Source: Acidobacteriaceae bacterium (GTDB lineage Bacteria; Acidobacteriota; Terriglobia; Terriglobales; Acidobacteriaceae). From it: 64,000 nt of DNA. Where the stretch lies: positions 1-64,000 of the forward strand of contig PLHW01000008.1 of the NCBI GenBank assembly GCA_003139095.1, written 5' to 3'. This document shows, piece after piece, positions 1 through 64,000 of this stretch; position 1 is the stretch's first letter; each line of letters begins with the position of its first letter. The position numbers were made by a program, and so were the translations under genes. The notes beneath the pieces were generated by a model, which saw nothing but the letters and a program-made list of their open reading frames with translations, made no database searches and was not told where the DNA came from.

Positions 1-45
1 CGAAAAAGCACTAGCGTCATCCACTCAATATCGAGGGCCCTGGAA

Positions 46-78
46 GCCGCTCTGCTGATCGAAAACCAGCAGAGCGGC
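46..78 (-). terminator. Stem-loop downstream of the HAF-repeat gene
   Basis: A perfect 12-bp inverted repeat (GCCGCTCTGCTG and its complement) encloses a 9-nt loop, 33 bp past the stop codon of the gene at 111-1325. No clear T-tract follows on the minus strand, so this may be a transcript-end stabiliser rather than a classical intrinsic terminator. Confidence 0.6.
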
Positions 79-110
79 ACCATCTACTTCTATTTTGCCG
101 AATGCAGGGT

Positions 111-1325
111 CTAACGCCCAGAGTCCGTCCCGGCCACAGGAATCGCGAGGTAGCCGCGATACTGGCCGGTGCTCTTCTCTACGGCCAGGCCCGTAATTTC
201 CCCGCGGGAATTGATACTGCATGCCGTCTGCAGCTGCAGGGGAGAGTCGGCCGGAATCAGAGTGTTGAGGTCGGTCGGCACCCCGTCCACGACCACGAAC
301 GCGCGCAGGATTGTGAAACTCGCGTCAATCGAGACGCCGGCGACAACGCCCGGGTCATTGATGGCCAGGGCGACGCTGTAGGTGTCCCCCGAGAGCGGGG
401 GGATGTCCTGCATTCCGGTGCTTTGGCTCCAGACAAAGCCGTGAAAAACCGCATCGCCGGCCAAGTCTGAGACGCCTACCACCTGGCCCCGATCATTCAT
501 ATTATGGGCTTGGTTTCCAAAGTTGCCGCCCAGGCTGCCGAGATTGGTTACCTTGCCGTGGTCCCAGAGCAGGGCATGGACCGGTGAAAGATAGAGACCG
601 TTGATAACGTTGAGGGTCGAGCAAACTCCCGACGCGCCGGCCACCTGGCCGTGATTGTTGATCGCTATGGCGAATCCGTCCGGGTTGCCGCCGTATGTGG
701 GGAGCTCTTTGATGTGGCCGTTCTCCCAAACCACCGGCTTGTCCTGCAAGACCTGATATTGGCCTTGGGTGGGATCATAAGGTGGGCAAGTGGAATCCGT
801 CGTCGCGGTCTCCGCATTGCCAGCCACTTCGCCTTGATTGTTGATCGCACTGGCCGCTCCGTTGTGGCCTCCGAGCGTTGGCAGCGGAATCATCCAACCG
901 TCTTGCCACAAAAAGCCCTGACATGTCGTACCTGACCACGGAGCTCCTGATCCATAGAACCCGCAGAAGTCTTCACCATTCGGGTCAGTGTGAGAGGTTT
1001 CAGCCGCACCCACGACCTGGCCGATTGCATTCGGTGAGCCAAAAGCTGAGCTATTCAAGCCCCCAAGCGTGCCGAGATCCGTCTTGAACCGGCCTTGGTA
1101 GAGGATCGCGTGCCAGTTTCCGTCAGCCAGGCTCGCCTCCCCGCTGGTGACACCCTTGCTGCTCACATAGAACGGCTGGCTGTAGGTTCCGCCCAACGTG
1201 CCGAGCTCGATTAGCCGGTAACGCGGGCCTGCTGTCTGGCCGGATTGCGCGACTACAGGGATCGTCGCCGCTAGCGCGGCTAGTAAGCTCACCGCCAACA
1301 TCGAATTTTGAACTGTGGATTTCAT
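111..1325 (-). CDS. Secreted HAF-repeat protein
   Basis: This is a 404-residue exported protein of unknown function. A signal peptide (residues 1-27, ending in VVAQ) is followed by at least six repeats of about 45-60 residues. Each carries an LGTLGG-like core (LGTLGG, LPTLGG, LPTYGG, LGSLGG) and then an AINNxGxVxG segment, which is the signature of the HAF extracellular repeat family, predicted to form a beta-propeller. The start is well supported by a near-perfect Shine-Dalgarno sequence (AAGGAGGT) 8 nt upstream of the ATG. It is transcribed divergently from the ECF sigma factor gene at 1505. HAF proteins are abundant in Acidobacteria. The family has no assigned substrate, and I infer only an extracytoplasmic location. 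Confidence 0.88.
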   Translation of the reverse strand: MKSTVQNSMLAVSLLAALAATIPVVAQSGQTAGPRYRLIELGTLGGTYSQPFYVSSKGVTSGEASLADGNWHAILYQGRFKTDLGTLGGLNSSAFGSPNAIGQVVGAAETSHTDPNGEDFCGFYGSGAPWSGTTCQGFLWQDGWMIPLPTLGGHNGAASAINNQGEVAGNAETATTDSTCPPYDPTQGQYQVLQDKPVVWENGHIKELPTYGGNPDGFAIAINNHGQVAGASGVCSTLNVINGLYLSPVHALLWDHGKVTNLGSLGGNFGNQAHNMNDRGQVVGVSDLAGDAVFHGFVWSQSTGMQDIPPLSGDTYSVALAINDPGVVAGVSIDASFTILRAFVVVDGVPTDLNTLIPADSPLQLQTACSINSRGEITGLAVEKSTGQYRGYLAIPVAGTDSGR

Positions 1326-1504
1326 GTTGTTACCTCCTTATTTCCTTCAGCGTTTCGCCCCATCGGGCTGCGGGGCGGATTTCGCTGGCTCACCTAGATA
1401 GGCGCAATCGGGCGGGGGGAACTATCATCGCGGGATCAACTTTCTTGAACGGATTCTTTCGCAGGGCTATGATTCCGGAAGCTTGGGGCGGGATGGGGAA
1501 GCCA

Positions 1505-2104
1505 ATGCCGGCTGACGACAGCGACGCGAAAGCGCCGCCTTGCGAGGACGTGAGCAATCTTCTCCGCGCCTGGAGCGATGGGGACGAGCAAGCGCTCGAA
1601 AGACTGACGCCGATCGTCTACGAAGAATTGCGACGCTTGGCTCGCTACTACATGAGCGCAGAGCGCACCGGGCATAGCCTGCAGACGACCGCCCTTGTGA
1701 ATGAAGCCTACCTCCGGCTGACTGATTGCAAGCGCATGCGCTGGGAGAATCGCGCTCACTTCTTTGCTGTTTCGGCGCAGCTCATGAGGCGGATTCTGGT
1801 GGATCACGCTCGGCGCCACAACTTAAAGCGCGGGGCTGGAGTCCAGCACGTGTCGCTGGAGGAGAGCGCCATTGTGGGCGAGCGCGATGACGACCTGGTT
1901 GCTCTAGACGAAGCCTTGCACGCGCTGGCCCGCTTTGATTTTCGCAAAGCACGAGTCGTGGAGCTTCGCTTCTTTGGAGGACTGAGCGTAGAAGAAACCG
2001 CAGAGGTCCTAAAGATCTCTCCCATCACCGTGATGCGGGATTGGAACACGGCGAAGGCGTGGCTCTATCGCGAGTTGAGCGGTGAAAAATTCGATGGACT
2101 CTGA
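1505..2104 (+). CDS. ECF-type RNA polymerase sigma factor (acidobacterial type)
   Basis: This 199-residue sigma factor has a sigma-70 region 2 at about residues 20-90 ([16 protein letters not shown], then [11 protein letters not shown]) and a region 4 helix-turn-helix at about 130-190 ([17 protein letters not shown], then [12 protein letters not shown]). The pattern matches the ECF group found in large numbers in Acidobacteria and Planctomycetes (TIGR02999-like). I chose the ATG at 1505 because a GGGGA ribosome site lies just upstream and family members begin there. Longer starts at 1445 (TTG) and 1469 are possible. The reading frame ends inside the start of the Ser/Thr kinase gene, so the two are probably translationally coupled and the kinase may control this factor. 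No anti-sigma gene is adjacent. Confidence 0.9.
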
Positions 2105-5072
2105 TCGCTGGAAACAGATCGATAGCCTTCTACAGGCTGTGCTGGAACGCCCGCCGAGCGAGCGAGACGGATTCTTACGTCAGGCTTGCGGCGGTGACGG
2201 CGAACTGGAGCGTGAGGTGCGATCTCTGCTGGCTTCTCAAGAAGAAGCCGGCAGCTTCCTCGAAAGCCCGGCCATAGTAGTTGCTGCCGAAGCCGTCGCG
2301 CAGAGGCAAAACCAGAACACTTCCGCTGGCTCAGGTTCCTTGGCCGGCCGCGTGATCTCTCACTACCAGGTGTTGGAGAAGTTAGGTGGCGGCGGCATGG
2401 GAGTGGTCTATAAGGCTGAGGATACCGAGCTTCGGCGCTTTGTCGCGTTAAAGTTCCTGCCAGAAAACCTGGCCCGTGATCCGCAGTCATTGGAGCGTTT
2501 CCGGCGCGAAGCCCGTGCCGCTTCTGCCTTAAATCATCCCAATATCTGCACGATCCACGAGATAGGCAAGCACGAGGGCCATTCGTTCATCGTTATGGAG
2601 TTTCTAGATGGCCTGACGCTGAAACATAAGATCGCGGGTCGTCCACTGGACACTGAGCTGATTCTTTCTTTGGCCATCGAGATTGCCGACGCGCTGGACG
2701 CCGCTCATGCTGCCGGGATCGTGCACCGTGACATAAAACCAGCGAATATCTTCATCACGAAGCGCGGGCACGCGAAGATTCTGGATTTTGGGCTAGCCAA
2801 AGTGACGCCCGTCCCGAACGACGTCGAACCTGGAGCGACGGCGCAATCGACCATGACCCTGGAAGAAAACCTCACCAGTCCTGGGACCGCAGTGGGCACC
2901 GTTGCGTACATGTCGCCGGAACAATCGCTTGGCAAAGACTTAGATTCTCGCACTGACCTGTTTTCGTTTGGCGTTGTACTCTACGAAATGGCGACCGGAA
3001 TGCTGCCGTTTCCAGGCGAGACGCCGGCAGCCATCTTCAATTCAATTCTTAATAAGACCCCGGTATCTCCGACACTCATCAATGGCAAAATTCCTCCGAA
3101 ATTCGAGGAGATCGTAGATCGGGCTTTAGAGAAAGACCTCGACTTCCGCTATCAAAGCGCGTCAGAAATGCGTTCGGAACTGAAGCGGTTGAAGCGGGAC
3201 ACCGGCCGTTCCGGCGCCGAAACTCCCGATAGCGCTTCGGCCCCCGTGACGCTTTTGCCACTTGCCCCGTCATCGAGTGCTGCGATGCTTTTGGGTGAAG
3301 CAAGAAAACACAAAGGAATGCTCGCGCTCGCATTCTTCGGTGTTGTGCTGTTCACCGCCGCTCTCGCAACTTACCTATATGTGCGAGCCACGCGAACCAC
3401 GGCGAACGATAGCAGCAAATGGGAGCAACTGACTTTCTTTACCGATTCGGCGGTGTATCCGGCGTTGTCGCCGGACGAGAGATTGCTCGCGTTCATCCGA
3501 GGGAGAGGTACGTTTCTGACCCTGGGTGATGTGTACGTGAAGATGCTGCCGTCAGGTGAGCCGATCCAACTGACGCATGGCGGGTTTCTGGGGAAATTGA
3601 GTCCTGCATTTTCGCCAGACGGGACGCGGATCGTGTATGGGACGGCAGACCCGTGGGACACCTGGGAGGTACCCGTACTGGGAGGAGAACCGCGCCTCAT
3701 TATGCGCAACGCGTCGTCACTGACTTGGATTGAGGGGGGAAAGCGGCTTCTTTTTTCCGAGATCAAGAACGGGTTGCATATGGGAGTGGTGACGACGGAT
3801 GAGGGGCGTGGACAGAGCCGGGATGTGTATCTGCCCGTGGGAAACCGGAGCATGGCACACCACTCTTATCTGTCGCCAGACGGGAGATGGGTGTTGGTAG
3901 TGCAAATGAACGAAATGGCGGAAATCGTTCAATGTCGCGTAGTGCCTTTTGATGGCAGCAGCACCCAGCAGCTGGTTGGGCCGGCTGGTGCGAGTTGTTC
4001 GACAGGAGCCTGGTCGCCGGATGGCAAGTGGATTTACCTAAGCGCGAACCCGGGCGGCCGATATCACATCTGGAGACAACGTTTCCCTGGAGGAGAGGCG
4101 GAGCAAGTGACATCCGGGTTAACCGAAGAAGAAGGGATCGCGATGGCCCGGGACGGCAGGTCGTTTCTCACGTCGGTGGGGACACAATATTCGACGATCT
4201 GGATTCACGATGCAAAAGGGGAACACCAGATGTCGTCAGAGGGAGACGTATTCACAACGAGATTCTCAAGCGACGGAACGAGGTTGTTTTACTTGAAGAG
4301 AGCTGGGCAAGACGACGCACCCGAATTGTGGAGCACCGACCTGACGAGCAGAAGGAGCGACCGGGTCGTGCCTGGATATGGGATAGGCGCAACTTTTCCA
4401 AACTACGACATGAGCTACGCTGTTACACAGGACGGAAATTGGGTGGCCTTTTTGAAGAGGGACGAAAAGCAGATTTCGCATATCTGGATAGCATCAACAG
4501 ATCACCGGACTTCGCCTCATCAACTACCCTCCGTGGAAAACGAGGACTCACCCATATTTTTGCCGAATGGTAGTCTGGTTTACCGGGCGAGCGAGGGTGG
4601 AAAAAATTACATTTACACCCGCCAACTGGACGGAGCAGGTAGGAAGAAATTGCTGGAGCAAGCGATTCTGGATCTGACGGCGGTGTCGCCAGATGGGCGA
4701 TGGATAGCAGTCCTCGAGAAGGACGACACGGATAAGGATCACCCCTATCGAACGCTGGCCTATCCAACAGGAGGCGGAAAACCGGTAACATTGTGCGCTT
4801 TGTGTTATCTACACTGGAGCCTGGATGGAAAGTACATGGCTTTCCAATTCTACCCGCCGCCTCATTCCGAAGAAACGTTCTTGTTGCCGGTGAGCGTCGA
4901 ACGCGGACTTCCGGATCTGCCGCCAGAAGGACTTACCACTCCTGAGGCTTCAAGGAAAGCGCATCGAGTCAGCGTACTGACAAAAGGAGTGGATTCGGAG
5001 TTTGGTCCGGAAAAATACTCGTACACTATAACGAACGTTCGGAGAAATATTTACCGGATCCCGATCTCGTGA
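2094..5072 (+). CDS. Membrane Ser/Thr protein kinase with TolB/WD40-like sensor domain
   Basis: This 992-residue kinase begins with a leader typical of the family ([14 protein letters not shown]). A Pkn2-like catalytic domain follows at about residues 88-350, with a glycine-rich loop ([13 protein letters not shown]), invariant lysine (VALKF), [10 protein letters not shown] catalytic loop and DFGLAK. A single transmembrane helix lies near residues 403-425 ([20 protein letters not shown]). The C-terminal ~560 residues are repeated SPDG/SPDGRW segments of a TolB/WD40-like beta-propeller, presumably extracytoplasmic. The ATG at 2094 overlaps the sigma factor stop by 11 nt; a GTG at 2082 would add four residues. 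Phosphorylation targets are unknown. The coupled sigma factor is an obvious candidate, but that is inference. Confidence 0.92.
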
Positions 5073-5241
5073 AACTGGTTAGCGGGCATCGACCCGCATG
5101 ACGGACAATCCGGTTATGCCGGGTCAGAAGGTTTTTCACAAGGGGCTTCGGGGTTTCATTGCTAAGAGTAGTCCCACTGGATAGTCATTAGTGTTCTCAC
5201 GCACACTTCAGCCTTGGTCGTATGGTCTTTCGTAAAGAAAG

Positions 5242-7659
5242 TTACTGCGCCTCGCTCGCCCCGGCCAGATACTTCTTCTGGCAATTCGCGGCGGCGGAGA
5301 TTAACGGGGGGAACTCTGGTGTGCTGCGTATATTGACGAGCAAAGGATCAGATCGCAACTGGGAAAGCGAACAGTAGTCATGCTCAATCGCGCGTTTGAT
5401 CATCTGCAGACTAGCGTTTTTCCTGCCGCCGAAAGACAGGATCGATCCCTGATAGTACAAAAGCTCAGGGTCAGAATCATTCGAGGGGCCGGTCTCGGCC
5501 GCGTGCGCCAGAGTGTCCAATTCAGCTTCCGCACGCAGATGAAGGCAAGCTTGCACCAGATTGCTGTGATAGTGAGGAGCGGTTGGGATATGTTTTGCGG
5601 CCTCCCGTGCTTCCTCCACTTTTCCTTCTCGCAACAACAAGGAAGTCGTGACGTACGAAGCCCACTCCGAGCCGGCATCCAACCGGATGAAATCCGCGGC
5701 CCGCTGCGTGTTCCCAAGTTCCATCGCGGCCCAGGCACAGGAGCGGAAGGCGTAGTTTCCCGGATCTAACGCGAGGGCAGTGTTGCATTCCCGCATCGCT
5801 TCCTCAAGCATCCCAGCGTAACGAAGCACGTAGCCCAAGGCGAAGTGTGCTTGTCCACTTTCAGGATGACGCTTGACCAGGGCTTGCGCCTCGGCATAGG
5901 CCTTGCCCGATTCGCTCCGCTCCACGCGGTTGGTAATCAACTGGCCCGCCGCCACCAGCAAATTCGGGTCGAGGGCGAGCGCCCGTTCATAGGCGACGTT
6001 GGAGCGTTGGAACATTTCTTCCCCGCCCGTCGAAAAAGTGAAGTCGTAGTAGTAGCGTAGCCCTAAGGCTTCCCACGCCGGCGCATAAGTCGGGTCGAGT
6101 CCCACCGCGCGCTCCAGCATGGCAATGGCTTCCCGGTTCGGCACGGCGTCATGCGGCAAAGCCACACTCCGCAGGTACAGGTTGTAGGCCTCTTCATTTT
6201 TCGGATGCGTGCCCGCCTCCGGCGTGGCCGCCGAAACGCCCAGCATCGGAACTAATCCTTGCCGCACTTTGGCTGTCACCTGGTCGCGCATGGAAATCAT
6301 GTCCAACGCGCCGACATTGAGCGTGGATTGCCAGACTGTACGGTTGTTCTCGACATCCACAGCTTCGAGCGTTACCTGGAGTTGATTCCCTTCCTTCATG
6401 TAGTGTCCGGTGACAATGGTGGACACGTGCATGTCCCGGCCTGCTTTCTGAAGGTCCAGGTCGGGTCCAACATACTTGCTTGTCACCGCAAACGGCCGGA
6501 TTGACAAGGAACTCACATAGCTGAGTGTTCCGGCAATTTCGTCGGGCAAGGCGAGACGGAGGTAGTCGGCATCTTTATCGGACCCGACATTCTGAAAAGG
6601 CAGGACGGCGATGGCGGTTGGGACGGGGGAAGTTGAGGCTGCATGATGTGTCCGGCGGTTCCAAAGAAGCATTGCCATTGCGCTCACAGCCAGGGCGACC
6701 GCTGCGATGCCGACGATCCACGGCATCTTCTTTTGGATTTGCGTTCGTCCGGCTGAGTTAACGGTTCGATTGAGATCTTCCCGGTCCAAACGAACGGAGG
6801 TCGAATCGCGTCTTGCACGCGTCAGGTCGGCCTTCATTTCGGAGGCGTGCTGATAGCGCACCGCCGGTTCCTTTTCGAGTGCCTTGCAGATGATGTGTTC
6901 CAGTTCCGCAGTTATCTCGGAGTTCAAGCGAACCGGCAGCGGCGCAACCCTATGAAGGATGCTGTCGAAGATCGCGCCCGAGGTATCGCCTTTGAAGGGT
7001 AGCTGGCCGGTCGCCATCTCGTAGAGCACGATCCCGAAAGAAAAAAGGTCCGAGCGCGCATCCACTGGCTTGCCCAGAATTTGTTCGGGAGACATGTAGA
7101 CCACCGTTCCAATTGCCGAGCCCGGACTGGTGAGATGTTCGTCCTGCAGGCTTTCGGTTTCTCCCTGGCTGGTGCTTCGAGTGCTCGTCCCCGTCACTTT
7201 GGCCAGGCCAAAATCGAGGATCTTGGCGTGGCCGCGCTTAGTCACGAAGATGTTAGCCGGCTTGATGTCGCGGTGAACGATACCTTCGCTATGGGCCGCG
7301 TCCAGCGCATCGGCAATCTCAATTGCCAGACCGAGCAAGACATCGGTTTCGAAGGGCTTTCCCGCGACCTGATGTTTCAGCGTCACCCCTTCCAGAAACT
7401 CCATGGCGATGAATGCCTGGCCCTCCTGCTCGCCAATGTCATAAATTGTGCAGATATTGGGATGATTCAATGCCGATGCGGCTTGCGCTTCTCGTTGAAA
7501 ACGGGTTAAGGCCTGCGGATCGCGGGCAACTTCATCGGGCAAGAACTTGAGGGCGACGAACCGGTGAAGGCGCGTGTCCTCGGCCTTGTAGACCACACCC
7601 ATGCCACCGCCGCCGAGTTTCTCGACGATGCGGTAGTGCGAAATGGTCTGGCCGATCAC
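5242..7659 (-). CDS. Ser/Thr protein kinase with TolB-like and TPR output region
   Basis: This 805-residue kinase has its catalytic domain at about residues 8-270 ([29 protein letters not shown] all intact). A transmembrane helix follows near 312-335, then a TolB N-terminal/FlgO-like segment ([13 protein letters not shown], about 348-460) and TPR helices to the C-terminus. The first usable start is a GTG (7659), directly preceded by a stop in frame a few codons upstream; no strong ribosome site is visible. It lies tail-to-tail with the kinase at 2094, and the two kinase domains are close paralogues with nearly identical stretches. The C-terminal organisation resembles acidobacterial kinases with adenylate-cyclase-like TPR tails. 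Ligand and substrate are unknown. Confidence 0.9.
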
Positions 7660-7830
7660 TGAAAAGATGCTCAGCTTTCCGGTCGCTTCATCTTACGGAT
7701 GCGGCAGCGACCAGTCAACGGATGGCAGATCTGACCGAGCGTGTCGAGCCCAGCACCTGTTTTGTACCCGGCCATCCAGCGTGGCCACACACGGCCTTGC
7801 GATTCGGGAGAAGAGACTCCCGGTTGGTCG

Positions 7831-8400
7831 CTAGCTTTGATCGGAAACGCCTCGGACGGACACTTTGGGGTGAAAGCAGCGTTGTCCCGAGGCGTTTTCG
7901 ATAAGGAGACTAGGAGGAAGCCGCTGGCGTTTGCGGCGGACGCGGTGCGCTATGGGATTTGAACGGTAGCGTGGATCTGAACAGAGCTTGGGGAGAGCGG
8001 CGAGGCGTGATGGGAATGCGGTGCAGATGGTCGGAGTAGCGGCCGAGATGAGCCAGAGCGCATGCGGAAAGTTGCGTGAGAGGCGTTGGAGAAGAAACGG
8101 ACACACAAGTGCGCGGGCGTCATAATCCTGGCAGATCTTCTGTCGTACTCGTGGCTTCACAGCTGTGTCGAGCCAGCGATCAAGGTACTCGTTGAGTGTA
8201 ATCTTTGCACCTTCCAAGTCACGGCCCAAGTCGCGTTCGCGCAACTTCTTCGTCAGATATGCTTGCGCTTCCCGCATCGAGCCGCGGATGGTTCGGTTGT
8301 GGTAATTGCGTTTCTTGGTTCCGTGGTCGCGGCCGAGGTAGACTCGGATGAGCCATCTGCGGTCGCCTCGTGCGATGATCTGTCCAACTTTGCGAGCCAT
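7831..8400 (-). pseudogene. Truncated phage-type tyrosine recombinase (integrase)
   Basis: An intact start (ATG with AAGGAGG ribosome site) is followed by about 93 residues that read as the N-terminus of a phage/ICE tyrosine integrase. They comprise an arm-binding fold (MARKVGQIIARGDRRWLIRV) and the beginning of the SAM-like core-binding domain (ITLNEYLDRWLDTAVKPRVR). After about position 8122 the frame degenerates and the catalytic domain (R-H-R-Y residues) is absent, although the frame stays open to 7831. I call it a remnant. It shows that a mobile element once integrated beside the cassette-like region that follows. It is not an IntI-type integron integrase, which lacks this arm domain. 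Confidence 0.75.
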
Positions 8401-8609
8401 AGAGTTTCCTCCTTGGCTCGCAACAGAGGCACACAAATGGCGCAGTCATGCGGTATCAAAGTACGGATATTCAGGTTGATTGAATAAAAGATGGCTGATC
8501 GGCCGTCAGTCATACTCCGCTGACTGGTATCACAGAACCTACAGGTTTCCAGCGATCACAAGATCAGCTGGTGGACCTTCTCGTCAAGAAAACGAAGGTT
8601 CCCAGCCCC

Positions 8610-8750
8610 AATCTACTGGAAATGTTGCCGGAGTTTGTGTTTGGAACAAAGAAGAATTTTCCATGTGGATCAATGGCCAGGCTTTGCGGGATCGCACCGA
8701 CACAAATGTTTCCCCGGTACACCGCGAATGTGAGTGAAAAGTAAAGGTAG
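8610..8750 (-). pseudogene. Fragment of a beta-propeller (lactonase/YVTN-like) gene
   Basis: About 45 residues on the minus strand read PQSLAIDPHGKFFFVPNTNS, followed by GNIS. This is the typical blade motif of seven-bladed beta-propeller lactonase/YVTN proteins. Nothing before or after continues the fold, so this is a relic of a once longer gene. Confidence 0.55.
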
Positions 8751-9024
8751 CAAGGGGCTCTACTTATCGAACCAATTAATGACGTTTCTCTGACCAAGCC
8801 CCTGGATGGCCTTCGCGCGGAGCCTGAGCCGGGCTTCCTCTAAAGCTGAGTTTGCGAATCTGCCATCCGGCGCGCAGCGTGCGAGCCAGGCCCCCAACCA
8901 CTTCAGATAAGGGAAGACAATCGTGATTACGTCGATCTTCGCAGCACGTTGAGAACGCGGTCAGTCCTTTTGGTGTGACGCTCGCGATGATTCAGGAGCC
9001 TCGACAGCCGTCCTGTTATTTCTT

Positions 9025-9117
9025 TGGGGTCAGCCACCACACGCGATAGCACAAGCGTGCGCTTTTGTTTCGCGTTTTTCGCGGATTTTGAGCGCTATCG
9101 GGATTTTTCGCCAATTC
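9025..9117 (+). repeat. Palindromic cassette-border repeat, copy A
   Basis: First of five copies of an imperfect palindrome. The core reads CAAGCGTGCGCTTTTGTTTC ... GAGCGCTATCGGGATTTTTC and then GCCAA. The internal arms CGATAGC (left) and GCTATCG (right) are perfectly complementary. The left outer arm is degenerate. The coordinates of the outer ends are approximate. Confidence 0.7.
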
Positions 9118-9296
9118 ACAGTTTTGCCGTGCGCTGCTGCTCTTGGCCAACACTTCACATCAAGATGTGACCAATTTAACTGACAGATCGCGCTCATTCG
9201 TGTTTAATAAATGCGTCTCGCCTCTCCGAAGAGCCGTTCCCGCCCGTTGAGAGGCAGCACCCCCTGAGGCGAAACTCCCAAAGGAGGGTTCTACCT

Positions 9297-10490
9297 ATGA
9301 ATGGTACGCGCTGGGTTCTGACACTAACTGTGCTTGTTGCGCCGCTGCTGATTGCCGCTCAGCCAGCGCAGGCGCAAACGGAAACCGTGCTCTACAACTT
9401 CACGGGCGGCACTGACGGCCTCAGTCCCACGGCCAACCTCATCCGCGACGGTGCGGGCAACTTCTATGGCACTACGTTGCAGGGAGGGTACTTGCCATGC
9501 TCGGGTGTTGGATGTGGAGTGGTATTTGAGCTTTCGCCGAACGGCGGAGGCTGGAACGAAAACGTGCTTTACAGTTTCGGCGGTGGGAAGGATGGGGCGA
9601 ATCCATTTATTGCTCCCGTGATTTTCGATAAGTCGGGAAATCTTTACGGCACGACGGAATTCAGCGGCAAGCATGGTTTTGGCGTGGTGTACGAACTGCG
9701 CCATTCAAAAAAGGGCTGGAAGGACAGGACCCTGTACAGCTTTAACTTCAAGAACAGCTTCGGGCATCCAGCAAGCGGTCTGGTGATGGACGCACAAGCC
9801 AATCTCTATGGCACAACGTCGGAGTACCAGGCGACGGGAGGCGTCTTCGAACTCGCCCATAGCGGCACGCTTTGGCACGAGCAGGCGATCTATAATGCGC
9901 CGACGAGCTGCGGGCTGACCATGGACGGCTCGGGAAACCTCTACGGGACCACAAATTCGACGGTGTTCGAGCTTTCGCCAAACGGTAACGGCGGGTGGAC
10001 GGCGACCGTGCTCTACACTTTCACGGGGGCTCCTGAAGACGGAATCAGTCCCTGGATGGCTCCTGTGATCGACGCGGCCGGGAACCTTTACGGAACCACC
10101 TACTCCGGCGGTGCGACGAACAACGGAACCGTGTACGAGCTCACCCCAAGCAAGAATGCCAAGGGCGAGGTGCAGTGGACGGAGCAGATTCTTTATTCAT
10201 TTGCAGGCGGGACTGATGGCGCGATGCCGATCGGACAGCCGGTGCTGGATGGGGCCGGGAACATTTATGGCACCACGCAAAAGGGTGGCGAGCTTGATTA
10301 CGGAACGGTCTTCGAATTAGTCCCAATTGGCGGAGGCGTGTACCAGGAGAAAATCCTATGGAGTTTCCACGGTACGGATGGAGCAGGTTCCATGGCCGGA
10401 TTGATTCTGGATGGGACCGGCACGCTTTACGGTACGACGCCGGGCGGAGGATTGTACGGAGCAGGGGTGGTGTTTGCACTGACGCCGTAA
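9297..10490 (+). CDS. Secreted Gloeo_Verruco-repeat (GloVer) protein
   Basis: This 397-residue exported protein has a signal peptide (residues 1-27, ending AQAQ). At least seven repeats of about 50 residues follow, built on the pattern DGAGNFYGTTLQGG...GVVFELSP (AGNLYGTT and VFELSP/VYELTP recur). This is the Gloeo_Verruco (TIGR03803) repeat, a predicted beta-propeller of unknown ligand. The start has a strong ribosome site (AAAGGAGG, 8 nt). A good intrinsic terminator follows at 10551. The gene lies between copies A and B of the palindromic repeat, as the first unit of the cassette-like array. It is on the same strand as the repeat orientation. Confidence 0.88.
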   Translation: MNGTRWVLTLTVLVAPLLIAAQPAQAQTETVLYNFTGGTDGLSPTANLIRDGAGNFYGTTLQGGYLPCSGVGCGVVFELSPNGGGWNENVLYSFGGGKDGANPFIAPVIFDKSGNLYGTTEFSGKHGFGVVYELRHSKKGWKDRTLYSFNFKNSFGHPASGLVMDAQANLYGTTSEYQATGGVFELAHSGTLWHEQAIYNAPTSCGLTMDGSGNLYGTTNSTVFELSPNGNGGWTATVLYTFTGAPEDGISPWMAPVIDAAGNLYGTTYSGGATNNGTVYELTPSKNAKGEVQWTEQILYSFAGGTDGAMPIGQPVLDGAGNIYGTTQKGGELDYGTVFELVPIGGGVYQEKILWSFHGTDGAGSMAGLILDGTGTLYGTTPGGGLYGAGVVFALTP

Positions 10491-10550
10491 GTAAAGGCAG
10501 AAGTCAGATCGCATAAGCAGGTCGATCTTCGCTTGGACGCTATTTCATTT

Positions 10551-10580
10551 GAGCCGCTCCATAAGTGGGCGGCTCTTCTT
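10551..10580 (+). terminator. Intrinsic terminator after the GloVer gene
   Basis: Inverted repeat GAGCCGC/GCGGCTC (7-bp stem, 11-nt loop) followed directly by TTCTT, 60 bp after the stop codon at 10490. Confidence 0.7.
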
Positions 10581-10604
10581 GCATCACGAGGAATTTTGGG
10601 CCAC

Positions 10605-10695
10605 TAACTGTCGCCACCGGGAGATGTCGCAAGCTTGCGCCTTTGTTTCACCTTTTTGAAGCTCGATGAGTGCTATGGCGATTTTGCACCAGTTA
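10605..10695 (+). repeat. Palindromic cassette-border repeat, copy B
   Basis: 91 bp with terminal inverted repeat TAACTG ... CAGTTA. The core reads GCAAGCTTGCGCCTTTGTTT ... CGATGAGTGCTATGGCGATT. This copy keeps AAC at the left end and GTT at the right end, as the outer (R) boxes of an integron attC site would. It sits between two convergent genes. Confidence 0.75.
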
Positions 10696-10706
10696 TGGAC
10701 AATTCC

Positions 10707-11819
10707 TCACTTGCAGCCCGCATCCGCGAACTTCCCTTTGACTCTGGTCAGAGCTTTTTGGTTCTCATTCCGCATCGGAGCCAATTGATGCCGATAGCCA
10801 AAAGCCGCAATGGAATCACCCTCAAGCAGCGGGGCCTGATCTGTCAGTTTCTTCACAGCATCCCGATAATATTCACATCGCCCCGCAGAGGAGAGGTCGC
10901 CTGCATCTTCTAAAATGCGTCCCGCTTCGTAGAGGTTTAGGAAATCTCCCGATGAATGGGATTCCGTCTCGCAGGATTTGTTTGCGTATAGAACAGCCTC
11001 ACGCAGCCAGCTGTCCCGAGCTGCTGGTTGTTCATGCGCCCGCATCACGTACATCATAGCGATCTGTTGGTAAATCACTGGGCCGGGCGCTTCCCTCGCG
11101 GCGGCTAACCCAATTTGAACGGCCTTTTCGTAGTCCCCCTTTTGAGCGTATCGCGTCATCTCCGACGCTGCTTTTGTTATCACAGGGTTTGCGCTTGGCT
11201 CGTTCGTCGGAACGCGATCGCCACAGGATGCGAGTTCTCTTTTCACACGGGACACCTCTTCTGCATTGTGTTGGCGAAAGGGCGCCAATCGGAAGCTTTC
11301 TCCCTCAATTGTGGCGCGGTTGCCTTGGAGCTTTGGAGACAAGTTCTCCAGCACTTCGACAGCCCGTTGGAAATAGCGGCAGGAGTCACTGGTGGGCAGA
11401 TTATCTCCGGCAAGTTCGTATGTCTGCCCGACGTTGAAAATGTTAGACAGATCGTTTGGCTCTGCGCTCAATGCTTTTTCTGCGTATTGAGCGGCAAGCT
11501 CGGCCCACTGTGCCGCTTGCTTGGGGTCTTTGTTGGGATCTCTGTATTCCCGGATAGCGTACGCTTGAGCAACCATCTGGTAGATGAAATAGTCTGACGG
11601 TCGTCCTGTCCGTGAGCGCAGCCCTAGTTGAATCTCATCTTCAAACTGTTCTCTCTCTCCAAGCTCGGCCATTTGAGTAGCGACATCTCCAAGTCCGGGT
11701 GGCGAAGTTAAAGACCATGCCTGAGCTCGCGTGTTCTGGTAATGGATGAGGAGCGGAACAGCCGCAACCAGCAAGGCTAAGACGATTAGCCCGAATGTGT
11801 ACCGCTTAGGAAATGCCAT
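10707..11819 (-). CDS. Membrane-anchored TPR-like protein of unknown function
   Basis: I do not recognise a specific family. The protein (370 residues from the ATG at 11819) starts with a single transmembrane or signal-anchor helix (YTFGLIVLALLVAAVPLLIH). It then shows helical repeats with TPR-like spacing in two similar halves of about 150 residues. Each half ends with a recurring block containing a Cys-Tyr/Phe pair (DSCRYFQRAVEVLENL versus GRCEYYRDAVKKLTDQ), so the protein looks internally duplicated. A TTG at 11861 in frame is a less likely start. No clear ribosome site is seen. The gene lies between repeat copies B and C, with orientation opposite to the repeats. Its role is unknown. Confidence 0.75.
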   Translation of the reverse strand: MAFPKRYTFGLIVLALLVAAVPLLIHYQNTRAQAWSLTSPPGLGDVATQMAELGEREQFEDEIQLGLRSRTGRPSDYFIYQMVAQAYAIREYRDPNKDPKQAAQWAELAAQYAEKALSAEPNDLSNIFNVGQTYELAGDNLPTSDSCRYFQRAVEVLENLSPKLQGNRATIEGESFRLAPFRQHNAEEVSRVKRELASCGDRVPTNEPSANPVITKAASEMTRYAQKGDYEKAVQIGLAAAREAPGPVIYQQIAMMYVMRAHEQPAARDSWLREAVLYANKSCETESHSSGDFLNLYEAGRILEDAGDLSSAGRCEYYRDAVKKLTDQAPLLEGDSIAAFGYRHQLAPMRNENQKALTRVKGKFADAGCK

Positions 11820-11928
11820 AGACCAAATGGATTCCGATTCTGTGGCTACACTACTTCGCAATCGTCAAAAGGGAGCCACGCGCCTCGTTCTCAATGAACC
11901 ATAAGGCTTTTCTCTGCAAGGGGCAAGA

Positions 11929-12019
11929 TAACTGGCGTAAGCAGGCGTTCTCGCAACTTTGCGCCTTTCCTTCGCCTTTTTCAGCGACGATGAGCGATAT
12001 CGCGATTCTTCGCCAACCA
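11929..12019 (+). repeat. Palindromic cassette-border repeat, copy C
   Basis: 91 bp, the same length as copy B. The left end is TAACTGGCGTAAG and the right end CTTCGCCAACCA. The core reads GCAACTTTGCGCCTTTCCTT ... GATGAGCGATATCGCGATTC. It lies in the gap between the genes ending at 12111 and starting at 11819. Confidence 0.72.
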
Positions 12020-12110
12020 TGGTCACGCCTTGTCTCTAGGTGCCGGGCGCACCCCTAGTAGCCAATGGCTAGGCCGACCCAGCCGCTATCGACATCTAGC
12101 AACAGGTGCT

Positions 12111-12797
12111 CTACGCCATTCTGCGAGATGCCTCCGATGCCGAAAAGTGTAGCGTGGGCCCTCCCGAGACGTCTATCGTCGCAGTGAAGGTGCAGTCGGA
12201 ATTCACAGAAACGGTCCCGGTGAACGTGTTGCTTTGAATCGTTCCACCGTTGAAGTTGATCACATCGGAGCCCGATTGCGCGCCTTTAGAACTTATCGTC
12301 TCCTGTGCGGTTTCAACTGCGGGGCCATAAGGTGTGATTGGCCACTGGAACTCTTCGGCAAAGCTTCCCTTGGCGCTGGCCTCGGTGCACAGCGTCTTCT
12401 TTAGCCGGTAGGAAGTGAACTGATATGCGGATCCGGCGTCGGTGGAAATTCCAACGATCTCGGCCCCATTTCCAAAGATATTGCCTGAGAAATGGATAGT
12501 GTTGCCGTTGCTGTCGGTCGTAGTCTCGGTGAAAGTGCAGTTCGCATTCACGGTGTAGGTACCGCTGATCGTCACATCGGTATAAGGGGTGCCGTTGAAA
12601 TTCTCCGCGCCCACCCCGCTAAAACTGCCCGCGTTGTTAGTGCGGAGGCTAAGCGCAGCTCCATAGCCCTTCCCTAACTGGCCGATAGCGCTGCCCGCGT
12701 AGGTTCCGTTCACAGTGGCTTGATTGCAGGTCGTCGCATGTGTAGATAGAGCGAGCGAGAAAGATAAAAGTGTCAAACAAAAGATGCGAAGTTTCAT
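12111..12797 (-). CDS. Secreted two-repeat protein of unknown function
   Basis: The 228-residue product has a signal peptide (residues 1-21, ending THA). It then has two similar domains of roughly 100 residues, each with a Thr/Ser/Gly-rich beta pattern and a conserved Cys pair: CNQATVNGTYAG ... NCTFTETTTD, and CTEASAKGSFAEEF ... DCTFTATIDV. The spacing suggests one disulphide per domain and a beta-sandwich fold. I do not know a named family; similar short secreted proteins are common in Acidobacteria. The start has an AGAGGT ribosome site. The gene is the third unit of the repeat-bracketed array and is on the strand opposite to the repeats. Confidence 0.78.
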   Translation of the reverse strand: MKLRIFCLTLLSFSLALSTHATTCNQATVNGTYAGSAIGQLGKGYGAALSLRTNNAGSFSGVGAENFNGTPYTDVTISGTYTVNANCTFTETTTDSNGNTIHFSGNIFGNGAEIVGISTDAGSAYQFTSYRLKKTLCTEASAKGSFAEEFQWPITPYGPAVETAQETISSKGAQSGSDVINFNGGTIQSNTFTGTVSVNSDCTFTATIDVSGGPTLHFSASEASRRMA

Positions 12798-13048
12798 GGG
12801 ACTACCTCTCTGGATTGAATTGACTTGCTCTGCGAGGTGAGACCCAGGCTGACGGAGTAAAGGGAGGACGCATGCTCGTCGGGCCGAAGGCCTTATGCGC
12901 GCAACGTGCAGAGGAAGTATGGTAGTCCATCGCGGTCTACGCTAGTACAACCGTCACCTGAGCTTGTGAGGGGCAAAGGGGCGAGGTCACATGCCCCAAC
13001 GGGCATTAGCGACACTCGGCCCAAACCCTGGCGTAGCCGAGGGAGATT

Positions 13049-13131
13049 GTTGGCGAAAACGATTGCACAAGCTTGCGCTTTTGTTTCGCCTCTTTGCAGG
13101 TTGATGGGTGCTATAGGGATGTTTCGCCAAC
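13049..13131 (+). repeat. Palindromic cassette-border repeat, copy D
   Basis: 83 bp bounded by a 7-bp perfect terminal inverted repeat GTTGGCG ... CGCCAAC. Pairing continues inward (GTTGGCGAAA against TTTCGCCAAC). The core reads GCACAAGCTTGCGCTTTTGT ... GATGGGTGCTATAGGGATGT. It is the best preserved overall palindrome of the set. Confidence 0.78.
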
Positions 13132-13170
13132 TGAGCGAAAGCATTAGAATCCGGTCTGGATTCCGCCGCC

Positions 13171-13623
13171 ATGACCGTCACTAGATTTGTTCTTCTCGTT
13201 TTGGGTGTTTTGCTGTCAGTCGCCGTCTACGCTGCCGTCCACGTAATCGTCCAGACAATGGTCGACCGAGTAAAAGCGGCCAAATCAAATCCTAAAGTAT
13301 TTCCCGAAGGATTCCCTGAGGGGTTCAAGGTTCAGCGCATAGAAATCAACGCCGCGAGGGCAATATCCGGCTTTCCGCCTTCGGACATCGCAAAGTATTT
13401 TCGTGAGCATCCTGAAACCGCCAGAGCCTTACTGTTGGACTCCTACGACAAACGATATACTCCAGCGACCTACATTGAGGAGAAGGGCAACGGATTCACA
13501 GTTGCTTGGTTTACGAGGGATTTGAAGCGCCAGTGCGTTCAGGAATTCTCCGACTTGTCGGATGCGGCTACTGACTATCTCCTGTTTTCACTTGGCAAAG
13601 GTCGATGGACTCCTGCCAAATGA
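13171..13623 (+). CDS. Small membrane-anchored protein of unknown function
   Basis: No family is recognised. The 150-residue product has an N-terminal hydrophobic helix (residues 5-27, RFVLLVLGVLLSVAVYAAVH) and a soluble domain rich in charged residues, with an aromatic C-terminal part (FTVAWFTRDLKRQCVQEF). It is probably a signal-anchored periplasmic or cytoplasmic protein. The ATG has no recognisable ribosome site; instead a 6-bp inverted repeat (GAATCC ... GGATTC, 13147-13163) ends just 7 nt upstream. This gene is the fourth unit of the array, lying between repeat copies D and E and reading in the direction of the repeats. Confidence 0.65.
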   Translation: MTVTRFVLLVLGVLLSVAVYAAVHVIVQTMVDRVKAAKSNPKVFPEGFPEGFKVQRIEINAARAISGFPPSDIAKYFREHPETARALLLDSYDKRYTPATYIEEKGNGFTVAWFTRDLKRQCVQEFSDLSDAATDYLLFSLGKGRWTPAK

Positions 13624-13630
13624 CCAGCAT

Positions 13631-13712
13631 TCAACGAATGACGTGGAGGCGATGTCGTCGAGTTCGCGCCTTCCATTCGCTTTTTTGTGGGTCAATGAGC
13701 GTTATGGGGAGT
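13631..13712 (+). repeat. Palindromic cassette-border repeat, copy E (right end cut by IS)
   Basis: The core is recognisable (GTTCGCGCCTTCCATTCGCT ... CAATGAGCGTTATGGGGA), but the conserved right arm ending in CGCCAAC is missing. It is replaced by GTGTTGAAAAAGTC, which looks like the left end of the adjoining insertion sequence. The left boundary is approximate. Confidence 0.6.
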
Positions 13713-13715
13713 GGG

Positions 13716-14588
13716 TGTTGAAAAAGTCACGGTAATTAGAGGCCGAGATGGCGAGAAAGCATGTTACAAGGAAGAGATCCTGGCCATGCTTTGCATCCTT
13801 GCCATCGTCGGAGGCCTGCTGCTCATGATGGGACATCATGATCGTTCGGAAGCGCTGTTTTACTACTTTCGTCTGGAAGATCAAGTTCCCGAGAACCATC
13901 TGCTGCGGCTGATCGAGAAGCACATCAGCTTCGACTTCGTGCGCGAACGACTGAAAGACAGCTATAGCGAGACCGGGCGTCCCTCAATCGATCCCGAGCT
14001 GTTGCTGCGCATTCTGCTGATCGGGTATCTGTACGGTGTCAGCAGCGAGCGCAAGCTGGTGCAGGAACTGCGCATGCATCTGGCTTGGCGCTGGTTCACC
14101 GGACTGGGATTCGATCAGGAAATTCCACATCACTCGACGTTCTCCCAAGAATCGGCACGGGCGGTTTCAGGAATCGAATTTGTTCGAGGAATTGTTTGAG
14201 CTGATCGTGCGGCAGTGTGTGGACGTGGGACTGGTGCAGGGCCAGCACTTGTCGGTCGATGGCACCTTCGTAGAAGCGAATGCGGCGAAGGAGAGCCGCA
14301 TTCCGCGGGAGCAGTTGGCGGAAGCGGCCAAGGTGCATCAAAGCGTGCGCCAGTATGTGAAGGAACTGGAAGAGCAGAACCCGGTGGAAGAGCCGTGGCG
14401 GCGCAAGATATGCTCACCCGTTTCAGCGAGTGCCAAGGACGAACCCCCGAATCGGTGGGCGCCGACACGACCTATGGGAACGGGGAGTTCTTGCAGTGGT
14501 TGGCGGATCGCGGCATCACTCCGCATATGCGAACCCGCGACAGTATCCACAGAAAGAGGAGTCTATTCTTCGGTCCCGAGCGTTTCAC
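13716..14588 (+). mobile_element. Broken insertion sequence (IS1182-like DDE transposase)
   Basis: From the ATG at 13825 the frame reads as a DDE transposase N-terminus (LFYYFRLEDQVPENHLLRLI, then LLLRILLIGYLYGVSSERKL and IPHHSTFSQ). One extra base near 14147 shifts the continuation (NRHGRFQESNLFEELFEL ... LSVDGTFVEANAAKE) into the next frame. Near 14398 an internal stretch is missing, because the text jumps directly to the C-terminal part (TRFSECQGRTPESVGADTTY, GNGEFLQWLADRGITPHMRT), so one catalytic acidic residue block is lost. The likely left end is at about 13716. The right end is absent because the sequence passes directly into a PAS-domain gene fragment. The element is inactive. Confidence 0.8.
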
Positions 14589-15027
14589 GAACGAACCGAA
14601 GGATGGAACAATCATGATGCCGGCCGGCCACGTCAGGGTCGAACAACTGGCGGCCGTGCTCTCAACTCTGCCCCTCGATCTGACATTCGTCGATGCTGAG
14701 GACCGCGTTGCCTTCTTCAGCGAAGGCCCTGATCGTATCTTCGCGCGCAGTAAAGCAATCATCGGACGCAAGGTTCAACATTGCCACCCGCCCCGCAGCG
14801 CCAACACGGTTAACAAAATCCTGGACGACTTTCGCGCAGGCCGTCAGAACGTCGCTGAGTTCTGGATCAACTTTCAAAACGAGTTCGTCCATATCCGTTA
14901 TTTCGCTGTTCGCAACGACGAAGGCAAGTACCTGGGCACCGTGGAACACACTCAGGATTTGGCGCCGCTGCGTCAACTTTCCGGCGAGAGAAGGCTCCTT
15001 GCAAACGAATCCAACGGAAGCCACTGA
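14589..15027 (+). pseudogene. PAS-domain (DUF438-type) C-terminal fragment fused to the IS
   Basis: In frame with the last transposase piece, the sequence switches to the C-terminal PAS domain found in DUF438 proteins: LAAVLSTLPLDLTFVDAEDR, FFSEGPDRIF, a GRKVQHCHPP motif, then AEFWINFQNEFVHIRYFAVR. The N-terminal DUF438 and hemerythrin-like parts are missing. An ATG at 14614 would give a free 137-residue PAS protein, so expression cannot be excluded, but no ribosome site is evident. I interpret it as the remnant of a sensor gene cut by the IS or by a deletion that removed the right end of the IS. Confidence 0.7.
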
Positions 15028-15149
15028 ACTCCAACCTGTCACTGAGTGTTCTACGTTCCAGAGCAAAACCCGGGGACGATAAGACGGGACGTACGATACA
15101 TTTCAAGCCGACGAAGTTCAAAAAGGACCCAGCGACAAACGTGTTTGCG

Positions 15150-15722
15150 TCAGCGACCGAAACTGTAACGCAAAGTGAATCGGGCCTGAACTGGTTCTAT
15201 GGAGTGCACAACCGTTGTGAATGCAGCGTTAGCGTTCACAACACTCGCAACCTGCTCCTGCCCTGCTAAGGTTGTTGGCGGTGTGGCTGGTAGCCCCAGC
15301 CCGACTGCTGGCGTTATTTGCGATACATAGGCATAGTTGACGTCGTGATCTCGGCGGTTGAACAAATTCAAAACTTCGCCCCAAAGGCTCCAGTTCTTGT
15401 TGATTTTATAACTGGCTCCCAGGTTGACCAACGTCGTTGAGGGTGAGTTGTAAATTGCGTCGGAAGTCAAAGGGCGCGGGCCAAAATAGCGCAGGCGCAA
15501 ACTCGCTGAAAAGCGTTTGTAATCCTGCAGCGTGGCGCCCGCTGCAACCACCCACCGAACTGCTTCCGGCACCTCCTTGCCATACGGATTTTGCAGGAAC
15601 GTGCCGCCCCCAGTCGGAATCAGCCCAAAGCAATTCGGATTTCTTCCGCAAAGCTGAGGACCCGTAGGGGTCGAGGTGTAGAACGTCGAATCGTCCGGGT
15701 CGTTTTGGGTCTCTCCAACAAT
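15150..15722 (-). pseudogene. C-terminal stub of a TonB-dependent receptor
   Basis: The minus-strand frame is open from about 15722 and has no start codon suited to an exported protein. It begins inside an extracellular loop (FYTSTPTGPQLCGRNPNCFG) and ends with typical last strands of a TonB receptor barrel: LRYFGPRPLTSDAIYNSP, LGASYKINKNWSLWGEVLNL, RFTLRYSFGR. About 190 residues remain of a receptor that normally exceeds 700. The 5' part has been removed, leaving the stub next to the promoter region of the transketolase-like gene. Confidence 0.75.
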
Positions 15723-15770
15723 CCGTGAGAGTCCTGTGCTTCATGGATGCTATGATTTTTAAAACCGTCT

Positions 15771-18299
15771 ATGACATCTCTCACTCACGTAGTTCCTTCT
15801 CCCTTCCAGCAACAACCTTTGGCGTACGATCCGCTGCTCGACGACGTTGGATACATGACCTGCATGACCCTGGTGCTGCTGGGAAACTACGCGCAGACCG
15901 GGCATCTCGGGGGACCGCTCGCATACACACCGTACAATGTTGCGGCGCATTTGGTCGGGCCTGAAAACGGTGGACTCCGTTACGATTACCGCCGGCCAAA
16001 GCATCCTTACTGCGACAAATTCATGCTCGCGGCTGGTCACTCGATCCCCACGTGCTATGCGCTGTGGATGATCATGGGCCAGGCGCTGTATCGCAAATAT
16101 CAGCAGACTGGCGATCCGCGTTATCACGTCGACCCACTGGTTGCGATGCTGCCGATCGACGCGTTGGGATTCCGGCGCGGCGCGGGCGCGCTGAAGACGC
16201 TGCTGCGGGATACGGGTCTGGAAGACAACCCGCTATTCGCGCAGGCGAAAGGCCGCGGCATTCGCGCGCTCTCCGGACATGCCGAAAGCACCGACTGCAC
16301 CAACGACGTGAACGGCGGACCGTCGGGCATCGGCATCGCAACGGCCGCGGGCAAAGCGGCATTCTGGGATGTGATGGGCGCGCCGACCTCGCCGAAAGTG
16401 ATCGCGCTGGAGGGCGAATTCGCGCTCACCGAAGGTCACGCGCAAGAGTTCAAGACGCAGGCGCTCGCGCTGCAAGTGGGCAAGCGTTTGCGCGTGCTGA
16501 TTTCCGACAACAACGCGGGCATCGACGATTGCCTGATTGGCGGAAAAATTGGCGGCGTGATCGCGGCGTGCTTCGACGGCTATGACATCGTGAGCCAATG
16601 GACGTCGTATGGATGGAACGTCTTTACGCTGACGAACGGCAACGATTACGGCCAGGTGGCCGCGGTGCTGAAGGCGATGGACGCAGTGGACCCGCACGAC
16701 CGCCGTCCCATCGCCGCGATCGGCAAAACGATCAAGGGCTACTGGCCCAACGCGGTTGGCGGAAAAATCCCCGGCTACGGCGGCGAGCAACTCGTGAGTT
16801 ACCCAAGCCACCCCTACGCGCTGAAGATGAACTCGGAGTACTTTGTCGCGCTGGCCTCGACCTTCGAGAAGCGTTACGGCGTGGAGTTTGACGGAATTCG
16901 CAAGGGTCCGGTTGCCAACAATCGCGAGCGATTGATCCAGTTCAAGACGAACATCGACATCGTGATGTCGATACTCGACCGCAACGGATTGGGCGATCGC
17001 CTCGCCGATCGTCTCGTGGAAATCGGCGACACGGTGCGCGACGACGTGAAGTTGCGCATCTCAGCCTCGAGCGATCCTTTCCTCGACGATCGCCTGCGCG
17101 TTGCGGCGCTACCGGAAGAGCCACAGAAGGTCTCAATTCACAATGCGATCTCCGGCACGGAAAAGCAGGTCAGCATTGCCCTGTTCAAGAAGCCGGGCGA
17201 GGTGGCCGGGGCGCGGCGCGCGATTTCGGAAATCATCAAGTGGATGAATTACGTCACCGAAGGACGATTCTTCACGGTGGCCGCGGACCTTTCGGAGTCG
17301 ATCAACGTGGAGCACGGCAGTTTGTGGGGGCACTACAGTCCCACGGACAATCCGCTGGGCACGCGTTTGAAAGCGCCCATACAAGAAGCGGGCAATGTTT
17401 CGACCGCCATCGGATTGGTGAGTCAAAGCGCTTCCGTCGATCCGGAAAAATTCGCCGGCGTTTGGGCTTTGAGCGGCACGTACGGAGCATTCACGCCGCT
17501 GATGTACACTCCGGCGCGGGTCTGGAGTCAGCAAAATCAGGACAGCAAATTCCGCATGGGCGTGCTACATATTCTCGCCGCGCACTCCGGCCCTGAAACC
17601 GCGGCGGATGCCCGCACCCACTTCGGCATCTTCGCGCCGCAAGTGTGGAAGCTGTTCCCGCGTAGTCAAGCCATCAATTTGAGCTTTTGGGATTACAACG
17701 ATGTCGCGCCCGGCTATTTCGCGGCGGCGGCAATCGCGGCGCGCGATCCGCTTGTGGGCATCATCACGCTGGAAGTGGCGCGTCCCGACTTCCCGGTCGC
17801 GGACCGCAACCATTTCGCCGACGCCGATCTGCGCGCAGCGGCAAAAGGCCTCTACGTGATCCGCGATTTCGCGCCGGACAAGCCGCGCCACGGCTACGTG
17901 ATCGCGCAAGGATCGAGCTCGACTGTGAATCTCGTGAAAGTGCTGCCAAGACTCGAAGCGGCCGGTGTGAACGTGAAGGCGGTCGCGGTGATCAGCGAGG
18001 AGTTGTTCGATCGCCAGCCGCAGGCGTATCGCGATTCCGTGCTGCCGCCCGAGGCTCGCTACGATTTGATGGTGGTATCAACGGGCACGCGACGCATGTG
18101 GCCGCTGCGCAATCTCGGTCCATTGACGGATGAGTATTCACTCACGTCCGACTTCGACAATTCCTGGAGAAGCGGCGGCCTCGAAGCGGACGTGATCGCG
18201 GAAGCACACCTCGATACCGATTCGATTTTCGAGGGTGTGAAGCGATTCGCAAATGAACGCGACCGCCGCATCAGAGATCAACGCAAAATGATCGGTTAG
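15771..18299 (+). CDS. Transketolase-like thiamine diphosphate enzyme
   Basis: At 842 residues this is larger than usual transketolases (about 660). The N-terminal pyrophosphate domain (about 20-300) has GHLGGPLAYTPYNVAAHL, AAGHSIPTCYALWM and a ThDP motif. In that motif the usual GDG is replaced by GEF (LEGEFALTEGHAQE), while the downstream ...DNNAGID is kept. The central Pyr domain (about 490-680) and a C-terminal transketolase domain (VISEELFDRQPQAYRDSVLP) follow. The family matches transketolase-like proteins of Acidobacteria and related phyla. The substrate could be sugar phosphates (pentose phosphate pathway) or a 2-oxoacid, and I cannot decide from sequence. The gene stands alone. Confidence 0.75.
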   Translation: MTSLTHVVPSPFQQQPLAYDPLLDDVGYMTCMTLVLLGNYAQTGHLGGPLAYTPYNVAAHLVGPENGGLRYDYRRPKHPYCDKFMLAAGHSIPTCYALWMIMGQALYRKYQQTGDPRYHVDPLVAMLPIDALGFRRGAGALKTLLRDTGLEDNPLFAQAKGRGIRALSGHAESTDCTNDVNGGPSGIGIATAAGKAAFWDVMGAPTSPKVIALEGEFALTEGHAQEFKTQALALQVGKRLRVLISDNNAGIDDCLIGGKIGGVIAACFDGYDIVSQWTSYGWNVFTLTNGNDYGQVAAVLKAMDAVDPHDRRPIAAIGKTIKGYWPNAVGGKIPGYGGEQLVSYPSHPYALKMNSEYFVALASTFEKRYGVEFDGIRKGPVANNRERLIQFKTNIDIVMSILDRNGLGDRLADRLVEIGDTVRDDVKLRISASSDPFLDDRLRVAALPEEPQKVSIHNAISGTEKQVSIALFKKPGEVAGARRAISEIIKWMNYVTEGRFFTVAADLSESINVEHGSLWGHYSPTDNPLGTRLKAPIQEAGNVSTAIGLVSQSASVDPEKFAGVWALSGTYGAFTPLMYTPARVWSQQNQDSKFRMGVLHILAAHSGPETAADARTHFGIFAPQVWKLFPRSQAINLSFWDYNDVAPGYFAAAAIAARDPLVGIITLEVARPDFPVADRNHFADADLRAAAKGLYVIRDFAPDKPRHGYVIAQGSSSTVNLVKVLPRLEAAGVNVKAVAVISEELFDRQPQAYRDSVLPPEARYDLMVVSTGTRRMWPLRNLGPLTDEYSLTSDFDNSWRSGGLEADVIAEAHLDTDSIFEGVKRFANERDRRIRDQRKMIG

Positions 18300-18537
18300 T
18301 CGAGCGGGGCTTGTCTGTACTCGTCGTTAGTGGGCATTTTCAGAGCCTGCGGGACAACTCCCAAAGAAAGAACGATCACTCAGGCGATCGACTGCCTCTC
18401 AGTTTTTGTGATTTTCTCCGCTCCCGACCACACTGGCCATAGGCCCGCTTCGAGGAGATTGCCATTGATCTCCTCCAAGCCGTTTCTGGATAGTGCGCGT
18501 AGGCTACCACCCCATCCAGAATGGCCGGCGGCGCAGT

Positions 18538-18978
18538 TTAGAACTCTAATTCGGCAATCAACTTCAAGACTCGAAGAAGTGTTGTGCGTTCTTCCGGAGT
18601 CAGTTCTTTTCGGAGTTTATCGTCAGCGGCTATCCTCGCATTGATCAGGCGTCTCCTGTATTTGTGGCCTTTTCGCGTCAACGTAACGTGAATTGCTCTG
18701 CCCGATTTTGCTTTTCTCTCAGACACCAGCCCTTCCTGAGCCATCGACTTGATGGCTCGGTGCACGACAGTTCGGTCGAAACCGAGAAGTGTGGCGATTT
18801 GATTCTGATTGAGCGCGGCACCGCCCCGGAGTGTGGATAGGATGAAGCCACGAGTCGCAGAGCACCGAGTTTTTCGTTCAAGTCTCTTCCCGACGGAAAA
18901 ATAGGCTGCAAAAACGTGGGCAAGTACTGAGTCCCTCAGGATGTCTTGAGGAATATCCTTCTTTGGAACGATGATCAT
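18538..18978 (-). CDS. MarR-family transcriptional regulator
   Basis: The 146-residue protein has the MarR winged-helix core (about 40-110): LNQNQIATLLGFDRTVVHRA as the recognition helix region and GRAIHVTLTRKGHK as the wing. The ATG at 18978 overlaps the TGA of the upstream nitroreductase gene as ATGA, so the two are co-translated. A longer start at 19014 exists inside the nitroreductase gene but is less likely. The protein probably represses its own operon through the two palindromes at 19696-19734, and its inducer may be a substrate or product of the nitroreductase. That is inference from position. Confidence 0.88.
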   Translation of the reverse strand: MIIVPKKDIPQDILRDSVLAHVFAAYFSVGKRLERKTRCSATRGFILSTLRGGAALNQNQIATLLGFDRTVVHRAIKSMAQEGLVSERKAKSGRAIHVTLTRKGHKYRRRLINARIAADDKLRKELTPEERTTLLRVLKLIAELEF

Positions 18979-19685
18979 AGAACGGTTACCGTGGCATCGA
19001 GAGGTCGCCGCCACTGGGGCGGTTCCGCATAAGCAGGCGATTTCTTCCCGATCGCAATCACCATCACAATTTCATGGTACCGAACTGACAGCCCGAGAAA
19101 CCTGGAGAGTCTGCGGCTATCAAATCCTTCCATGGGGCACGTGTTGAGCCCCAGCGCTTCGGCGGCAATCATCAGATTCTCACAGGCCAGCGATGTACTC
19201 TTCGTCGCCCACTTTAATACGTCCTGTCGAAACAGTGGTGGCATCCCGATCGCCTTCCACAAATTCACCAGCCGGAAAATCGCCCACTTGACCGCGCCAA
19301 AAATGCCGAGCGGTCCTGGCATGAACAGGATCCGGCCGATCTTCGCCGTCCGCTCATAGTCTCGGATTTTGGCGTGGCTGAATCCGCTCCTCCGCATCCA
19401 TTCCAACTGGGCTTGCGAGGTCGCTGCCAGCGACCCGATGTCGGCCACCGCAACCACCAGTGCCGACGCCGTTGCCGCAGGCATCTGTCCCAGGCAGAGT
19501 TTCGCCGCGGTTGCCATCCTCGCCGACGATTCCACCCAAAAGAACCGGTACGGTTGCATATTGAAACTGGAGGGAGCATGGCGGGCTGCATCGAGGATTT
19601 GTTCACGCAGTACTTGTGGGATTTTGACCGGCTCAAAGACCTTAACTGCTCGCCTATGGAAGAGCGCTTCCAGGATGTCGTTCAT
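18975..19685 (-). CDS. Nitroreductase-family FMN oxidoreductase
   Basis: This 236-residue protein starts with the classic nitroreductase N-terminus (LEALFHRRAVKVFEPVKIP ... HAPSSFNMQPYRFFWV), giving the FMN-binding Arg/Ser residues. It ends with GLNTCPMEGFDSRRLSRFLG and VMVIAIGKK. A central insertion (FMPGPLGIFGAVKWAIFRLV) is hydrophobic and longer than in NfsB-type enzymes. It likely reduces nitro-aromatics or quinones with NAD(P)H in the cytoplasm. The ATG at 19685 has a GAGGT site and sits just downstream of two operator palindromes. It forms an operon with the MarR gene. Confidence 0.88.
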   Translation of the reverse strand: MNDILEALFHRRAVKVFEPVKIPQVLREQILDAARHAPSSFNMQPYRFFWVESSARMATAAKLCLGQMPAATASALVVAVADIGSLAATSQAQLEWMRRSGFSHAKIRDYERTAKIGRILFMPGPLGIFGAVKWAIFRLVNLWKAIGMPPLFRQDVLKWATKSTSLACENLMIAAEALGLNTCPMEGFDSRRLSRFLGLSVRYHEIVMVIAIGKKSPAYAEPPQWRRPLDATVTVL

Positions 19686-19695
19686 AGGTACCTCA

Positions 19696-19739
19696 ATGTT
19701 GCTATTGCAACATATAACTGTTGCATACGCAACATGCAA
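19696..19739 (-). promoter_or_regulatory. Promoter with two MarR-type operators
   Basis: Two palindromes lie before the nitroreductase-MarR operon: ATGTTGC-TATT-GCAACAT (19696-19713, perfect 7-bp arms) and TGTTGC-ATAC-GCAACA (19719-19734, perfect 6-bp arms). Their centres are 22 bp apart, about two helical turns, so two dimers could bind the same DNA face. On the minus strand a -35-like TTGCAT (19734-19739) and a -10-like TATATG (19711-19716), 17 bp apart, flank or overlap the operators. Confidence 0.75.
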
Positions 19740-20495
19740 GAACGCCAACCCATTCTGCCAGTATCCGTGAGAGCGAAGGACGAATCGGAGGGATGAGTAG
19801 GTCGGCGATGCGACTGCAGCGCACGACTTTGCAACCGAACAGGAAGCACTTGGGAATCGACCCCCGGTGGGGAATACATGGACCGTAGACCGTGGCTCGC
19901 CCCTAAACCACAAACACGATTAGGCGCGCATTATTTCCAGGCCACAGTATTCGTCAACCGGATACTTCCTGTGACGGTTACAGTCGAGTTGTGTTCTTTG
20001 TCACGCGGCAGTGGCGAGACCGAGCAATTCTCCCTGTCAGGAAACACTCGCCCAATTGACGCAAGCGATGGCACATCCGGCCGAATCGCCATTGTGTAAT
20101 GCCACTGAATCGGCAGCCGCTTCTTGCGTGCCCGTCGCTAGGAGAGCATCCATCGCTGGCAGTACGTTCGGGTCTTTCGCCCCACAAAATCTATGAACTC
20201 CCTGACAAAAGCTCTATCGGGGAGGCGCGGAATTTTTTGCCCCGATTCTACTGCTGCTCGACTAGGGGCGGCGAAGGAAAAATAACGCGATATGGCTGGA
20301 GACCTGGATTCCGGAGCTGGGATCAGGCGGAAACGTCTGAGCGCTCGATGGGAAAAAGCGTTAGCAGCACGAACCGCAGGAACGCGAGTATGCGCATCTT
20401 TACCGGAATCCCCTTTGGCAAATCGGCGCGGAATTGCGAAGCGCAAACATGCAGTCCCCCGGGCGGGCCAAGTGCTATGGCTTTGCTTTTCGCAA
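19740..20495. other. Gene-free stretch
   Basis: About 750 bp upstream of the membrane SpeE-like gene and of the divergent nitroreductase operon. Short frames exist, but none has family-like composition or a ribosome site. I see nothing I can name here apart from the promoter at its left edge. Confidence 0.5.
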
Positions 20496-22865
20496 ATGTT
20501 GAATTCTAATGATCTTGCTGTGAGCTCGGAACCGCCACTCCCGTTAGCAAGCCGCGCATCGCCGAAGCTTCGCGCCGTTCTGGTTCTCATCGGTTTCACC
20601 GCGACAGTTGCTCAGATCGTTCTTCTGCGCGAGTTGATGGTCGTCTCCTATGGCAACGAGATCTCGCTTGGAGTAATGCTTGCCTCCTGGCTTCTGTGGA
20701 CTGCGCTGGGGAGCAGCGTGCTCGGCCGGTTCGCAGCCCGGGCATCGAATCCGGCGAAGCTCATGGCCGCATTGCAGGTCTTGCTCGCGGTTCTGTTGCC
20801 CGCGACCGTCTTCGCGGTGCGTGCTACCCGCGGTCTGTTTCACGCGTTTCCGGGAGAACTTCTCGGACCCGCCCCGATCTTTCTCGCCTGTCTGATCTCA
20901 TTGAGTTGCTTCTGCGCTGTATCGGGCTGTGCGTTTGTTGCGGGCGGCCGGTTCCTTGCCCGCGAATCCGGCTCCTCGGCCCCGGTCGCGGTCAATTCCG
21001 TGTACTTGCTGGAGGCGGCGGGCTCGGCACTCGGGGGAGTTCTGGCCAGCCTGGTTTTCCTCCGCTCGCTGAACTCCCTGCAGATTGCATTTCTGATAAG
21101 CGCCCTGAATTTGATGGCCGCAGCCTTTCTGAGCCTGCGCCAGCGATCGTATCGGCTGGCGACGGTTGCGATCTTGTTCGTCGCCTTTGTAGTTGCGGCT
21201 CTGCCGCAAGGCCGCCGGCTGGAAGCCGTCTCTCTCGCCCGCCTCTGGCCTGGCTTTCGCGTGGTTGATACTCGCAATTCCGTGTACGGGAATCTTGCGG
21301 TCGTTGAAACAGGCGGAATTCGCAGCCTGCTCGAGAACGGACTATTGATGTTCAACGCTCCAGACCCTGCCTCCGCGGAAGAAGCTGTGCACTTCGCTTT
21401 ACTCGAACACCCGTCTCCGAAGAGTCTTCTTCTTATTGGAGGCGGTGCCGGCGGAAGCCTGCTCCAGGCTTTGCAACATCGCACTCTTGAACGGGTGGAC
21501 TATGTTGAACTCGATCCCGCCGTGCTCGAACTGGCGGACAAATATTTCCCTGAGCAATGGGCTGCGGCGCGCGCGGATCCGCGGGTGCACGTTCACCATG
21601 CCGATGGACGGCTGTTTCTGAAAACCACGCGCCAGGTTTTTGACGTCATCATCGTCAATCTCCCCGCCCCGCAGACCGCGCAGCTGAATCGCTTCTATAC
21701 TTCCGACTTTTTTCGCGAGGCCGCTGAGAAGCTTGCCGGCGACGGAGTTTTCTCCTTTCAACTGCATGCCGCGGAAGAATACCTGAGCCCCGATCTGAGC
21801 GCCTTCCTACGCTGCATCGTCAAGTCACTGCATGAGGCATTTCCCGTGGTGCAGACGATCCCCGGCGACATCGTGCATTTCTTCGCAACGAAGCGGGATG
21901 GCATTCTGGCCGCCGATTCCGCCGAACTCCTCTCGCGTCTGCGATCGCGGCACTTGAAAACCAGCTATGTGCGCGAGTACTACATTCCGTTTCGCCTGAT
22001 GCCCGACCGCGTCGCCGATCTCGACGAGAACATTCGGCCTCTGAACGACACGCCCATCAACCGCGATTTGGCGCCCATCGCTTACTACTTCGACGTCGAA
22101 CTCTGGAGCACGCAATTCAACCGCGAATATCAGCATGTTTTCGAGTCAATCGCGCGAATTCGATTTGGACGGCTGGTGGAGTGCGCTGCCGCTCTGCTGG
22201 TTGCCATTGCTGTGGTCATCTTCTGCTGGCCCTGGCATGATGCCCGCATTCGTGGGAGCGCCGGCTTTTGCGCTGCGCTCACCGGCCTGACGATGATCGG
22301 TCTGGAAGTGCTGCTCCTGTTGGGGTTTCAGGCGATTTACGGCTACGTCTACCACCAACTGGCCATCTTGATTGCACTTTTCATGTCGGGCATGGCCCTG
22401 GGGAGTTGGCGGCGTCTGCGGTTCGCCCGACGCTCTTCCAATGCGCCCGCGCTGCGTGCGGCTCTCACAGAGTTGGCAGGTCTGCAAATTCTGGCCGCTT
22501 TGTCTCCACTCGCGCTGTATCTCGTACTCAATTCGCTGGCCGGCACAAGAAGCATGAGTACGCTGGCGGTGGCGAGCCTGACTCTGTTCCCGGCACTGGC
22601 TTTGCTCGCGGGCGCGCTGGGTGGCTACGAATTCGCTCTCGCTACGGAGGTCTACTTTGCAGATGCGCAATCGCAACCGGCGAGCATGGGAATGCTCTAC
22701 GCCGTGGATCTGATCGGTGCGTGCCTGGGTGCGCTCGTGCTGAGCGCGTTCCTGCTTCCGCTCTTCGGTTTCCTCAAGGCGGCGATGTTCATTGCGGCGG
22801 TGAACCTGGTACCGGCTCTCCTGGCTTTCCGCGTTGGTTGGGCAAAGCGGGAACTTCAGGCGTGA
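20496..22865 (+). CDS. Multi-pass membrane protein with spermidine-synthase-like domain
   Basis: From the ATG at 20496 the product has 789 residues. Its layout is an N-terminal membrane region of about seven helices (residues 30-240), a Rossmann methyltransferase/SpeE-like domain (about 255-480), and a C-terminal membrane region of about seven helices. The SAM-binding loop reads LLLIGGGAGGSLLQAL and is followed by VDYVELDPAVLELADKYFP. Real aminopropyltransferases have GGGDGG and an Asp in the later IxDxTDP motif. Here these are GGGAGG and IVNLPAPQ, so polyamine synthesis is doubtful. The architecture matches fused MFS/SpeE-like proteins common in Acidobacteria. The 3' end overlaps the convergent amrBA gene by 77 bp. 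Confidence 0.8.
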   Translation: MLNSNDLAVSSEPPLPLASRASPKLRAVLVLIGFTATVAQIVLLRELMVVSYGNEISLGVMLASWLLWTALGSSVLGRFAARASNPAKLMAALQVLLAVLLPATVFAVRATRGLFHAFPGELLGPAPIFLACLISLSCFCAVSGCAFVAGGRFLARESGSSAPVAVNSVYLLEAAGSALGGVLASLVFLRSLNSLQIAFLISALNLMAAAFLSLRQRSYRLATVAILFVAFVVAALPQGRRLEAVSLARLWPGFRVVDTRNSVYGNLAVVETGGIRSLLENGLLMFNAPDPASAEEAVHFALLEHPSPKSLLLIGGGAGGSLLQALQHRTLERVDYVELDPAVLELADKYFPEQWAAARADPRVHVHHADGRLFLKTTRQVFDVIIVNLPAPQTAQLNRFYTSDFFREAAEKLAGDGVFSFQLHAAEEYLSPDLSAFLRCIVKSLHEAFPVVQTIPGDIVHFFATKRDGILAADSAELLSRLRSRHLKTSYVREYYIPFRLMPDRVADLDENIRPLNDTPINRDLAPIAYYFDVELWSTQFNREYQHVFESIARIRFGRLVECAAALLVAIAVVIFCWPWHDARIRGSAGFCAALTGLTMIGLEVLLLLGFQAIYGYVYHQLAILIALFMSGMALGSWRRLRFARRSSNAPALRAALTELAGLQILAALSPLALYLVLNSLAGTRSMSTLAVASLTLFPALALLAGALGGYEFALATEVYFADAQSQPASMGMLYAVDLIGACLGALVLSAFLLPLFGFLKAAMFIAAVNLVPALLAFRVGWAKRELQA

Positions 22866-24378
22866 GGTCGCGCGAGATTTCCGTTTCTCCAAAAACAACC
22901 GCCGTGAACATGAAGAGATCGGCATCTTTGTCGCGCCAAGCCTTCGCCGGCAATCCGGCCTTCATCGCTGTCTCGTCGAGCAATGTGTTTCGATCCCAGT
23001 GTTGCTCGGGCGCAACCTGTGGAAGCAGAAGCCCGCGCGTGCGCCCCTTCACGATCATGAGTCCGTGCTCGCCAACCTTGATCTGATTTGTATCCGAGAC
23101 GCGCCGCAACGGAGAGAGCACGGAAACCTCGTACTTCAGCAAAGGCAATTCGCTGGCGGCCACCGGATGAAAGCGGGGATCCCGTAAGGCGGCATGGGCG
23201 GCAACATCGCGAACGGTCTCCGCCAGAGGTTCCATCGCCACCGTGTATCCAATGCAGCCGCGAAGCTCGCCATTTTCCTTCAGCGTGACAAAAGCGCCGC
23301 GATCCCGCGTCAGATTGGCCGGCTGGTTCGCAGGAAGCTCGTAACCCTTATCCTCTTTTACGACGGATTCGACTGATTTTCTGGCGATCTCCAGCAGTTG
23401 CCGTTTTTCGGATGACGTCAGCGAGAACTTTGGCGTCGCCTCACGGCGGCCTTCCTCTTTCAGGAACGCCACCGCGCTGTACCCTACAACGCGACTGCGG
23501 TCGCCCGTCACGTCACCGGAGTTTGCGTACTTAATCACCTGCGCGCGAGTCGCTCCCAGCCGCTCGGCCGCGATCATGGCAGCAACGATGGGCGCTCCTC
23601 CGCACGCCTCCCATGTGCGGTTTGCAAAATTATCGGAAAGCGTCAGGTAATCCCATTCGCCAATCGCGTTCAACGTTTTCCCATCTATCGTGACAGCCTC
23701 AGCGTACGGGTGGTAGTGCGAGAGATCGGAGCTGGCAACGATCAGCGTGTCTGTTCCTCGAATCAACTCTGCGAGGGCGACTCCCAGAGCGCGGCTGGCC
23801 TCGTAGCTCTGTTCACCCATGATGATCGGCACCAGTTGGAAATCACCGAGCACCCGCTGCAAGAACGGTAATTGATCTTCGAGCGCGTGTTCCGGACCGG
23901 CAGCCGTCGGAACATGCCCACTGCTGGAGAGTCGGATTTCCGGGTTCAAGCTCACAAGCTTCCGGGCGAATTCCTTGTCCACGGGAACCTTACCGAGGGG
24001 AGTGACATAAGCGTAGCCGTCATAAACCGAGGTAAACGAAAACCCCTCGAAGTGGGAAGGCGCGATTACCACGACGCGATGCGTAGGACGCCCTTTTATC
24101 ATTGCGTAACTATAGCCCGCCACGCCGCCTGAAAACGGATACCCGGCGTGGGGCGCGACCAGCGCGACGACTTCCCCCTCATGGGCGGGCACGCTCGCAT
24201 GCGCAATGAATCCGTCCACCATCGCGGCCAGTTCTTTTGGATCAGCAGGATAAAAGGCCCCCGCGACCGCGGCTTGCCGAATGTGTTCTGATTCCGCCGG
24301 CGGGCTCCCAGCAACCACCGAGCAGCCCACCAGGAAGAGAATTGCAATCGGCAGCGTAAATCTGAGTCTGGCATTCAT
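22789..24378 (-). CDS. amrBA: AmmeMemoRadiSam system AmrB-AmrA fusion lipoprotein
   Basis: A single 529-residue protein joins a Memo domain (AmrB, about residues 35-310) and an AMMECR1 domain (AmrA, about 335-505). Memo landmarks are HAGYPFSGG, APSHFEGFSF, HALEDQLPFLQ, SSDLSHYHPY and CGGAPIVAAM. The AMMECR1 landmark is LRGCIGYT. The N-terminus is a lipoprotein signal peptide (residues 1-19, FLVGC lipobox), so the fusion is predicted to be exported and lipid-anchored. The gene starts 24 bp after amrS in the same operon. The biochemical role of this widespread three-part system is not established. Convergent overlap with the SpeE-like gene affects only the C-terminal Pro-rich tail. Confidence 0.9.
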   Translation of the reverse strand: MNARLRFTLPIAILFLVGCSVVAGSPPAESEHIRQAAVAGAFYPADPKELAAMVDGFIAHASVPAHEGEVVALVAPHAGYPFSGGVAGYSYAMIKGRPTHRVVVIAPSHFEGFSFTSVYDGYAYVTPLGKVPVDKEFARKLVSLNPEIRLSSSGHVPTAAGPEHALEDQLPFLQRVLGDFQLVPIIMGEQSYEASRALGVALAELIRGTDTLIVASSDLSHYHPYAEAVTIDGKTLNAIGEWDYLTLSDNFANRTWEACGGAPIVAAMIAAERLGATRAQVIKYANSGDVTGDRSRVVGYSAVAFLKEEGRREATPKFSLTSSEKRQLLEIARKSVESVVKEDKGYELPANQPANLTRDRGAFVTLKENGELRGCIGYTVAMEPLAETVRDVAAHAALRDPRFHPVAASELPLLKYEVSVLSPLRRVSDTNQIKVGEHGLMIVKGRTRGLLLPQVAPEQHWDRNTLLDETAMKAGLPAKAWRDKDADLFMFTAVVFGETEISRDLTPEVPALPNQRGKPGEPVPGSPPQ

Positions 24379-24402
24379 AGGAACTCCAATTCTCTTGCCG
24401 CC

Positions 24403-25686
24403 TCAGCTCCACACACCCGGAATCGCATGCTGGCAGTATTCGCACTTTCCTTTGCGAATATGATTCTGCGTGACCGTGAACCCGGCACGTTCGATGAGGA
24501 GATGGCGGCATTTTGGGCAATACGTGTTCTCGGCGCGATGTCCCGGCACATTTCCGATGTAAACGTACTGCAAGCCTTCGGCGTCTGCGATTGCCTTGCC
24601 GCGTTCCAGAGTTTCAGCCGGCGTGGGCGGAAGGTTCTTGAGCAAATACAAAGGCTGAAAGCGCGTGAAATGGATAGGCACGTCGGTACCGAGATTGGCC
24701 TTGATCCAGCGCGCCAGATCGCGGAACTCGGCGTCACTGTCATTCAGCGTGGGCACGACCAGATGCACGATTTCCATCCACTTCGCTTCCTTGCGCGTGG
24801 TGACCAGCGTGTCCAGAATGGGTTTGAGCTCCGCATCGACCACCTCGCGGTAGTACTTTTCCGAAAATGACTTCATGTCAATTTTGATCGCGTCCACGTG
24901 CCGACAGAGGCGCTTGAGCGGTTCCTGCTGAATAAAGCCGTTCGACACCACCACCGCTTTCAGTCCCTGCTCGCGAACCGCATCGGCAGCGTCGGTGACA
25001 AACTCGTTCCACACCGTTGGCTCGCTGTAGGTGAAAGCCACGGCTGGACACTGGTTCTGTTTGGCCAACGACGCGACGTCGGCAGGTGGCATATAGCGCG
25101 CCGGCAACTCTTCCGGCTTGGCCTGCGAAATCTCCCAGTTCTGGCAGAACTTGCAGGTCACATTGCAGCCCACCGTAGCCAGCGAGAAGGCCACGATCCC
25201 GGGATGAAAATGGAAGAAGGGTTTCTTCTCGATCGGATCGACGTGCGCGGCCGCGACGCGCGAATGGACCAGCGTATAGTACGTTCCTCCGCGATTTTCG
25301 CGGATGCGGCAATGTCCACGCTCACCGGCCGCGACGACACAGCTGCGCGGACACAGGTGGCACCGCACGTTCTTGCCCGGCAGCTTTTCGTAGAATCTAG
25401 CCTCCACGCGAAAGCGCGCATCGTCTTCTGCGACAGACGACAGCGCCAGGCCGTGCGCCGGCGTGCCACGAAGACAAACGGCTGCGCAAGCGGCCACGCA
25501 GGGCAGAGTTGCAGCTTTTAGGAATGTCCTGCGATCTAATGTCCTGCGATCCGTGGGCGCGCCAGCGGTGGTCAACAACGGGACGGAGAATCCCACATCG
25601 GAGACACTGTCGATCAATTCATCCTGTTGATGAAGGCCCTGAAGAGAAGGACCGACGGCGTGGGCGGCGGTTGTGGCATGAAGCAT
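24403..25686 (-). CDS. amrS: AmmeMemoRadiSam system radical SAM enzyme with Tat signal
   Basis: This is a 427-residue member of the radical SAM family with the CxxxCxxC cluster motif CNVTCKFC (Cys174, 178, 181). A preceding Cys set (CHLCPRSC ... C, residues 109-126) and a C-terminal zinc-like pair (YCPKC ... CEYC) are typical of AmrS. Unusually, the N-terminus holds a twin-arginine signal (DRRTFLKAAT followed by an Ala/Cys-rich hydrophobic stretch to PAHG, residue 79), preceded by about 50 residues that could be a mis-called extension. The ATG has a GAGGTG site. It is the first gene of the operon with amrBA. The reaction is unknown. Confidence 0.9.
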   Translation of the reverse strand: MLHATTAAHAVGPSLQGLHQQDELIDSVSDVGFSVPLLTTAGAPTDRRTLDRRTFLKAATLPCVAACAAVCLRGTPAHGLALSSVAEDDARFRVEARFYEKLPGKNVRCHLCPRSCVVAAGERGHCRIRENRGGTYYTLVHSRVAAAHVDPIEKKPFFHFHPGIVAFSLATVGCNVTCKFCQNWEISQAKPEELPARYMPPADVASLAKQNQCPAVAFTYSEPTVWNEFVTDAADAVREQGLKAVVVSNGFIQQEPLKRLCRHVDAIKIDMKSFSEKYYREVVDAELKPILDTLVTTRKEAKWMEIVHLVVPTLNDSDAEFRDLARWIKANLGTDVPIHFTRFQPLYLLKNLPPTPAETLERGKAIADAEGLQYVYIGNVPGHRAENTYCPKCRHLLIERAGFTVTQNHIRKGKCEYCQHAIPGVWS

Positions 25687-26093
25687 AAGCCCACCTCAGC
25701 GCTTTGATTGCTTACCTTATTATTCTATTCCCTTCTGCACTCCCAGACGCTAGTCCAGGTATCCAGACACAACGATCTTCCTCAATAACGGGATAGTGAG
25801 ATCGCGGTAGGGACGATCATGGCTGATCGCCCCCGCACGGACCCGGACGGGCGCTCCTTGGCGCACCCGGGTTCTTGTCGCGCGTGACCCGCGGCGAAGC
25901 GAGCGGTCATTGACCCACTATGAGAACCTACCTCTAAAACCATCCGCTCTGCCTTCGAGTGCCGCAGGCGGCATGATCGCCTCTGGCGCGAGGCGTAGCA
26001 GAAGAGAACTTTTGGAAGCCTGTTTAGAAGTGTTCTGAGTGGTGAGGCCACGGAATCGCGGGCTGAGTACGGGCTAGAGAATTTTGACGATTT
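25687..26093. other. Gene-free stretch upstream of amrS
   Basis: About 400 bp between the flavoprotein gene end and the amrS start. I see no conserved frame, repeat or clear terminator. It presumably contains the promoter of the amr operon. Confidence 0.45.
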
Positions 26094-26678
26094 CTAGCAG
26101 GAGGAGTGGAGCCTTTTCAAGAGCCACGCCATATTTTGGCCTAGCACCTTCATGGTCCGTATGCCCTCCTCATCTTTCTCCACTTCGCCTGGCTCCCATC
26201 CGATCCCGATATTCCAATACGAAGAACCGGGCACGATCATCTCATTAATAAGGAAAAAATGGTTAAGCGCGTCGAAAGCATGCATTGCCCCCGCCCTGCG
26301 TACCGCAATCACTGCCGCGCCCACCTTCTGTCGCAGCATCCCGCCATTCGCTCTCGATACTAGACACGCCCGGTCCATCAGCGCCTTGATCTCCGGCGAC
26401 ACGTCCGCGACATAGGTCGGCGAACCGAGCAGGATCCCGTCTGCCGCATCCATCTTCTCGATGCACACGTTCCCCATGTCGTCGCCCTCCTGCGAACAGC
26501 GCCGGTTCTTCTTCGTCGAGCATTTACGGCAGGCCAGACAGCCATGGATTTTGGCCCCGGCAAGTTCCACCAGTTCAGTTTCGATCCCCTCTTTTTCGAG
26601 TTCGGCCAGAACGTATTTGAGCAGAATTGCGGTGTTTCCCTGTCTGCGGGCACTGCCGTTAAACGCGACGACTTTCAT
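26094..26678 (-). CDS. Iron-sulfur flavoprotein (NADPH-dependent FMN reductase fold)
   Basis: The 194-residue protein begins with the flavodoxin-like phosphate loop (MKVVAFNGSARRQGNTAIL). It then carries the compact cysteine motif CLACRKCSTKKNRRC, i.e. CxxCxxCx7C, which binds a [4Fe-4S] cluster in archaeal and bacterial iron-sulfur flavoproteins. The GSPTYVADVSPEIKALMDR segment is the FMN-binding region. It probably works as a cytoplasmic electron carrier or oxidoreductase. The ATG at 26678 has a GGGAG site 5 nt away; the ATG at 26690 and longer frames are less likely. Its partner is unknown. It is not part of the operon at 27024-31344, from which it is separated by about 345 bp. Confidence 0.85.
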   Translation of the reverse strand: MKVVAFNGSARRQGNTAILLKYVLAELEKEGIETELVELAGAKIHGCLACRKCSTKKNRRCSQEGDDMGNVCIEKMDAADGILLGSPTYVADVSPEIKALMDRACLVSRANGGMLRQKVGAAVIAVRRAGAMHAFDALNHFFLINEMIVPGSSYWNIGIGWEPGEVEKDEEGIRTMKVLGQNMAWLLKRLHSSC

Positions 26679-27023
26679 ATCGGCTCCCATGATGTGGATT
26701 GAATCAGGACCGGTCGCACAAGAGATCTTTAGAGGGCGCTGCATAATAGTGCCGGCTGGCCAGTCCTGGTACATCTTCATTCTCTTCGAGTACTGCCCTT
26801 GATTGCTGTTATGCGCGTCACAAGCCAGAGAGACATTGATCCGCCCGTCCCAGGCGACCTGAAGTTCAGAATACGCAAGGCGGTCGGAATGACTCACTGA
26901 GAAGCGAGGCGAGGATTCATGATGGGCCTCGAAGAGCCAGCCGGCTGATCACGCTGGAAGCACGGGGAGTCAGCGCGCGTGCGCGAAACTAGCGCTTAGG
27001 GAATTGGGGAATCTCGCTGAGCT
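26679..27023. other. Gene-free stretch between pckA and the flavoprotein gene
   Basis: About 345 bp. No coding frame or clear hairpin is supported. It likely holds the promoter of the flavoprotein gene. Confidence 0.45.
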
Positions 27024-28682
27024 TCAGACCGTTGACATTGTAAGCCGCTTCGGGCCCGCCTCCAAGATATGTTCTGGGCATTCCGACATCATCAATTTGA
27101 AATTCTCGATGAAGCGCGCCGCGAGCGCGTCGTACTTCTGGAAATACTGCTCCCTGCTCGGCCAGGTATTTGCCGGATCGAGAATCTGAGGCGAGACGCC
27201 TTCGCACTGTTCCGGCACGTCAAAGCCAAAGACAGGATCTTTCTTATATTTCACCCTGAGCAGCGACCCGTTGAGAGCTGCGTTCAACAATGCCCGCGTG
27301 TGATGGATGCTGATGCGCTTCCCTACCCCAAAAGGACCGCCGGTCCAGCCGGTATTCACCAGCCACACATTTGCATCATGCTTCTGGATTTTCTTCTTGA
27401 GAAGCTCCGCGTAGATGAGCGGATTGTGCACCATGAACGGGCCACCAAAGCATGTGCTAAAAGTGATCTCGGGCTCGACGCCCAGGCCGATTTCGGTGCC
27501 CGCGATCTTGCTGGTGTAGCCGGAGATGAAGTGATAGATCGCCTGGTCCGGTGTCAGCCTGGCGATCGGCGGCATCACACCCGAGGCATCGCACGTGAGA
27601 AAGACAACATTCTTCGGATGGCCCGCGTGCTTTTCGGGCAAATGGTTCTTGATATAGGCAAGGGGATAAGCCGCGCGGGTATTCTCCGTTACCGTGTAAT
27701 CATTCAGGTCGAGGTGCCGAGAGACGTTGTCGAAAGTGACATTCTCGAGCACGGTGCCGAACATTCGCGTGCAGGCGTAGATTTGCGGCTCAGCCTCGGG
27801 CGACAGGCGGATGACCTTGGCATAGCAGCCATCTTCGAAGTTGAAGACGCCAGTGTCGCTCCAGCCGTGCTCGTCGTCTCCGATGAGATAGCGCCTGGGA
27901 TCGGCGGAGAGAGTCGTCTTGCCGGTGCCGGAGAGTCCGAAGAAAATCGCGACGTCGCCGTCGGTACCCACGTTGGCCGAGCAGTGCATGGAGAGAATGC
28001 CTTGTAGCGGCAGCAGGAAGTTCAGTACGGTAAAAATTGTCTTCTTGATTTCGCCGGCGTAACTGGTGCCGCCGATGATCGCGAGCCGCTCGCGGAAGTT
28101 AATAATGATGAACGTCTCCGTGCGCGTGCTGTCCACCATCGGCGAGGCCTGGAACGACGGCGCTGCGATGACGGTGAACTCCGGCACATGCCGCCGCAGC
28201 GCGTCTTGATTGCGTGTTTTGAGGAACATGGTGCGCGCAAAGAGGCTGTGCCATGCCTTTTGCGTGATGATGCGGACGGGCAGGCTGTGTTCGGGATCAG
28301 CGCCGGCGAAGACGTCCTGCACGAAAACATCGCGGCCCTGTAGATAGCCTTGTAGACGTGTAAGAAGTGCGCTGAAACCTTCGCCCGTGAATGGACGATT
28401 GTATTGACCCCACCAAACCTTGTGTTCGGTAGACTCTTCGTGCACGACGAACTTATCCGCGGCAGCGCGCGCCGTATGTTTGCCGGTGTTGACGACGAAC
28501 GGTCCGAGGTGAGAGATACTACCCTCGGAGCGGAAAATGCTCTCCTCGTAGAGAGCCGGAGTCGGCAGATTCCAATAGACTCGCCTTAAGTTGACGAGTC
28601 CATGATTTTCGAGACCGTAGCAGCTGGCGAGCCTGCCAGCCTCGTTCACCGCTGGGGATTGAACGTCGAGATAGATGTTCAT
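27024..28682 (-). CDS. pckA: Phosphoenolpyruvate carboxykinase (ATP)
   Basis: The 552-residue enzyme converts oxaloacetate and ATP to phosphoenolpyruvate and CO2. The key residues of the family are present: Arg in TGKHTARAAADKF (E. coli Arg65), SYAGEIKK (Tyr207, Lys212/213), MHCSAN (His232), the P-loop GLSGTGKTT (Lys254), GDDEHGW (Asp268/269) and TENTR (Arg333). Small deviations (HTARAAAD for the usual FTGRSPKD, FEDG for FEGG) are not in the main catalytic set. The ATG at 28682 overlaps the TGA of the aminotransferase gene as ATGA; an ATG at 28688 adds two residues. It is the last gene of an operon with a citrate-synthase homologue and an aminotransferase, all oxaloacetate-related. Confidence 0.93.
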   Translation of the reverse strand: MNIYLDVQSPAVNEAGRLASCYGLENHGLVNLRRVYWNLPTPALYEESIFRSEGSISHLGPFVVNTGKHTARAAADKFVVHEESTEHKVWWGQYNRPFTGEGFSALLTRLQGYLQGRDVFVQDVFAGADPEHSLPVRIITQKAWHSLFARTMFLKTRNQDALRRHVPEFTVIAAPSFQASPMVDSTRTETFIIINFRERLAIIGGTSYAGEIKKTIFTVLNFLLPLQGILSMHCSANVGTDGDVAIFFGLSGTGKTTLSADPRRYLIGDDEHGWSDTGVFNFEDGCYAKVIRLSPEAEPQIYACTRMFGTVLENVTFDNVSRHLDLNDYTVTENTRAAYPLAYIKNHLPEKHAGHPKNVVFLTCDASGVMPPIARLTPDQAIYHFISGYTSKIAGTEIGLGVEPEITFSTCFGGPFMVHNPLIYAELLKKKIQKHDANVWLVNTGWTGGPFGVGKRISIHHTRALLNAALNGSLLRVKYKKDPVFGFDVPEQCEGVSPQILDPANTWPSREQYFQKYDALAARFIENFKLMMSECPEHILEAGPKRLTMSTV

Positions 28683-29896
28683 AACCACTCCCTGACCAGC
28701 TTGCGCTCGCCGAGAAAGAGCTCATTAGCCGAGTTGGGATCGAGGGCCCACTTGATGCGATCGAGGCCTTCGGTGATGTCGCGGATGGTTCCACAATAAC
28801 TGAGCCGCAGATGGCCTTCGAAGCCAAATTCTTTGCCTGGCACGGTGACAACGCGCACTTTGTCGAGCAGGAATCGCGACAACTCCTGGGAATTCTTCAT
28901 GTAAGCGCTGAAATCGGGGAAGCAGTAGAAGGTACCATCGGGCTTTGTCACCTTCACGCCGGTGAAGGCCCTCAGGCGGTCCATCATGACGTTGCGGTTG
29001 TTTTCCAGGGTGACGCGCAGGCTTTCTACGCACGACTGCACGCCATTGAGCGCGCCCACGGCCGCCCACTGGGATGGCGAGGCCGGCCCGGAGGTCTGTT
29101 GCGACTGGATGGTTGCCATGGCTGCGACGAGCTGTTTATTGCCGATGGCCCAGCCGATGCGAAACCCGGTCATGGCATAAGATTTCGAGACGCCATTGAT
29201 CACGACGAGTTTCGATTCCTCGATCGGCGCTTTGGTGAACTCATAGCAGATCGGAGCAGTCTTGGCATCGAAGACCAGCCGGTTATAGATATCGTCCATG
29301 ATGAGATAGAGGCTCTTCTTTTCGCAGAATTCGACCATCTCACGGATGAAATCGCGGGAGTACATCGCGCCCGAGGGATTGTTGGGGCTGTTCAGAATTA
29401 TGGCCTTGGTGTAGGAACCGACGGCAGCGACGATCTCGTCAAAGCTCGGACAGAATGTTCCATCTTCCGCAGTAATGGGCACAGGAATGCCGCCCGCCAG
29501 CTTGATCATCTCGGGGTAGCTGACCCAGTAGGGAGCGGGAAAAATGACTTCTTCTTTCGGATCGAGGATAACGTGCAGCAGCACCATCAACGCCTGCTTG
29601 GCGCCGCCGGAGGCGATGACGTTCTTCGCCGAAACCAGCTTCTGATAGTGCTCCTCTGTGTAGCGGACGATGGCTTTCTTCAGCGCGGGAATTCCATCCG
29701 GCGGCGTATAGCGGATCTCCCCGGTATTGAGCACCGCCGAGCAGTTGATAACGGCGTCGATCGGCGTTTTGCTCTTGGGCTCACCGCCTCCGAGGTGGAT
29801 AACGGGTTCCCCTTTTTCGCGGAGCAGAGCGGCCGTTTCATTTAGCTTGAGAGTTGCAGATTCCCGAATAGTCCGGGCAAGCTGGCTAAGACTCAT
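28679..29896 (-). CDS. Aspartate-type PLP-dependent aminotransferase
   Basis: This 405-residue class I/II aminotransferase resembles bacterial aspartate aminotransferases of subgroup I-gamma. Landmarks are TGEIRYTPPDGIPALKKA, GAKQAL, APYWVSYPEMIKLAGG, NSPNNPSG, MDDIYNRLVF (PLP-binding Asp), and the PLP lysine in GVSKSYAMTGFRIGW. The C-terminal carboxylate-binding Arg is in HLRLSYCGT. In place of the usual GEPDFDTP the sequence reads GEPKSKTP, so substrate preference may differ. It is translationally coupled to pckA downstream and follows the citrate-synthase homologue by 125 bp. Oxaloacetate/aspartate interconversion is the likely reaction. Substrate assignment is by family and context only. 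Confidence 0.88.
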   Translation of the reverse strand: MSLSQLARTIRESATLKLNETAALLREKGEPVIHLGGGEPKSKTPIDAVINCSAVLNTGEIRYTPPDGIPALKKAIVRYTEEHYQKLVSAKNVIASGGAKQALMVLLHVILDPKEEVIFPAPYWVSYPEMIKLAGGIPVPITAEDGTFCPSFDEIVAAVGSYTKAIILNSPNNPSGAMYSRDFIREMVEFCEKKSLYLIMDDIYNRLVFDAKTAPICYEFTKAPIEESKLVVINGVSKSYAMTGFRIGWAIGNKQLVAAMATIQSQQTSGPASPSQWAAVGALNGVQSCVESLRVTLENNRNVMMDRLRAFTGVKVTKPDGTFYCFPDFSAYMKNSQELSRFLLDKVRVVTVPGKEFGFEGHLRLSYCGTIRDITEGLDRIKWALDPNSANELFLGERKLVREWL

Positions 29897-30021
29897 ACTG
29901 TTCGTTCCCCCTTCTGCGATGGAATCTCATAAATGCAAGATTCATGCTTGATTCGGTGTACGGTGGAACAAGTTCGTCATCGTGTTCGCGTCTCGGGCGT
30001 AAACACGTTGCCCGGCGCAGC

Positions 30022-31344
30022 TCAGCAAGCCCAACTCCCCGCTTCCGATTCGACAACCGCGTGCAGTTCAGAGGGAGGAAGTTCACGCTGCTCGCGCCCA
30101 GCATAGATCTGCCTCGGCTGCGCCATCTCTTGCTCCGGATCGCTGAGCATCTCGTGCCAGTGGGCAAGCCATCCAGCGGTGCGCGGAATGGCTAACAGCA
30201 CCGTTGCCATTTCACGCCGAAAGCCCATGGCCTGGTAAATCATCGCGGAATAGAAGCTGACGTTGGGATAAAGTCTGCGTATCACGAAAAAGTCATCTTC
30301 GAGCGCGATGCGCTCAAGTTCAAGCGCAATCTCGACTTTCGAGTCGCGTCCGGTCACGTCGAATACCTGTTCCGCCGTCCGTTTGAGGATCTGGACGCGA
30401 GGATCGTTATTCGTGTATACGCGGTCTCCGAATCCGGCAAGTTTGCCGCGCGTTTCCTTCACTTCTTTGATGAAGGCAGGCACGTTCTGCCGGGAACCGA
30501 TCCCCTCGATCATCTTGAAGACTTCTTCGATGGCGCCCCCGTTGAGCGGACCGGCGAAAGCGGCGGAGGCAGCGGCAGTCGTGAGGTAAGGATCGCTTTG
30601 AGCGCTGCCCACGCAACGCATAATGTTCGTACTGCAATCCTGTCCATGGTCGGCATGCAGGATGAACAAAGTGTTCAAGGCGTGAGCCAGCACGATATTA
30701 GCCATGTACTTTGGTTCGACCATTTTCCACAGCATGTTCATGAAGTTTTCGGTATAGCTCAGATCATTGTCCGGAGGCACGTAGGGATAACCCAAGCTAT
30801 GGCGGTAGGATATGGCGGCGATCGACGGAACCTTAGCGACGATGCGCTTGATCTGCCGCAGACGGTTGGAAGGATCGCAGACATCGTGCGCTTCCGGATA
30901 CAACGTAGAGAGCGCCGACAACGTGCTTACCAGCGTGGCCATGGGATGGGCATCACGCAGAAAACCTTCCATGCAGTGTTTGGCGGTTTCGTCGAGCATG
31001 GTGTGATGGGTGATTTCACTTACCCAGCTCTCGCGCTCGGGTCCATGCGGCAGTTCCCCAAACGACAGGAGATATGCAATGTCGAGAAAGCTGTGGCACT
31101 CTGCCAGAACCTCGATGGGATAGCCCCGATAACGCAGGATGCCGTGATCGGCATCCATGAAGGTGATCGAACTGCGGCAAGAGGCCGTATTGAGAAACGC
31201 AGGATCGTATGTGGCCAACCCATGGTTCTCGGGGCCGGTTTTGATCTTCTGCAAATCTGTCGCCCGGATGGTTGTGTTCTCGATGGGAAGCAGGTAGGTC
31301 TGGCCGCTGCGGCTATCAGTGACTGTGAGCGTGTCGCGTGACAT
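30022..31344 (-). CDS. Citrate-synthase homologue lacking the catalytic triad
   Basis: The 440-residue protein is clearly of the bacterial type II citrate synthase family along its whole length (TASCRSSITFMDADHGILRY, NDLSYTENFMNML, HADHGQDCST, QPRQIYAG). However, all three catalytic residues known from E. coli GltA are replaced: His264 by Asn268 (GPLNGG for GPxHGG), His305 by Asp307 (GFGDRVY for GFGHRVY) and Asp362 by Ser363 (NVSFYS for NVDFYS). Residues that bind oxaloacetate are kept (His230, Arg316, Arg388, Arg411). I checked the three codons (AAC, GAC, AGC) on the minus strand. The start has a GGAGGA site. It may be a regulatory pseudoenzyme or have a different reaction; true citrate synthesis is unlikely. 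Confidence 0.9.
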   Translation of the reverse strand: MSRDTLTVTDSRSGQTYLLPIENTTIRATDLQKIKTGPENHGLATYDPAFLNTASCRSSITFMDADHGILRYRGYPIEVLAECHSFLDIAYLLSFGELPHGPERESWVSEITHHTMLDETAKHCMEGFLRDAHPMATLVSTLSALSTLYPEAHDVCDPSNRLRQIKRIVAKVPSIAAISYRHSLGYPYVPPDNDLSYTENFMNMLWKMVEPKYMANIVLAHALNTLFILHADHGQDCSTNIMRCVGSAQSDPYLTTAAASAAFAGPLNGGAIEEVFKMIEGIGSRQNVPAFIKEVKETRGKLAGFGDRVYTNNDPRVQILKRTAEQVFDVTGRDSKVEIALELERIALEDDFFVIRRLYPNVSFYSAMIYQAMGFRREMATVLLAIPRTAGWLAHWHEMLSDPEQEMAQPRQIYAGREQRELPPSELHAVVESEAGSWAC

Positions 31345-31977
31345 AGAGGATTCCTCCTTGCTGCCTTAGCGTTCCGGATCCTGCTTAAGAGGAGACCTCG
31401 ACTGTCCCTGCGGTTCCGGGGAGCAGAGTCGCGATCTACCGGAGAGGCGCAATCCCTCCTTTTGCATCTTCTGCGGCGATGTACCAGTTCCGCAGTGAGA
31501 AACATCACAACGGAGGGTGAGACATACCCCTTGGAGCTGTGACCATGATTTGAGCCGAACAACATAAGACTTTGCCACCCATATCGTGCGATACAGGTTC
31601 CCTCTGCCCCACAAAACCTTGATGGTTCTTTCTGCCAACCCCTGTGATTTTGTTCTCCGGTTCAGTACTAAACACTCCTTCGTGCGCGTGAGGGCGACGA
31701 AGCAACTCCACCGTTCTTCCTCCATCTCGGACTCGGATTGCCTTCTTTCACAGGGAAAACATCACGTCTGTCTCTGGCGATGTGACGGCGCCCACGGCAC
31801 AGGGATCTGTCTCGCTCCGCGTCTTCAAGCGTGCGGGAGTCGTCACCTCCCAGAAGCCCGTTTCTGGATCACTTCCTGTTTGCCCACGATCCCCCGGGAA
31901 CTACTTTTTTCCCCTCTTCTGCCACACGCAGAAACAAATGCGAACGCGGTCGGGCGCGTGCATCGAAGGTGACGGTG
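31345..31977. other. Gene-free stretch before the citrate-synthase homologue
   Basis: About 630 bp between the start of the citrate-synthase-like gene and the end of the DoxX-like gene. No frame is convincing. It must contain the promoter of the oxaloacetate operon, but I cannot point to a clear -35/-10 pair. Confidence 0.45.
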
Positions 31978-32763
31978 CTAGCGCTTGTTCACGGCGAGCC
32001 AGGGCATGCCGCGGTAGGAATCCGCCACCACCCAGGCGCCGGTCGTCAGCGCCCAAGAGAGCACGGCCTCGTTCCATTGAAAGACGCTCTTGGGGCCTGC
32101 CGCCGCCACGATGGGTACCCACACCAGCAGCGTGAACATGCCCATCTGCAACGCCGAGAGCGCGGCCGCCAGCCGTGCATACACACCGATGATCACCGCC
32201 ACGCCCGCCGCGATGAATGCACCGCCGGTGAAATACGCCCAGGCCACGTGCGCCGGCAGCCAACCAGGCACCAGCGAGACGGTGTTTTTGAGATAGGTGA
32301 AATGGGCCACACCGAAGGGGATCAAGGCTAGGCCGTAGAACACTCTCGCGATGCGCAGACCCTTATCGCCTGTGGCGAAACTGAGGCGCTGCCTGTCCCA
32401 GTCAGTGGCGAACCAGGCATACAGTACCCAGGCGGCCGCTACCATCACCGCGGTCTGGCACCATGGCCAGTAAACGTCCACGGTGAACGTGCGCAAGAAG
32501 CCGGGCACTCTCAACACCAGCAACCAAAGTAGGAGGAAGGCGAGCAGCACGCGGGCAGCGGGGGCGGCGACGCGCTCCCAGAGCAGGCCTATGCCAGATG
32601 CTAGGGAGATGAAGGCGCAGAGATAGGCCAGTACTTCGCGAAGCGGCACACTCTGCGGTACCGGCTGCCATATCGCGGTGAAATTGCCTTTGATCAGGCC
32701 CAGGATTCCGACGCCAATCATGGTGGCCGCAAAGACCACATGACCCGCACTTGCGATGCGCAT
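31978..32763 (-). CDS. DoxX-like multi-pass membrane protein
   Basis: From the ATG at 32763 (ribosome site GGAGGA, 8 nt) the product has 261 residues and about eight hydrophobic helices, many starting with GVGILGLI-like or [12 protein letters not shown] motifs typical of the DoxX/DoxD superfamily. Members are membrane subunits linked to quinone redox or stress responses. The exact role is unknown. It is the last gene of a run on the minus strand after a MEDS protein, histidine kinase and two response regulators, at a distance of about 200 bp, so it may be their target rather than co-transcribed. Confidence 0.75.
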
Positions 32764-32964
32764 TGCCCTATCCTCCGCTGGGGTGTTCGAACGATCAGTG
32801 ATTCTCACACAGAGCCCAGTGCTGGTATCGCCGCTCAACACAATGCAGGCTGCGGGTCGAGTTCCGTAGCGCCCGCAATTTTCTTGGGTATGGTGCAGAA
32901 CCTCTGTTCCTTCTGTCCTGACCGCAACAACTCGAAAAGTACATTGTCCCAAAGAGACAGATGA

Positions 32965-33612
32965 TCATGCGGCCGGGGGAATGTTAGAGCCGGGTACACG
33001 TGCGAGCCGGAGCCTCGCGGCCATTTTCACCAAATCGGCGAGAGAGTCGGCTTTCATCTTTTGCATTACCTTGCCGCGGTGCGCCTTCACCGTGATCTCG
33101 CTGATGCCAAGTTCGCCGGCCACCTGTTTATTCAACAGGCCGGAAACCACCAACGCCATGACCTGTCGTTCGCGCGGGGTGAGTAAGGTGTAACAGTCGC
33201 GCAGCCCTCGCATCTCCGCCTCATGGCCCATTGCAAGACGGCTGCGTTCGAGGGCTTGTCGGATAGCGCTTAACAGCACGTCATCGCTGAACGGTTTGGT
33301 CAGGAATTCGACAGCCCCCGCCTTCATGGCTTGAACCGTCGTAGGCACGTCGCCGTAGCCCGTGATGAAGATGATCGGCATGTCCGTCCGTTCGGAGGCG
33401 ACGCGCTTCTGCACGTCGAGGCCATTGAGGCCGGGAAGAGAAACGTCAAGCACCAGGCAGCTCGGAACCAGGGCTCGTGGGCAGGTGAGAAATTCTTGTG
33501 CAGACGCGAATATCGCGGGCTGCCAGCCTTCGCAGCGGATCAACAATTCCAGCGATTCACGCACGGATACGTCGTCGTCAACAACAAACACGATTGGAGT
33601 GACGGGCGACAT
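32965..33612 (-). CDS. FixJ/NarL-type response regulator
   Basis: This 215-residue two-domain regulator has a receiver domain (residues 1-120) with acidic pocket VVDDD, phospho-acceptor Asp in [10 protein letters not shown], Thr in FITGYGD and Lys in LTKPFSDD. A LuxR-type HTH (about 145-205) follows: [20 protein letters not shown], then [17 protein letters not shown]. It fits the FixJ subgroup. The kinase at 34172 is the probable partner, with the single-domain regulator at 33693 between them. The ATG at 33612 matches the family start; an ATG at 33627 adds five residues. Confidence 0.92.
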
Positions 33613-33692
33613 GGATGGTGACCCCACTTCACGGCCAAGGGCGCGCTAAATTCATTGTATATTCCCAACCCCGTAAGGTAATAGCGGGGCGC

Positions 33693-34088
33693 TTAGTTCA
33701 GGCGAAGGGCTGTATTGAGCGCATCAAGCAGAGCCGTGTCGCTAAATGGCTTGAACAGGCACTCCACCGCACCCTGTTCGAGCACTCGTGGGCGTACAGT
33801 CTCATCTCTCTGAGCGGTGATGAAGACGATTGGAATCTCTTGCCGGCGGCGCTTCAATTCCTGCTGAAGTTCAGGCCCGGTCATCCCCGGCATGGCAATG
33901 TCGAGGATCAGGCATCCAGTCTGGCCGATGCAATCTGACACCAGGAACTCTTCCGCCGACGAGAACGCACGGGCTGCAAACCCGAACTCCCGTAGCAAAT
34001 CAGGCAGCGATTCGCGCACTGACTCATCGTCATCAACTAGCGATACAAGCGGACGTTCGGTGGCGCTCCCTTCTGGGTGAAACTTCAT
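33693..34088 (-). CDS. Single-domain response regulator
   Basis: The 131-residue protein is a stand-alone receiver domain: acidic pocket LVDDDESVRES, phospho-acceptor Asp in GCLILDIAMPGMTG, signalling Thr in VFITAQRDE and Lys in LFKPFSDTALL. It has no output domain, so it may act as a phosphate sink, relay or allosteric regulator of the adjacent kinase. It lies 83 bp downstream of the kinase gene and 80 bp upstream of the FixJ-type regulator, in the same direction. Its receiver is similar to that of the neighbour, suggesting local duplication. Confidence 0.92.
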   Translation of the reverse strand: MKFHPEGSATERPLVSLVDDDESVRESLPDLLREFGFAARAFSSAEEFLVSDCIGQTGCLILDIAMPGMTGPELQQELKRRRQEIPIVFITAQRDETVRPRVLEQGAVECLFKPFSDTALLDALNTALRLN

Positions 34089-34171
34089 AAGTCAACATTG
34101 CTCCACTCCATGAGAGGCGTCCATTGTACTTAGGTATTGGTTCGGCCGACGATATCTCGACCAGACTTGCA

Positions 34172-35944
34172 TCATGCTGCGCCGGTCAACGGATCGGCCT
34201 GGTTGACGCGAGTTTTCGGCGTCGGCCATGCCCTCGCGGCGCAAGGAATAGAGAATGCAAACGTGGCTCCTGGGCCATCGTTCGCTGTCGCCCATAGACG
34301 TCCGTGATGAGCCTCGATAATGAAGCGGCTGATCGATAGCCCGATTCCCATTCCATCGCTTTTCGTCGTAAAAAACGCTTCGAAGAGCTTGTCCGCGGCT
34401 TGAGCTGCGAAACCGACTCCCGCATCTTTCACGCTAAGACGCACCCGATCTCCCTCATCGCATTCGGTTCTGATCAGCAATTCTCTCGGGCGATCGTCGA
34501 CTGCGCTCATCGCGTCCGCAGCATTCCGCAGCAGATTCAGAATGACTTGCTGAAGCTGGACGCGATCGCCGGTGACGGCCGGGAGGTCGTCCGCAAGCTC
34601 ATGCCGCAGAATTACACGCTTACTCTGTAGCTCGCTCAACGACAACGCAGTCACCTCTCGAGTCGCCTCATTCAAGTCCATGGATTCAGGTGAAAGATCC
34701 TTCTTGCTATAAAGAGTGCGTAGCCGCGTGATCACGTCCGACGCCCGGTTGCCATCGCGAATCGTGCGCCGGGCGGTTTCGCGAGCGCCATCGACGTTTG
34801 GGGGATCGGCAGAGAGCATCCGCAGACACGTGCCGGCATTGGTGATGATGCCCGAAAGGGGCTGGTTGACTTCGTGTGCGATTGACGCCGTGAGCACTCC
34901 GAGGCTCGTAACCCTGGCCACGTTGGCGAGTTCCGATCTCGCCTTCGCAAGAGCTTCTTCCGAGAGCCGGCGCTGCGACACGTCCTGCGCCGCGCCGATG
35001 TACTCCAGTCGGCCCTGATTGTCTCGACTCCCATGGGCGATCAAGTGCAGGTATTTGACGGAGTGGTCCGGCATCAGGAGGCGGTGTTCATATTCGAAGC
35101 TGCTGACGGCCCGTTGCGCCTTTCCAATCATGTCATACAGCAACGGCAGGTCTTCCGGATGAACGCGAGATCCAATCAACTCGAATGTCACCGGCACACC
35201 CAGTTCAAACTCGAAAATGCGGTAAAGCTGCTCAGACCACTTGATGTCGTCCGTCGGCACCAGCCAGGAGAAGTTGCCGATGCGACTCAGTTTCTGGCCT
35301 TCCGTGAGGAATGCCTCGCTGCGTCGCAACTGCTCTTCTGCCCGCCTGCGGTCGGCAATTTCCCTTCTCAGCTCTTGGTTGGTTTGCGCGAGTTCTGTAG
35401 TCCGCTGCGCGACCCGTTGATCGAGTTCTTTGGCAACGCGCCTTTGCTCGCTCAAGAGCCGCGCCTCTTGCAGCCCGATGGACGCCTGATTCGCCGCTAC
35501 GCTCAGAAGAAGTCTCTCGGTCTGACACGGGAACTCCGCGCGCTGAGACCCCGCTAGGAGTAGACCGATTTCACCGTGCAACCCCAATCGTGCGGGCACG
35601 ATCGAAATGTCTCCGTCTCCAATGGGGTTTCGTACTAGCGGAGGCCATTTCTGTGGGTCATCTCCGAACCATCGGTTAAACAAGTCGCAGACCTCTTGCG
35701 GCTGGGGCATCTGCTTTCTCGATTGGGCGATCCGGACCGTCTCGATCGGAGAGTCGCCGATTGGATCTTTCAACCGCACATAGACGAGATCCAGGCCGAG
35801 CATTCCGAGGAGTGCGTCGAGGAAGGTATGAACAATCTGGGAGGGCTCGGCGCCGCTCCACATCGCAGGAAGAGCGAGGACGCTAACCAAGTCATTATTA
35901 CAACGCCGAAGGCGCTTGATCTCGTCGGCGGGAAGTTCTTCCAT
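34172..35944 (-). CDS. Sensor histidine kinase (GAF-like, PAS, HisKA, HATPase)
   Basis: The 590-residue kinase has an N-terminal GAF-like region (residues 10-170), a coiled-coil linker (QRRVAKELDQRVAQRTTELA), a PAS domain with PAC (about 210-330), and a HisKA domain with H-box SIAHEVNQPLSGIITNAG. A HATPase_c domain follows (N-box LLRNAADAMSA, G-boxes KDAGVGF and SDGMGIGLSISR). No transmembrane helices are seen, so it is a cytoplasmic sensor, similar in its kinase core to FixL-like enzymes. The ATG at 35944 lies 1 bp past the stop of the MEDS gene, so the two are coupled. The two regulators downstream are probable phosphorylation partners. The signal is unknown; the neighbouring Ohr and cytochrome P460 suggest redox stress. 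Confidence 0.92.
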   Translation of the reverse strand: MEELPADEIKRLRRCNNDLVSVLALPAMWSGAEPSQIVHTFLDALLGMLGLDLVYVRLKDPIGDSPIETVRIAQSRKQMPQPQEVCDLFNRWFGDDPQKWPPLVRNPIGDGDISIVPARLGLHGEIGLLLAGSQRAEFPCQTERLLLSVAANQASIGLQEARLLSEQRRVAKELDQRVAQRTTELAQTNQELRREIADRRRAEEQLRRSEAFLTEGQKLSRIGNFSWLVPTDDIKWSEQLYRIFEFELGVPVTFELIGSRVHPEDLPLLYDMIGKAQRAVSSFEYEHRLLMPDHSVKYLHLIAHGSRDNQGRLEYIGAAQDVSQRRLSEEALAKARSELANVARVTSLGVLTASIAHEVNQPLSGIITNAGTCLRMLSADPPNVDGARETARRTIRDGNRASDVITRLRTLYSKKDLSPESMDLNEATREVTALSLSELQSKRVILRHELADDLPAVTGDRVQLQQVILNLLRNAADAMSAVDDRPRELLIRTECDEGDRVRLSVKDAGVGFAAQAADKLFEAFFTTKSDGMGIGLSISRFIIEAHHGRLWATANDGPGATFAFSIPCAARAWPTPKTRVNQADPLTGAA

Positions 35945-35945
35945 C

Positions 35946-36602
35946 TTAGGCCGCCGTAGAGGATGGCATAAACCGCCTGGACCGCCGTTCGCGGACTTCA
36001 CCCATGAACTCCGGTGGCGGCACAAAGAATGGATTCTGCTGCAGGATGCCGCCGATAATAATCATGGGGTGCGTCCGCATGATGTCAATCACCGTATCTC
36101 CTCCAAATTTCGCAAGATGGTAAGTGCAGATGACCGTGTCGTCGTGGCGACGCCACACATCATTGACGCGCGATTCGAACTCAACAAGGTCGTCGACGTA
36201 CGATCGGTCTTCAATCGCCCAGTCCATCCGGCAGCAAATACGACTGAGCGGGAATCCTCCCTTGGCGTTGCCGCTGGCCAACTGCTCGAATACCTCGAGC
36301 ATCCGATCCTGATCGAAACGGCCGTCCCGGAGGTACGCTTCGGTGTTGGTGAGCAGTTCGAGTTGCCCACTCTGCTGGGCGGCCGTCGCGTCGATCCCGG
36401 CCGCGGCCAAGCGTTGCAAATGGTCACGCTGTTGATCAGGATTCACGACATGAACCGCCTTGTCGCCACACTCGAACCCGTCCCTAATGAACGGAAGCAA
36501 CACGCGATACTCTTCCTCGTCGCTGTTGAAAAACGCGCAGACATGACGTACTTCGCCGAGCTGGGAGCCGGCAAGGGAAATGGGCGCCGCTACTCTTTTC
36601 AT
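35946..36602 (-). CDS. MEDS-domain sensory protein
   Basis: The 218-residue product matches the MEDS (methanogen/methylotroph DcmR sensory) domain: HVCAFFNSDEEEYRVLLPFI near the start, FECGDKAVHVVNPDQQRDHL, and FPLSRICCRMDWAIEDRS. MEDS proteins are thought to sense small molecules such as hydrocarbon derivatives, usually upstream of kinases or regulators. The ATG at 36602 has a GGAGGA ribosome site 7 nt away. It is the first gene of the sensory operon and is directly followed by the histidine kinase, which it probably regulates. A C-terminal Arg-rich tail (VRERRSRRF) may be functional. Confidence 0.85.
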   Translation of the reverse strand: MKRVAAPISLAGSQLGEVRHVCAFFNSDEEEYRVLLPFIRDGFECGDKAVHVVNPDQQRDHLQRLAAAGIDATAAQQSGQLELLTNTEAYLRDGRFDQDRMLEVFEQLASGNAKGGFPLSRICCRMDWAIEDRSYVDDLVEFESRVNDVWRRHDDTVICTYHLAKFGGDTVIDIMRTHPMIIIGGILQQNPFFVPPPEFMGEVRERRSRRFMPSSTAA

Positions 36603-37120
36603 GGTGCATTCCTCCCACATGAATCTTCGCAACGTGGGTCTCTACACAGCTTTCGTCTCCTGAGCGGTTCCCATGTACCCGCCCCACTACCAACACTTAG
36701 GCCGGATTGGAAAAGATCGCGCAGATGTGTGCGCTCTGGCAGAGCGGAAACCCCTCGAGGTGGACTTGATCCCCAGCGGTTCGCGACCGTGCGGGATTAC
36801 GGGACTGACCATCGAGGGGCATAAGCAACCTCCGTGCCGTGGAATTCGAATCCGCAGCGAGCCATGAATGGCCCGTTCTCAATTGTTGAAAAAGAAGTGA
36901 TGCTGGGGTCCCCACATGACCCACGATATGTCCATTGTGCCATTTCAATCGCACGACTGCAAATTGTGGACAGCTCGCCCTCAACCCATGCCAAGGTGTC
37001 GACCGATACCATCGTCCAATAGATTCTTCTCCGCTCTTCTGGCTTAATCACCACTGTGCACCCCCTCCGAAAGAATCGGAAGCCTGCAGCGGACAATTTT
37101 CTAATGAAGGAGAATGCCCC
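36603..37120. other. Divergent intergenic region
   Basis: About 520 bp between the MEDS gene (minus) and the Ohr/OsmC gene (plus). It likely carries both promoters. I found no clear operator palindrome. A 125-codon minus frame (36797-37174) crosses into the OsmC gene and is not convincing. Confidence 0.5.
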
Positions 37121-37576
37121 ATGACAAACGCCATAACCCCAATCGAAAAGGTGCTCTATACCGCAAAAGCTCACACCACGGGCGGCCGTGATGGCGGAGC
37201 GTCACTCACTTCCGACGGCCGCCTTGATGTTAAGCTCTCGGTTCCGGGCACTCCCGGCACCGGCACCAACCCCGAGCAGTTGTTCGCCGCCGGGTGGTCG
37301 GCGTGCTTCCTGTCGGCAATCAAGATCGTGGCTGCCAGAATGAAAGTCAGGCTGCCGGCTGATCTCGCCATTGACGCCGAAGTAGACCTGGGCACAACCG
37401 GCGGAGGGTACTTGATCCAGGCTCGCCTCAACGTCAGCCTGCCGGGTGTTTCGCGCAAAGTCGCCCAGGCTTTGGTGGACGGCGCGCACCAGGAGTGTCC
37501 ATATTCCAAAGCTACACACGGCAACATCAATGTTGTCACGAACGTCGAAACCAAACCTGTGGCAAATGTTGCGTGA
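37121..37576 (+). CDS. Ohr/OsmC-family organic hydroperoxide reductase
   Basis: The 151-residue protein has the Ohr layout: EKVLYTAKAHTTGGRDGGA (N-terminal strand with the conserved Arg), GTNPEQLFAAGWSACF with the peroxidatic Cys, and HQECPYSKAT with the resolving Cys. It reduces organic hydroperoxides using dihydrolipoyl-type thiols in the cytoplasm. The ATG has an AAGGAG site. It is followed after 42 bp by the cytochrome P460 gene and then an epoxide hydrolase, forming a likely stress or detoxification operon. No OhrR gene is adjacent, but the divergent MEDS/histidine kinase operon may provide regulation. Confidence 0.9.
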   Translation: MTNAITPIEKVLYTAKAHTTGGRDGGASLTSDGRLDVKLSVPGTPGTGTNPEQLFAAGWSACFLSAIKIVAARMKVRLPADLAIDAEVDLGTTGGGYLIQARLNVSLPGVSRKVAQALVDGAHQECPYSKATHGNINVVTNVETKPVANVA

Positions 37577-37618
37577 TCCTGTGCGCGGACAAGCCGAAAA
37601 ACAAGAAGGAGGAACACT

Positions 37619-38152
37619 ATGAAACGGATCGCGTTCCTACTGGTTGCAGTCGCGGCGGTGGCCACCCTGGTCATCCACATGGCCCACGCATCTGGACACG
37701 CCGATGGAGAAGCTGCCCCGCTCTTCGGAATCAAAATCCCCCCCGGATACCGCGACTGGAAGTTGGTCTCTGTAGCCCACGAAGAAGGCGACCTCAACGA
37801 TATTCGCGCCATTCTGGGCAATGACACAGCGATCAGGGCGTATCGGGAAGAGAAGCTTCCGTTCCCCGACGGCACGATCATTGCCCGAATCGCTTGGAGT
37901 TACGTCCCCTCGGAGGAAAACAACAAAGTCTTTGGCCGTGCCCAATCTTTCGTTCCCGGGCCCGCCCCGGATTGGTACCTGCAGTTTATGGTCAAGGACT
38001 CAAGAAAGTACGCCGCGACGGGCGGCTGGGGGTTTGCTCAATTCAATAAGGACGGCAAACCTTCAGCGGATGAGGCAAAGCTCAAAACCTGCTTTCCCTG
38101 CCACGAGCCCGTCAAGGCTCGAGACTTTGTCTTCACCCGTTACGCACCCTAA
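37619..38152 (+). CDS. Cytochrome P460-family c-type haem protein
   Basis: The 177-residue protein starts with a signal peptide (residues 1-24, ending MAHA). It contains IPPGYRDWKLVSVAHEEGD, the usual N-terminal motif of cytochrome P460-like proteins, and a C-terminal haem c attachment motif CFPCH (CxxCH). It is predicted to be periplasmic. Well-studied P460 enzymes oxidise hydroxylamine or bind nitric oxide, but many homologues have no known substrate. The ATG has a GGAGGAA site. Context with Ohr upstream and epoxide hydrolase downstream suggests oxidative or nitrosative stress. Confidence 0.87.
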   Translation: MKRIAFLLVAVAAVATLVIHMAHASGHADGEAAPLFGIKIPPGYRDWKLVSVAHEEGDLNDIRAILGNDTAIRAYREEKLPFPDGTIIARIAWSYVPSEENNKVFGRAQSFVPGPAPDWYLQFMVKDSRKYAATGGWGFAQFNKDGKPSADEAKLKTCFPCHEPVKARDFVFTRYAP

Positions 38153-38184
38153 TTCCAAGAACCACTACAGAAAGGAACGAGGCG

Positions 38185-39519
38185 ATGACCGCACGCAAAT
38201 CAACCACAGCACAAGGCGGGAAATCCAAAACTGCCAAGAAGGAGGAGACGATGGCCCAAACCAGCGCTTCACAACAAGGCAGCAAACCTGCTGACAAGAA
38301 TGCTATTCGTCCGTTTCACGTGAAGGTTCCGGAAGCGGAACTTGCCGAACTGCGCAGGCGCATCAAGGCAACCAAGTGGCCTGAACGGGAAACGGTCACT
38401 GATGCATCGCAGGGCGTGCAGCTGGCGACCACTCAGGCGCTCGCGCGCTATTGGGCCACAGATTACGATTGGCGCAAGATCGAGGCGAAACTGAGCGCCC
38501 TGCCGAATTTCATAACCGAGATCGATGGACTCGACGTTCACTTCATCCACGTCCGTTCGAAACATGAAAATGCATTGCCGCTGATCGTCACCCACGGATG
38601 GCCCGGCTCGATCATCGAACAGATGAAGATCATCGATCCACTGACCAATCCCACGGCGCATGGCGGCAGCGCCTCGGACGCTTTTGACGTGGTGATTCCG
38701 TCAATGCCGGGCTACGGATACTCAGGCAAACCGACCGCGCCCGGGTGGGATGTTGCCCATATTGCGCGGGCCTGGGTCGTGCTGATGAAGCGCCTCGGGT
38801 ACACGAAATTCGTGGCGCAAGGCGGCGATTGGGGTGCGGTCATCGTCGATCAGATGGGCCTGGATGCGGCTCCGGAATTGCTCGGCATTCACACCAACAT
38901 GCCTGGCATCTTTCCAAACGACATTGACAAGGCGGCCTCCTCAAGGGCGCCGGCGCCATCCGGTCTGTCTGCCGATGAGAAGGTCGCTTACGAGCGTTTG
39001 CAGTTCGTCTATCAAAAGGGAATCGCCTACGGGTTCCAGATGGGTCTCCGACCGCAAACGTTGTACGGAATCGCGGATTCACCCGTCGGCCTCGCGGCTT
39101 ATTTCCTCGATCACGACGCGCGCAGCTACGAGCTGATCTCGCGCGTCTTTGCGGGAAAATCCGAAGGCCTCACGCGCGACGACATCCTCGACAACATCAC
39201 GATCGCCTGGTTGACGAACACGGCGCTTTCTGGCGCCCGTCTCTATTGGGAGAATTGGGGCAAACTCGGGTATTTCGATGCCAAAGGCGTCTCCATCCCG
39301 GTTGCCGTGAGCGTCTTCCCCGACGAACTCTATCCCGCCCCGCGGAGCTGGTCGGAGCAGGCGTATCCCAAACTGATCCATTACAACCGGCTCCCCAAGG
39401 GTGGTCACTTTGCGGCATTTGAACAGCCCCAACTTCTCTCCGAAGAGATTCGCGCGGGCTTCCGATCGCTGCGGTCAGGCGTGGCGGGGTCTGATGTGCC
39501 CCTCGCTAAAGCGGGCTAG
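38185..39519 (+). CDS. Epoxide hydrolase (alpha/beta-hydrolase)
   Basis: The 444-residue protein has an N-terminal low-complexity leader (Ala/Lys/Gln, about 40 residues), then the epoxide hydrolase N-terminal domain (IRPFHVKVPEAELAELRRRI) and the alpha/beta-hydrolase fold. The HGWPGS oxyanion motif, nucleophile Asp in QGGDWGAVI and catalytic His in LPKGGHFAAFEQP are present. It should open epoxides to diols. Start options include ATG 38185 and ATG 38251 (MAQTSASQQG, preceded by AAGGAGGAG). The latter has by far the better ribosome site and would remove 22 residues. It is the last gene of the ohr-P460 group. Confidence 0.9.
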   Translation: MTARKSTTAQGGKSKTAKKEETMAQTSASQQGSKPADKNAIRPFHVKVPEAELAELRRRIKATKWPERETVTDASQGVQLATTQALARYWATDYDWRKIEAKLSALPNFITEIDGLDVHFIHVRSKHENALPLIVTHGWPGSIIEQMKIIDPLTNPTAHGGSASDAFDVVIPSMPGYGYSGKPTAPGWDVAHIARAWVVLMKRLGYTKFVAQGGDWGAVIVDQMGLDAAPELLGIHTNMPGIFPNDIDKAASSRAPAPSGLSADEKVAYERLQFVYQKGIAYGFQMGLRPQTLYGIADSPVGLAAYFLDHDARSYELISRVFAGKSEGLTRDDILDNITIAWLTNTALSGARLYWENWGKLGYFDAKGVSIPVAVSVFPDELYPAPRSWSEQAYPKLIHYNRLPKGGHFAAFEQPQLLSEEIRAGFRSLRSGVAGSDVPLAKAG

Positions 39520-39693
39520 CTGTTCGTGAAACTCCAGGTGGCACAGAGGTGGAAGAGCTTGGCGCAGCTTTTGTTCCACCTCCGCGAGCATGGCGGCGGC
39601 GCGGGCCGGTTTGTGCTTCGGTTAAACGGGTGCCCGGCGCAATAAAGTCGTTCGCGCAGGACCGCCTCGTCTGCGGCACCGGTTTGCGCGCCA

Positions 39694-41136
39694 TCAGTCG
39701 AGAATTGACGGCTCATCGCGGACTTCTAACGACCGGGTGATTTCGTCGATCATTTCCATCTTCACTTTCGCGCGGTCAAGTGCGCGAACCAGTTTTTGGA
39801 GGGTGGGCGCGTCCAGGGGACCAAAGGCGCGCCTTACGAGGTCAGCGATGGTTGCGGCGGGCGTGCCGAGCGGCATCTTCGCAATATAGTTGGCGATCTC
39901 TTCGGGGTCGGGCGTCTTGAGCTCCGGTTTGGGGGCGGCGACAACTTCGACGCCCACGATGGCGGTCAGAAGGGCCTGGGGGTTTTCTCCTGCCAGGGTG
40001 CGCGCGAACGCGCGATTTAACAGCGCCGGCGTCCACGTCAATTTTTTCTCTTGGCTCGCGGCATACGCATAGTCGCTCGCCAGGTCGATGAGCTTGCAAA
40101 TCTCCTGGGGACTGCGGCCGGGGAGCACCGCCCATTCGAGAGCAATGCGAGACCATTTGTTCCAATAGTCGGCCGGGAGATCGGACTTGGCCTGACTGGG
40201 CAGGCGCTTCTCCCCAAGCGTGTCGATCAATGTGAACAGATCTCTGCTGGCTTTCTCGCCATCGCAGCGCGGAGGACTCGGAGATGTCTGCACTGGCCTA
40301 TTTTCCGGATTGCTGGAACTCCGGAAATCTAGAACGCGGTGACTGGCGGCCTGAGACCACGTGGCTTTCGGGTCCGGTCCGGACGGCGGCACGGGAAAGT
40401 CCGCCATCGTGAGATTTTGCCCGCGGGCGGCTAGCCTCACCAGAAGAAAATCGATCAGCATTCGAACCTGCGCATCGAACGCGTTTCTCTCCGCAACCGC
40501 GGTGGCGGCCGACGCCGCTTGGCCGGTTGTGCCATCGTTCGGACCGCCCGAGCGTATGAACAACCAAATCTGGCTTAGTATCCACCCCACAGCGGGCAGG
40601 AAAGACTCCCAGCTGAAGACCCCTCTCCAGCCGCGGTCTTCCGATTGCAACTGGCGGAGCAACTTGAGCGCGCGCTCCCATTCCGCGGGATCCAGGATTT
40701 TTGCCTGGACTTGCGCGAGGTTGTACTGAGCAAATCTTCTGACCTCTCCACGAGACTTGTCAATGACGTCCTGAAACTGCGCTGCGGACTGCCTTAAGAG
40801 TTGCTCCGCGCGTTCGCTCGGCCATGGCGGCATCGTCAAGTTCGCCAAATAACTTTGCAGTTGCACCGCTTCCTCACGCTGCGCCTGCGTGCTGAGCAGA
40901 ATGGCGTAGTAGTAGAGCGGCAATAAGTCGTTCGAATACTTCGCGACGCAATCGCCCAGATTGCCGGCGGCATCCTTTAATCGCTCTTCAAGGGCTGTTC
41001 GCCCCGCGGGGTGGTCAACCGAACTCTCGCGGGCCATCTCTTCATACAGTTGAAGCGAGCGCAGACCCTCCATGTAGAGTTGAAAACTCTCTGCCGTCGT
41101 GAACCTGCGAGCGTTTTTTGAAAACCACCAGCCCAT
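39694..41136 (-). CDS. Unknown protein of the Trp/Cys-rich locus
   Basis: The 480-residue product is not recognised. The first ~180 residues are helical with TPR-like alternation (LQLYEEMARE, LLPLYYYAILLSTQAQREEA). A membrane-near hydrophobic helix follows (FLPAVGWILSQIWLFIRSGG, about 180-200), then an alpha-helical region with Pro-rich linkers. No catalytic motif is seen. It lies 22 bp after the metallophosphoesterase-like gene and is the last gene of a four-gene minus-strand operon. The phosphoesterase-like neighbour has a comparable arrangement of soluble, membrane and helical parts, and the C-terminal region of that protein may interact with this one. Confidence 0.7.
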   Translation of the reverse strand: MGWWFSKNARRFTTAESFQLYMEGLRSLQLYEEMARESSVDHPAGRTALEERLKDAAGNLGDCVAKYSNDLLPLYYYAILLSTQAQREEAVQLQSYLANLTMPPWPSERAEQLLRQSAAQFQDVIDKSRGEVRRFAQYNLAQVQAKILDPAEWERALKLLRQLQSEDRGWRGVFSWESFLPAVGWILSQIWLFIRSGGPNDGTTGQAASAATAVAERNAFDAQVRMLIDFLLVRLAARGQNLTMADFPVPPSGPDPKATWSQAASHRVLDFRSSSNPENRPVQTSPSPPRCDGEKASRDLFTLIDTLGEKRLPSQAKSDLPADYWNKWSRIALEWAVLPGRSPQEICKLIDLASDYAYAASQEKKLTWTPALLNRAFARTLAGENPQALLTAIVGVEVVAAPKPELKTPDPEEIANYIAKMPLGTPAATIADLVRRAFGPLDAPTLQKLVRALDRAKVKMEMIDEITRSLEVRDEPSILD

Positions 41137-41158
41137 GACCCTTAATCCCGAAGCGCGT

Positions 41159-43390
41159 TCAGACGAACGCTTCGCCGAAAATCAATTCCGCCAATTCTCT
41201 GGCCAATTCCCGCACCGCAGAATTGTCGACAATCTTGGTCTTGCGCCGCCAACTGTTCTTAGTAAGCCACGCCCACTGGAGCACGGCATACGCGCTCAGT
41301 TCTCCTCCCGGGGGCAATGCCGTTGGATCGGCGCCCGATGCGCCGGCAGCCGACGGTGTGTCCGGAGATAAGACGGCGAGCCCCGAGTCAACCGTCCATT
41401 GAAAAGCGCGCGCCAACTGTACGAGGAATTTGACCAGTCCGGGGATGTCGACTTCTCCCACTTTGGGTATGGAAGCGACCAGCGTGTCAAACGACTCCGA
41501 AGCGGGAGTCAACAATGCGACGTGTCCGGCCATCCAGTTCTCCTGTTCGCCCAGGAGGCGGGTGCGAATCTCCTCTTGCGCAGCCAGCATCTGCGCCTGG
41601 AATTGCCCAGTAGGCGCGTCCTTGGTCATTTCGACCGTTGCATGGAGCAGCGCCCTTCCGCGAAAACGCGGGATGATTAGGAACTTGATCAGTTCGCCCA
41701 GATAGAGGAAGCGCAGCCAGCGCAGCAGGGTGAACGCCGCCAACAGGGACAATAGAATCGGAATCAGCCATGCCATGCGGCGCGGGTAGATGGCAATCCA
41801 CCGCAGCGGGGGGAAGTACTTGCCAAGCTGCCACCACCAGGTTCGAGTGACGGCGCGGCAGCGCTCGTATCCCTGCGCGGCGCTGGCGCGGACGCGAGAA
41901 TCTTTGGCGGTGAGCGCCTGTGTGTACAACGTTGCCGCTGCATCCCAGTTTCCTTCAACTTCGTCGGCGCGGGCCTGAATGAGCTTCTCCTGCCCGTCGA
42001 TCGCGGCCGCCTGATCGGGCACCGTATACCACATCGGAGTTGAGAGCACGGTGCCATTGCCGGTCACCGTCACGAGCAGTATTCCGCGCGCCGTTTTCTC
42101 CGGCGGCATGGTCCATTGGTTGCGCGCGCTGAGCGGCGGCGCGAGCCACGTTTTCGCGGACGTGAGCTTGTCAGGCGAGTTAAAACTGTGCGGGTACAGC
42201 CCGCGATTGCCGGAGTAAAAATGTCCTCCAAAAACTCCGACGATCTGCGTGTTCGGGAGAATCTGGTCGTGCCACACTTTGCGAGTGTCAGCCGGCAACA
42301 CCCAAGGCGAGGTCGAGTCCGAGTCGGGCGCCGGTATTGCCTGCCTGTCCGGCTTCTGGTCTGCCGTCTTATCCGCTTTCGCGTCGGGCTTCTTATCCGT
42401 CTTTTTGTCCGCCTTCTTGCCAGGAGCCGGATTCGCGGGTGGCGCATCGGGATCCAAAACGTCCGCCGTATGGGTGAAGATCAGATAGGAACCCCCCGGC
42501 TGGATGCGATTTTGCAGGAATGCGATTTCTTTCGGGATCTCGTTTTTGCTTGCCGTCTGAATCTTCGGATTATCGTGCGAGTTGAAATAAGTGCTGTTCA
42601 GTCCGAGCAGAGAAAAGCCGTCGACAACCGGCGGGTCGGGGATGGTCGCGTTTGTCGAATCACCGAGGCCGCTCACACTCGGATCTTTGTCCGCACGCAG
42701 GCGTTCCAGGGTGAAAGAAAGATCCACGACCTCCGGCGGCTCGGCAACCTGGACATCTTTCTTCTCCGGATAGCTCAACTTCAGCGCCGCTTCGCGCGTC
42801 TTCTGCCGGGCCTTCAATTCCGCCTGCAAGAGCCATACGAACGTGGCCCAGCGATGGCGATCGGTTGGACTCTCATCGCACAAATCGTCATTGCCCGGGA
42901 CGAGGTAAATGCGCCGCACCTCGAGAGCGTCCAATTCGCGCGCTACTTCCCCGACCGCCTCGGCCATCGAAACCGAGCCAATCGGCCCTTCCCTTCCCTT
43001 GTCACGCTTCGGGCACTCGCACTTCTTCGCCGCGGAAGACAGACTGACATTTCGCAGCCCGAACCCGCCAGTAATTACAACGAAGTCGATGGTGCGATGC
43101 TCCGCCAGAACCATGCGATTGGTTTCCAGCACCGCCCAGTGAAAAGCCGCGCGGTTATCCAGGGCTTCTTCTTCAACTCCTTCGGCGTGCCGGTCGACGC
43201 CGGCGTCGAAAAGATGCGGAGCCGTCATTTGAACAAACGTCACGCGCCGCGTGTTCGACCGAGGATCGGACGGCAAACCGCTATCGGCGCCGTAAGTCGC
43301 GGGAGAGTAGCTGGCCATCACCAACACGATGCACCCCGCAGCCATTGCGAGAATGCGGCGCGCCGGCGTTCTGTTGGCCCTGCCCATCAT
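41159..43390 (-). CDS. Degenerate calcineurin-like metallophosphoesterase, membrane-bound
   Basis: The 743-residue protein has an N-terminal signal or anchor (RILAMAAGCIVLVMASYSPA) and a region built like a calcineurin-type phosphoesterase (about 45-400). The metal motifs are mostly lost: DxH reads TAPHL, GDxxD reads TGGFG, GNHD reads GNDD, and GHxH reads GGHFYSG. A Lys/Asp-rich insert (KKADKKTDKKPDAKADKT, about 328-350) interrupts the domain. A transmembrane helix (MAWLIPILLSLLAAFTLLRW, about 555-580) separates it from a helical C-terminal part. It could be a structural or binding derivative of the family. It is the third gene of the operon 39694-45350. Confidence 0.7.
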   Translation of the reverse strand: MMGRANRTPARRILAMAAGCIVLVMASYSPATYGADSGLPSDPRSNTRRVTFVQMTAPHLFDAGVDRHAEGVEEEALDNRAAFHWAVLETNRMVLAEHRTIDFVVITGGFGLRNVSLSSAAKKCECPKRDKGREGPIGSVSMAEAVGEVARELDALEVRRIYLVPGNDDLCDESPTDRHRWATFVWLLQAELKARQKTREAALKLSYPEKKDVQVAEPPEVVDLSFTLERLRADKDPSVSGLGDSTNATIPDPPVVDGFSLLGLNSTYFNSHDNPKIQTASKNEIPKEIAFLQNRIQPGGSYLIFTHTADVLDPDAPPANPAPGKKADKKTDKKPDAKADKTADQKPDRQAIPAPDSDSTSPWVLPADTRKVWHDQILPNTQIVGVFGGHFYSGNRGLYPHSFNSPDKLTSAKTWLAPPLSARNQWTMPPEKTARGILLVTVTGNGTVLSTPMWYTVPDQAAAIDGQEKLIQARADEVEGNWDAAATLYTQALTAKDSRVRASAAQGYERCRAVTRTWWWQLGKYFPPLRWIAIYPRRMAWLIPILLSLLAAFTLLRWLRFLYLGELIKFLIIPRFRGRALLHATVEMTKDAPTGQFQAQMLAAQEEIRTRLLGEQENWMAGHVALLTPASESFDTLVASIPKVGEVDIPGLVKFLVQLARAFQWTVDSGLAVLSPDTPSAAGASGADPTALPPGGELSAYAVLQWAWLTKNSWRRKTKIVDNSAVRELARELAELIFGEAFV

Positions 43391-43491
43391 GGCAAATCTT
43401 CTCTCAATTCGATCTCACAAACACTGACGGCCAATCTTCGCCGTGACGAATTGTGGTCGCGACGAATCCTGGTCGCGCTGACATTTGGGTA

Positions 43492-44841
43492 TCACTTTTG
43501 AGTCTTGTCATTCGGCGACTTCTTCTTGAACGCATACACCAACCCAATGGAGCCGCTGTTTTGAACGAAGCTAAACGCGGGCGGCAAGGTCCCGTATTGA
43601 TGCTTGATTTGAATCGCGACCAGTTCGGTAATGTTGAATTGCAACGTGTTCTGAACCCAATGCCTGGTTTGGCTGCTCATGAGGGGAATCGGATTTTTCG
43701 TGTTCCGGGTTTCCAGGAATAGCTCGTCTGTAGTCGGGATGCGGGCGGTGTAAGAAGAACTGAGCGTGATTTTGCTGAGATGTAACACATTCGGAATGTC
43801 CAGGTAGGCGGTCGCGGAGGGTACGCCGCGAAAAATCGCGCCTTCTTGCTCGCCAGGCCGGTTCTTGATCGGGAAATCCTGGCGGAGATTGCTGCCGAAC
43901 TCGACGCCCGCCGTGAAGTCAATTGCGACGGACGTCTTGACGGCCTCGAGTCCCGGACGTTTTTTGTCGGGGCCCTTGAAATCGTGATAGAAGCCGCGCG
44001 TAATGCTGGGCGCGGAGATGAAATTCACCGCCTTGCCCCTTTTGTCCAATTCCATTCCCACCACGGACCACTGCGCGGAGTTTGGCCAATTCCATAGCGT
44101 GACCGGTTCCCGCAGGCTCGAGTAGACATGCTGAATCGGAACTCCCCAGGTGAAGCCGTCAGGATCGGCGGAGCCTTTATTATCCGTCTGCACGGTGGCC
44201 GCCAGGGCGAGCGCCCACGATTGCGTTTTGTCGAAGTAATAGGCGGGCCAGTTTACTTTCGAGTCGGTGCTGTAGTCGGGAGACGATCCCGAGGCGGGCG
44301 AGAAAGTGCCGCTGAGGTAGACGTTGGCCTCATCTTTGGTTTTTGCCGCTTCAATCGACGACTTCTTCGGTGCAGCGGCGGGTGCGGCGGCAGGCGTTGT
44401 CCCGGCGGGAACAGGCGCGTTCGCTTCAACGGGGGGCGCCGTCCCGGTCGGCTTCGCCTCAATCGAGACGTGCGAATAGTCTGGTTGATTGAACGTCACA
44501 TCGATCCGCTTGTAGTCGCGTGGAACCCCTTGCTTGAGCGTCAGGGTTACCGCGCCACTGCCTGCAAACGGAGTGCCGGTGATGACGGACTTGACCACCT
44601 CGAACACCGACGGATGTAAGGAAGAGTCATAGACCACGATCGTCCACGGAGCCGCGGGAACGGGCGGGCAGGTGGCCGGCGCCGGAAATTCGACGGCGCA
44701 ATCCACGGGCACGCCCTTGAGCTCAAACTCGACGTAGATCTCGTTCGCCGGTCCCCCCATGCCTGCCGAATGCAGCTTGGGAGACGCCGCATTCGCCAGC
44801 ACGGGAAACAACAAAAGAAAACACGCCACGCCCTTTTTCAT
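43492..44841 (-). CDS. Exported putative outer-membrane beta-barrel protein
   Basis: The 449-residue product starts with a signal peptide (residues 1-19, ending ANAA) and a short beta-rich domain (about 20-140). An Ala/Pro linker follows (APVPAGTTPAAAPAAAPKKS), then a C-terminal region of about 270 residues with alternating strands ending in an aromatic-rich pattern (SGSIGLVYAFKKK). It also has regular short strands such as ITLSSSYTARI. I infer an outer-membrane barrel; no named family is recognised. The start has an excellent site (AGGAGGT, 5 nt before ATG 44841) and lies only 8 bp after the end of the H1-like gene, so the two are coupled. Confidence 0.75.
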   Translation of the reverse strand: MKKGVACFLLLFPVLANAASPKLHSAGMGGPANEIYVEFELKGVPVDCAVEFPAPATCPPVPAAPWTIVVYDSSLHPSVFEVVKSVITGTPFAGSGAVTLTLKQGVPRDYKRIDVTFNQPDYSHVSIEAKPTGTAPPVEANAPVPAGTTPAAAPAAAPKKSSIEAAKTKDEANVYLSGTFSPASGSSPDYSTDSKVNWPAYYFDKTQSWALALAATVQTDNKGSADPDGFTWGVPIQHVYSSLREPVTLWNWPNSAQWSVVGMELDKRGKAVNFISAPSITRGFYHDFKGPDKKRPGLEAVKTSVAIDFTAGVEFGSNLRQDFPIKNRPGEQEGAIFRGVPSATAYLDIPNVLHLSKITLSSSYTARIPTTDELFLETRNTKNPIPLMSSQTRHWVQNTLQFNITELVAIQIKHQYGTLPPAFSFVQNSGSIGLVYAFKKKSPNDKTQK

Positions 44842-44849
44842 TCCACCTC

Positions 44850-45350
44850 CTAACAGGCAATCGCATCCACCACATCTTGCAGAGTGTCGGAAGAGCCGCA
44901 TGGAATTTCCGACCGGCCGATGGGAACGCCGTTGGCCACGCACTGGCAGCAGGAATTGCGCGAGGCCGGGTCCGGGATGAGCACGCCCAGTTGCGTATCC
45001 AGTGGCAGGTTGCCGGGCGCGTTGAAGCACTTTCGGACCAGCGCGATCGCGGCCGGCAGCGGCAAGCAGGGCTTTGCCGGCGCGACATCGGCAACGGCCA
45101 TGCGTGCAAATTTGGGAGCCGCGAGCGTGGCAGTCGCGATTGGCGTTTCGGGCGCGCGAGCCGGCTTCGTTTTGGCAGCCGCTTTCTTGACCGCAACCTT
45201 CGCTTTGACCTGGCCGGTCTTGGGCGCGCGCTTTGGGGCGGCGAGTTTCTTTTTAGCGGAGGCCTGTTTCGCCTTGCCTGCTGGTTTTGGTTTTGGCTTG
45301 CTGCTCGCTTTTGCTTTTGACTTGCTGCCTGCTTTCTTTTTGTTCGGCAT
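44850..45350 (-). CDS. Histone-H1-like Lys/Ala-rich protein with Cys-rich C-terminus
   Basis: The 166-residue product consists of a strongly basic N-terminal half (about 70 residues) made of Lys/Ala/Pro repeats such as KSKAKASSKPKPKPAGKAK, similar in composition to bacterial H1-like proteins. A compact C-terminal domain follows (LPLPAAIALVRKCFNAPG, NSCCQCVANGVPIG) with six or more cysteines in 75 residues. The basic tail could bind nucleic acid or a polyanionic surface; the Cys-rich part may bind metal or form disulphides. The start at 45350 has a GGGAGG site. It is the first gene of the four-gene operon and is divergent from the Trp/Cys-rich gene at 45918. The function is unknown. Confidence 0.72.
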   Translation of the reverse strand: MPNKKKAGSKSKAKASSKPKPKPAGKAKQASAKKKLAAPKRAPKTGQVKAKVAVKKAAAKTKPARAPETPIATATLAAPKFARMAVADVAPAKPCLPLPAAIALVRKCFNAPGNLPLDTQLGVLIPDPASRNSCCQCVANGVPIGRSEIPCGSSDTLQDVVDAIAC

Positions 45351-45917
45351 CGAATCCTCCCTGAGAGTATGTAGAGTGGGCCCCAAAATTATGATTGCGG
45401 GATGATACTATCTCACCTCCCACGGTCGGGCTCGATTGAGAAATTTACCCGATTTTTTTGAGAAACGATGAGTGGAACGAAATGTACAGAACTCACAAAA
45501 GTCCGTCAAGCAGGACCGAGATTGTCCGCATCGAGTAACACCATGACGGCGATAACAAATTGTCAGGCGACCTTAGTTATGGATTGTGCGGTCTAGCGGC
45601 ACTCTCACGAGTTTCCTCTCCATAAGTCAGAGCGCCCGCGTCATGCGTATTTCGCCGGCCGCCCTGTTTCTAACTGATTTTTTGAGGCGACGAAACGATT
45701 TCCCCATCTCGCGCACTATTCCCCAAGAGGATGCCGCGAACCTCCGGTATTCGCCCTCAACACAGCAACAGGCGCAACTTCCCTTTTTAGGACCGCGGAC
45801 CACTGAGCGCTTCACGTGCAGGCAACTTCGCAACTTTTGCGAACCAGCGGGATGCGTAATAACCACCGTCGCTGACGGGCGCGCCCGGATGACCAAACGT
45901 CAAAAGGAGAAAAACAC
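45351..45917. other. Divergent intergenic region of the Trp/Cys-rich locus
   Basis: About 570 bp with both outward operons starting from it. The sequence is more AT-rich than its surroundings (for example TTTACCCGATTTTTTTGAGA near 45441). I see no gene and no clear palindromic operator, but the region probably holds two promoters. Confidence 0.5.
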
Positions 45918-47975
45918 ATGGCATCGAACATGATCAGCATCACAGGGAAAATCACGAAAGTGAACGAGGCCGATGCGCAACGCCTCGGCGCTTTCATTTT
46001 GCTTTGCAACGAAGTTCTCGCCACCGCGCCGGTTTTGGCGGATGGCACCTACCGGCTGAATCTGTCGCGCGCGGCAGCGCTGGCCAAAAGCTCGTATGCC
46101 GTTACGCTGGCCATCGCTCCGGCCAGCGCGGCCAAACACCTCGAACACTTTCCGAACCTGCCGAAGGTAGCCCTGAAGCGTACCGACCTGGAAAAGGCGG
46201 ACAAGGAATTTCGCACTCCCGAAATTTCTATTTCGCAGGAAGTGCTCAAGGTCTGGTGGCTCTGGTGCCGCTGGTATTGCGTCTCGGGCACGGTTTTGGG
46301 TCAGGACGGTTGCGCGGCTCCGGGCGCGGAAGTGACAGTTTACAGCGTGAATTACACCGGCTCGGGCTATTCCAAGGTGCCGCGGGCCACGGTTACCACC
46401 GCCGCGGACGGCACTTTCAACGCCTGCTTTGAGTGGTGCAGTTGTGCGCTCTGTTTCCGCTGCTGGCCGTGCTGGCCCATCTGGTGGCACTGCTGGCCGT
46501 GGTGGTGGGAGTGGGACATCCTGCGCATTCTCGAAGCGATCGAAAAGCAACTCGTGCTCCCGGGCCCGGGGCCGGTCTCTCAAGTGAATGGCGGGATGTC
46601 TTTGATTCGGCCCGAGGCCCGCAGCTTAATGCGTGGCCAGGGCTTCGGCATCGCGAGCAGCGAGGCTTTCGCTCCCGATGCGGAACGAACGCAACTGATC
46701 GCCAGCAAGTTCTCGAATGCTCGCATCCGCGAACTCTTCCCGTGGTGGTGGTGGTGCTGTGACGACCCGAATATCGTGTTCAGCGTCACGCAGAACGGGA
46801 ATGTAATTCTCAACGAGAATCCCGCGACCAGTACGCGCTGGTGCTTCGAAGATGGCAGCTCGGTTTCGCTGGTGGGAAATTCGGACACCGGCACCGTGTG
46901 CCATCCGCACTGTCCGCCTGAGTACGGCTTTGCCTGGACGAACGTGGGCGACTACGTCGAAGTGGCCGACATAAACTTCGGGTATGCGGATCCGAGCGGC
47001 GATGCGGGCACCGACACCTGGGATATGCCCTTCGCCGGAGAGTTGTTCCTCTACGGCCAGTTCGCTACCGGATCGTCGGTCGCCTACTACCAGGTGCTGG
47101 CCGGACAGTGGTCTGGAAACCCTGCGCGCAGCGGAACGCAGCCCGCGATTGGGACCGGATCGCCGATCGCCGAGCCCCTGGATCGCGTGGTCTACATCTA
47201 CAACGGCGATGGCACGTTCAACTCCAGCCATACGGTAAGGATGGGTCCGTTCAACAACGGGAGCCACGTAAATCTGTACGCCACTCCCGCGGCCCGGCAG
47301 AATGGCCCAACCCCTCCCGGTCTGTTGCCATTTCCGACGGTCGCGGGGGCCTCGTACTACTGGGACCACCAGGGGCTGATCGCGCACACCTACGACTCGT
47401 CCAACCTGATCGGCGGCTCGCCGACCGGCGCGGTCGACTTGTCCGTGGTTGGCTACGACTCCACCTTGACCGAGGTCCTCTCTCCCAACATTCCGCCGCC
47501 GGGGCCGCCCGATGAACCGTTGACGCTCATGATCGACAATACGGGCCTGACCACGGCTCAGATCAACGGCAACATCTTGGCCTTTACCGCCGGCGGTGTA
47601 CCGGTGACATCCACTTCCTCTGGCGAGTGCCCCGCCTACGACATTGGTCCGGGTGGGTACATCCAGGTTAGCGTCACCGTCAATGACGCGAACGGCCATC
47701 TGTTCGAGTACGGTCTGTTTGTCAACTACGGCTCTGGTGCGCCTGGCGTCATTACGCCGCCCGGCACCCATGGCTACACAATAAACCCGCTCGGTTCTCC
47801 GGATTACGCCTCCAAGTCATGGGTCGGAGGGACGGAGATTATTACGTACTACCCGCCCGTCGATTGCTGCTACGACTTCATCCTCCGCGTTGGAAAGCGC
47901 GTCACCAACGGTGACAGCTTCCCCAGCATGTGGGATCAAGCGTTCCAGACCATGACGTTGAAGGTGTCGAGCTAG
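45918..47975 (+). CDS. Trp/Cys-rich protein with carboxypeptidase-regulatory-like domain
   Basis: The 685-residue protein has no obvious signal peptide. Residues 112-199 contain an exceptional Trp/Cys cluster (KVWWLWCRWYC, then FEWCSCALCFRCWPCWPIWW and HCWPWWWEWD; 16 or more aromatic or Cys residues in the last 30). Inside it lies a carboxypeptidase-regulatory-like strand set (VSGTVLGQDGCAAPGAEVTV ... TAADGTFNACFEW). A second burst, ELFPWWWWCCDDPNIVF, follows near 274-290. The rest (about 290-685) is Gly/Pro/Asn-rich beta structure. The start has an AAAGGAG site. A strong terminator follows at 47987. No named family is recognised. The clusters suggest a metal, haem or membrane-interacting surface; that is inference. 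Confidence 0.8.
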   Translation: MASNMISITGKITKVNEADAQRLGAFILLCNEVLATAPVLADGTYRLNLSRAAALAKSSYAVTLAIAPASAAKHLEHFPNLPKVALKRTDLEKADKEFRTPEISISQEVLKVWWLWCRWYCVSGTVLGQDGCAAPGAEVTVYSVNYTGSGYSKVPRATVTTAADGTFNACFEWCSCALCFRCWPCWPIWWHCWPWWWEWDILRILEAIEKQLVLPGPGPVSQVNGGMSLIRPEARSLMRGQGFGIASSEAFAPDAERTQLIASKFSNARIRELFPWWWWCCDDPNIVFSVTQNGNVILNENPATSTRWCFEDGSSVSLVGNSDTGTVCHPHCPPEYGFAWTNVGDYVEVADINFGYADPSGDAGTDTWDMPFAGELFLYGQFATGSSVAYYQVLAGQWSGNPARSGTQPAIGTGSPIAEPLDRVVYIYNGDGTFNSSHTVRMGPFNNGSHVNLYATPAARQNGPTPPGLLPFPTVAGASYYWDHQGLIAHTYDSSNLIGGSPTGAVDLSVVGYDSTLTEVLSPNIPPPGPPDEPLTLMIDNTGLTTAQINGNILAFTAGGVPVTSTSSGECPAYDIGPGGYIQVSVTVNDANGHLFEYGLFVNYGSGAPGVITPPGTHGYTINPLGSPDYASKSWVGGTEIITYYPPVDCCYDFILRVGKRVTNGDSFPSMWDQAFQTMTLKVSS

Positions 47976-47986
47976 AACGGACGACG

Positions 47987-48023
47987 GCCGCAGGGACCGG
48001 GGTATTTCTCGGGTCCCTGCGGC
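47987..48023 (+). terminator. Intrinsic terminator after the Trp/Cys-rich gene
   Basis: Perfect 12-bp stem GCCGCAGGGACC/GGTCCCTGCGGC with a 13-nt loop, followed by TTATT. It ends 27 bp before the ATG of the DUF1360 gene, so that gene either has its own promoter or depends on read-through. Confidence 0.85.
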
Positions 48024-48050
48024 TTATTCCATTTGGACAGGTTTGAAGCA

Positions 48051-48467
48051 ATGGTCTTTTACTGGCTGGCGCTCGGCATTCTGGCGGTCTGGCGGGTGAG
48101 CTACTTGCTCGCCTCGGAAAGCGGCCCTTGGCGCGTGTTTGAGCGGATCCGGCGACGAGCGGGAAACGGGTTTTGGGGCGAACTTCTTAGTTGCCTCTAT
48201 TGTCTGAGCGTTTGGGTGGCGGCGCCGTTTGCATTCTTTCTGGGCGAGTCGTGGAAGCAGCGGCTCATGCTTTGGCCCGCGCTTTCGGCCGGGGCAATCA
48301 TCGTGGAGCGGCTCGTGCATGGCAGCGAGCAAAGAGGAGCGGCAATGTATATCGAAGATGAGCAAGAGAACGACCGGGAAGGCGATCGTCAGGACGCAAT
48401 TCGCCCGGAAGAAGCGACTCACGACGAAGAAGATGAGGAGGCCGATCATGTGTTGCGGCAGAAATAG
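48051..48467 (+). CDS. DUF1360-type small membrane protein
   Basis: The 138-residue product starts with VFYWLALGILAVWRVSYLLA, has a CLYCLSVW motif (LLSCLYCLSVWVAAPFAFFL) and a third hydrophobic segment. This order matches DUF1360 proteins, three-helix membrane proteins of unknown function known from Firmicutes and other bacteria. A strongly acidic C-terminal tail (EDEQENDREGDRQD ... EEDEEADHV) is added here. The ATG at 48051 is chosen because the TTG at 48033 has no ribosome site. The end overlaps the next small gene by 20 nt. Confidence 0.75.
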   Translation: MVFYWLALGILAVWRVSYLLASESGPWRVFERIRRRAGNGFWGELLSCLYCLSVWVAAPFAFFLGESWKQRLMLWPALSAGAIIVERLVHGSEQRGAAMYIEDEQENDREGDRQDAIRPEEATHDEEDEEADHVLRQK

Positions 48468-48699
48468 GGTAGGACATCAGTACAACATTCCGAATCACCT
48501 TGCGACCTCGCGCGCTCCGGTGAGCAGCGCCTTGCCGTCCTGGCCCATGTTCGAGTACATGGGCCGGACGGCCCTGACCGCTATCGGAGCAATCACGGGA
48601 GCCCGCTACCGCTTCGATCGGCCCGGGGCCAGATTGCGGGTCGATCCGCGGGATCGCCCGGCCCTGGCCCGGGTTCCCGTGCTGCGGCCGGTCGGCTGA
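48448..48699 (+). CDS. MCCG-start small protein of the Trp/Cys-rich locus
   Basis: This 83-residue product begins MCCGRNRVGHQYNI. Its C-terminal half contains GRTALTAIGAITGARYRFDR and then a VDPRDRPALARVPVLRPV ending. Small proteins with a Cys-Cys-Gly N-terminus and a GRTALTxxGxxTGxxYRFxxPG pattern recur in bacterial genomes beside other unknown genes, by my recollection, but I know no function. The gene overlaps the DUF1360 gene by 20 nt, a sign of translational coupling. The N-terminal Cys pair may be a metal, thiol or lipid attachment site. A terminator follows at 48839. Confidence 0.7.
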   Translation: MCCGRNRVGHQYNIPNHLATSRAPVSSALPSWPMFEYMGRTALTAIGAITGARYRFDRPGARLRVDPRDRPALARVPVLRPVG

Positions 48700-49099
48700 G
48701 GGTCGCCGCCGCTTCTGAAAAAAACTCTGAAACGATTTTTATCCTCCCCGCACTATACCTATGAACGAGGCGTTGCCAAGAGGCGATGACCACAGTTCGC
48801 AACCTGGCCGGACAACCATTTGGCTGGGTTCTTATAGAGCCGGAGCCGAGGGGAAGCGGCTCCGGCACTTTTTGTCGGCCTTCTCCAAACCACTGGACTT
48901 GCGTTACGACACGAGCGAATCGAGGAGATCTCCTTTGCCAGCGCGCGATGTTCGGCACATCCCGTCAACTCCCTGCCGTCGCCCCGGACTTTCGGTTTTG
49001 AAACGCACGTCTCCCCCGGCGCAGACTTCGGAAAACGTATCGGGCGGGCAAGCTCCGGTGCTACACTGTCTGCCACTTGAGAGTTTCCGGGGCAAAGTT
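48700..49099. other. Leader region before the sigma factor gene
   Basis: About 400 bp. It contains the terminator at 48839 and presumably the sigma-factor promoter (after 48873). The frame of the sigma gene is open through this region, but the sequence does not read as protein and crosses the terminator. Confidence 0.55.
48839..48873 (+). terminator. Intrinsic terminator between small-protein operon and sigma gene
   Basis: Perfect 10-bp stem GCCGGAGCCG/CGGCTCCGGC with an 8-nt loop, followed by ACTTTTT. Its position shows that transcription of the MCCG gene group ends here and that the sigma-factor gene must start further downstream. Confidence 0.88.
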
Positions 49100-49717
49100 T
49101 TGGAGTTTCACTCTTTCGACGAAGCTTATGTCGACCGCTTACGGTCGGGAGACTATCGCACGCAGGAACATTTCTCCGCCTATTTCAGCGCCCTGATCAA
49201 AATCAAGCTGGGGTCCCGGCTCAGGTCGCCGGAAGCGGTCGAAGATTTGCGCCAGGAAACCTTCGCGCGTTTCTTTATCGCGCTTCGGGATGAAAAGATT
49301 CTTCGCCCGGAGTGCCTGGGATCGTTCATCAACTCGATCTGCAATAACGTGTTGCTCGAACACTATCGCTCCTCCGCCCGCGACGTTCCGCTCGACGTAG
49401 AAGAAGAGGGACATTCGCCCGTCGCCGATTTCGACATGCTGGGTGCGCTGAACGCAAAGGAAATAGAGAAGAAGGTCCGGGAAATCCTCCAGAAACTTCC
49501 AAAGCGCGACCGCCAACTATTGCGTCAGGTTTTCCTGGAAGAGCGCGATAAAGACGACGTGTGCCGTGAGCTGGGTGTGGACCGGGATTATTTGCGCGTG
49601 CTTTTGCATCGCGCAAAACAGACGTTTAAATCGCTGTATCTCAAGCACGCGAAGATTGGGTCTTCAGCCCTGGCTTCGGCCCAGAAGCCCTGGAATGCCG
49701 CCACTCGGAGTTTATAA
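49100..49717 (+). CDS. ECF-family RNA polymerase sigma factor
   Basis: The 205-residue product has a sigma-70 region 2 (about 5-75: FDEAYVDRLRSGDYRTQEHF, then LRQETFARFF) and region 4 (about 135-190: LPKRDRQLLRQVFLEERDKD, then ELGVDRDYLRVLLHRAKQTF). The frame is open back to an ATG at 48761, but a strong terminator lies between, so I prefer the TTG at 49100 (GGGG 8 nt upstream), which matches where related factors begin. It is followed at once by an anti-sigma gene and then by an unknown protein and a CHAT-domain lipoprotein. It probably controls this four-gene unit or a stress regulon. Confidence 0.85.
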   Translation: MEFHSFDEAYVDRLRSGDYRTQEHFSAYFSALIKIKLGSRLRSPEAVEDLRQETFARFFIALRDEKILRPECLGSFINSICNNVLLEHYRSSARDVPLDVEEEGHSPVADFDMLGALNAKEIEKKVREILQKLPKRDRQLLRQVFLEERDKDDVCRELGVDRDYLRVLLHRAKQTFKSLYLKHAKIGSSALASAQKPWNAATRSL

Positions 49718-49739
49718 AATGCAAGGGAGAATGACAATC

Positions 49740-50420
49740 ATGGACCACGACATGGTGGTTCGAGAGAAAATGACGGAACGATATCTGCTGAACGAGCTCG
49801 ACCCGGGTGTGCGGGACGAGTTCGAAGAGCACTTCTTCGTCTGTGCCGATTGCGCGCTCGATGTGCGCGCCGGCGCCGAACTGGTGGCGCGCAGCAAAGC
49901 CGTCCTGGCCGAAATGCCGGAGGAAGGTTTCATTCGCACCGTTCCCGCTCCGCCCAAGCCAGCTTTCGGATGGTTCGCGTGGCTCCGCCCCGCGTTTCTC
50001 GTGCCCGTCATGGCCACTCTGCTGCTCGTGATCGGCTATCAGAATCTGGTGACGTATCCCAAACTGCAATCCGCGCTTCATCAACCCCAGGTGCTGCCGT
50101 GGGCTTCGGTCAGTGTTGGGACCTGGGGCGAAAGCGGGCCGTCGCTCACGGTTCACCAGGGCGAAGGCTTTGTTCTGTTTGTGCGCAACCCGCGCGATGC
50201 CAGCTATGCTTCTTATAAGGCAAACCTTTATGACCACGACGAAAAGTTAGAATGGTCGCTCGCGATTCCAGCGGACTCGCAGCAGGATCATTGGTCCATT
50301 CAGATACCTCCGGCACAGTTCGCGGCGGGGAGTTACACTTTGGACGTCCTTGGAGTTACCGCCGCCGGCAATACCAAGGAAGTCGGTAAGGCATCATTCG
50401 AACTGCAAATACAAAAATAA
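49740..50420 (+). CDS. Zinc-type membrane anti-sigma factor
   Basis: The 226-residue product has the N-terminal zinc anti-sigma motif HxxxCxxC (EEHFFVCADC, about residues 25-34), which in this family binds the sigma factor. A transmembrane helix follows (LRPAFLVPVMATLLLVIGYQ, about 82-101), then an extracytoplasmic beta-rich sensor domain (WGESGPSLTVHQGEGFVLFV). Three in-frame ATGs (49719, 49731, 49740) are possible. The last has the AGGGAGA site at a good distance of 9 nt. The gene starts 22 bp after the sigma factor stop. It should hold the sigma factor inactive until the external domain senses a signal. Confidence 0.85.
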   Translation: MDHDMVVREKMTERYLLNELDPGVRDEFEEHFFVCADCALDVRAGAELVARSKAVLAEMPEEGFIRTVPAPPKPAFGWFAWLRPAFLVPVMATLLLVIGYQNLVTYPKLQSALHQPQVLPWASVSVGTWGESGPSLTVHQGEGFVLFVRNPRDASYASYKANLYDHDEKLEWSLAIPADSQQDHWSIQIPPAQFAAGSYTLDVLGVTAAGNTKEVGKASFELQIQK

Positions 50421-50444
50421 GTCCACGCAGGAGGAACTCACTGT

Positions 50445-51449
50445 ATGGCCGCAAATCCGAATCCCAATCCCTCTCCCGAGCTGTCCCACCTCTACCACGC
50501 CGAGGCCCACATCTTAAGCGGCGAATTGCATCATCCCATCAAGCAGCAAATCGAACCCTACGGAAATGTTGTGCTCGCCAATAGCCGCCGCGAAACCCAC
50601 CTCGCGCAAAGCGTCAAAGAGACAAGCATCGAAGGCCTGATTTCCTTCAAGTCGGGCCACACCCGCGTCATTGGTACCCAGGTCCAGAACAAGAAAGATA
50701 TCTTCGGCAACGATCACGCAGGCTTTATCACGCTGGCGACATCGGTTTTGGAAGGTTTGAACGTGGTCGACATCGTCACCGCGGATCGGGTGGTGGCGCA
50801 GGCTTCCAGTCAGCATGCGCATAACGCCGCGGCCGGCACTGTCGAGCATGTGCCCGCGGTCACGTTTCTTGGGACGCGCTTTGAGAACTTCCGCATCGGC
50901 GGCTATCCGGTTGAGATCGAACTCGATCTGGAATTCTGCGCAAATAAACCGAAGGACGACCGCTCCTATCTCGAGGATAAAGACTTCCTCGATGGCGTCG
51001 AGCGTCAATTCGCGGCGATCAAGAAGACCAAGGGTCTTCCGAAAGACCTCGCAAGCGAGTACGATTCCAGAATTGCCAACATCGCCACTTTGCGTAAAGG
51101 CAATGGCAAAGGCTCATCGAACGGCCACTCCACGCTGCAATGCTCACTGGTCAAAAGCATCGGTCCCATCCCGATTCCCGGCGTGAAGGTCTTCGGGAAT
51201 CGCATCTTCATTCCGAACTTTGGGACCATCGCTCTAGCCGAAATCGAAGTGGGAGTGAAAACTACCAATGGCGGCGCATTCTCGCGGCGGCAAAAAGCAT
51301 CGTCGCCGGCCTCCGTCAAAAGCAATGTTCCCAGCAACAGCCACTACTTCACACTTCACATGTTCGACATGCAGTTGGGCTGCCCGGTAAGCGGCACGGC
51401 AAAGGGGCCCGGCGTCACCTGCAACGGGAACAGCGGCGGTCCAGGATAG
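50445..51449 (+). CDS. Unknown 334-residue protein of the sigma/CHAT unit
   Basis: No family is recognised. The protein starts without a signal peptide (NPNPNPSPELSHLYHAEAHI), is rich in beta and mixed segments, and has His-rich patches (SSQHAHNAAAGTVEHV). A Ser/Asn/Gly-rich linker (GNGKGSSNGHST) separates two domains, and a Gly-rich tail (GPGVTCNGNSGGPG) ends it. The GGAGG site 9 nt before the ATG is good. The stop codon lies inside the open frame of the CHAT gene. Being encoded next to a CHAT protease and its sigma/anti-sigma pair, it is a candidate substrate, partner or effector of that protease; this is inference. Confidence 0.7.
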   Translation: MAANPNPNPSPELSHLYHAEAHILSGELHHPIKQQIEPYGNVVLANSRRETHLAQSVKETSIEGLISFKSGHTRVIGTQVQNKKDIFGNDHAGFITLATSVLEGLNVVDIVTADRVVAQASSQHAHNAAAGTVEHVPAVTFLGTRFENFRIGGYPVEIELDLEFCANKPKDDRSYLEDKDFLDGVERQFAAIKKTKGLPKDLASEYDSRIANIATLRKGNGKGSSNGHSTLQCSLVKSIGPIPIPGVKVFGNRIFIPNFGTIALAEIEVGVKTTNGGAFSRRQKASSPASVKSNVPSNSHYFTLHMFDMQLGCPVSGTAKGPGVTCNGNSGGPG

Positions 51450-53920
51450 CCATTGGCATCTCCCTCGTGCTTTTGGTCTGCGTGTCGTCGTGTCGCCAGA
51501 ATGACGACGCGCAGACCACCTACGATCATGCCTACAACGCCCTTCTCCACGGCGCTCCAAAACAAACCCAGAAAGAGGCCCATGAGGAATGCCAAAGGTA
51601 CCGGGATTCAAACCCGGAATGGGCGTGGAAATTCCGAATCCTCGAGGCAAGATCCCTCTTGCAACAGAGCCATTACGAAGAAGCCCTGGCCCTGCTCAAG
51701 TCGTTTCCCCTCCCCCTGCAAGAACCCGATTTAGCCATCTCGATATTGACGTTTGAAGGCGAAGCCAACACTATGACGCACAAGTTCCCGGAAGCGGCCA
51801 GGCTACTCGGGGAGGCAACCGGACTCTGCGACAAATCTGTATCGCCGCCGTGCGGATATGTTTTCAAAGCGCGCGGACTATTGGCAGGCGAGCAAAATCA
51901 GTGGGACTTGGCAGAACAAGCGTTTGAGCTTGCACTCAACTTCGCACGCACCCACGGGGATGCCGCACTCGAATCCCATGCCCTTATTAGCCTTGCGAAT
52001 GTGTCTCTCACCAGAGAGCGTTACGACGAAGCCATCAATCGGTCGGAGGCCGGGTACCTCGCCGCGAGATCCGTGGACGCCCGACGGTTTGAACTCATCG
52101 CCCGTGGCAACATCGGCTGGGCGTATTACAAACTCGGCGATTCCGAGAAGGCCTTGGCATTATCAATAGACGCAGCAAATCTGGCCGCCCAGATTGCAGA
52201 CGTTTGGAATGAAGAGAACTATCTCACTAACGTCGGCTACTTCTACATGGATGAGCGCAAGTTTGACTTAGCCGCGTCCTCATTTCAACGAGCGTTGGCT
52301 CTTGCACAGGGGATTAATGCGAAGAGACATGTCTACAATGCCCTGCGCGTGCTCGCGCGTCTTTCATTGCAAACAGGAAATCTCGACGACGCAGACAAAT
52401 ATGCCCAGATGGCTCTCGACATAGCACGACAAGAAAACAACCACCTCGACGAACTTTATCCCCGGCTTGTTCAGGCACAAATCGCCGCCAGCCGTGGCGA
52501 CAACCACAAAGCCAAGGCAACAATCCAGGAACTCGACCAGGACAAGATGTGTCCTGTATCTCTCAAGTGGGAAGCCGAGCACTCGCTGGCAAAGCTGTAC
52601 GAAAGCGAAAATCATTCCGACCTCGCCGAGCGCGAATATCGCGCCGCTCTCACGACGTTCGAAGGCGCCCGTGAAACCGTGCATCACGAAGACTCGCAGC
52701 TCTCTTTCCTGACCAACGCCTCCCGCATCTACGACGACTACGTGCATTTCCTGGTTGCGAATAAAAAGACGGACGATGCCCTTCGCTGGGCCGACTACAG
52801 CCGCGCCCGCACTCTTTCTGAAGGCCTGGGACTGCTGCCGAAGGGCGCGTCCACCGGCCCGGCCCCGCTGAACGCTCAGCAAATTTCCCGGCGCGCCAAC
52901 GGTGCCGTCCTTTTCTATTGGTTGGGCGAGCGCCAATCCTATCTCTGGGCCATTACGCCGCAACAGACCGCCTTATTCACGCTGCCGCCACGTTCCGAAA
53001 TCGAAGCCTCCGCCGAGCGCTATCACCAATCGCTCCTCGGACCGCAGGATGTCCTCGAATCGGCCGATCCGGACGGCCTCTGGCTCTATCGCACTCTGAT
53101 CGCTCCCGCACAGCCGCTCCTGAAAAAAGATGCCAAGGTGTTTGTCATCCCCGACGGCTCGCTCAACAATCTCAACTTTGAGACGCTGATCGCCGGCCAA
53201 CCCAATCCTCATTTCTGGATCGAAGACGCCGACGTCGTGAATGCCAGTTCCCTGCGGATGCTCGAAGCGTCTCTTCTTCGCAGCACGAACCACAACGCAA
53301 AGCGCCCCGCCAACTTACTGCTCATCGGCGATAGCATCGCTCCCAGCAAGGAATATCCCGAGTTGCCCAGAGCCGCCGACCAGATGAAGAGTGTCGGCCG
53401 CCACTTTCCAGCCGCGGACGAGCGGGTGTTCGCCCGCGAGCAAGCGACGCCCGATGCTTACATCGCCAGCGCTTCCCAGCAGTTTTCCTACATTCACTTC
53501 GTGGCGCATGGCACCGCAAGCCGCTTAAGCCCGCTCGACTCGGCCATTGTGCTTTCCAGAAGCGCGGCACAGCCCGACTCGTTCAAGCTCTACGCGCGCG
53601 ACATCATTCAGCACCCGCTGCACGCCGACCTCGTCACCATTTCCGCTTGTTACGGCGCGGGCGAGCGCGCATATTCGGGAGAAGGGTTGGTCGGGCTGGC
53701 CTGGGCTTTCTTACGAACTGGGGCCCACAACGTGATCGCCGGACTTTGGCAAGTAAGCGACGCGTCCACCGATCAGCTGATGGATCGGTTTTACGACGAA
53801 CTGGCGAAGGGCGCCACTGTGGATGCGGCGCTCCGCACCGCCAAACTTTCATTGCTCCACACCAGCACCTTTCACAATCCGTTTTACTGGGCGCCGTTTC
53901 AGCTCTATACCGGCTCGTGA
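51419..53920 (+). CDS. TPR-CHAT protease lipoprotein
   Basis: The product (about 833 residues) has a lipoprotein-like signal (IAIGISLVLLVCVSSC), a TPR-repeat region (about 60-480: NIGWAYYKLGDSEKALALSI, NVGYFYMDERKFDLAASSFQ) and a C-terminal CHAT caspase-like domain (about 490-830). The catalytic His is in YIHFVAHGTAS and the catalytic Cys in TISACYGAGE. No ATG, GTG or TTG gives a sensible start: the frame is open far back into the preceding gene. A CTG at 51419 (AAGGGG upstream) gives a perfect basic n-region plus lipobox, so a rare CTG start overlapping the previous gene by 31 nt is my best guess. CHAT proteins are cysteine proteases in several bacterial signalling systems. Confidence 0.82.
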   Translation: MQREQRRSRIAIGISLVLLVCVSSCRQNDDAQTTYDHAYNALLHGAPKQTQKEAHEECQRYRDSNPEWAWKFRILEARSLLQQSHYEEALALLKSFPLPLQEPDLAISILTFEGEANTMTHKFPEAARLLGEATGLCDKSVSPPCGYVFKARGLLAGEQNQWDLAEQAFELALNFARTHGDAALESHALISLANVSLTRERYDEAINRSEAGYLAARSVDARRFELIARGNIGWAYYKLGDSEKALALSIDAANLAAQIADVWNEENYLTNVGYFYMDERKFDLAASSFQRALALAQGINAKRHVYNALRVLARLSLQTGNLDDADKYAQMALDIARQENNHLDELYPRLVQAQIAASRGDNHKAKATIQELDQDKMCPVSLKWEAEHSLAKLYESENHSDLAEREYRAALTTFEGARETVHHEDSQLSFLTNASRIYDDYVHFLVANKKTDDALRWADYSRARTLSEGLGLLPKGASTGPAPLNAQQISRRANGAVLFYWLGERQSYLWAITPQQTALFTLPPRSEIEASAERYHQSLLGPQDVLESADPDGLWLYRTLIAPAQPLLKKDAKVFVIPDGSLNNLNFETLIAGQPNPHFWIEDADVVNASSLRMLEASLLRSTNHNAKRPANLLLIGDSIAPSKEYPELPRAADQMKSVGRHFPAADERVFAREQATPDAYIASASQQFSYIHFVAHGTASRLSPLDSAIVLSRSAAQPDSFKLYARDIIQHPLHADLVTISACYGAGERAYSGEGLVGLAWAFLRTGAHNVIAGLWQVSDASTDQLMDRFYDELAKGATVDAALRTAKLSLLHTSTFHNPFYWAPFQLYTGS

Positions 53921-54016
53921 GCAGACGCGGTTACGATTGCGTTCGATATCCAGTCTGCCGCATACAAGGCCGCGCTCAGAATTTCGCGCGATCATCCACT
54001 CTGGCCGGACAGCGAA

Positions 54017-56311
54017 CTAACTTTTCATCGCGGCCAGCGCGCGTTTCAGGTCTTCGACCTCGGCCGAGTTCGGCTTGATCTTGACGACTCGGTCAAGTTG
54101 CTGCCGGGCTAGTGCTGCCTGCCCGCTTTTCGCATAGGCCATTCCAAGATGATAGTTGTAGAGCGCGCTGTCCGGATCCTTCTTCAACGCCTCCTGGAAA
54201 AGCCCGATCGCCGAGGTGTATACACGTTTCTGATAGAACGCCCAGCCCAGCGTGTCCGCCGAACTCGGGTTATCGGGCAACTGGCGCCGCGCCGTCTGCG
54301 CCATCGAGAATGCCACATCCACGTTGCCGCCCTGCTGCAACATTACGTAAGCCATGTTATTGGAGGCCACAGCATTGTTTGGATCGATGGCCAGCGCCTT
54401 CTGGTACACCTGCTTGGCGTTCTCCCAATCCTGCTTGTTTTCGTAGAGATTACCCGCCAGCACGTAAAACGAAACTTCCTTGGGATTGTTCTGCGCGCCA
54501 TCGAGGAAGGTCTTTAGGGCCGCTTCGTTGTCGCCGCGCTCTTTCTGTAACAGGCCAAGTTTAATCTCGGCCTGCGCATTGGTTTTATTCAACTCCAGCG
54601 CCCGCTTATACTCGGCCTCCGCGCCTCCCATGTCCTTCTTCTGTTCCAACAGGTCGCCCAACATGGAGTGAAAGCCGGAGTTATTCGGATTCTTCGCCAG
54701 CTGCTCCTTGATCCGCGCCAGCGCCTTGTCCGGTTGCTTCCGCACCAGGTCCGCGTTGACCACGCCCCCCAGCGCATCGGTCGAGTTCGGGTCAATATCG
54801 AGAGCCTGCTGATATGCCTTCTGTGCCTCGGGGTACTGGCTCTCGCGCATTCGCAGATTCCCCATCTGTACATACGCGGCCGCATTGTTGGGGTCCTTTT
54901 GCAGCGATTGCTCGATGAAGTGCTCGGCGGTCGCATACTGCTGGCGATCGATGTCCGCCACCGCCCGCAACAAGTATCCGTCCGGCGATCCGGGTTGCAG
55001 GGCCACGATCTCGTCGGCCTCCTGCGCCAGCGCCGATGCATCATTGCGGCGAATCGCCGAGCCCGCCAGGGCGCGGTGCGCCTCCACGATGTCCGGCCGC
55101 AGCCGCACCGCCTCGCGCCATTCCGACTCCGACCGGCTGGAATTGCCGACCTGATCGAACGCCAGACCAAGCTGGTAGTGCGCGACCGCATTATCCGGAT
55201 CGTTCTTCAGGACACTTTGCAAGGTATCGACCGCATCCGTGTTCTTACCCCCGTGCATCTCAATTTCCGCCTTGTAAATCTGCGCGTCCGCGTCCGTCGG
55301 CTCCGCCTTCAGCACTTCGTCATTCAACTTGCGCGCCTCGTCCGTGCGGTCGCGCATGATAAGCAATTGAATGTAGTTCTTCTTCACAATCGAATCTTTG
55401 GGATGCTCCTGGTATAGCGAGGCAAACTCGGTCAGCGCCTTCTCCATCTGCTGGCCCGCGATATAGTAATTGCCCAGCATGCAGTAGCCCACGGTATTGT
55501 CCGGAAAGTCCTTTTTTGACTGGCGCAGAAAATCTTCCGCCTGGCTTGGCTTGTTCTCCGCCAGATAAAGGCCCGCCAGCGAGAGCCTGGGATTTGGATC
55601 GGTGGGCGCAGCTTGAATGGCCCGCCGGAAAACCTGTTCCGCCTCCGGGAAGCGCCCGCGGGTCTGATAAAAATTTCCCAGCGCTACGATCGCGTCCACA
55701 GAGTTCGGGGCCAGTTCCACCGCCTTCTTCAGGCTCGTTTCGGCCTCATCCCACTGCTGCCCTTGCACGTCGATGATGCCTAGCGCCAAATAGGCATCGG
55801 ACCGCTTAGGATCCAGTTGCAGAGCCTTGTGGAGCGCGGCCACGGCCGCCGCCGTGTCCTTTGTGGCCGTGTCATCGTAAGTGGCCTGCGTAATGTAAAC
55901 GTTGGGATCGTTCGGCTGATCCTTAAGCAGCAGGTCGAGTTGCTCCTTCGCCGCGGGAAACTGGCGCCCGGCAATCAGCAGCTTGGCCATTTCCAGATGC
56001 GCAGCATAATGGTTGGGATTGATCTGCACGGCTGTCTGAAGTTCCTGGAGGGCGCTCGGCCACTGCTGGAGTTTGAGCGCCGTCAGCGCCATCCTGTAGT
56101 GCGCTTCCGCAAAGCGCGCGTCCACCTGGATCGCATTCTGGTACTGAATGGCTGCTTCGCGATACTGTCCCTTATCGTAATAGCGCTGGCCGCTTTCCAG
56201 GTACTTCTGCTTGCGAACGTTCGGGTCCCTCGAGCACCCTGTCAGCAACCCTCCCAGCACGCATATCGCCACCACCGCGCCGCGAAACCACCAAGCCTTA
56301 AATTCCCGCAT
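54017..56311 (-). CDS. TPR-repeat lipoprotein (PrsT-like)
   Basis: The 764-residue protein starts with a lipoprotein signal peptide (ICVLGGLLTGCSRDPN lipobox, about residues 13-24). It is then almost entirely TPR repeats, at least 18 of the form YxxGQYREAAIQYQNAIQVD with Pro at the end of the second helix. This arrangement resembles the PEP-CTERM-system TPR lipoprotein (PrsT) family, but no exosortase genes are in the window. It probably acts as an envelope scaffold for protein or polysaccharide assembly. The ATG at 56311 has a GAGGGG site about 10 nt away. It is convergent with the CHAT gene and divergent from the PilZ-like gene. Confidence 0.85.
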   Translation of the reverse strand: MREFKAWWFRGAVVAICVLGGLLTGCSRDPNVRKQKYLESGQRYYDKGQYREAAIQYQNAIQVDARFAEAHYRMALTALKLQQWPSALQELQTAVQINPNHYAAHLEMAKLLIAGRQFPAAKEQLDLLLKDQPNDPNVYITQATYDDTATKDTAAAVAALHKALQLDPKRSDAYLALGIIDVQGQQWDEAETSLKKAVELAPNSVDAIVALGNFYQTRGRFPEAEQVFRRAIQAAPTDPNPRLSLAGLYLAENKPSQAEDFLRQSKKDFPDNTVGYCMLGNYYIAGQQMEKALTEFASLYQEHPKDSIVKKNYIQLLIMRDRTDEARKLNDEVLKAEPTDADAQIYKAEIEMHGGKNTDAVDTLQSVLKNDPDNAVAHYQLGLAFDQVGNSSRSESEWREAVRLRPDIVEAHRALAGSAIRRNDASALAQEADEIVALQPGSPDGYLLRAVADIDRQQYATAEHFIEQSLQKDPNNAAAYVQMGNLRMRESQYPEAQKAYQQALDIDPNSTDALGGVVNADLVRKQPDKALARIKEQLAKNPNNSGFHSMLGDLLEQKKDMGGAEAEYKRALELNKTNAQAEIKLGLLQKERGDNEAALKTFLDGAQNNPKEVSFYVLAGNLYENKQDWENAKQVYQKALAIDPNNAVASNNMAYVMLQQGGNVDVAFSMAQTARRQLPDNPSSADTLGWAFYQKRVYTSAIGLFQEALKKDPDSALYNYHLGMAYAKSGQAALARQQLDRVVKIKPNSAEVEDLKRALAAMKS

Positions 56312-56526
56312 GTCTTCAAACCCCTCACATGACCCTAGCTTTTTCGTTGCCAGCGCCGTTTGCCCAAAGCTACTTTCGGGCCGCATTCACGAAAAGTGAC
56401 TCCTCTTATTATTATCGCAAACCGCGGGCCAACCTGATCCTTTGCTTTGGTTTAAGCATACGCTCTTGGGCAGGCGCTTTGGTAATCTGCTTTCGCCTCC
56501 TCCCCAGTGTCATAGTGGCCTTCTCT

Positions 56527-56919
56527 ATGACTCACTTCCCCCAACCCGACGCCACCCGGCGTGCGCCCAGAGTGCAACTCAACGGATTCGTCGCCGCCGC
56601 CATTCATGCCCAAGGCGGCCTCCGCGCGCGCGCAAAACTTCAATCCATCTCCGTCAATGGCGGCCTTCTCCAGTTGCAGCAGGAGCTTTCGACCGGCGAC
56701 TTTGTGGAAATTGCCTTCCACACTCGATCCGGCGCGATCAGCGGCATGGCGGAAATGCTCGAGCCGGCTCGTAAGGCTGAAGCCGCGTGCCTCCAGCCCT
56801 TCCGCTTTGTCGCTTTAGGAGATCACGACCATCACGCCCTTCGCATGGCGCTCGATGCCGCCCGCGATCGCTCCCTGCTGGAGACTGACACGGTCCTGTC
56901 AGAAGCGGCCGACTTCTAA
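56527..56919 (+). CDS. PilZ-like domain protein
   Basis: The 130-residue product resembles a stand-alone PilZ domain: an Arg-rich start (TRRAPRVQLN, the RxxxR motif), then SISVNGGLLQL in the place of the usual (D/N)xSxxGxxL motif, and beta strands with TGDFVEIAFHT. PilZ domains bind cyclic di-GMP, but the Ser in place of the first Asp/Asn makes binding uncertain. The C-terminal helix region (DHHALRMALDAARDRSLLE) is typical of short acidobacterial PilZ proteins. The ATG has no obvious ribosome site. Target unknown. Confidence 0.68.
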   Translation: MTHFPQPDATRRAPRVQLNGFVAAAIHAQGGLRARAKLQSISVNGGLLQLQQELSTGDFVEIAFHTRSGAISGMAEMLEPARKAEAACLQPFRFVALGDHDHHALRMALDAARDRSLLETDTVLSEAADF

Positions 56920-57032
56920 AACTCGGCGGAGCAGTAGTCGGAGTAAGGTCCACCCTGCCCATCCCGCCGCCCATTATACTGAGCTTCCGCGGCGTTCCCT
57001 GAACGGGGGAGAGAGTATCGCGGACAGACGCC

Positions 57033-57467
57033 ATGAGTGCAACCAATCAGATCGTCACGCACTCTCCCGAGGAGACGATTGCCTATGGCCGAAGCCTCGC
57101 TGCCGAGCTTTCTCCGCCGCTCTTCGTGCTGCTCCGCGGCGATCTGGGCGCCGGCAAAACCACTTTGGTCAAAGGCATTGCCGAAGGCTTCCAGGCCGCT
57201 CGCGCGGATGACGTCACCAGTCCCACCTTTACCCTGATTCATGAATATCGCGGCCCCGCCGCCGTTCTCTACCACATCGATCTTTACCGCGTCGATACCG
57301 AACGCGAACTTGAGACCCTCGCTCTCGATGACTTGCTCGCCCCGAGCAGCATCTTGCTGATAGAGTGGGGAGAGAAGTTTCCGCGTTTCGAACGCGAGCG
57401 GGACATCGAAATCACGCTGGAAAGAGTGGGAGAAACCAGCCGGCGGATTCGGCGTTCCGCCCGTTAA
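57033..57467 (+). CDS. tsaE: tRNA threonylcarbamoyladenosine ATPase TsaE
   Basis: The 144-residue ATPase is the TsaE component of the t6A tRNA modification complex (with TsaB, TsaC, TsaD). The P-loop GDLGAGKTTL, the switch-like VTSPTFTLIHEY, DLYR and LIEWGEKFP motifs are in the expected order and spacing. The length is usual for the family. TsaB and TsaD are not adjacent in this window. The start ATG at 57033 has only a weak purine-rich site (GGGGGAGAG) at 20 nt. It stands alone between the PilZ-like gene and an exported protein gene. Confidence 0.93.
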   Translation: MSATNQIVTHSPEETIAYGRSLAAELSPPLFVLLRGDLGAGKTTLVKGIAEGFQAARADDVTSPTFTLIHEYRGPAAVLYHIDLYRVDTERELETLALDDLLAPSSILLIEWGEKFPRFERERDIEITLERVGETSRRIRRSAR

Positions 57468-57521
57468 ATACGCCCTGGGGACGATTTTCAGATACCGCCG
57501 ACATTGGAGATAAACATTAAC

Positions 57522-58436
57522 TTGCAACGTACGCATTTCGCAGTTGTATGCCTCGTGCTCGCCGCCACCCTGTCGCGCGCTCAAACCGCAACCGAGTCCA
57601 ATACGCCTGCCCAGACGCCAAGTCAGTCGAGCGCGCCAGCGCCTGCCAGTGGCCAAACATCGCCCACCACCGCGTCTCCCAATCCCGGCTCTGCCAATCC
57701 CGGCTCTGCCAATACCGGCTCTGCCAATACCAAGGACCAAGCGCAGCCTAGCAACGAAGCCGCCACATCCAAAGACCGTCTGTTTTTCGCCCTGCCCAAT
57801 TTCCTCACCTTGGAAAACGCCGCCAATGTGCCGCCGCTCTCGGCGGGAGGAAAATTCAAAGTCGTGGCGCGCGGCTCCTTCGACCCGATTCAAATCGTCT
57901 GGTACGGCGCACTCTCGGGCATCAGCCAGGCCGAAAACAGCGAGCCCGGTTTCGGCCAGGGATGGGAAGCATACGGCAAGCGCTATGGCGCGTACGCCGC
58001 CGATGGCACCATCGAAAATTTCTTTGTCGGCGCAATTTTTCCCGCCATGCTCCATCAGGATCCCCGCTACTTTCAATCCGGCCACGGCACCTTTTTCCAT
58101 CGCGCCACCTATTCCGTCAGCCGCATTGTTGTGACCCGCGCCGACTCCGGAGACCGCCAGTTCAATTATTCGGAGATCGTGGGCTCGGCTTTGGCCTCCG
58201 CGATTTCCACCTACAGCTACCACCCTCATCCCGGCTACCATCCCATTCCCGGTGAGAATGTTCGTTATATCGCCAGCGATCGCACCTTCAGAAATACCGC
58301 CAGCGTCTGGGGATCGCAGGTGGGGTATGACACAATCACGCTGGTGATTAAAGAATTCTGGCCCGATATTCGCCGGAAGATAAAAAAACAGCCGCGCTCC
58401 CCGGAAAACGCAACCGCTCCGGGTCCGCAAACTCAT
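57522..58436 (+). CDS. Exported hypothetical protein with low-complexity linker
   Basis: The product (about 305 residues) has a signal peptide (FAVVCLVLAATLSRAQ), a long Ser/Pro/Ala/Asn/Thr linker of about 60 residues, and a C-terminal domain of about 220 residues (GKFKVVARGSFDPIQIVWYG, NFFVGAIFPAMLHQDPRYFQ, GYHPIPGENVRYIASD). Proteins of this type are frequent in Acidobacteria; the domain has no function known to me. The linker includes a 15-bp tandem repeat (57681-57731). There is no ATG. I prefer the TTG at 57522 (GGAGA 11 nt upstream) over the TTG at 57504, because it gives a canonical signal peptide. It is located 54 bp after tsaE. Confidence 0.72.
57681..57731 (+). repeat. 15-bp tandem repeat in the linker
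   Basis: About 3.4 copies of a 15-bp unit (AATCCCGGCTCTGCC, with A for C in later copies) encode NPGSA NPGSA NTGSA NT. The repeat is in frame and can change linker length without disrupting the protein. Confidence 0.85.
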
Positions 58437-58439
58437 TAG

Positions 58440-58856
58440 AGCGTGTTCGTAAATCGGAGTTGGGAAGGGCACGGCTTCAGCCGTGTCGTCCAAAGCCAAC
58501 AAATATGCGGGCTTCAGCCCCTGCGGGTGGCATAGCAAGTCAGCGCGTGATGCTCAGCGCGCGATCGCAGAGGAAGTGAAGCGGGCCGAAACTCGATGCA
58601 CCGGCGCTCGCGGACAGGCCAGCGGCGCATTCCATTCCCGAGTGATCGAGAACAGCATTGCACCGGCAAAAACAACGAAAATAATTGCGCGGTTTGCCAT
58701 ACCCAGCTTCTATCATCCTCCATGCGCTGCAATCGCGCAAAGGACAAGGCATAGGCCGGAGCCGAATACCAAAGTGGGAGACCGAAGCGGCGCTGGCCGC
58801 CCAGTTTTGCCCTCGCGCCTGTAGCCGCAGCCGACGCGATCGCATCTAATTAGCGT
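58440..58856. other. Gene-free stretch with REP-like hairpins
   Basis: About 417 bp with no supportable gene. It contains two adjacent palindromes, CACGGCT-TC-AGCCGTG (58470-58485) and GGGCT-TC-AGCCC (58509-58520), a paired arrangement like bacterial REP elements. The rest shows no clear frame. Confidence 0.55.
58470..58520. repeat. REP-like double hairpin
   Basis: Two short palindromes sharing the GGCTTCAGCC core (58470-58485 and 58509-58520) are separated by 23 nt. From memory, motifs of this form are dispersed in acidobacterial genomes, often between genes. I saw no second copy in this window. Confidence 0.55.
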
Positions 58857-59111
58857 ATGCCCGCCAATAATTCGACGCTCGAACCAACCACAAAGGTGCG
58901 AAAAGTAGCCGACGGCGATCTCGCTGTCGGCCAGATCTGCGCCGATCGCGATGGCAACCGCATCCGCATCGATCGCCTCGACCGTGCCGCACGCACACTC
59001 TCTTACCATTATCTGAACGACGAGCTGCGCGTTCAGGAAGGCAATCTCGAAAACTCGATCCCGCAATTCTTGTCCGAAGGCTGGTACCTGGCCTCCTCGG
59101 GAACCCGCTAA
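58857..59111 (+). CDS. Small hypothetical protein
   Basis: This 84-residue product has no recognised family. It contains VADGDLAVGQICADRDGNRI followed by short strands (TLSYHYLNDELRVQEGNLEN) and no signal peptide, so it is probably cytoplasmic. There is no clear ribosome site. It sits between the REP-like region and the DUF481 gene. The amino acid composition is normal, which supports that it is real. Confidence 0.5.
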   Translation: MPANNSTLEPTTKVRKVADGDLAVGQICADRDGNRIRIDRLDRAARTLSYHYLNDELRVQEGNLENSIPQFLSEGWYLASSGTR

Positions 59112-59171
59112 GTCGATCCCCTCACCCATCCGCCGGAACCCCACGCGGAAACAAATCCTTGAAAGATAAGA

Positions 59172-59190
59172 CGGGCGCTTGCGGCGCCCG
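59172..59190 (-). terminator. Intrinsic terminator after the DUF481 gene
   Basis: Stem CGGGCGC/GCGCCCG with a 5-nt loop, 15 bp after the stop codon of the gene ending at 59205. On the minus strand it is followed by TCTTATCTTT. Confidence 0.7.
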
Positions 59191-59204
59191 CCTATTCGAC
59201 TTAC

Positions 59205-60295
59205 TTAGTGCTTGAACGCGATATTCAGGCCCGTGGAAAGTTGAATGTCATTCTTCTTGGTTCCGAGCGGCGGATTGCTGACGTAGTTGTCGGAAAACGA
59301 ATTCTGCCAGCCCAGCCACTTATTCAGCCTGGTCACAGTCCCGAAGTTAAACGACCCGTTGTACTGGCTCGTATCCTTGAGGTTGGGGTAAGACAAAACC
59401 CTGGATGATATCGGTGCTCTTGCCAATCTTATGCGTGAACGCATCGCCCACGGTGATGGCGGCGAAGCTGTGCGATACCGCCGCCTCCGGCGTGCCCATC
59501 GTCGCCGGCGGCACCGGCGGCAAAACGTACGCGGAGTAACTCTCATGCGTGTAATTCACACCGGCCAGGAAATCGAGAGTGGTGGTCGGAGTCTTGACGG
59601 CATGGTATCCAAGCCCGCCGCCGAGAATTGCCCGCAGGTCCAGGTTCTGGAGCGCATCGCTGTAGAAGTCGGCATTCACAAATCCGAACCAGCGCGGCGC
59701 AAAGTCGTGATCGTAGCGCAGACCGCCGGCCGCGACGTTCGCCGTGGTGTGCGGCGACGCAGTGGATAGATCGTTGGTCGCATAAGTCGTATTCGTGTAG
59801 AGGATAAGGTCGTCGTGCAATCCCTTGCGCGCCGCATTGAATGCGATGTTGAGATTCTTGGTTTGGCTGTTGCCGCGCGTCAGCGCAAAACCCAGGTTCA
59901 GCCCGCCCGCCCAGCCTTCCAGCGGACCGGGGTGCAGACTCTTTTCATACGCCGCCTGTTCCGCCGGGCTGCGCATCACCGTGACCGCCGACAAAGGCGC
60001 CTCGACCGGCGCAGTTTTCGTGGCCACAACCACATCGGCGCCGCTCGTAGTGACGGGGCCCACCGCAGTTTTGCCGCCCAGGGTGATGTTCAAATCGGCA
60101 GTCGAACTCAGGGATTGAATGGCATCGAACTTGATTGTCAGATCGCCCGCGTAATCGGTCTTCAGCACAAGCGTCTTGCCATCCGACTTTGTAATAGAAC
60201 CGGTTAGACGGTCGCCATTTTTCAGCACAACCTGATCGGCGAACGACGGAATTGCCAATAAAAAGCAAACAAATTACTGCCCATTGCCTATGCAC
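59205..60295 (-). pseudogene. DUF481 outer-membrane protein gene with two frameshifts
   Basis: Most of a DUF481 protein is readable: VVLKNGDRLTGSITKSDGKT, DLTIKFDAIQSLSS, GWAGGLNLGFALTRGNSQTK, ILGGGLGYHAVKTP and the last strands DIQLSTGLNIAFKH. The GTG start at 60295 has a perfect AGGAGG site and opens a signal peptide (WAVICLLF...). That frame is broken at a T5 run (minus strand, 60260-60264), and the correct frame (LAIPSFADQVVL) starts just after. A second break is at a T4 run (59395-59398). Removing one T from each run restores one continuous gene of about 360 residues. It is either a pseudogene or carries two homopolymer sequencing errors. Confidence 0.82.
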
Positions 60296-60661
60296 AGAAC
60301 TCCTCCTATTTTTCGCTAACGAATGAATTAACTTACATCGATAAATTGGGATATATCGACCCCCACGGCAGCAGGCGGAACTCTACCTGCAGAATCAGCG
60401 ACGGGAACTCTGCTCACAAACGGGATTTGCGGGACCACGGGTTCCGCGGCAAACGCAGAGAACTACCCAGAGACTTACTCGGAGTTTCCCAATCTTATGG
60501 ATTCGAGAAATTATATGGGCGGGAGCGCGGGTTTGTCATGCATCAATTCGGATTTGTCGTGCAAAAATGAATACGCAGAAGTGTAGGCCACGCGAAATTC
60601 AGACGCCGCATTCGTGAGGAAATTGTGCTGGCAGTTCAGGCCGCCCAGTTCGGGGCGCAGT
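60296..60661. other. Gene-free stretch
   Basis: About 365 bp between the DUF481 start and the tatA end. No frame or hairpin is convincing. Confidence 0.45.
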
Positions 60662-60880
60662 TCAGGCCTTCGTTTCCGTCTTGTTGTCGGTCTTTTCTTC
60701 CGGCTTGGCTTCGGGCTTGGTCTCCGCCTTGCCTTCGCCGTCCTTCATGCCCGCCTTCAGCGCGCGAATGCCCTCGCCAATTCCCTTCCCTAATTCCGGC
60801 AATTTCTTGGGGCCAAACACCAGCAACGCGATGAAGAAAATGATCAGCAGGTGCATTGGTTGAAACAAGCCTTCAAACAT
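60662..60880 (-). CDS. tatA: Sec-independent protein translocase TatA
   Basis: The 72-residue protein has the TatA/E layout: an N-terminal transmembrane helix (LLIIFFIALLVFG, about residues 10-23), the hinge and amphipathic helix (FGPKKLPELGKGIGEGIRAL) and an acidic, Lys/Glu-rich C-terminal tail (KAETKPEAKPEEKTDNK). With TatC it forms the twin-arginine translocon in the inner membrane. The ATG has a GGAGG site at 5 nt. No tatC gene is seen in the window. This gene is relevant to the Tat signal on AmrS. Confidence 0.93.
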   Translation of the reverse strand: MFEGLFQPMHLLIIFFIALLVFGPKKLPELGKGIGEGIRALKAGMKDGEGKAETKPEAKPEEKTDNKTETKA

Positions 60881-61184
60881 AATGCCTCCGAAGCGCGGCA
60901 GGTTGCGGAAGGTCCCAGCAACCCTGACGTTACGAGTGTAGCGCAAAGGTGGGCGCGAGTCTCCTCGATTGCCGAATTGGTCCTTTCTTGACCACGGAGT
61001 TCGACGCAAACGCGTGTCGCTCATGCCGAACTCCGGTAGTGAAAACAATCGGACGCACCCGCCTCCGCTCGCACGCTTGGGCCGGGGCCAATTACCGACG
61101 TTACCTATCGGCCCTTAGGCCTCCGGATTATGTTGTCGATAGGGCATCGCCCGCCCCAAAAGCCCCATCTGGCTGGAGGTTCAC
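60881..61184. other. Divergent intergenic region of tatA and the TPR gene
   Basis: About 300 bp between tatA and the TPR protein gene, likely with both promoters. I see no gene or clear operator. Confidence 0.45.
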
Positions 61185-62789
61185 GTGACACGCAATTGGC
61201 TGACCTGGTTCTTCTTTCTGCTGTTCTCAGGCTCCCTGGCCGCCGAGCAGGTCCCCTCCAGCAAAGCGCCGTTCTCGGAGTTGTCGATCTCAGGCTCACC
61301 GGCGGCAGCCCAAGTTTCGTCCGTGCGGTCCTCCTCGCAAGTCTCATCCTCCGATTCACCTGTCCCCAACCTCGGCATCGATGACGTATTTTTGTGGCTG
61401 GCCGGCGGCATTTCAAACGCGCGCATTGAGCGTCTCGCCAATCTCGGCGCTGGCCAGGTCCATCTCTCCTGTCACGTCACGCCAACTTGTGCGCGCACGC
61501 TCGAAAAGGCAGGCGCAGCGCCAACTTTGATTCACCAACTCGCCGGCGCCGGTTTGCAGGCTACAGTCCACCAGAATTCAAATCACCGCCCCGCCGAAAG
61601 CACAGCCTGCAATTGCGCGAGCGCCGAGGCGAACATTGCCGTGCTCGCGCACGCCGATCAACTGAAGGCGGCAGAGACCAGCGTTCGCGACCTGCTGCGC
61701 AACCAACCCAAAGACTCCAGTTTGCTCTTTGTGCTGGGCGCGATTTTGCGCCGCCAGGAGCGCTTCGACGAGGCCCTCGACGCCTTCACCGATTCTCTCC
61801 ACCTCAAGCCGAGTTTCCCCGAGACCCACAGCCAGCTTTCCTACCTCTTCTATCGCACCGACGATTCCGACTACGCCCTGGCCGAGGCGCGCACCGCCCT
61901 CAGCATCGATCCGAAAAACGCCGAGGCCTATCGCTATCTGGGGCTCGCGCACTATGCTGGCGGCAATTACCAGGCAGCGCTTACTGCCTTCGACGAATCG
62001 CTGGAGCGCGAAGCCGACAACGCTGACGTCTATTTCGACATCGGCATCACGCAGCGCGACAAGGGAGATTTGCGGCGCGCGGCCATTGCCTATCGTCATG
62101 CCCTCGCGCTCCGCCCGGAATTCTGGCAGGCGCACAGTAATCTGGGCGTCGTGCTCCGCGATCAGGGCAAACTCGATGACGCCATCGCCGAATACCGCGC
62201 CGCGCTGCGCCTCAAGCCCGATGACGCAAGCGTTCGCAACAATCTGGGCAACACCCTCTGCGATAAGGAAGACTTCTCCGCCGCCATCGACGAATTTGCC
62301 GCCCTTTATCGCGACACTCCCGACTGGGAGGGCGGCCACAACTGCCTGGCACGAGCCTATATGTCCAGGCGCGATTATCCCGCGGCCATCCGTGAATTGC
62401 GCGCGGCCATCGCCGCCAATCCGGCGGGCGCGGCCGAATACCGCGTGCTCGGCCAGGCGCTTTTGCTCACCGGCCAGGATCGCGAAGCCGTCGAAATCCT
62501 GCGCAAGGCGGTGGAATTGAATCCGGGATCGGCGCTCGCCCACCATTATCTTGGCACCGCGCTCGTCAATACGCAGGACCTGCCGGGCGCGGAAAGAGAA
62601 TTGCGCGAAGCCCTGCGCCTGGAGCCGACCGCCGAGAATCACTATTCGCTGGCGGCCTGCCTGATGGCGCTCAATCGCTATGAGGAGGCACTCGGCGAAC
62701 TGGAAACTGCCTCGCGGCTTGATCCCAAACAGAACCTGTACCGCGCGCGCATGCAGGAAGCTGCACGCATGGTCACCACTTCCAAGTAG
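61185..62789 (+). CDS. Exported TPR-repeat protein
   Basis: The 534-residue product has a signal peptide (LTWFFFLLFSGSLAAEQ, residues 6-22), a Ser-rich stretch, a Cys-containing segment (CHVTPTCARTLEKAG) and then about ten TPR repeats (from residue 165: KDSSLLFVLGAILRRQERFD, EAYRYLGLAHYAGGNYQAAL, VYFDIGITQRDKGDLRRAAI). It should be an envelope scaffold protein; no partner is evident. The start is a GTG at 61185 with GGAGGT 5 nt upstream, which is convincing. A short low-complexity region after the signal peptide (SSSQVSSSDSPVPN) may be a linker. Confidence 0.87.
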   Translation: MTRNWLTWFFFLLFSGSLAAEQVPSSKAPFSELSISGSPAAAQVSSVRSSSQVSSSDSPVPNLGIDDVFLWLAGGISNARIERLANLGAGQVHLSCHVTPTCARTLEKAGAAPTLIHQLAGAGLQATVHQNSNHRPAESTACNCASAEANIAVLAHADQLKAAETSVRDLLRNQPKDSSLLFVLGAILRRQERFDEALDAFTDSLHLKPSFPETHSQLSYLFYRTDDSDYALAEARTALSIDPKNAEAYRYLGLAHYAGGNYQAALTAFDESLEREADNADVYFDIGITQRDKGDLRRAAIAYRHALALRPEFWQAHSNLGVVLRDQGKLDDAIAEYRAALRLKPDDASVRNNLGNTLCDKEDFSAAIDEFAALYRDTPDWEGGHNCLARAYMSRRDYPAAIRELRAAIAANPAGAAEYRVLGQALLLTGQDREAVEILRKAVELNPGSALAHHYLGTALVNTQDLPGAERELREALRLEPTAENHYSLAACLMALNRYEEALGELETASRLDPKQNLYRARMQEAARMVTTSK

Positions 62790-62934
62790 CGATTGTCGAA
62801 GCAGCGATTGCGACTAGTCATTGCACCTAAGTAACCTGCGACGCGCTCGGGAGTGAACTCTCGTACTTCGCCGACGGTCGCGAAGAAACTTAAAATGAGT
62901 TGAGGCTGAGCTTGCTCTGCCGATTGAAATAACC

Positions 62935-63600
62935 ATGGAAAGCACAGGGGTTAAGCAAGCTCGAGAGATTTTTCTCAATCCGGATGCCGCCACCGCGGCG
63001 GCATCGTTGAACGCGGCTATGGGCTCGGCTTCTGCCGCGCCTCTATCTTCATCAGTGCCCGGCCTGGCCTCGGCGCCTGCTCCGGAGCTTCCACTTCCTC
63101 GCACCGGCAAAGGTCACAGTGTGGGCTATGGCATGCCCTGTTCCCAGTGCCGCGCCTACTATCCCGCCGATATGGACGCCTGCCCCATCTGTCAGTCAAC
63201 CGTGCGCGTCTCGCCCGGGAACGCCGATTCCCTCACCCCCACGCCTGCGTCTCGCCAGCCCGATCCCTCGAAGGTCCTCGCCGAAGAGACCGAGCGCCTC
63301 CGCCAACTCAAGGCGCAGATCTATGCCTCTCACCCTCAGGTGCCGGCCACGATCATTCGTTGCGCGCTGGGCCAGAATCATAGCGGCGAGGTTGAGCCCG
63401 CGGCCGTCTGCCACAGTTGCTACGACGATCTCCGCCAAAAAGCCGACCGCATGGAAGCCGCTCTCCACTTCGAAGTGAAGGACGCCGGGAAAATTGTCTA
63501 TGACGCCGTATGGGCCGACACTTCGGATCCCAACAAAACTTACCTGAATGCCGCCGGCGCCCTGCTTGCCGAGTTGCGCAAGCGCGCCAGGATCGAGTAA
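62935..63600 (+). CDS. Zinc-ribbon hypothetical protein
   Basis: The 221-residue product has an Ala-rich N-terminal region, a zinc-ribbon (CSQCRAYYPADMDACPIC, CxxC ... CxxC, about residues 64-81) and a second Cys/His pair set (CALGQNH ... CHSC, about 143-162). A helical C-terminal domain ends the protein. The zinc-ribbon suggests binding to nucleic acid or protein; no function is known to me. The ATG at 62935 has no strong ribosome site. It is located 145 bp after the TPR gene and before the Ada gene. Confidence 0.7.
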   Translation: MESTGVKQAREIFLNPDAATAAASLNAAMGSASAAPLSSSVPGLASAPAPELPLPRTGKGHSVGYGMPCSQCRAYYPADMDACPICQSTVRVSPGNADSLTPTPASRQPDPSKVLAEETERLRQLKAQIYASHPQVPATIIRCALGQNHSGEVEPAAVCHSCYDDLRQKADRMEAALHFEVKDAGKIVYDAVWADTSDPNKTYLNAAGALLAELRKRARIE

Positions 63601-63739
63601 CTCGAGGGCCAGATCCCGGTTTCCTGCTGGCCGCTCTCATTTCGTCCCCATCCGAGAAATCGCGTCTCGAATCGGCAAATTGCGTTTGACCGCAAGATTC
63701 GGATAGTCCGTGCGCCCGCGATATCCTACTGTTGTCCGC

Positions 63740-64000
63740 ATGGCAACCAATGCGATACTTTCCCGGCAGGCAACCGTCGAATCCAACATGAAGGCCACTT
63801 CCCATCTGACCGAAACGCGGCGCTGGCAGGCCGTAATCGAGCGTGACCGCTCGCTCGATGGCGCGTTTGTTTTTGCCGTTTCCAGCACCGGCGTTTTCTG
63901 CCGGCCATCGTGCCCGGCACGCCGGCCTCGGCGCGAGAACGTAGCGTTCTTCGAGCACGCAACCGCCGCCGAGAAGGCCGGCTATCGCGCCTGCCTGCGC
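63740..64000 (+). CDS. ada: Ada-type methylphosphotriester repair/regulator, N-terminal part
   Basis: The gene continues past the window end. The first 87 residues show the Ada zinc domain (RWQAVIERDRSLDGAFVFAV, then TGVFCRPSCPARRPRRENVA) with the CRPSC pair that begins the Zn2+ site; the methyl-accepting Cys is in this set. In the full protein an AraC-type DNA-binding domain and often an O6-alkylguanine methyltransferase domain follow, so it repairs methylphosphotriesters and activates repair genes. An alternative ATG at 63788 would start closer to the family start (MKATSHLTETRRWQA). Partial only because of the window edge. Confidence 0.88.
   Translation, partial: MATNAILSRQATVESNMKATSHLTETRRWQAVIERDRSLDGAFVFAVSSTGVFCRPSCPARRPRRENVAFFEHATAAEKAGYRACLR

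Follow-up and report, generated by a model that had tools for sequence, protein, structure and literature searches.

The window analysed here, a stretch of 64,000 nucleotides from an Acidobacteriaceae draft genome (GCA_003139095.1, contig PLHW01000008.1), harbors a gene of the long-form GltA (citrate synthase) family on the minus strand (30022..31344). It encodes a protein of 440 amino acids, denoted as the CS-like protein, with the residues N268, D307, and S363 at the sites of the catalytic triad. The gene starts with an ATG (31344-31342) and ends with a stop codon (30024-30022), and the 440 codons show neither an internal stop nor a frameshift. A ribosome-binding-site-like AAGGAGG (31353..31359, minus strand), recognized by reading the sequence, is located 8 bases 5' of the ATG. 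Within 31346-31356, this ribosome-binding-like stretch can pair with bases just before the start codon (GAGG-AAT-CCTC), and a small hairpin may form over the start site.

Downstream, a gene for a PLP-dependent, aspartate-aminotransferase-like protein (28679..29896, minus strand) starts 125 bases after the CS-like stop codon; its product passed no NCBIfam cut-off among the models listed (25 of 71). The end of this gene is overlapped by 10 bases by the start of a gene for an ATP-type phosphoenolpyruvate (PEP) carboxykinase (pckA, 27024..28688, minus strand). The host has a further PEP carboxykinase gene of the same type (G000:C61:93931-95511), 56 percent identical to the first. The next gene upstream of the CS-like gene, separated by a gap of 633 bases, encodes a DoxX-like protein (31978..32952, minus strand), for which close matches were found in G017, G012, and G013; DNA alignment of the window with the surroundings of these matches recovered neither the CS-like gene nor its other near neighbours. 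Other parts of the window contain a Memo-AMMECR1 fusion adjoining a radical SAM protein (22789-24378 and 24403-25686) and a row of OsmC-like, cytochrome P460, and epoxide-hydrolase-like genes (36935-39519).

The aminotransferase-pckA pair is present in five of the 24 genomes of the genus, the host included (the others being G001, G002, G006, and G007), and the CS-like gene was seen next to it in the host genome only. Upstream of the pair, no CS-like gene was found in approximately 8 kb in G006 and in 1 kb each in G001 and G002; the contig of G007 breaks off within the aminotransferase gene. Around 80 canonical citrate synthase loci, the flanks covered (up to 8 kb, often less) contained no PEP carboxykinase gene, and a weakly similar aminotransferase (23-35 percent identity) was located near three of them. 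Since approximately 90 bases upstream of the aminotransferase gene appear partly alike by eye in the host and in G001, G002, and G006, which lack a CS-like gene at this place, the aminotransferase may keep its own promoter. A scan for sigma-70-like promoters found none, compared with 2.1 in shuffled sequences. One operon comprising the CS-like gene and the aminotransferase-pckA pair is hypothetical.

Family membership, catalytic residues, and substrate contacts

By descent, the CS-like protein belongs to the citrate synthases. It scores 368.6 bits against Pfam PF00285 (Citrate_synt; gathering threshold 27), covers profile positions 3-350 of 357, and shows no other domain in the Pfam search. 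A sequence search of the PDB matched long-form citrate synthases (best E 1.6e-123). Its likeness to long-form GltA (EC 2.3.3.16) extends over the full length, with 62-70 percent identity to the aligned long-form relatives, 42 percent to E. coli GltA (residues 42-422), and the same predicted fold. It differs from this family in the replacement of all three catalytic residues and of an arginine that acts across the subunit boundary, and in its profile scores. Both curated equivalog cut-offs, which define citrate synthase by function, are missed by the CS-like protein (NF004126, 475.1 vs. 505; TIGR01798, 455.4 vs. 485.15) and passed by the host's own GltA (585.9 and 561.4, respectively). Since both of these close NCBIfam cut-offs are missed and the own GltA lies above them, the citrate synthase activity of the CS-like protein has, judged from the sequence, very probably been lost.

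The host genome is a draft of 5.53 Mb in 75 contigs and is 98 percent complete. It harbors three citrate synthase genes, namely the CS-like gene, the gene of the own GltA (67.6 percent identity to the CS-like protein), and a short-form gene on contig 7 (31-32 percent). The latter two keep the catalytic set His/His/Asp (H/H/D), so that the canonical gltA for which the original prediction had advised a check does exist in this genome. The short-form citrate synthases/2-methylcitrate synthases (TIGR01800) share the superfamily with the CS-like protein, but they keep H/H/D, and the CS-like protein reaches only 259.7 against their cut-off of 421.3. The citryl-CoA lyase family also keeps the His/His/Asp set; its models (PRK06224) match the CS-like protein weakly at residues ~195-424, with all five scores far below the cut-offs.

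In the following, the reference is GltA of E. coli MG1655, numbered without the first Met. The CS-like protein carries Asn268 (codon AAC, 30541..30543, minus strand) instead of the catalytic His264 of E. coli, Asp307 (GAC, 30424..30426, minus strand) instead of His305, which is both catalytic and substrate-binding, and Ser363 (AGC, 30256..30258, minus strand) instead of the catalytic Asp362. These are exactly the residues and codons of the original prediction, the gene coordinates of which are also right, and the alignment around the triad, which it had called good, is unambiguous against E. coli GltA and the two best solved citrate synthases listed. H/H/D is found at these sites in each of 166 distinct relative stretches covering the core, a count that may hold some genes twice since it draws on two collections cut at different ends, and from which seven incomplete stretches, including two from the CS-like gene itself, and the E. 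coli row were left out. Four further sites identical in 166/166 of these stretches are altered in the CS-like protein (E234G, N236D, N272I, and R409Q). The catalytic His, His, and Asp correspond to His214, His253, and Asp307 of the Metallosphaera enzyme MsCS, as given in its description (PMC6386500). By this catalytic set, the protein with N268, D307, and S363 falls outside the citrate synthases.

The original prediction had further stated that the binding of oxaloacetate was kept, naming His230, Arg316, Arg388, and Arg411. All four residues are indeed present, as is His233 (E. coli His229), which we take to be oxaloacetate-binding. Arg411, on the other hand, was mistaken for an oxaloacetate contact, as it is the second Arg of an RPRQ motif and aligns with E. 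coli Arg409; the position of the cross-subunit arginine is occupied by Gln409. According to the MsCS description, oxaloacetate is contacted by Asn182, a residue not conserved among other citrate synthases, and by His253, Arg262, and Arg332, and citrate is contacted additionally by Arg351 from the other subunit, which points away from oxaloacetate (PMC6386500). By order and spacing, these five residues correspond to E. coli Asn232, His305, Arg314, Arg387, and Arg407. On the same basis, the four oxaloacetate contacts read Asp236, Asp307, Arg316, and Arg388 in the CS-like protein, so that two of four are kept. Asp236 (codon GAT, 30637..30639, minus strand) replaces the Asn identical in 166/166 relative stretches, and Gln409 (CAG, 30118..30120, minus strand) replaces E. 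coli Arg407, the role of which is taken from the MsCS data by spacing (PMC6386500). Of all five contacts described there, only the two arginines remain and the other three positions are now neutral or acidic; the set of three substrate arginines, of which the own chain provides two and the other subunit the third, is therefore incomplete. The claim of kept binding thus holds for Arg316 and Arg388, but not for the Asn236 and His307 positions (both Asp), the cross-subunit Arg, Glu234, or Asn272. Because positive charge is reduced and two acids are new, it is doubtful from the residues present that the CS-like protein senses oxaloacetate in the old pocket geometry.

Distribution and origin

Among the 24 genomes of the genus, the N/D/S set was found in the host only (1/24); citrate synthase matches were obtained in 23 of them, with the exception of G005 (75 percent complete). 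The genome closest in its GltA, G007, has a completeness of 72 percent. In G008, G009, and G010, the long-form gene is broken up into different frames and could be read in part, and two short fragments at contig ends were left out. These split gltA genes, L106/L111 (G008), L104 (G009), and L105 (G010), represent either sequencing errors or broken genes in the three drafts. Searches with the protein in overlapping genome sets of the genus (24), the family (398), and the class (399) gave nothing above 70 percent identity besides the CS-like gene itself; in the family set, 112/398 genomes contain a match to the CS-like protein with an E of 1e-100 or lower. When GTDB as a whole was scanned with six short peptides of the CS-like protein, 202 relatives were retrieved, and the best 80 of these 202 are all H/H/D. 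The motif GPLNGGA gave nine matches in 298 genomes of the order, the sole one inside a citrate synthase gene being that of the host's CS-like gene, and a scan of viral contigs found no relative. A clade of N/D/S homologues always linked to pckA and aminotransferase genes, as envisaged by the original prediction, was not encountered (1/24 genus genomes, 0/166 other stretches).

A quick tree places the CS-like protein inside the Terriglobales GltA group, at the end of a branch of 0.86 (median 0.074), and a more careful tree (46 of 95 rows) gives a branch of 0.92. Three genomes of the genus harbor a second canonical gltA with H/H/D (L090 in G001, L093 in G018, and L110 in G006), which forms a supported clade of its own apart from the main gltA. 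In tree tests, neither a tie of the CS-like protein to this second gltA (p 0.52) nor one to the main gltA of the genus (p 0.47) was rejected, and a grouping with just the own GltA plus its nearest relative gave p 0.068. The second canonical gltA could be the source of the CS-like gene.

Within the sequence and literature searches made, a member of the known GltA family with an N/D/S active site is new. The original prediction knew of no described citrate synthase with this triad, and none was found in the sequence searches or in the openly licensed literature, as judged from titles and abstract openings. In the same literature, and judged in the same way, neither a citrate synthase pseudoenzyme nor a gltA paralogue of Acidobacteria was found.

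Constraint on the gene and predicted fold

Pairwise comparison (NG86) of the CS-like gene with three canonical genes gave dN of 0.204-0.218 and dS of 1.53-2.47; the respective values of the own GltA against four others were 0.036-0.099 and 1.35-1.55. On the CS-like branch, pairwise maximum likelihood gave a dN/dS of 0.02-0.06, which is only rough since dS is saturated. The ratio is far below 1 over the whole branch and, stemming from a single sequence, covers the time both before and after the loss of the triad. The CS-like protein departs from the canonical residue in 27 of the 148 columns that do not vary among 91 canonical rows, as compared to 0-2 for each canonical row left out in turn. 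The most variable columns differ more frequently than the invariant ones (0.50 vs. 0.18), and variable columns are altered about as often as in six canonical rows used for comparison. With the triad set aside, the changed invariant columns showed no significant enrichment around the pocket, neither within 4 residues (11/46 vs. 13/99, p 0.085) nor within 3 residues (p 0.615), and this spread over the protein also fits relaxed constraint. GC3 is lower in the CS-like gene (0.68) than in the own GltA gene (0.80) and the two genes downstream (0.72-0.73). If the 18 percent of invariant columns that differ had been changed by neutral drift, approximately 80 missense changes across the gene would be implied, under which the frame stayed free of stops in 3 percent of the simulations; with only 44 neutral changes, this was the case in 17 percent. 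A simpler simulation, in which the gene of a relative drifted to 70 percent identity, left 0/300 stop-free.

Structure prediction with AlphaFold (45 sequences) gave a pLDDT of 84.1 and a pTM of 0.83 for the CS-like protein, in a model that rests on an alignment of canonical relatives; the own GltA with a like alignment reached 82.8 and 0.79. All 50 Foldseek matches listed are citrate synthases, the best being 9xau (TM 0.85, with a high rmsd of 9.5). The fold is thus predicted to be intact. Citrate synthases are dimers or hexamers, and the helices 134-148 and 158-183 presumably provide much of the dimer contact, as assumed from the pig and E. coli enzymes. In these helices, two of the 17 positions conserved at >= 95 percent are changed in the CS-like protein, both mildly; over all positions, 28/41 are identical to the own GltA, which is average for the whole protein. 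Since the conserved positions of both helices are nearly all kept, the CS-like protein could pair with the own GltA.

Possible roles of the CS-like protein

The combination of a replaced triad, an open frame, and a fold predicted to be intact suggests a role other than citrate synthesis. As in metabolic pseudoenzymes generally, the catalytic residues are lost, the (predicted) fold is retained, and an active paralogue is present. The best reading is that of a lineage-restricted GltA-family pseudoenzyme, seen in one genome only; that it is a kept one is given an even chance, and the mixed-dimer form described below takes about a third of this. The gene would be a fast-evolved extra copy of a Terriglobales GltA-type gene, maintained as a folded protein unable to make citrate.

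Several other explanations have to be weighed against this reading. A redundant extra gltA copy might have lost its constraint recently and be drifting in early decay, with no present function, which would agree with the occurrence in a single genome of the genus, the large number and wide spread of the changed invariant columns, and a GC3 below that of the own GltA and the downstream genes. Such drift would rarely leave 440 codons free of stops, as the simulations indicate, and variable columns still change more than invariant ones. The open frame, the dN/dS far below 1, and the predicted intact fold make a decaying gene unlikely, and this explanation is disfavoured. An artefact of assembly or sequencing is barely credible. 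The draft state of the genome and the single observation of the gene would allow for it, but the divergence from genus relatives runs through the entire gene, at 30-35 percent of residues, in an open frame, and both downstream genes have counterparts in genus relatives (aminotransferase, 82-85 percent and, over a part in G007, 89; pckA, 87-88 percent), so that the contig belongs to the genus.

It is also conceivable, if rather unlikely, that the fold now binds another ligand or catalyzes another reaction, with Asp236, Asp307, and Ser363 in a new site. N236D, H307D, and R409Q shift the charge in the same direction, and the predicted fold and low dN/dS also speak for it; however, none of the sequences searched has the same residue set, the sequence alignment shows no residue plainly taking over the role of base or acid, and the neighbouring genes do not point to a new substrate. 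The sensor of oxaloacetate (or citrate) in the old pocket that the original prediction had proposed could draw on the kept His233, Arg316, and Arg388 and on the downstream genes for PEP carboxykinase and the aspartate-aminotransferase-like protein. With acidic residues at the equivalents of His305 and Asn232, Gln at that of Arg407, and no other Pfam domain, it appears quite improbable. Of the metabolite-sensing pseudoenzyme originally proposed, the pseudoenzyme part is a fair description with respect to citrate synthase, given the lost triad, open frame, predicted fold, and canonical paralogues; sensing by means of kept binding is not well supported.

Returning to the kept pseudoenzyme, the protein may act as a non-catalytic partner that pairs with the own GltA in a mixed oligomer, a step that is a guess. 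Since citrate synthase sites use an Arg of the neighbouring chain, a CS-like subunit offering Gln409 in its place would weaken GltA in a mixed dimer and damp the formation of citrate. Oxaloacetate would thereby be left for the aminotransferase and the PEP carboxykinase encoded downstream. As a whole, this chain, from a pseudo-subunit with Gln for Arg to a throttled entry into the citric acid cycle and spared oxaloacetate, is speculative and on the improbable side. Because the active paralogue is encoded in the same genome, the pseudo-subunit idea is directly testable with two purified proteins.

Few enzymes of central metabolism are as well conserved as citrate synthase. The weight of the finding is limited, as it rests on a single gene of a single draft genome, but is raised by the rarity of changes at the triad residues. 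If the CS-like protein is indeed a working pseudo-subunit, it would represent a brake at the protein level on entry into the citric acid cycle.
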